A stretch of 23,110 nucleotides of DNA, from positions 1-23,110 of the IMG/VR virus record IMGVR_UViG_3300032516_000207; one strand, 5' to 3'. Positions 1-23,110 of this stretch are shown here, piece by piece; the stretch's first letter is position 1, and every line of letters starts with the position of its first letter. This DNA comes from a virus. The notes beneath the pieces are model-generated. The model worked only from the letters and a program-made list of their open reading frames with translations. It searched no databases and was not told the origin of the DNA. Made by a program: the position numbers and the translations under genes.

Positions 1-123
1 GTTTGTGTTTTGACTGATTGTCAAATCTCTCTAATTAGCTACGAGGGTTGGTCAACTCTTAGTCCTGAAGAGATTCTTACCTTTCAGGTAGGAGACGTTA
101 TTCCCTGGTTCCGTCTCCTATAG
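1..123 (+). CDS. C-terminal 40 codons of an upstream gene (partial)
   Basis: Frame 1 is open from the first base to a TAG at 121-123 and gives 40 residues with balanced protein-like composition, including the segments SYEGWSTLSPEEIL and FQVGDVIPWFRLL. The start lies outside the window. I do not recognise the protein. Its last five codons and stop form the first copy of a 19-bp tandem repeat that continues past the stop. The call rests only on the open frame and composition, so it is moderate. Confidence 0.5.
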   Translation, partial: VCVLTDCQISLISYEGWSTLSPEEILTFQVGDVIPWFRLL

Positions 124-180
124 CCGATTCCGCCTAATGTAGCCGGTTCCGTCTCCTATAGTTAGTATCATCTCCTATAG
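107..180 (+). repeat. Four-copy 19-bp tandem repeat spanning a gene end
   Basis: 17-bp cores lie at 107-123, 126-142, 145-161 and 164-180, exactly 19 bp apart. Cores 1 and 3 are identical (GGTTCCGTCTCCTATAG). Core 2 matches at 12 of 17 positions and core 4 at 13 of 17. Each core ends in TAG. The first core includes the end and stop codon of the partial upstream gene, so the array is an expansion of that gene's 3' end. Confidence 0.75.
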
Positions 181-198
181 CCGTCATCCTTTCTCCCT

Positions 199-240
199 GC
201 CGTCCTTCGGCCACCTGCCGTCCAGACGGTGGTCCCGGCC
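199..240 (+). terminator. GC-rich hairpin cluster, possible terminator
   Basis: This is a GC-rich island in AT-rich DNA. It can form GCCG-TCCTT-CGGC at 199-211. Alternatively it can form a longer interrupted stem at 209-240: GGCC pairs with GGCC, ACC with GGT, and CCGT with ACGG around a CCAG loop. A T-rich stretch follows but not a clean T run. It lies between the upstream gene and the first complete gene, where a terminator or processing site would fit. Folding energy was not computed. Confidence 0.35.
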
Positions 241-398
241 CATAATCCCTTCTTCCTTTGTTAGTTAATTTCTTTTTCTCCTCCTTTATAGTAGATAAGA
301 GAGGTTTATAGTAGAATAGAACAATATAGTATTAATCCTTGATATAAGAAAGTGTATGAGAAATGGTTTTTTTTTAAGTGTAGATTAAGGGAGAATCT
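241..398 (+). promoter_or_regulatory. AT-rich leader with repeated segments upstream of the first full gene
   Basis: No gene is visible between 124 and 398. The 241-398 part is AT-rich. TTTATAGTAGA occurs twice at 285-295 and 305-315. Positions 341-365 are a near-copy of the leader at 1150-1174. There is a run of nine T at 367-375. AAGGGAG at 387-393 is the ribosome binding site for the gene at 399. A promoter here is plausible by position, but I could not pick out a convincing -35/-10 pair. Confidence 0.3.
341..377 (+). repeat. Degenerate copy of the 1150-1174 leader with a 4-codon stub ORF
   Basis: Positions 341-365 match 1150-1174 at 22 of 25 bases, up to and including the ATG. At 1172 that ATG opens a real gene. 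At 363 it opens only ATG GTT TTT TTT TAA (363-377), so the copy is a start region without a gene body. I infer a remnant of a duplicated leader. A conserved promoter-like or regulatory element is the alternative. Confidence 0.55.
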
Positions 399-668
399 AT
401 GGACGAATACCTCGAAGAACTCTATCAACTAAGAAGTTGTCTTAAGTTCTTGTTAAGGAAGGAATATTTAGAAGAACTTGTAGAGTTGGCCCAACAAATA
501 GATCGTTCCTATGTAGATAGTTATCACTCCATCAAGGAACAAAGTGAACACGGAAAGGATTGTGGTTATGCAATAAAGGCTAAAGAACTCTTCTACGCCT
601 TAGGAGAGAAGGACGTAACTAAGAAAATCAAAGACATATATGAAACTTTTATAAAGAATGGTTATTAG
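399..668 (+). CDS. Small charged hypothetical protein, 89 aa
   Basis: I do not recognise this protein. It is rich in Glu, Lys, Leu and Tyr and looks almost wholly helical. Two similar segments, EYLEELYQL near residue 3 and EYLEELVEL near residue 22, suggest an internal helical repeat. The start is supported by AAGGGAG at 387-393, five bases before the ATG. There is no signal peptide or membrane segment. Its C-terminal IYETFIKNGY is the first unit of a five-copy repeat that runs downstream to 837. Small soluble helical proteins like this are common in phage accessory regions, but no function can be inferred. Confidence 0.75.
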   Translation: MDEYLEELYQLRSCLKFLLRKEYLEELVELAQQIDRSYVDSYHSIKEQSEHGKDCGYAIKAKELFYALGEKDVTKKIKDIYETFIKNGY

Positions 669-837
669 GAAGTTCCTCTAATATATGAGGTATTTATTAA
701 GGATAAATGAACCTTGAGGATATATATGAAGTATTCATAAAGGATAAAACTATTTAGAAGAATCTATGAAAACTCTATAAAGGATAAAACTATTTAGAAA
801 AATCTATGAAAACTCCATAAAGGATAAAGAGTTATGA
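636..837 (+). repeat. Five imperfect ~40-bp tandem copies of a gene 3' end
   Basis: Units start at 636, 681, 722, 762 and 802, spaced 45, 41, 40 and 40 bp. Read in the register of the first unit, which is the end of the 399-668 gene, they give IYETFIKNGY, IYEVFIKDK, IYEVFIKDKTI, IYENSIKDKTI and IYENSIKDKEL. Each is followed directly by a stop: TAG 666, TGA 708, TAG 755, TAG 795, TGA 835. Units 2 and 3 differ over nine codons only at three synonymous third positions. Units 4 and 5 differ over the same nine codons by one synonymous base. The last unit supplies AAAGGA at 819-824, and its TGA overlaps the ATG of the next gene. Confidence 0.85.
707..757 (+). pseudogene. 16-codon mini-ORF, apparent gene remnant
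   Basis: The ATG at 707 overlaps the TGA that ends repeat unit 2 (ATGA) and is preceded by AAGGA-like sequence. The frame encodes MNLEDIYEVFIKDKTI and then TAG at 755-757. It has a coupled start and a gene-like tail but almost no body. That fits a collapsed paralogue of the upstream gene, though a translated micropeptide is possible. Confidence 0.3.
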
Positions 838-1064
838 CAGATGTAGACGCAGATGCAGACTTTGCATTATTTGACGGGTTTTCTGTTCCCAATCTTGGAT
901 GGGATGATGATGAGGCTCCCCAGCAAGGATGGAAGAAGGAGAAGAAAGATCCAGAGGCTACCAATCAAGGTAGAGAAACTTGTTGGAAGTGTGGTGGGCG
1001 AACCAAAAAGGTAGACAGTGGTATGTTTACCATATATGATGTGTGTCCGAAATGTAAAATATAA
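834..1064 (+). CDS. Small zinc-ribbon protein, 76 aa
   Basis: The N-terminal half is acidic (Asp-rich, with tandem DVDADADF) and is followed by a Lys/Glu-rich linker. The C-terminal third carries two CxxC knuckles, C50-W-K-C53 and C71-P-K-C74, 17 residues apart. This is a classic zinc-ribbon arrangement, as in small nucleic-acid-binding or transcription-related proteins. The start at 834 has AAAGGA at 819-824 and overlaps the stop of the last upstream repeat unit (ATGA). The final codons, C-P-K-C-K-I-stop, are repeated just downstream at 1069-1089. The binding partner cannot be inferred. Confidence 0.75.
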   Translation: MTDVDADADFALFDGFSVPNLGWDDDEAPQQGWKKEKKDPEATNQGRETCWKCGGRTKKVDSGMFTIYDVCPKCKI

Positions 1065-1089
1065 CATATGTCCCAAGTGTAAGATATGA
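1044..1089 (+). repeat. Duplicated 3' end of the zinc-ribbon gene
   Basis: Codons 1044-1064 (C P K C K I stop) recur at 1069-1089, 25 bp later and out of frame with the gene. The two copies encode the same six residues and a stop. All differences are synonymous: CCG/CCC, AAA/AAG twice, and TAA/TGA. The copy's TGA overlaps an ATG at 1086 (ATGA) that opens a four-codon stub, M-I-V-S-stop. The remaining intergenic stretch to 1171 is AT-rich and contains the leader of the next gene. Confidence 0.7.
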
Positions 1090-1149
1090 TTGTATCTTAA
1101 ATGATATAAGACATAAGAAAGAAGAAGGAACTTAGATATATCTAACTAC

Positions 1150-1174
1150 GATATAAGGAAGTGTATAAGAGATG
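1150..1174 (+). promoter_or_regulatory. Leader with ribosome binding site and start of the 1172 gene
   Basis: AAGGA at 1155-1159 lies 12 bases before the ATG at 1172, a long spacing. A nearer AAGAG may contribute. The whole element matches 341-365 at 22 of 25 bases, so it is either a conserved expression signal or a duplication. Confidence 0.45.
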
Positions 1175-2056
1175 TGGAGAATAGCAAGACCAAGTGAAGC
1201 AGTTACCCAAACGTCTGCAGTTACCCAAACGTCTGGTGGACCCCCAGGAAGAGAATTGAATCCTGGTTTTGGAGATCCTGTTTATGGAAAGGGTTATAAA
1301 CGATCTACAAAAGCACCTGTTAGATTACGTTCTGGGGCAGAACAAGTGTGGGATCAAGCGCAAAAGAAAGTTTTTTCCCAGATAGATAAAAATGTAAGTC
1401 AAGCACGTCACAATCTCACTTTAGGTGAAGTAACAAAAGCATCTATGGGTTCTGTCGGTTCTGGTAAGTTGGGACCACAAGCCGTCTTGGGAGGAGTTCT
1501 TCCTTCAAATGCTGCCGTAGGTGGGGCCGCAGGTGGAGGAGCCACAGGTAGTGCGGTTGAGAGTGCTATCAGTAAAGGAGTTGGAGCCGTAGATGGTTTT
1601 GTTACCCAGACGGGTAATAAGGCGGTTAATGCGTTCAAGGGTATGGATTGGGCCGCAGCCAGAGGAAACTGGAAGCAGTTAGGTGGTCATCTTTGGAATA
1701 CCAAGCCTATGCTTAGAGGTAGTGTCTACCTGGCTGGAGCGGGACTTGCTTTGGGTGCCGCCAGCGGTCTTCTTAGAAATGATAGGAGTATGATAGGAAA
1801 CACCTTCGGAGCGGCTGGAAGTATGATAGGAAGCGGTCTAACCTTCGGAGCATTGGGTGCAGCGGGTGGTATGGCCTTTGGTGCCGCAAGGAGTGGAATG
1901 GCTCTGAGGAAGGCAGGACTGGCTATGGGAAGTAAGATGGGTGCAGCCACTATGGCCGCAGGCGGGATGAGAATGGTTGGTAGAGGCGGAATGTACGGAG
2001 CAATGGCGGGTATGGCCTTTGGTGCTTTGGGGAATGCATTTGGGAGTGGACGTTAA
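1172..2056 (+). CDS. Gly/Ala-rich glycine-zipper protein, 294 aa
   Basis: I do not recognise the family. Residues 1-50 are polar and hold an exact 18-bp direct duplication encoding AVTQTS twice. The middle is Gly/Ala-rich. The C-terminal ~115 residues are hydrophobic with repeated small-residue spacing (GxxxG/AxxxG), for example AGAGLALGAASGL and AMAGMAFGALGNAFG, and interspersed Met. This resembles membrane-inserting glycine-zipper segments. Two other proteins in this cluster (5660-6004, 6014-6682) have the same character. By position beside the packaging genes I infer an internal virion or genome-ejection protein that contacts membrane, but a hole- or lysis-type role cannot be excluded. The leader is shared with 341-365. 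Confidence 0.75.
   Translation: MWRIARPSEAVTQTSAVTQTSGGPPGRELNPGFGDPVYGKGYKRSTKAPVRLRSGAEQVWDQAQKKVFSQIDKNVSQARHNLTLGEVTKASMGSVGSGKLGPQAVLGGVLPSNAAVGGAAGGGATGSAVESAISKGVGAVDGFVTQTGNKAVNAFKGMDWAAARGNWKQLGGHLWNTKPMLRGSVYLAGAGLALGAASGLLRNDRSMIGNTFGAAGSMIGSGLTFGALGAAGGMAFGAARSGMALRKAGLAMGSKMGAATMAAGGMRMVGRGGMYGAMAGMAFGALGNAFGSGR
1199..1234 (+). repeat. Exact 18-bp tandem duplication inside the 1172 gene
   Basis: GCAGTTACCCAAACGTCT occurs twice head to tail (1199-1216 and 1217-1234) with no mismatch, encoding AVTQTS-AVTQTS. The identity suggests a recent in-frame duplication. A related VTQTG occurs later in the same protein, near nucleotide 1601. Confidence 0.9.
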
Positions 2057-2085
2057 ACGAGAGTAGATGACTAATAGGAGTTCCT

Positions 2086-2937
2086 ATGAGCAACGAATCT
2101 AAACCGGAGTCAGAAGAGTCCGGTCCTTCCTTTACCGAAGAACAAAAAGCTGATAATAGGTCGGTATATAAGATAAAGGGTGCTTTAGTAAGAACTAAGG
2201 AAGGTACTCTTCTTCCTACCAAGGCATTTGCTTTTATGGATATTCCTTTGGATGATTACTCGGATCTTGAGTTCAGCTATGACCAAGTGAAGAGAGTACA
2301 AATGCACACTATGAAGATGAGGACAGGATTCCAAGCTATGGCTCCTTGTCTTTGTTCGGGTCCGGCCAAGTGTTTGTTTCGTTTTAGATGTCCCTTGGTT
2401 GATAGAACAAAGTTAACTATCAGTGGAGAGATAGATTTCCAAAATCAGAATCTAAAGGCGTGGCCTCTCCTAAGACAGTGTATTTTTGAGAGAGATTTCA
2501 TGGAGTTCCAGCGAACCAGATATATGGAGGAATACGGAGTCGATCTTAGTAGTCCAACGGAAATGGCCATGGTTAGTAGATTGGCAGAACTTGATTTATA
2601 CGAATACCGTTTGACCCAGGTTTTGGCAAGTGGAGACAACAAGGGAGAAGGCATAGATCTCTTGAAGGAGCAGGTTACGGGTCAATCCTTGAGTGGACAG
2701 TGGATTAAGAAGTTAGAGGTTCATCCGGCCTTTGATTTAAAGGAGAGACTACATCGTATGAGAGAAGATATCCTTAAATCTATGGTAGGAACTCGTAGAG
2801 AGAGATATAAACAAGCCCAGGCCCTAAAAGAGAAAACTACTGGAGATCCTTCGACTGTTATTAGTTCCCTCCGAGATAGACTTGAAAAGATGGAATCAGA
2901 CACTATCGTAGAAGCCGAGTTCAAAGAATCTAAGTAA
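2086..2937 (+). CDS. Cys-cluster protein, candidate small terminase subunit, 283 aa
   Basis: The N-terminus is polar and acidic. A cysteine cluster follows (C88, C90, C96, C102, with C132 further on), then helical segments ending in a Lys/Glu-rich coiled-coil-like tail. The order of a Cys-rich centre, a tail with VSRLAELDLYEYRL, a conserved-looking HPAFDLKERLHRMR and then MVGTRRERYKQA resembles, from memory, proteins annotated as small terminase subunits or terminase-associated proteins in phages. It lies a few genes before TerL, which fits. I cannot verify the family, so the function is an inference and the gene itself is sure. AGGAG at 2076-2080 lies five bases before the ATG. Confidence 0.8.
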   Translation: MSNESKPESEESGPSFTEEQKADNRSVYKIKGALVRTKEGTLLPTKAFAFMDIPLDDYSDLEFSYDQVKRVQMHTMKMRTGFQAMAPCLCSGPAKCLFRFRCPLVDRTKLTISGEIDFQNQNLKAWPLLRQCIFERDFMEFQRTRYMEEYGVDLSSPTEMAMVSRLAELDLYEYRLTQVLASGDNKGEGIDLLKEQVTGQSLSGQWIKKLEVHPAFDLKERLHRMREDILKSMVGTRRERYKQAQALKEKTTGDPSTVISSLRDRLEKMESDTIVEAEFKESK

Positions 2938-2949
2938 ATAAGGTTAAAT

Positions 2950-5649
2950 ATGACGTGGTTTACCAACTTAGTAGGTTTATCAGATGATATTCCTTATTTC
3001 TTCTGGAAGACAGAGGAACTGAAGAAAAAGAGACAAGGAAGAACTGCCTCAATTAAGGGACACGATACGGATAGATGGGGTAGGAACTGGGTAACCAGTG
3101 AATTAAACAGTGATTTTGAACCTGGCAGTAGTTGGAGAAGACACAAGACTCCCTACGAAGTTCGTCAAGAAAAGACCGAAGAACAAAATATAGAATATCT
3201 ATCTGCCTCTACCCAAGTTGGTAGTGCGCTTCACTCTCTGGTTGAGAAGCAAATGCTTCTTAGTGGTAGGGCCAAGGCGGTAGAAGTTCCTGTTTTTGAT
3301 AAGGAAACAGGGAACAGTGGGTTTGTAGACATTATCGGAGCAGAGGGACAACCCATTGATATTAAGACACTTGATCCTACAGGGTGGGGCAAACTCCTAA
3401 GAACAGGTAAAGCGTCTCCTGAACACTGGGCTCAACTACAAGGTTATCTTCAGGCTTTAGATAAAGAGTCTGGAGAACTTATATATATGCCCAGAGATGA
3501 TCCCGAAAATAGGATTGTCATAAATGTTAAGAGGGATAGGATATTTGGAAAATATGGGATTGAACCTGTAGGAGAAGAGGAACAATCATTTCGTCAGAGT
3601 CGTGCCCAAGAAGTATATAGAAATTCAGAAGAGACCCTCCGGCAACGTTATCAGGCAAAATTAGAATGGACCAAAGAACTCGAAGTACAAAGATCCAATA
3701 ACCTTAAAGGACATGATGCGGGTCGATGGGGAAGAGAGTGGGTTACTACTGCTGTAGGTAGTGACTTTTCACCTGGTAGTTCTGTTGTTGGAAACTGGGT
3801 AACCAGTCATGCCGAAAGGTTATTTGGTCAAATAACACAGTCTATAAGAGGCAGGACAAAGACTGGTCGATTTATTGAAGCTATGAATGCAGCCGAGGAG
3901 ACCGTTGTAACAAGAATTGTTTCCCCAATGGATGTTCCTCTTTCAATTCGTGGAGAGACTACTTTATGGGGACCAAAGACCAGGGCCGAAGAAATTATCG
4001 ATACTAAGTTGGGTTCTTTAGTAAGACAGGTTGAAGGAACTGCAGGATCTACTCAAGAAGCAAGGAAGTTTCTTCAAACGGGAAGTGCACAAGAGATTCA
4101 ACATGCAGCTGCTAGACATTTTGAAAAGATGGGTGGGCGTTATCAAGAAACAGAAAAAAGCGCTTTTCATCCCAGGGTTACGATAGAAGAGGGGGCAATA
4201 AATATTGTTCCTGTTATTGAACACGAAAGAGAAGTAATGTGGGCGACTACCCCAGACGCTTTGAGAACAAAGGTTCATGAACTAACAGAATCAGAACAAT
4301 TTTTTCAAGCATTGTTAGGTCGAGAGAAGTCAAACTTATATTCAATGTCCGATCCCAGAGGAAAGCAAGAAATACTTAGAGATAAGTTTGGATCTGGCAG
4401 TATTATAAAAAGTTTGTTTTCATCATCAACAATTGATGCAATCCAATATGGAATCAAGGAACGTTCGTTTACAAGAGGATATGCATATATTAAAGGTATT
4501 GCTTTTAGAAACAGATTGGGGTCTGCACTCGATAAGGTTGGAGGTGCAAGAACGGGTAGTCACATGAGTGAAGCTCCCCTATATACAGAAAGTCTTATAG
4601 CAATAAAGACAGATACTCTTCATGAATTGGGAATGTTTAGACGAGCAGAAAAAACCAGAGCTTTAATGGTACATCAGGGACATCCCGAGGAACTTACTCA
4701 TTATCTTAATCGTACTCCTCAAATTTTTGAAGAAACCAAAGGATGGTCGTCTGTTTTTGACGGAACCAGTATCAAGGGACATGATGCCAATAGATGGGGA
4801 AGAGATTGGGTAACCAAGGCTGTAGATAGTGACTTTAAGCCTGGACTCTCATATTTGTGTCCTGTTGGCAAGACGTTTGTTGGTTTACTTGGAACTAAGT
4901 TCGAAAATATTATAAAGTCTCCCGTATTCCAGAAAGCTTTAGAAACAGGAAGGCCATTAGAGAAACTTGGTGAGGGTGGTTTTGGTGAAGTATGGAAGAT
5001 GGAAACTACCTTTGGTGGAGAAAAATTTAATTATATAAAGAAGATTCAGAAGGGAAACGTACTTAATCGTCTAGATGAAACTGAAATAGGCGGTATGCTT
5101 TATGAACATAAGGTGATGGAGGATATACGACTTGCCGAAGGTGGAAGAGCAAGAGATATTCCTCATTCATATGGGGCAAATAAAGAAGGAACAGTTCTTT
5201 ATCAAGAATATCTTCATGGAAAGGTTGCCGGAGTTGAGACAACAGAAAAACAAGGACTGGGTTTTCTTGGTATAATTAAAAGATTGGCAAAAAAGGGTTT
5301 TTCACATAACGATATAAGTCCAACTAATTTGTTTATTCTCGAAACTGGACAACCTATGTTTGTTGATGTTGGATTGGCAAGTCGACTCGTGGAAAAGGGA
5401 AAAGAACAATTTGTTACAGATGTTTTGTCTGATGTTGAGAGTTTAAATTCGGTTGTTCAGAGTTCTATGAAATTTCAGGCATTTCAGACTGGTAAGTTTA
5501 ATACCAGGATAAGTGCAATTGAATCCAGATCTCAAGAAATTATAACCAAAGCAATTAGTGAAGATGCCAGACAGATCCAACAAATGAGTCATGATGCAGT
5601 TTGTGTTCAGAATCTTCGTGATATGAACCCTAAACGTATAAAGAGATAG
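2950..5649 (+). CDS. Modular fusion: RecB-like nuclease, unknown region, protein kinase, 899 aa
   Basis: In order: a short N-terminus; repeat R1 (residues 34-61); a PD-(D/E)XK nuclease of RecB/Cas4 type (~63-200) with G91xxxH95xxxE99, D127, the P135-I-D137-I-K139 core and Q162xxxY166; repeat R2 (251-278); an unrecognised region (~280-606); repeat R3 (607-634); and a protein-kinase-like domain (~665-870). The kinase has a G-loop GEGGFGEV (674-681), a likely ATP Lys at 697 or 698, the catalytic loop H786-N-D788-ISPT-N793, and D806-V-G808. All key residues are present, so both enzymes may be active. HND and DVG in place of HRD and DFG are closer to RIO/ABC1/phosphotransferase-like kinases. It lies between the candidate TerS and TerL, with a weak AAGG site upstream. 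A virion-packaged effector polyprotein is my inference. Confidence 0.85.
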   Translation: MTWFTNLVGLSDDIPYFFWKTEELKKKRQGRTASIKGHDTDRWGRNWVTSELNSDFEPGSSWRRHKTPYEVRQEKTEEQNIEYLSASTQVGSALHSLVEKQMLLSGRAKAVEVPVFDKETGNSGFVDIIGAEGQPIDIKTLDPTGWGKLLRTGKASPEHWAQLQGYLQALDKESGELIYMPRDDPENRIVINVKRDRIFGKYGIEPVGEEEQSFRQSRAQEVYRNSEETLRQRYQAKLEWTKELEVQRSNNLKGHDAGRWGREWVTTAVGSDFSPGSSVVGNWVTSHAERLFGQITQSIRGRTKTGRFIEAMNAAEETVVTRIVSPMDVPLSIRGETTLWGPKTRAEEIIDTKLGSLVRQVEGTAGSTQEARKFLQTGSAQEIQHAAARHFEKMGGRYQETEKSAFHPRVTIEEGAINIVPVIEHEREVMWATTPDALRTKVHELTESEQFFQALLGREKSNLYSMSDPRGKQEILRDKFGSGSIIKSLFSSSTIDAIQYGIKERSFTRGYAYIKGIAFRNRLGSALDKVGGARTGSHMSEAPLYTESLIAIKTDTLHELGMFRRAEKTRALMVHQGHPEELTHYLNRTPQIFEETKGWSSVFDGTSIKGHDANRWGRDWVTKAVDSDFKPGLSYLCPVGKTFVGLLGTKFENIIKSPVFQKALETGRPLEKLGEGGFGEVWKMETTFGGEKFNYIKKIQKGNVLNRLDETEIGGMLYEHKVMEDIRLAEGGRARDIPHSYGANKEGTVLYQEYLHGKVAGVETTEKQGLGFLGIIKRLAKKGFSHNDISPTNLFILETGQPMFVDVGLASRLVEKGKEQFVTDVLSDVESLNSVVQSSMKFQAFQTGKFNTRISAIESRSQEIITKAISEDARQIQQMSHDAVCVQNLRDMNPKRIKR
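3049..3132 (+). repeat. Repeat R1 of the 28-residue GHD-RWGR motif
   Basis: Encodes residues 34-61 of the fusion protein, just before the nuclease domain. It follows the pattern KGHDxxRWGRxWVT then SDFxPG. Seventeen of 28 residues are identical across R1, R2 and R3. The DNA copies are clearly diverged, so they are old or under protein-level selection. Confidence 0.9.
3700..3807 (+). repeat. Repeat R2 plus a partial fourth copy
   Basis: R2 encodes residues 251-278, after the nuclease domain. Eleven bases later, 3793-3807 (AACTGGGTAACCAGT, residues NWVTS) is identical to 3085-3099 inside R1. A fragment of another copy therefore sits directly behind R2. Confidence 0.85.
4768..4851 (+). repeat. 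Repeat R3 of the 28-residue GHD-RWGR motif
   Basis: Encodes residues 607-634, about 40 residues before the kinase glycine loop. It is the third full copy and closest to R2 in the AVxSDF part. Its position again marks a domain boundary. Confidence 0.9.
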
Positions 5650-5659
5650 GTGAACTAAT

Positions 5660-6004
5660 ATGGGATTTTTGTGGGCGATGGGTAAAGGAATGGCGAAAGG
5701 AGTGGCAAAATCAGCACTACCTATTGGTAAAAGTTTGTGGGGCGTGGGTGGTTTTGGTATTTTGGGCTCAAGGAGTATTGCATCAAGAATCTTAGTTCCT
5801 GGTGCTATGATTGCAGCAGGGGCCGCAGTGGTTGGTGGATATGGCACAATTAATGCTCCCTATAGTATGCATTCTGATAGAGCTGCTTGGGGATATACTC
5901 CTGGAGCTGCGGGCAAATCATCCTCAAGAGGATCCACTATGGGATTTCGCGGATATGATACCGGAGGATTGGCATTTGCACTTTGGAACCTTAGAAAAGG
6001 ATAG
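5660..6004 (+). CDS. Small Gly-rich membrane-like protein, 114 aa
   Basis: I do not recognise it. The N-terminus has MGKGMAKGVAKSAL, a basic, amphipathic glycine-spaced segment. Residues ~44-60 (ILVPGAMIAAGAAVVGG) form a likely membrane-spanning or membrane-inserting helix. The C-terminus is polar with Ser/Gly and RGYDTGG. The start has AGGTGA overlapping the previous gene's stop at 5647-5649. It directly precedes another Gly-rich gene, with nine bases between them, and both follow the nuclease-kinase fusion, suggesting co-expression. An internal virion or ejection role is inferred from composition and neighbours. Confidence 0.7.
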   Translation: MGFLWAMGKGMAKGVAKSALPIGKSLWGVGGFGILGSRSIASRILVPGAMIAAGAAVVGGYGTINAPYSMHSDRAAWGYTPGAAGKSSSRGSTMGFRGYDTGGLAFALWNLRKG

Positions 6005-6013
6005 TGATATTAA

Positions 6014-6682
6014 ATGAGTATGAAAACCGGTATAAAGAAGTTTGGTTGGCGGGGTGCGGGAAATGCCTTGTTGGAGGGTGCAGGATGGGCAGGAGGATTT
6101 CAAGGAACAAAAGAAGGAATGAGATTTCTTGGTGGAATGCCCTTGGGTCAAGCGGGAGGTAAATTACTTACTGGTGGAATAGGAGCAATAGGAGTGGGTT
6201 TAGCCACTGGTAGTGTAGGTGCAGGAATGTTAACGGGTTTTATTGCTGGTGGTCCATTGGTGATGCCTCTTATGACAGCTTATGATATGTATAATGGATA
6301 CAAGCAAGGTGGGGTTGGAGGAGCATTAAAGGCGGGTCTAACAGATGTTGCCATAGGTGCGGGTTTTAATCTTGCTCTAAAAGCGGGTGGGGCCGCTCTT
6401 GGTAGTAGCGTGGCAATTACAGTTGGAGGTTCATTAGCTATAATTGGTGGGTTAGGCTATGGATCTTTGAAGGTTATGCAAGCACTTGCAGAAAAAGGAC
6501 GTAGTATTGAAAGGACAAATTTCTTAGCAGATACAACTGCTTACTATACCAATGCGGCCCTCACTACAAGACAAAGAGCGATTCAGGAAATAGCCAGAGC
6601 TGGAGTCAATGCTAATATGTATTTAGGACAAGAAGCCAGTTTTATGCATGATGTTCCACGCGCTCGTATAGGAAATTGGTAA
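6014..6682 (+). CDS. Gly-rich hydrophobic protein, 222 aa
   Basis: I do not recognise the family. After a basic start (residues 1-15) come two long hydrophobic, glycine-zipper stretches, about 52-87 and 110-150, separated by the polar YDMYNGYKQGG. A polar helical C-terminus follows. This predicts at least two membrane-inserting hairpins. It resembles the 1172 and 5660 products in composition. The stop TAA (6680-6682) overlaps the ATG of TerL, so the two are translationally coupled. I infer a membrane-interacting virion protein; a holin-like role is less likely given its size and Gly content. Confidence 0.75.
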   Translation: MSMKTGIKKFGWRGAGNALLEGAGWAGGFQGTKEGMRFLGGMPLGQAGGKLLTGGIGAIGVGLATGSVGAGMLTGFIAGGPLVMPLMTAYDMYNGYKQGGVGGALKAGLTDVAIGAGFNLALKAGGAALGSSVAITVGGSLAIIGGLGYGSLKVMQALAEKGRSIERTNFLADTTAYYTNAALTTRQRAIQEIARAGVNANMYLGQEASFMHDVPRARIGNW

Positions 6683-8583
6683 TGACAGTACCTCAAAAAC
6701 AGAAGAAAACATACTTTGATAATCCTACTTGTATAGAGTGTATTAAAAAGCACTTAGAGAAGTACGAGAACTTTGTTGATGATAGTGGACGCGATTTAAA
6801 GCAATTTAGAGTTCCCTGTCAAGGTATTCCTCAAGACTATGTTAGTGATTTGGCAAAAGCCTCCTTTACTACCAGTGAACAACAAGAGGTTCTGGGAATT
6901 CTTGATCCAGTTACTTGGGCCAAGGCAAATATTATTATGCCCGATGGACTTCATTTTGAACCTCGTTGGTATCAAGAAATGGTAATGCGTTGTTCGGCAA
7001 GTCGACGTGTAATGCGTATGGGCAGGCGCGTAGGTAAAACTACAGTATTAGCTGTTATGATTTTGTGGATTCTCTTTACTCAAAAGAACAAAAAGATTCT
7101 TGTAGTGTGTCCCTATAAGATTCACTCACAAGAAATTATCACTCGTATTCGTGAATTTATTAGTATGAATCCAGTTTTAGCAGCTTCAGTAGAAAGAGAT
7201 GTATCGAGTCCCGTTTTTGAAATCAAATTCAAGAATGGTTCATTTGTTAGAGGGTTTGCGGCGGGAACAAAGTCTGGTGGAGGAGGAGTTGGAGTACGTG
7301 GTCAGGATGCAGACTATATTCTATTAGATGAAGCGGACTTCTTGGTTGAAGGTGATCTTACCGCTATTATGGCAATTCTCGCAACACATAGCCATGTGCA
7401 TTTGTGGGCTTCATCAACTCCTACGGGTAGGCGTGCACACTTTTGGAGATGGTGTACAAAGTCTCCAATTTACAAAGAATTTCACTTTCCTTCGTCTGTA
7501 TTACCACATTGGGCCGAGATTGAAGAAAATGTTAAGGCTGACTATATTGGAAATCCAGAAGGTTATGTTCGTGAATATAAAGCAGAATTTGGTGAAGAGA
7601 CCGTTGCTTTGTTTCAACATCAGTATCTTGACGTTGCTATTAAGGATTATCTGTATAGCGAGCAAACAAGAAATCCACAGTGGACGTATAGCTTTGGTGT
7701 AGACTGGAATACCGATCATGGAACCGAGATTGTAGTTGTAGGTATGTCCCCGAGTAATAATCTCTTTAAGGTTGTAGAAGCGGTTAATATTCCCAGACAA
7801 GGTTGGACACAACTTGCTGGTTTAGAAATGATTATTAAGATGAATGTGGTTTGGCAACCATCTTTTGTTTATGTTGACCAAGGTGCTGGGGCCACAAATA
7901 TAGAATTATTGCACAAATATGGAACAGATACATTTGGCCAAGACAGAACCAATCCTGGTGCCAGATTGAAAGATATAGTAAAAGCGTATGATTTTGGATC
8001 TAAATTAGAAATCCACGATCCCACAACTGGAGAGAAAATCAAGAAGCATGCCAAACCATTTTTAGTAGAGAATGCCGTTCGTTTCTTTGAAGAGTTTAGA
8101 ATCAACATTTCAGCAAGTGATGTTGTTATGCGAGAGCAACTACAGAATTATATTATTAAAAACAAATCAGTGACTGGACTACCTCTATATGGATTAATGG
8201 AACCAAAGATCGGCGATCACAGATTAGATGCACTTATGCTTGCGCTTGTAGGATTTAAATTGGAGTTATCTTCGTTTGGAGAACCACGTTATACTACACG
8301 AGTCGCAATTGGTCCTGGTTTTGGTATATCAGTTAACTTAGAGAATAATATTGAGAAAATACAAAAGAAGATGAACGTTTTGCCCGAAGAACGTTTTCCT
8401 GATGCTCCTTTTTCAATACGTCGTATGCCTGGTATGGTTAGTGGTGAGACCCAGGAAGTAAAGACACTTCGACCCGGTTGGGATTCTGATACTGAAGAAA
8501 AACATATACTCCGGAGTAGATTGCGAAAAATGAAAAAACAGGGTAGATTATATGGAACAAGACCCAGTCGTTCAAAATTTTAG
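6682..8583 (+). CDS. terL: Terminase large subunit (TerL)
   Basis: This is the ATPase/nuclease motor that packages and cuts phage DNA, 633 aa from the ATG at 6682. ATPase: Walker A G114-R-R-V-G-K-T-T121; Walker B ILLDEAD with D216 and E217; coupling motif SSTPTG at 244-249. RNase H-like nuclease: D341 in GVDWNTD, D399 in VYVDQGAG, D516 in GDHRLDALML. All key residues are present and the length is typical. I prefer ATG 6682 to the in-frame TTG at 6676 because it forms a TAATG overlap with the previous stop and has AGGA about eight bases upstream. It acts on the portal encoded further downstream. Confidence 0.95.
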   Translation: MTVPQKQKKTYFDNPTCIECIKKHLEKYENFVDDSGRDLKQFRVPCQGIPQDYVSDLAKASFTTSEQQEVLGILDPVTWAKANIIMPDGLHFEPRWYQEMVMRCSASRRVMRMGRRVGKTTVLAVMILWILFTQKNKKILVVCPYKIHSQEIITRIREFISMNPVLAASVERDVSSPVFEIKFKNGSFVRGFAAGTKSGGGGVGVRGQDADYILLDEADFLVEGDLTAIMAILATHSHVHLWASSTPTGRRAHFWRWCTKSPIYKEFHFPSSVLPHWAEIEENVKADYIGNPEGYVREYKAEFGEETVALFQHQYLDVAIKDYLYSEQTRNPQWTYSFGVDWNTDHGTEIVVVGMSPSNNLFKVVEAVNIPRQGWTQLAGLEMIIKMNVVWQPSFVYVDQGAGATNIELLHKYGTDTFGQDRTNPGARLKDIVKAYDFGSKLEIHDPTTGEKIKKHAKPFLVENAVRFFEEFRINISASDVVMREQLQNYIIKNKSVTGLPLYGLMEPKIGDHRLDALMLALVGFKLELSSFGEPRYTTRVAIGPGFGISVNLENNIEKIQKKMNVLPEERFPDAPFSIRRMPGMVSGETQEVKTLRPGWDSDTEEKHILRSRLRKMKKQGRLYGTRPSRSKF

Positions 8584-8591
8584 GAGGATAC

Positions 8592-8999
8592 ATGCCACTT
8601 CAAGTTTGTTCATTAGTTGACGGAAACTATATTCCCCATAGTACTGAAGGTCTATTTAGTCAGCCAATAATTACCATTCATGATGGTTCATCTATAACTG
8701 CCGTTGACCAAAAACTTTATTTAAAACGAGATGATGACCATACTTATTCAGAGATTAGAATTTCAATTATAGATAATGGTTCCAGTGGATGGACTATGAA
8801 ATGTGCTGACTTTGGTGTTCTTACTCCTGTAGATAAGGATTGGGAAGCAGAAACTGATGAAACGAGTTTTGGAACTCTGGTTATAAATAATGATGCTCCA
8901 ATTCTTTTTTGGATTAGGGTTGTGTCTCCTGTAGGTATTCCAGTACAGAATAAAACTGACATATCCTTAGTTGTTAATTACAAGGAAGAAGTAATATAG
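8592..8999 (+). CDS. Small beta-rich protein, probably structural, 135 aa
   Basis: I do not recognise it. The sequence alternates hydrophobic and polar residues (for example QKLYLKRDDDHTYSEIRISI and TDISLVVNYKEE), which predicts a beta-sandwich. It has no signal or membrane segment. The ribosome binding site AGGAGGA (8582-8588) is very strong, overlaps the TerL stop and lies unusually close to the ATG. Its place between TerL and portal fits a minor virion protein such as a neck or head-completion component, but that is only positional. Confidence 0.75.
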   Translation: MPLQVCSLVDGNYIPHSTEGLFSQPIITIHDGSSITAVDQKLYLKRDDDHTYSEIRISIIDNGSSGWTMKCADFGVLTPVDKDWEAETDETSFGTLVINNDAPILFWIRVVSPVGIPVQNKTDISLVVNYKEEVI

Positions 9000-9007
9000 G
9001 AAAATTT

Positions 9008-9442
9008 ATGGCCGACCATCTACTACATAAATTTTATGTTTCTAAGTCAAGGTCTCGGAAGACATTGAATACTATTGATTCTTCTCCGATTAATACTCAA
9101 ATAGTTATTCAGAGAGACGAACCCGAATCAGTAAGTCAGCCTTTTGTTCCTCCTAAGGAACCGGCCTTTGATGATATTGCTGGCAAACAAAGAATTCAAG
9201 ATGCGATAAAGAAACTACAGGACTATTTGGCTGCTGCCGAGCAAATGAAGACTCTATTGGGAGACAGAATTAAGAACCGTGTTGTTCCGTTAAATGCTCA
9301 AGAAGATCTACCTATTAAGCAAGCTATAGCAAGAATTTTTGGAGTAGATTCGGACAAGATTACCTTTGAAATGTTTAAGAAATGTTTAGAGATTCGTTCA
9401 CAACTTTTTGGTGGGAATCCTACTGATATAGAAAAGAGGTAA
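9008..9442 (+). CDS. Hypothetical protein with central helix, 144 aa
   Basis: I do not recognise this protein. The first ~55 residues are polar and Ser/Pro-rich, probably disordered. Residues ~58-90 are a likely helix (QRIQDAIKKLQDYLAAAEQM). The rest looks like a small helical domain with FGVDSDKITFEMFKKCLEI. The start has only a weak AGGA site. Its stop TAA (9440-9442) overlaps the next ATG, so it is coupled to the 9442 gene. It probably belongs to the same structural operon. Confidence 0.7.
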   Translation: MADHLLHKFYVSKSRSRKTLNTIDSSPINTQIVIQRDEPESVSQPFVPPKEPAFDDIAGKQRIQDAIKKLQDYLAAAEQMKTLLGDRIKNRVVPLNAQEDLPIKQAIARIFGVDSDKITFEMFKKCLEIRSQLFGGNPTDIEKR

Positions 9443-9744
9443 TGATGACATTCAATCTACCAAAGGTTAATATGGAAAGTATTCAAAAGATTGATATTCA
9501 ACAGGAATATTATCTACTTTTTAAACATATGATGAAAGATTTTCTTACAATATCAGATTTCAAAAAAATGATTATGACTATGGTTGTTAATCATCCATTA
9601 GGACCGGGAACCCTTATGTTGACAGATCCATCAACACCCTTTGCGGAAATACAGAATACTATCTATATTGGACTTGCGAAGACGGGTGGAGCAGTCAAGG
9701 CACAAGCAATTAAGGGTGCAGAAGCAATTACGGCGGACAAATAA
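9442..9744 (+). CDS. Hypothetical helical protein, 100 aa
   Basis: I do not recognise it. It is short and mostly helical, Met- and Lys-rich in the first half (YYLLFKHMMKDFL, FKKMIMTMVV), with an Ala/Gly-rich C-terminus. The ATG at 9442 overlaps the previous stop, and AAGAGG at 9433-9438 serves as the ribosome binding site. A second in-frame ATG at 9445 is an equally possible start. Its stop (9742-9744) overlaps the next ATG, so three genes are coupled in a row. Confidence 0.7.
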   Translation: MMTFNLPKVNMESIQKIDIQQEYYLLFKHMMKDFLTISDFKKMIMTMVVNHPLGPGTLMLTDPSTPFAEIQNTIYIGLAKTGGAVKAQAIKGAEAITADK

Positions 9745-11408
9745 TGACTACACTTGACCAACTTAGCTTTGACATTAGTGGTTCTCTTTCTAATCCTTAT
9801 GTCTATTCGGATATAGATGTAATAATTTCTCGTTATGAAGATCCCACTGTTCCTTCTCTATCTACTCGCCAGGATGCTCTTGGGCGCGAAGTTGAGGGTC
9901 AAAAGAACGATGAAACAAGTATGTCGGACAAATATATTTTAATAGATGATAGTGTTGGGCGAGCCATTGATGGATCGAGTACTTTGACTGGAGTTATAAG
10001 TCAGATTAATGGTGCCGGGGCAGATGTAGCCGCAGCCTATGACAATTATGATAAAAAGCAGGGAGAGGCTCTTGCATGGGTAAGAAATCTTTATAATTAT
10101 GGTTCTGCCGATCATCCAGAAACAACTAACATTGATCTTGGTTTTGGGGGAGAAAAAGGAACATTAAGAGGTGTAAGTATCCAGAATACAGTAAATACGA
10201 TTTATGATGCCAAAGATGCAAGAGATGTAGCAAAGGCTATTTTGGCAGATTGTATTCCCTGTAAGGATAGAATCATGGCTCTTCTTGCTCTTAATCCGCT
10301 AAAGGATCTAATGGGTATTTTGGATGTTTGGTATACGGGAGCAATCAAGGGACTCATTGAGGGTTTTGATTTATTTTTTGGTGATAAATCTAACGAGGTA
10401 TTTGCTGATATTTGTGAGTTACTAAAGTTCTTAAACTTTATGTGTTTGCCAGACCTATTTGGTCTTGTTTTTATGATTCAGTCATTAATACAAGAATATA
10501 CGTGGGAATGGAAGGATATACGAATTACATTCTTCTCATTGTTAGGTAAGATGATGACTCCTACCCTAACGCCACTAATTGGATTAATTGATAGATATAT
10601 TCAACTTGCAATAATGCCCATTGAATGTGTTTTGGATGCACTTGATGCCCAGATTCAAAAATTAGACTTAGTTCAACTCGTTGATGTTGTTAAGAATGGT
10701 AAGACTAAACGTCAACCTACTCCCAATATTATGAAGAACCTCAAGAGTGGTCTCGTGAGATTTAGGGATACTGTTTCAAAAGCCCTAAAGGTTGCAGACG
10801 AGAAAACGAAATTTCTTCATAAAAGTCTACTTGAAATTTTAAATCTTGAGGATGAAACAAACGATCATTTGTTTGACCTATCTCAACACATTCAGCAAGC
10901 AACTAAGTTTATTATGTTAATTCAAGCGGTTATTAGATTCCTGCAACGTGGTTTTATTGTTTGTGGTCCAGAAGCAACAACGGATGACAGTGTTGCTTTC
11001 TTTAATCAATTGGGTCAGGGACTTGGACAGGGTTTTGATGACAGAGATTTTGTTGTCAGAAGTGATGATGGAATAACTGGTCCTCCAGGTTCAGGTCCTT
11101 CAGGTTCGGGTCAAACGAGTTCAGGTTCTACGAATACTGGTGGAGGAGGTTTGGGCAGTAGTCCAAGTGCGAATACTGTAGTAGAGGTTAAAACAAAGAT
11201 CTCTCCCGAACTTGCCAGTCTCTATAAAAGTCTTACTAACTATCTTCAGGCCACTGTTCCTCAGGCAACTGGTATGCCTCAGACAACCGTAAATCAGAAA
11301 TTGCAAGGAACAGTAGTTATTCCTCTTCGTAATTGTTTATATTCGGTGAGAGATAAAGAACTCGACAACGTAAAGGATTTCCTTGGTTCTTTTGAAAAGG
11401 AAATCTAA
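9744..11408 (+). CDS. Large hypothetical virion-type protein, 554 aa
   Basis: I do not recognise the family. Residues 1-150 are polar with short beta-like segments. Residues ~165-410 are strongly hydrophobic and helical, with DCIPCKDR and several amphipathic helices (LNFMCLPDLFGLVFMIQSLI, PLIGLIDRYIQLAIMPIE). A Gly/Ser/Thr/Pro linker of about 35 residues follows (PPGSGPSGSG ... GGGGLGSSPS), then a ~75-residue helical C-terminal domain. It is coupled by TAATG to the gene before it. Position between TerL and portal, size and linker suggest a structural or internal head protein. Membrane contact is possible given the hydrophobic core. Confidence 0.75.
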   Translation: MTTLDQLSFDISGSLSNPYVYSDIDVIISRYEDPTVPSLSTRQDALGREVEGQKNDETSMSDKYILIDDSVGRAIDGSSTLTGVISQINGAGADVAAAYDNYDKKQGEALAWVRNLYNYGSADHPETTNIDLGFGGEKGTLRGVSIQNTVNTIYDAKDARDVAKAILADCIPCKDRIMALLALNPLKDLMGILDVWYTGAIKGLIEGFDLFFGDKSNEVFADICELLKFLNFMCLPDLFGLVFMIQSLIQEYTWEWKDIRITFFSLLGKMMTPTLTPLIGLIDRYIQLAIMPIECVLDALDAQIQKLDLVQLVDVVKNGKTKRQPTPNIMKNLKSGLVRFRDTVSKALKVADEKTKFLHKSLLEILNLEDETNDHLFDLSQHIQQATKFIMLIQAVIRFLQRGFIVCGPEATTDDSVAFFNQLGQGLGQGFDDRDFVVRSDDGITGPPGSGPSGSGQTSSGSTNTGGGGLGSSPSANTVVEVKTKISPELASLYKSLTNYLQATVPQATGMPQTTVNQKLQGTVVIPLRNCLYSVRDKELDNVKDFLGSFEKEI

Positions 11409-11421
11409 GGAGTTGGATTTT

Positions 11422-14400
11422 ATGAACATACTGGAACGAGCAAAGAATTGGTTCAAAAAAGAACCGACTCCTATTGTTGATAAGATTGTTGAACTACCTA
11501 ATCGTTTGCAAGATGCTGAATCCGATACTGCTGTAAAAATTTCGAAGATAACAAGAGTTATCAATCCGGTTCTTTCTTATAAGAATCGTCGAGGTCTTGG
11601 AGACTTTGAAGAAGCGGAATATGATATGGCCGAGATTGGTCGTATTGAAGATGTAGAATCTATGGTCCAGCGAGCCTTTTCACTAAAAGAGGGTCTCTTT
11701 TTTAAAGAGGGTTATGAGTTAATTGGCAAAAATGCTTCAGTAATTCAGTATATTAAAGCAAGATTCGCTCAGTTTTCGCAGGCGGCAAATATTCCTTTTG
11801 ATCTAACTCTACATGGTATAGGAGAGGATTTAGTTCGCTTTCACAATAGTATCCTGGTTAAAGTTAGAAATGCAAAAGCATCGGGTGGCAAACTTCGTAT
11901 TCCTGCTGGCAAGAAGAGAGAAATTCAACCTGTCGCGGCATATTTCGGTGTTCCGTTTCCAACTGTAAAGTTTTGTCGAGATGATAACGGAACTATTCTT
12001 TCTTATCGTCAACAGTTGCCAAATGGTAAATATAAGGATTTTGCTCCAGACGATGTGATCCATTTTTATTTTAGACGTAAGAAGGGTTTCTTGGTTGGGA
12101 CTCCCGTTCTTGTTTCGGTTAAGGATGATATTCGCGCTCTTCGTAGAATTGAAGAAAATATTGAAATGCTCATTTATCAATGTTTGTTTCCACTTTTTCA
12201 GTATAGTGTTGGAACGGTTGAAAAACCTTGTAAAGAATACTCTGATGGAACTACTGAAGTTGATGTTGTAAAGGCGAATATTGAGATTATGCCAAGTGAG
12301 GGTATGATTGTTACGCCCGAGCGACACGAAATAAAAGCAGTGGGTGCAGAGGGTCGCGCACTTAGAGCCGAAGGTTATGTTAATCACTTTAAGGAAAGAA
12401 TTATTGGTGGACTTGGTATTTCTGCAATTGATCTTGGACAGGGTAATACAGCGAATAGATCGTGTTATTCAGAAGATACAGAAACCCTTACAGACAATGG
12501 TTGGAAATTCTACTGGCAAATTACCCCAGAAGACAAGATAGGAACTTATAATCCTCAGACCAATAGGATAGAATTTTATAGTCCAAACGGGGATATATTA
12601 CTTCATGATTATAGTGGTCCAATGTATCACTTTAAGAATCGTAATGTTGATGTATTGGTAACCCCCGATCATGATATGTGGATGGGACGACCATTATGGA
12701 AGGATAGAACTAAGTGGGAAAAGATACATGCCGATCAAATAGATATACAAGGATTTAAATTTTTATCTGGTGGTCTTAATTGGCTTGGTATTGAACCAGA
12801 GGACTTCTTGTTACCATATGTACCTTATAAGTGTTATTCGGAGGTTCCAAACAGAGGACCTTTTAATAGAATAAATATAAGTACTTGGTTGGAATTTCTT
12901 GGATATTATGTTTCAGAGGGTTGTTTGGCGAAAGGTAAAGGAAAATGGGCAGTAACTCTTTCTCAAAATAGTCTTGTTAATTTTGACAAAACTGAGAAGA
13001 TTCGTCAATGTTTACAAAAGCTTCCATTCAAATTCCTTGAGTATACCAATCCATCTGATCATACAACTCGTTTTTGGATACACTGTAAGTCTCTCTATTT
13101 GTATTTAGAAGAAAACTGTGGCGATTATAGTTATTTAAAACACTTTCCAAGTGAAGTTCTACAGTTTAATACAAAATATCTTCGTATTGCTTTTGAAGCC
13201 GCAATGACTGGAGATGGAACAAGTGATAGTCGTGAAGACAGAACAAGTCGAACCTATTACTCGACCAGTGATCAACTCCTTGATCAAATACAAGAAATTG
13301 CGTTGAAATTAGGTTATCGCGCACATATTCTTCTAGGTAGTGGTTGTAAGCGTGTATGTATAAGTGAAAGTTCAGTTAGTAATATTCGCGAGGACCAGGT
13401 TTCTATCGAAGATTATTCTGGAAAAGTTTATTGTTTTAATGTACCAAATCATCTTTTTATCACACGTCGCGAAGGACGAGTAGGTATTCATGGTAATACG
13501 GCGGATTCTATGTCTCGTAACTTAGTGGATGATGTAAAGTACTATCAACGAGTTTTAGAAATCTTTGTTAATGATTACATTATTAAAGAATTACTTTTGG
13601 AATCTACGTTTGAGAATCCACTCGATGAAGAAAATATTGTTAGACTTGAGTTTCGAGAAGTAGATCTGGATGCAAAGATTAAAGTTGAAAACCATGCTAT
13701 TCAGGCTTTTGCCTCGCACGTACTCACACAAGCAGAACTTAGAAAGGCTTTTGGAAAAGAACCCTTGACGGATGAGGAATGGGAAGATACTTATTGGAAA
13801 CTAATTATGGAACCAGAGAATCTTATTAGGGCGGTGGACGAACCCTATCTGGTTGCTCAGGGTGCCATAGACAATCCAAATACTTCTCTTACTCCCGAAC
13901 AGTCAACCGAAGCACAAGGTAAAGCCGAACAACAAGCAGAGAAGGAAAATGACTTAGAAATCAAAAAGATAAAAGCTAAACCTAAACTTAGTTCTGGACA
14001 ACGTCAGGCGGCAAGTAGAAGTAGACCAAGCAATCAACATGGACGCGCTCTTGGTCCCACTAAGAGAAAAAGCAATTTTGAACCAGGGTTTACTTTTGAC
14101 GAGATAAATCCTATATTAGAAACTTATGACAATCTATTTCAAAATGCAATGTACTCTCTTACAAAAGGAACTTTTACTCATGAATGGATTCGCCATATTG
14201 CCACAACGGCGCGCCAGCAAATGACAGACAATATGACCAGACTTGTTCGTTTAGATTTCAGGAAAGGTTTGAAAAGAGCTAATTATGAAGCTGGACAATC
14301 TGAAATTGACGTTCCTATCCATTTTTTAGAAAATAGGATTTCTTCAAGCATTGCCAGACTCATGGATTCCATTCTAAAACAATTAGATAATACCAAAACA

Positions 14401-14691
14401 AGAGAGATAGTTCCAAGTGAATTAGAAATGTATGTATCGTCTGTATTTGATAGTTTACGTTTTAGAAGTACTTCAATTTACATATCAGAGCGTGTAAAGG
14501 CTTATAATTACGGTGTTTTGATTGGACTTCAAAAACGTGGTATTGGGAAAGCAAAAGTTATTAACAATGAAACGGGTTGTGAAGAGTGCCAAAGACACAA
14601 CGAGTCAATTCCATTGTTAAATGCGACAATTAACGATATCCCGGGATTTCATCCAAATTGTAAGTGTGTGATAGAAGAGGATAAGTTATAA
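11422..14691 (+). CDS. Portal protein with internal intein and C-terminal Mu-F-like domain
   Basis: The precursor is 1089 aa. Removing the intein (348-692) leaves 744 aa. The N-terminal extein (1-347) and the segment after the intein form the portal, the dodecameric DNA channel at the head vertex; the sequence around the insertion, GQGNTANRS/TADSMSRNL, is a portal signature region. The C-terminus (~900-1089) resembles the Mu gpF/SPP1 gp7 minor head family, ending in C1053xxC1056 and H1077-P-N-C1080-K-C1082. The start ATG 11422 is preferred over an in-frame TTG at 11383 because AAGGAG lies at 11407-11412. Portal and Mu-F are usually separate adjacent genes, so the fusion is notable. Confidence 0.88.
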   Translation: MNILERAKNWFKKEPTPIVDKIVELPNRLQDAESDTAVKISKITRVINPVLSYKNRRGLGDFEEAEYDMAEIGRIEDVESMVQRAFSLKEGLFFKEGYELIGKNASVIQYIKARFAQFSQAANIPFDLTLHGIGEDLVRFHNSILVKVRNAKASGGKLRIPAGKKREIQPVAAYFGVPFPTVKFCRDDNGTILSYRQQLPNGKYKDFAPDDVIHFYFRRKKGFLVGTPVLVSVKDDIRALRRIEENIEMLIYQCLFPLFQYSVGTVEKPCKEYSDGTTEVDVVKANIEIMPSEGMIVTPERHEIKAVGAEGRALRAEGYVNHFKERIIGGLGISAIDLGQGNTANRSCYSEDTETLTDNGWKFYWQITPEDKIGTYNPQTNRIEFYSPNGDILLHDYSGPMYHFKNRNVDVLVTPDHDMWMGRPLWKDRTKWEKIHADQIDIQGFKFLSGGLNWLGIEPEDFLLPYVPYKCYSEVPNRGPFNRINISTWLEFLGYYVSEGCLAKGKGKWAVTLSQNSLVNFDKTEKIRQCLQKLPFKFLEYTNPSDHTTRFWIHCKSLYLYLEENCGDYSYLKHFPSEVLQFNTKYLRIAFEAAMTGDGTSDSREDRTSRTYYSTSDQLLDQIQEIALKLGYRAHILLGSGCKRVCISESSVSNIREDQVSIEDYSGKVYCFNVPNHLFITRREGRVGIHGNTADSMSRNLVDDVKYYQRVLEIFVNDYIIKELLLESTFENPLDEENIVRLEFREVDLDAKIKVENHAIQAFASHVLTQAELRKAFGKEPLTDEEWEDTYWKLIMEPENLIRAVDEPYLVAQGAIDNPNTSLTPEQSTEAQGKAEQQAEKENDLEIKKIKAKPKLSSGQRQAASRSRPSNQHGRALGPTKRKSNFEPGFTFDEINPILETYDNLFQNAMYSLTKGTFTHEWIRHIATTARQQMTDNMTRLVRLDFRKGLKRANYEAGQSEIDVPIHFLENRISSSIARLMDSILKQLDNTKTREIVPSELEMYVSSVFDSLRFRSTSIYISERVKAYNYGVLIGLQKRGIGKAKVINNETGCEECQRHNESIPLLNATINDIPGFHPNCKCVIEEDKL
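12463..13497 (+). mobile_element. In-frame intein with LAGLIDADG-type endonuclease, 345 aa
   Basis: It is a self-splicing element in the portal gene. It begins at C348 (CYSEDTETLT, splicing block A) and has VLVTPDHDMW (block B, TPDH). Two degenerate LAGLIDADG helices follow: FLGYYVSEGC with E499 and FEAAMTGDGT with D598. It ends with the block F/G region VYCFNVPNHLFITRR...IHGN692 before T693. Catalytic first Cys, last Asn and +1 Thr are present. The penultimate residue is Gly (H-G-N) instead of the usual His. Removing it joins S347 to T693 in a smooth portal sequence. The size fits a full intein with homing endonuclease. Confidence 0.9.
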
Positions 14692-14705
14692 CCACAGTCA
14701 TCCGA

Positions 14706-14750
14706 CACTAAAACAAATCTATCTTTTATAGGATTTAGATTCTTTTAGTG
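14706..14750 (+). promoter_or_regulatory. Long stem-loop between portal and protease
   Basis: CACTAAAA (14706-14713) pairs with TTTTAGTG (14743-14750). Inside it AATCTA (14716-14721) pairs with TAGATT (14736-14741), leaving only a small internal loop between. There is no T run after it (AAAAACC follows), so it is not a canonical terminator. It ends 22 bases before the protease ATG and may protect or process mRNA or control that start. Confidence 0.6.
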
Positions 14751-14772
14751 AAAAACCACTGGAGTGAACCAA

Positions 14773-16629
14773 ATGACAAAGTCGTATGTTAAAATATATG
14801 ACACTATAACACTTGGACCTACAAGTGTCGACTCATTGAAACACGTTAGGGATAATTTTATGTCTGCTGGGAATGTTCCCCAGTCTCTTTGTGTAGATAT
14901 CGCCGCTACCCATGCTGCACGTCCAACCAGGAACAATGGTTTTTATTTGCCCCAGAAGATGCGTGATGGTGTTAGTTCAATGATGGAACCATATCCCAAA
15001 CCTGTTCTATCTCATCATGATGCACATTCTGATCCTATTGGGCGAATTGTTTCTGCAAAATATATTGATACATCCAATACATTGATTCATAATAATCCTC
15101 AAGATAGACTAATTAGAGACATGAATGATCCAAGAACACCATTTTTTCGAATGGTTGATCTTGTTGATCAATTGGTTTCGTCAGACTTGCTCCATGATCC
15201 CAACTATCCTGGTCTTGGGTATATTCTGGCAACGATAGAGTTAACAAATTCTGATGCAATTCAAAAGGCAATTGATAAGAGATTTCTTACAGTTAGTACG
15301 GGCGCCTCATCGGATAAGGCCGTGTGTTCGACATGTAAACAAGACTGGATTGAAGAAGGTTTTTGTGAGCATACTCCCGGTCATATATATGATGGCAAAA
15401 TTTGTCTTCTAATTGCAGGGACTTTGATATATGATGAACTTAGTTTCGTAAATGTTCCTGCGGATGCGTTGGCGAGAATCGTTACCATCCATAATGGGAC
15501 AGTTCGAGATTCTATTGAAATTACAGAAAGAGACTTCTTTAAAAATCAATCTTCAAAATTTTATCTTGGCTCAGGAGGCAGACAAATGGAAGACAACGTA
15601 AATATTGACGGAAAAGGAACTGTTCCTGAGGTCGTAGTGGCTCCTGTAGTGACCCCTGTTGTAGTTCCTGTTATTACTGATGAGACTTCTACGGTTGTTG
15701 TTGTGGTTGATCCCGTTGTAGTAGAACCAGAACTAACTGATGAGGATAAACACTACGAGGCAATGATTGCTTTTGGTTTTGAACTCAGCTTGATGGATAC
15801 TGGTTTTGAAGATGCCAAGTTGACTCCCGAACAACGCAAGAATATGAAAGCATCTACTTTCTGTAAACCAGGAGAACGTAAGTATCCCGTTCCTGATTGT
15901 AATCACGCCAGTGTAGCCATGGCTTATGCCAAAAAGAACAATGAATCCAGTGCAGTAGTTTCTTGTATTCGGCGCAAAGCCAAAGCACTTGGTTGTCCTT
16001 TTGATGAAGTCGAACTCGACGAAATTCTTCGTGATGATGCAGTTCGCAAGAATATCGAACTCCCGGTAGTTGCTCCCGTAGTAGTTGCTAAGGTTCCTTG
16101 TAGTTGCGAAGACTTACAAAAAGAGCTTGATGCGCTCAAGGATAAACATCTGGCTTTAACCAGTGAACTTGCGGACTTACATGTAGAACATGACAAGACA
16201 ATTGAATCCCATGTTGCAGAGATGGTCCAAGTAAAAACTGTATTGGTTGATTCAGTCGTTAGATTGGAAAAGATTTCTGGTAAAAATATTACTCTCGAAG
16301 ATGCAACAAAAGAAGTTATTGGTCTATCTTTGCCAGAACTTATGAAGAGAGCAGAGGGTCTCAAGGATACTTTACAACTTGATAGTATTCTCAAGAAACT
16401 CAATGATGGTATGACGAACAATCCTCAAGGTACTGTAGAAAACCCCACAATACAGGATCCTGAGGTTAATTCGAGTCTTTCAGTACAACAAGGTACTGAT
16501 GGATTAGAAAACTTTAGAGATGGATATGAAACAATTCTACGCAAACAAGGACAGAAACAGGCTGATGAATATGTGAGAAAACTAAAGAGGGAGCGGCTGG
16601 TCCCACTAAGTTTTATTCCCAACAAGTAA
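14773..16629 (+). CDS. Prohead protease fused to scaffold region, 618 aa
   Basis: Residues ~1-270 look like a capsid maturation protease: KPVLSHHDAHSDPIGRI with H81/H82 as candidate catalytic His, FLTVSTG with candidate nucleophile S175, and ELSFVNVPADALA near 235. A Cys/His cluster (C185xxC188, C198xH200, H204) may bind zinc. From ~272 a Val/Pro-rich linker leads to a segment with FCKPGERKYPVPDCNHA (363-379), as seen in other phage proteases. A coiled coil (~446-490) and a charged tail complete the scaffold. It would cleave scaffold and capsid proteins inside the prohead. ATG 14773 with GGAG at 14761-14764 is preferred over GTG 14764, which overlaps that site. Catalytic assignments are inferred. 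Confidence 0.85.
   Translation: MTKSYVKIYDTITLGPTSVDSLKHVRDNFMSAGNVPQSLCVDIAATHAARPTRNNGFYLPQKMRDGVSSMMEPYPKPVLSHHDAHSDPIGRIVSAKYIDTSNTLIHNNPQDRLIRDMNDPRTPFFRMVDLVDQLVSSDLLHDPNYPGLGYILATIELTNSDAIQKAIDKRFLTVSTGASSDKAVCSTCKQDWIEEGFCEHTPGHIYDGKICLLIAGTLIYDELSFVNVPADALARIVTIHNGTVRDSIEITERDFFKNQSSKFYLGSGGRQMEDNVNIDGKGTVPEVVVAPVVTPVVVPVITDETSTVVVVVDPVVVEPELTDEDKHYEAMIAFGFELSLMDTGFEDAKLTPEQRKNMKASTFCKPGERKYPVPDCNHASVAMAYAKKNNESSAVVSCIRRKAKALGCPFDEVELDEILRDDAVRKNIELPVVAPVVVAKVPCSCEDLQKELDALKDKHLALTSELADLHVEHDKTIESHVAEMVQVKTVLVDSVVRLEKISGKNITLEDATKEVIGLSLPELMKRAEGLKDTLQLDSILKKLNDGMTNNPQGTVENPTIQDPEVNSSLSVQQGTDGLENFRDGYETILRKQGQKQADEYVRKLKRERLVPLSFIPNK
15573..15578 (+). promoter_or_regulatory. Internal ribosome binding site for nested scaffold
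   Basis: A perfect AGGAGG lies inside the protease gene, seven bases before an in-frame ATG at 15586. It is among the strongest sites in the window and sits at the junction between protease and scaffold parts. Confidence 0.75.
15586..16629 (+). CDS. Nested scaffold protein (internal in-frame start), 347 aa
   Basis: The ATG at 15586 is codon 272 of the protease gene and is preceded by AGGAGG at optimal spacing. Its product would start MEDNVNIDGKG and contain the Val/Pro linker, the FCKPGERKYPVPDC segment, the coiled coil and the basic tail, but no protease. This matches the established lambda C/Nu3 arrangement, in which a scaffold is translated from within the protease gene. It would be made in excess over the protease, assemble the prohead shell, then be cleaved. 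The start is inferred from sequence only. Confidence 0.7.
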   Translation: MEDNVNIDGKGTVPEVVVAPVVTPVVVPVITDETSTVVVVVDPVVVEPELTDEDKHYEAMIAFGFELSLMDTGFEDAKLTPEQRKNMKASTFCKPGERKYPVPDCNHASVAMAYAKKNNESSAVVSCIRRKAKALGCPFDEVELDEILRDDAVRKNIELPVVAPVVVAKVPCSCEDLQKELDALKDKHLALTSELADLHVEHDKTIESHVAEMVQVKTVLVDSVVRLEKISGKNITLEDATKEVIGLSLPELMKRAEGLKDTLQLDSILKKLNDGMTNNPQGTVENPTIQDPEVNSSLSVQQGTDGLENFRDGYETILRKQGQKQADEYVRKLKRERLVPLSFIPNK

Positions 16630-16647
16630 CCGAGGAGGACAATCTTA

Positions 16648-17961
16648 ATGTCTAACAGTTATCAGGCGAATCACAAGACTTGGGATCGTGTTGGAAACAT
16701 GACTCCCGATGTTGAGTTCTCTGAGACAGAACGCCCTGCTGGGGAGTTCAAGGTTGCGGACTGGCTACCAGTTCAGAGACTTGACAAACACTATGAACAC
16801 TTTTTTGTTGTATCTGCGGGCAAAATTATAGCTTTTGATCGTATGGGTCGAGTGGTTCCCGCCGGTCTCAAGACTGCATTTGCAATTCCTGCGGCAACCC
16901 ATGTTCTAAGTTATACCGCTTCCGATGTAACCGAAGGCGTAATGAATCTAGTTACTGGCGCTCCCTGTACTGGGGCCGTTGACTATGATCGTACCGAGAT
17001 TACCAATGCTCTTCGCGCTCAGGGTTTACTTGATGCTACCGAAAATGCAGAGGATTTCATTAACTTTCCAATAGGCGTCGCTCCCTACAACTATCTCAAG
17101 TGGTGCGGTGGAGACGGAAGTAATCCTGCTGAATACACCCAGCACAACTATAATATGCAACATCAGGTTGCTATTCTTTGTGATTATTGCGTTCAGGTTC
17201 CCCTGGTTCCTGCTCTCGCGAGCACATTGAATCTTTCTGGTCTTGCTGCTATTTCAAGTTCGGCTATTGCTGATTTCGCTCCTGCGTCAGCGGCATGGTT
17301 TGATAAGACTGCACTGGGACTTACACTACGGTACGCTGGCAAAGTAAATGCTAATACCGTTGCCTTGATTCTTCCTTCGTTCAATTGTGCGAAGAACACC
17401 GCAATTACCCCTTGGGTACTGCCCGTTGGTTTTACTCGCGAAGTATCGAGTCTTCTCGAACTCACTACTGCTGGAGACTACTTTGTAGATCTGGACGTAG
17501 GCGTAATTCTAATGTTTGAAACTGGTGGAGACGCTAAGGCCATAACCACTGGTAGTTTGGTATTCTATCATTACGATGCGGCTCCTGCTTCAGTAAGTAC
17601 TTTTGCTTGCGCTCTTGGCGATCTAAAGCCAGGCGACTTTGTTCGCGCTGACAAGAACTCCAACTACGTTAAGGCTAAGGTATTTGCGGCTGGGGACATT
17701 GTAACTGGTACCGATACTTCACCCACAGATGCAGAATTAGCAGCAATGTTAAATCAGGTTATGGCAGCCCAGAGTGAAATCGTTGGTCAGGTACTTGAAC
17801 TCGAAGGTCATCCTCGTGATTTCCTTGAGAGAGTCCGTACTGCGTTTCCCTTTTTAGGCGTTATGGATCGTATGCCCGGAACCGCGACAGAAGGTATGCC
17901 TCTTGCAATTACCTATGCGGGCGCATCTACAAAGATGGTCCATATCCTATTAACCAAGTAA
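16648..17961 (+). CDS. Capsid-associated structural protein, 437 aa
   Basis: I do not recognise a named family. It lies between scaffold and major capsid protein with a strong site, GAGGAGG (16632-16638). It is rich in beta-prone segments, and FFVVSAGKIIAFDRMGRVVPAGL (residues 52-74) resembles the opening of phage decoration or stabilisation proteins. The C-terminal part (GDFVRADKNSNYVKA, then an Ala-rich helix near ~370) is also structural in style. Its codon use matches the capsid gene (CGC/CGT Arg, GCG/GCT Ala) and differs from neighbours rich in AGA/AGG, so it is likely made in high amounts. Head decoration or vertex protein is my best guess. Confidence 0.8.
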   Translation: MSNSYQANHKTWDRVGNMTPDVEFSETERPAGEFKVADWLPVQRLDKHYEHFFVVSAGKIIAFDRMGRVVPAGLKTAFAIPAATHVLSYTASDVTEGVMNLVTGAPCTGAVDYDRTEITNALRAQGLLDATENAEDFINFPIGVAPYNYLKWCGGDGSNPAEYTQHNYNMQHQVAILCDYCVQVPLVPALASTLNLSGLAAISSSAIADFAPASAAWFDKTALGLTLRYAGKVNANTVALILPSFNCAKNTAITPWVLPVGFTREVSSLLELTTAGDYFVDLDVGVILMFETGGDAKAITTGSLVFYHYDAAPASVSTFACALGDLKPGDFVRADKNSNYVKAKVFAAGDIVTGTDTSPTDAELAAMLNQVMAAQSEIVGQVLELEGHPRDFLERVRTAFPFLGVMDRMPGTATEGMPLAITYAGASTKMVHILLTK

Positions 17962-17985
17962 CTGACAAACGGAGGTAAAACCACT

Positions 17986-19233
17986 ATGTCAGAATATCAA
18001 TTCAAAGATGAGCGCGAAGTAAGTTTCTGGTGGAACAGCTCCGGAATGCTTCCTTCGGCGGAAAAGCGCGTTGCTATTAAGGACGCTATTTCAACCCCCA
18101 ACGTGTCTCCTTGGCTTCCCAAAGTCATGGAGAATATCGTCAAGGAAGCGGCGGAACCACTTTTGGTTGGTACTCAGTTGCTTCAGCGTATTGAGTTCAA
18201 GTTTGGTCAGGTTATTACCTTTCCTGCGACTGGTGCATTAGATGCGGCAGACATTCCTGAGGGCGGTTCTTATCCAGAACGTTCCCTGGGACAGGGCGGG
18301 GCAACCGTAACGGCTTCGGTTGGTAAGAGCGGCGTTGCAGTTAAGATTACTGAAGAAATGATTCGTTATAGTCAGTTCGACGTAATTAACATGCATCTTC
18401 GCGCTGCTGGTCGCGGTCTTGCTCGTCACAAGGAAAAGAAGATTTTCAATTTTATCCGCTCAATGGGTATTCCTGTGTACGACAACCTGAATCCTACTGC
18501 TTCTTCATTAGGCGTAACCCATGGTCGCGCTCTTGATGGATCGGCTAATGGTTCAGCAATTGCAGACGACATTTTCGATGCGTATGTCCAGGTTATGTAC
18601 AATGGATTTATTCCTCGCGTAATGTTGGTCCATCCTCTTACTTGGGGTATGTTTGTAAAGGATCCTATCCTTCGCTATCTTGCTCTCCAGGGCGGCGGCG
18701 GAACAATGTTTGCGTCCTATACAGGTCAGCCTTCGGGTCGGGCTCCTTGGGATAATTCCAATCAGGGCAAGCAAGGAGTAAGCGCGGGACAGGATATTAA
18801 TCCTGCTGGCGGTCTGAATGGTGCGGGTTCCGGTGGAGCAGCTTCTTCACTTCTATCCTATCCCCAGGATCTAACCTCGGCTCCCAAGCTTCCTGGTTAC
18901 TTCCCATTCCCACTAACTGTAATTGTTAGTCCATTTGTTCCTTTTAACACCTCGACAAGACTAACAGACATCTACATCTTTGATCCTGCTGAGTTAGGCG
19001 GACTTGTTGTTGATGAGGACGTTACTATGGATGAATGGACCGATCCTTCAACTGATATCCACAAAGTTAAACTTCGCGAACGTTATGGTATCGTAATTTT
19101 TAACGAAGGTAAGGGTATCGCGACATTGAAGAATGTTAAAATCGTTCCCAACGAGATCGTATTTCCTGCTCAGGCGACTATTGATGTCAGCGGTAGTATT
19201 GCTGCAATCAATCCTTCAACTCCCGTTGTGTAA
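17986..19233 (+). CDS. Major capsid protein (HK97-fold type), 415 aa
   Basis: This is the shell protein that assembles around the scaffold. It follows the protease/scaffold genes, and ITEEMIRYSQFDVINMHLRAAGRGLARHKE (residues ~120-150) resembles the spine-helix region of HK97-fold capsid proteins of large phages. RVMLVHPLTWGMFVKDP and LTVIVSPFVPF fit the P- and A-domain strands. A Gly/Ser-rich insertion (~235-290) separates them. There is no large N-terminal delta domain, consistent with a separate scaffold. GGAGGT (17971-17976) precedes the start by nine bases. Arg codons are almost all CGC/CGT, a sign of high expression. The gene ends at a strong terminator. Confidence 0.88.
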   Translation: MSEYQFKDEREVSFWWNSSGMLPSAEKRVAIKDAISTPNVSPWLPKVMENIVKEAAEPLLVGTQLLQRIEFKFGQVITFPATGALDAADIPEGGSYPERSLGQGGATVTASVGKSGVAVKITEEMIRYSQFDVINMHLRAAGRGLARHKEKKIFNFIRSMGIPVYDNLNPTASSLGVTHGRALDGSANGSAIADDIFDAYVQVMYNGFIPRVMLVHPLTWGMFVKDPILRYLALQGGGGTMFASYTGQPSGRAPWDNSNQGKQGVSAGQDINPAGGLNGAGSGGAASSLLSYPQDLTSAPKLPGYFPFPLTVIVSPFVPFNTSTRLTDIYIFDPAELGGLVVDEDVTMDEWTDPSTDIHKVKLRERYGIVIFNEGKGIATLKNVKIVPNEIVFPAQATIDVSGSIAAINPSTPVV

Positions 19234-19252
19234 TGAAGTAGAAAAGTGATAA

Positions 19253-19296
19253 GATAAAAGAAGGTCAGGTTTTAGTAGCCTGGCCTTCTTTTTTAT
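19253..19296 (+). terminator. Rho-independent terminator after the capsid gene
   Basis: GAAGGTCAGG (19260-19269) pairs with CCTGGCCTTC (19279-19288), with one G-T pair and a nine-base loop. A run of six T follows. The A-rich 5' flank can pair with the T run, so it could also work on the other strand. It separates the head module from the accessory virion genes. Confidence 0.93.
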
Positions 19297-19319
19297 CTAT
19301 CTATTGTGTTGGAGGACAT

Positions 19320-19910
19320 ATGTTCGTAAGAGTTAATGAGAAACAAGTGTTTTGGGGAGATCGCGCAAGGACCATTTGGATTACTAGTGCAAATAGGGAA
19401 CCCACTGAAATTGATATGGAATCTGTTAGTGAGTCTGTACGTAGTTCGATAAATCAAGCACTTGGTTGTGGAATGTTAATTCAGACTGATAAACTTGGGA
19501 ATCCAATTGTTAAAGAAAAGACCCATGCTTCTCCATTTGCGGGCAAACAGGATATTCTTGCAAGTAAGCAGACATTTGAGGAAAGGACAGAACAGGGAGA
19601 ACTGGGTATTGACGCAGAAACCTACCAATTAGCCAAAGGATTTGTTAAAAAAGGTTTGTCAACTATTCGCAGAGAGGTTGGAGATCTTAAGAATATTCAA
19701 TTATTACGCGCATGTATTAACTTAGAAAAGAAAGTTAAACCTCGCAAAACTGTTCTTGCTCTTCTTGAAAGTCAGTTAGTTAAAACAAAAGATTTAAATA
19801 ATCCTGCCAATATGAACTTTTATGAGTCTATTATAGAAGATATAGATGAAAAGATAATAATCTTGAATTCAGAAGAAGGAGAAGAACATGGCAACTCCTC
19901 AAATAGTTAG
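19320..19910 (+). CDS. Hypothetical protein, 196 aa
   Basis: I do not recognise it. The first ~50 residues look like a small beta/helix domain (FVRVNEKQVFWGDRARTIWITS). The middle is polar, and from ~95 it is helical and charged (LAKGFVKKGLSTIRREVGDLKNIQLLRACINLEKKV), ending in a Glu-rich tail. GGAGGA (19311-19316) lies just before the ATG. It is the first gene after the capsid terminator, so it needs its own promoter or readthrough; I saw no clear promoter in the short gap. Its 3' end overlaps the next gene by 23 bases. Confidence 0.75.
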   Translation: MFVRVNEKQVFWGDRARTIWITSANREPTEIDMESVSESVRSSINQALGCGMLIQTDKLGNPIVKEKTHASPFAGKQDILASKQTFEERTEQGELGIDAETYQLAKGFVKKGLSTIRREVGDLKNIQLLRACINLEKKVKPRKTVLALLESQLVKTKDLNNPANMNFYESIIEDIDEKIIILNSEEGEEHGNSSNS

Positions 19911-20967
19911 TGTTAGTCCGGATAATGGTTCGGAGGGCATAACCCTAAATAGTAAAATATCTGTAGTCTTTGATCAAGAAATTGATATAGATTCTGTTCA
20001 AATTATGGTTGAGGGTGCAGATACAGATAGATGGAGTGGACCAGATCAGGCTCACTGGGATGATCCTTCTACAACCAGAGATGATGATATTCTTTCAAGT
20101 CCTGGATATAAAGGGATTATTGCTGGAACTCTTTCGTTTGAAAAAGTAGACATTAGTGGAAATAGTGTTTCTTCATATGATTTTACGGGTGGAGGTTCCA
20201 ATTGGTGTACTAAGGTAGTCTTTACTCCTTCAATGCCGTTGGCCGCCAGTCAAGGATTTAGGGTATATATTCCTGGCGACGAGAATGATACAGATGGTTT
20301 TCGTACAGGTGTTTCGTCAAGAACCGTTTTTGATACTGTTAAGGGTAGTAATCTTGGTAATGGAAATGTATATTTTACAGGTAGTTATACGGGAACTATT
20401 TCAGATGTAATTCGCGTTAGTATAAAGACAGGAAATATCTTTGAATGGCGAACAGATAGTTCGCCTTTAATTGTTCGTCAACTCCCCGTAAAACAAACTT
20501 CTCAATTACTAACTACTGGTATTTATGTTCACTTTGATGGTATTACGGCAGTTGGGGATACTTTCTCTGTAGTAATCGAGCCCGCAGTAAGAATGGTTGG
20601 TACCTATACTTGGATATTTACAACCGGTTCGGGTAATATTCGTGTAGTTCCAGAGAATGTTTCTACTTCTATTCCTATTGGTGGTTTTTCAGATACTTCA
20701 AGTTCTGCATCTGGTGCTGTGGGTGTTTTGTCTATAATTTCAACTACACCTCGCGAAAGAGCAACTAATTTGGATCCACACTCGGTTAATGAAATTAGAA
20801 TTAAGTTTAATAAAACACTTGATCCTACAACTATTACAGATGAAACCATAGAGGTATATGCAGAGCCAGTAAATGGAGTGTTTGAGGGTAATCCAATTCC
20901 TTATACTGGCAATGTTCCAAAAGTTCTTACAGTTGAGGACGATACCCTCATTATTACATTTGGATAA
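19888..20967 (+). CDS. Bacterial-Ig-like (Big_5/SbsA-type) virion protein, 359 aa
   Basis: Two Ig-like domains are visible. One spans residues ~3-130, starting PQIVSVSPDNGSEGITLNSKISVVFDQEID. The other starts near 278 with VLSIISTTPRERATNLDPHSVNEIRIKFNKTLD. The pattern of SxxPxxGxxxxxxNxxIxxxFxxxxD is typical of Big_5 domains, often found in phage fibres and surface proteins that bind carbohydrates or host surfaces. Between them is a beta-rich region. The second domain ends early, at DDTLIITFG, without the usual last strands. AAGGAG about six bases upstream supports the ATG. It is probably an exposed virion or adhesin part. Confidence 0.82.
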   Translation: MATPQIVSVSPDNGSEGITLNSKISVVFDQEIDIDSVQIMVEGADTDRWSGPDQAHWDDPSTTRDDDILSSPGYKGIIAGTLSFEKVDISGNSVSSYDFTGGGSNWCTKVVFTPSMPLAASQGFRVYIPGDENDTDGFRTGVSSRTVFDTVKGSNLGNGNVYFTGSYTGTISDVIRVSIKTGNIFEWRTDSSPLIVRQLPVKQTSQLLTTGIYVHFDGITAVGDTFSVVIEPAVRMVGTYTWIFTTGSGNIRVVPENVSTSIPIGGFSDTSSSASGAVGVLSIISTTPRERATNLDPHSVNEIRIKFNKTLDPTTITDETIEVYAEPVNGVFEGNPIPYTGNVPKVLTVEDDTLIITFG

Positions 20968-20985
20968 ACAAACAAGGAGTATCCT

Positions 20986-21396
20986 ATGGCAATTGTAGTT
21001 CGTTTTGGTAGACCCGGAGCAGTTAGATTGTCAAAGTGTACTATTGACGAATCCATTGGAGATTTTGTTTATTTATTTTCGTCAGAAGTGGGATACGATA
21101 TTGTAAGAAAAGCTAATCCATTGTTTATTAATCGTGTTCCTGCTGTTGGTGTAGTCATTTCGAAATCAAGTGATGAAGTGTGTAATGTTTTATGGGATGG
21201 AGAGTCGCCTCCAATTTTCTTTGATTTAATTCCCGGTAAACCATACTTTTTAGATTACAATGGATTACCAACTCGTACACCCGTAGCACCTCCAGGAAGT
21301 TCTTTTTTGCATGTTCAGGCTTTAGGAATTGCAACAGCAACCAATAAGATGTATATAAAACCTCATACACAAATGACCAAACGTATTTTTGAGTAG
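20986..21396 (+). CDS. Small decoration- or fibre-like beta protein, 136 aa
   Basis: I do not recognise a named family. The protein is beta-rich, and its second half (GKPYFLDYNGLPTRTPVAPP, then VQALGIATATNKMYIKP) follows a pattern common at the ends of phage fibre and capsid-decoration proteins: a fixed strand after G-x-x-Y-F, a Pro-rich turn, then a V/L-x-x-GxA strand pair. The fibre-like gene at 21765 carries a similar C-terminal pattern. AAGGAG at 20974-20979 supports the start. Its position downstream of an Ig-like protein suggests a surface component. Confidence 0.75.
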   Translation: MAIVVRFGRPGAVRLSKCTIDESIGDFVYLFSSEVGYDIVRKANPLFINRVPAVGVVISKSSDEVCNVLWDGESPPIFFDLIPGKPYFLDYNGLPTRTPVAPPGSSFLHVQALGIATATNKMYIKPHTQMTKRIFE

Positions 21397-21407
21397 GAGT
21401 TTATTTT

Positions 21408-21758
21408 ATGTCAAGAATGAAAAAACAAATAGTCGAAGAAAAACCAGAAGAGATTCTTGTTGTTGATGGTGTACAACTTGATGGAAATGAATTGTATAGA
21501 CTATTATATTTTGATGCAAAGATTAAAAACTTGGAACTTTCTAAAAGACTTCGTCAAAAAGAAGTAGAAGACCAAATTCGATTAATAAAACAAACGTTTG
21601 AGGTTTTTGAGAAAGAGACTGGACGACAAAAAGATTTGGTTTATGATGAGATGAAACAAACAAAAGATGATATTGAAAAAAAGTATAACATTAAGCTTTC
21701 CGAATGTACGTTTGACGAACTAACGGGAAAGCTTAAAAAATTAACAGAGGAGGCGTAA
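21408..21758 (+). CDS. Coiled-coil protein, 116 aa
   Basis: I do not recognise it. Most of the sequence is a charged helix with heptad-like spacing (IKNLELSKRLRQKEVEDQIRL and FEVFEKETGRQKDLVYDEM), followed by a short second helix (FDELTGKLKKLTEEA). It has no Cys pairs, signal or membrane segment. AGGAG at 21395-21399 overlaps the previous stop and precedes the ATG by eight bases. It lies directly before a fibre-like gene, so a fibre chaperone or adaptor is possible, but that is only positional. Confidence 0.75.
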   Translation: MSRMKKQIVEEKPEEILVVDGVQLDGNELYRLLYFDAKIKNLELSKRLRQKEVEDQIRLIKQTFEVFEKETGRQKDLVYDEMKQTKDDIEKKYNIKLSECTFDELTGKLKKLTEEA

Positions 21759-21764
21759 TTTTCG

Positions 21765-23110
21765 ATGACGGATAAGAATTTCCTTTTTCTAAACGAATTT
21801 AACAACTATGAGGAAGCGGCAGCTAATTCTACATTAGCTCTTGGTGGTCTAACAATGAGTGGGACCATCGCTATGGGAACCAATAAGATTACCGGTCTGG
21901 GTAATGGCACAGAGTCTACTGATGCGGCTACTTTTGGTCAATTGCAGTCTGCTCTTGAGGGTCTATATTGGGTCGATCCTGTTGCAGTTCTTCGAATAAA
22001 ATCTGGTGCGAATCAGGCTGGAACTCCTCCAACAGCAGGATCGGCTGGAGAGGCATGGTTAGTTAGTAGTTGGGGATCTGGTTATAATAATGGAGATATT
22101 GTAGAGTGGAGCGGAACCGCTTGGGTAGTTGTTGTTGCTAATAGTGGTGGAGAACCACCGAGTATGACTCGCGTTATTGTTATTGAATCTGGTGCGGGCG
22201 CTCCCTTTGCTGGAAACGAAGAAGCAATTGCTGAATATAACTCGGTACTTAATACTTGGTCTTTTACAACCGCCGTTGATGGTCTTGCCGCATTCATTAT
22301 AGGTGATGGCGGATACTATGCTGACAGTGGATTTACCTTTAATGGAACCAACTGGGTTCAGTTTTCGGGTACTGGTCAGGTTATTGCTGGCAGTGGTTTA
22401 GATAAGGCTGGAAATACTTTGTCTGTTAAAACTGGTAATGGCGTTACGATTGATGACGATCACGTCGCTCTTAGTCTAACTACTGACAGTGGTTTGACCT
22501 TTAGCGGTTTAACCAATCATCTAAGAACCGTTGGCGTTTTGGCGAATACTGCCCAGGGTATTCATGTAGATAACTTAGGTATTGGCGTTAGTATTGATTC
22601 CAACTTAGGTTGTAGTGGTACTGGACTATATGTAACTGGTGTTCCTGCCAGTTTTACAATTAATGGTAGCGGAACTAATGGAACTTATGTAACTGCTGGT
22701 AATTTAGACGATCTTGTTGACGGTAGTGACGCTACTGCTTTGCACACACACCTTGGGGCGCTTGTTCTTCGTAATAGTGTAAAGGCACACGAGAACCTTC
22801 TTAAGGGTAATCCTGTCTATCAATATACCGATGTTGATGAGGTTGCCAAGGCTGATGCGGATACTGAAGCAACCGCTTCTAATGTACTTGGTGTTGCTCT
22901 CGCGGATATTTCAGCAAACGGAACTGGCCTTATAGTAACCTATGGTCTGGCTCTTGGTGTGCTTGGAACTGCTGGAGTTGCGGGAACTCGTTATTATGTA
23001 GCTTCTGGTGGCGGACTTACAACTACACCTCCAGCTTCTGGCAAGAATATCTGTTTGGTTGGTTGGGCGAAGAATACTACCGATCTTTGGGTTGAACCTC
23101 GTTGGATTGG
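21765..23110 (+). CDS. Tail-fibre-like protein, N-terminal part (runs off the right edge)
   Basis: The frame from ATG 21765 is open to the last base (448 codons), with AGAGGAGG at 21746-21753 upstream. Residues ~26-55 have GTIAMGTNKITGLGNGTEST then DAATFGQL, a repeat typical of phage tail fibres. Gly/Thr/Asn-rich beta repeats follow, with GEAWLVSSWGSGYNNGDIVEWSGTAWV near 90-115. The visible end (GTRYYVASGGGLTTTPPASG ... NICLVGWAKN) resembles the 20986 protein. It probably forms a trimeric fibre or a surface appendage. The true C-terminus and receptor-binding tip are outside the window. Confidence 0.8.
   Translation, partial: MTDKNFLFLNEFNNYEEAAANSTLALGGLTMSGTIAMGTNKITGLGNGTESTDAATFGQLQSALEGLYWVDPVAVLRIKSGANQAGTPPTAGSAGEAWLVSSWGSGYNNGDIVEWSGTAWVVVVANSGGEPPSMTRVIVIESGAGAPFAGNEEAIAEYNSVLNTWSFTTAVDGLAAFIIGDGGYYADSGFTFNGTNWVQFSGTGQVIAGSGLDKAGNTLSVKTGNGVTIDDDHVALSLTTDSGLTFSGLTNHLRTVGVLANTAQGIHVDNLGIGVSIDSNLGCSGTGLYVTGVPASFTINGSGTNGTYVTAGNLDDLVDGSDATALHTHLGALVLRNSVKAHENLLKGNPVYQYTDVDEVAKADADTEATASNVLGVALADISANGTGLIVTYGLALGVLGTAGVAGTRYYVASGGGLTTTPPASGKNICLVGWAKNTTDLWVEPRWI

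Follow-up and report, generated by a model that had tools for sequence, protein, structure and literature searches.

Behind an 89-residue gene (positions 399–668) of the phage studied here, the last codons of that gene are found four more times, head to tail and each with its own stop codon. These units are probably repeats of the 3′ end of the gene itself, generated by recurrent short head-to-tail duplications that were tolerated past the stop. The window, that is the whole stretch of DNA analyzed, is a complete IMG/VR virus record of 23110 bases; it encodes a large terminase (PHROG 2), a portal protein (PHROG 9232), and a capsid protein (Pfam Phage_capsid_4) and is therefore that of a tailed phage. 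The array sits in the spacer at 669–833, and its surroundings are arranged as follows:

109–180, plus strand: tail (..VIPWFRLL, stop) of the gene that ends at 123 and three 19-nt copies reading FRLM, FRLL, and YHLL, each closed by TAG.
399–668, plus strand: open reading frame of the 89-residue gene with the repeated 3′ end, ending KKIKDIYETFIKNGY before the stop; homologues in contigs L002 and L008; its tail is unit 1 (636–668).
636–662, plus strand: unit 1, the present coding tail, IYETFIKNG.
681–710, plus strand: unit 2, IYEVFIKDK and stop, in frame with gene 399–668 past the single TAG at 666–668.
722–757, plus strand: unit 3, IYEVFIKDKTI and stop, with an ATG at 707 ahead of it in its own frame (MNLEDIYEVFIKDKTI, stop).
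762–797, plus strand: unit 4, IYENSIKDKTI and stop, its own frame having no start codon.
802–837, plus strand: unit 5, IYENSIKDKEL and stop, with a Shine-Dalgarno-like AAGGA at 820–824 and an ATGA overlap with the next gene.
834–1064, plus strand: open reading frame of a 76-residue gene with CxxC pairs, ending DVCPKCKI before the stop.
1038–1089, plus strand: tail of gene 834–1064 and a second copy (DVCPKCKI and stop, 1038–1064; NICPKCKI and stop, 1063–1089), period 25, out of frame.

The units start at 636, 681, 722, 762, and 802, following one another at a roughly constant step (45, 41, 40, and 40 nt, with periods of 19 and 25 at the neighboring genes), and their stops are TAG at 666–668, TGA at 708–710, TAG at 755–757, TAG at 795–797, and TGA at 835–837. 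Part of the array scores 172 in Tandem Repeats Finder (TRF). The original prediction, made from the letters alone, had described five coding-like units of about 40 bp at 636–837, each reading IYE..IKDK-like and ending in a stop, and this description holds; it had also placed them in one register, which is incorrect, as units 1 to 5 are offset from the gene frame by 0, 0, 2, 0, and 1 nt and all three frames are represented. The ATGA following a ribosome-binding-like AAGGA, which it had read in two units as traces of gene starts, is present in units 2 and 5. In unit 5 it is the start of gene 834–1064 (TTATGA, with the AAGGA lying 9 nt before ATG 834); in unit 2 the AAGGA is just 3 nt from ATG 707. 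Unit 5 probably serves now as the ribosome-binding region of gene 834–1064. Unit 2 lies in the gene frame behind a lone TAG (NGY, stop, EVPLIYEVFIKDK, stop), and therefore unit 2 may formerly have been the end of gene 399–668, before the TAG at 666 appeared. Two other readings of the array were set aside: separate translation of each unit, since only unit 3 has an in-frame start codon, and recoding of TAG, which would link two units at the first TAG alone, since TAG is also the stop of several further genes in the window.

Close relatives were sought with the 89-residue gene, gene 834, gene 2086, and the terminase among viral contigs, phages, and genomes, and the searches returned only L002, L008, and distant terminases. 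L002 is an IMG/VR contig whose terminase is 52% identical to that of the window, and L008 is a contig binned in an archaeal metagenome-assembled genome (MAG) from Guaymas Basin. Positions 1–8110 of L008, filed in a Thermoplasmata MAG, carry phage genes homologous to the window together with a tRNA-Ser, and the contig is probably a mis-binned phage contig or a virus of that community. Over the 89-residue gene, L002 and L008 are 60% and 63% identical to the window, a distance too great to resolve single events. In both, the tail of the homologue is present once (IYKTFIEEK and stop in L002, IYHTFIEKK and stop in L008), with a length and a final Lys before the stop that agree with unit 2, and the next gene begins 12–14 nt past the stop; neither the IYE array nor gene 834–1064 was found at the corresponding place in L002 or L008. 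The AlphaFold model of the 89-residue protein is all helix, at low confidence (mean pLDDT 52). The spacer directly upstream of this gene contains CTTTATAGT in all three genomes (window, 284–294 and 304–314; L002, about 691–701; L008, about 4972–4982), the window form being CTTTATAGTAG and then, 20 nt further on, GTTTATAGTAG; this motif is a candidate phage promoter.

Repetition of gene tails extends to both neighbors of the array in the window, as listed above, and to the gene upstream of the 89-residue gene in each relative, where the tail and stop are repeated as DVKI/DVRI with a period of 19 in L002 and as DIMT/NIMT with a period of 17 in L008. The upstream genes of the three genomes are presumed homologues, judging by where they lie and by the [VI][IFY]PW that each has close to its end. 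Their tail repeats are unrelated in sequence across the window, L002, and L008, so the duplications probably arose independently in the three genomes. Besides the stop-spanning copies, the upstream gene also has short in-frame C-terminal repeats in L002 (401–468, IDVNLNS) and in L008 (4709–4740, DVDVDMDVN).

In the window, a copy of the tail of the preceding gene is present in each of the three spacers that exceed 100 nt (shuffle P 0.001, 0.034, and 0.008). The same holds for the upstream-gene spacer in L002 (P 0.04) and in L008 (P 0.002). Counting as a tail copy any alignment scoring 20 or more, one is present in 5 of the lineage's 10 spacers with a length of 40 nt or more vs 1 of 62 in a small control set of 250 kb made up of Moorella, Acinetobacter, and Bacillus phages and T4 (Fisher P 0.0001). 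The stricter measure of stop-aligned tandem tails gives 4 of 41 gene ends vs 1 of 227 (Fisher P 0.002); the sole control case is in T4, and such events therefore occur elsewhere too. TRF arrays likewise number 1.3–2.5 per 10 kb in the lineage vs 0–0.8 in the controls. In the window and its relatives, arrays within genes (TRF score of at least 50) have periods of 15, 18, or 21, whereas those spanning gene ends have periods of 17, 19, 25, and 40/41, none of them divisible by three, a contrast that fits duplication filtered by the reading frame.

Several other features of these genomes deserve mention. An exact in-frame 18-nt tandem duplication (AVTQTSAVTQTS) lies at 1199–1235 of the window, near the start of gene 1172–2056. 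A large protein encoded at 2950–5649, with a weak kinase-like match, contains three segments like KGHDxxRWGRxWVTxxxxSDFxPGSS, and one encoded at 3336–6494 of L002 contains four like KGHDxGHxGR..SGDFxPGxSW; two small Gly-rich genes of L002 end in a shorter SNKPVNPIRGL-like sequence. Together, these segments and gene ends look like a spreading repeat or domain. The portal gene (11383–14691) has its portal matches before an insert, with LAGLIDADG_3 at residues 609–649, and appears to carry an intein; further matches to thymidylate synthase and ribonucleotide reductase families probably reflect inteins.

The differences between the copies bear a protein-level signature. Of 27 nucleotides, 3 differ between units 2 and 3 and 1 between units 4 and 5; every one of these changes falls at a third codon position and is synonymous, exactly as had been noticed at the outset. 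Units 1 and 2 and units 3 and 4 also carry non-synonymous changes (three and two codons, respectively). A count of changed codons in the aligned units gives, over the four neighboring pairs, 7 synonymous vs 5 non-synonymous changed codons, where about 2.3 synonymous are expected at random (P ~0.006), and the other two frames of the array have no such excess. The two CPKCKI copies at the end of gene 834–1064 differ from each other only synonymously. When all neighboring copies are pooled, 14 of 26 changed codons are synonymous against about 5 at random (P 0.0004; P <0.001 in a second simulation), all these P values being nominal, as tail boundaries were set by eye, numbers are small, and copies from the same genome are not independent.

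The excess is also larger than copies free of constraint behind the first stop would predict. Were the upstream copy the only coding member of each pair, about 7 synonymous codons would be expected instead of 14 (nominal P 0.009, all copies), or 4.5 instead of 11 with stricter boundaries (nominal P 0.0015), and the IYE array alone gives a nominal P of 0.027 under this model; one in which both copies are coding, with omega ~0.2, fits 14 of 26. Since slippage with only the upstream copy coding falls short of this excess, unit 2, and perhaps others, would have evolved as coding sequence, and we regard this as moderate evidence that some downstream copies were formerly coding tails. The signature of unit 2 would stem from its in-frame position; for the other copies, the simplest account is an out-of-register joining of alleles from co-infecting phages.

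Taken further, this account becomes the strongest alternative, in which different phages carried divergent tails of the same gene and co-infection brought these together in tandem, through template switching or out-of-register recombination. It would also explain the coding history of the downstream copies and agrees with the good fit of the both-copies-coding model and the poor fit of the upstream-only one, and the absence in both relatives of gene 834–1064, beside the array, marks the site as a past junction of gene content. On the other hand, the equal repeated steps (40, 40; 19, 19, 19) resemble duplication inside a single molecule, there is almost no difference between units 4 and 5, and the scans returned no donor phage. 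We consider this alternative possible but rather unlikely; it is a variant of the duplication explanation, and its confidence overlaps with that given to the latter. Its general form, in which gene ends act as joints that stack the coding tails of co-infecting phages out of register, the newest tail coding and the older ones fossils, is more doubtful still; if it were true, the spacer would preserve earlier alleles of the final codons of the gene.

A functional element, whether an array of RNA or DNA sites, terminators, or short peptides translated from the spacer, is an improbable explanation of the array, even with the likely ribosome-binding site of gene 834 in unit 5 and the ATG of unit 3 overlapping the stop of unit 2 in its favor. 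The fold of 636–860 is no more stable than shuffled sequences (z 0.29), the array has no terminator and no more sigma-70 promoter matches than chance, units 4 and 5 have no start codon, the array is missing in both relatives, and the upstream-gene repeats are unrelated across the three genomes. A role of the array beyond the ribosome-binding site of unit 5 is unlikely. Least probable is the explanation first put forward, that the units are remnants of lost paralogous genes: the part of it that recognized gene tails with a protein-level signature stands, as the tails do read as protein and differ synonymously, but whole paralogues are unsupported, because L002, L008, and every scan gave no intact tandem paralogue (one gene with one tail in each relative, which agrees in part with an outcome, differing copy number and no coding homologues, that had itself been named as evidence against the idea), four gene bodies would have to be removed to nearly the same base, the units, just 40 nt apart, have no remnant of a gene body between them, and the tails of two unrelated neighboring genes are repeated likewise.

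Under the duplication explanation, which we prefer, successive short duplications in steps of 40–45 nt would have copied the 3′ end of gene 399–668 behind the gene, by a mechanism that we infer to be slippage, template switching, or out-of-register recombination. The copies would have been retained since they lie behind a stop codon, where neither frame nor protein suffers; unit 2 was probably the coding end before the TAG at 666, and some of the others may be coding alleles that had diverged in separate phages when they were joined. The same process would have hit both neighboring gene ends in the window and, independently, the end of the upstream gene in the two relatives, and tail duplication would have supplied a large part of the few long spacers that these compact genomes have. 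Gene ends would then appear as sites where a phage genome can gain length through short duplications at no cost. How spacers arise can be read from the copies behind the stop, which, if some of them are old alleles, also hold a record of recombination between phages. For annotation, they are a warning that coding-looking peptides with stops behind a gene are not necessarily genes or paralogues.

A limited search of the open-access literature gave no direct description of recurrent stop-spanning tail duplications in phages, but two known systems are comparable. E. coli mutators with topA R168C produce short tandem duplications (2–19 bp) de novo, at a high rate and independently of existing repeats (PMC6954433). 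They are likewise head to tail, need no prior repeats, and are of the same order of length as the 17–45 nt seen here, but the phage copies are old, diverged, and stop-spanning and recur at neighboring gene ends. The spacers of animal mitochondrial genomes, for example in Hycleus, have been ascribed to slipped-strand events or to tandem duplication and random loss (PMC5585954). There too, the genomes are compact and their extra spacers are attributed to slippage or duplication of adjacent sequence; the mitochondrial cases involve tRNA regions and short motifs, whereas those of the phage involve protein-coding tails with their stops and a synonymous signature.
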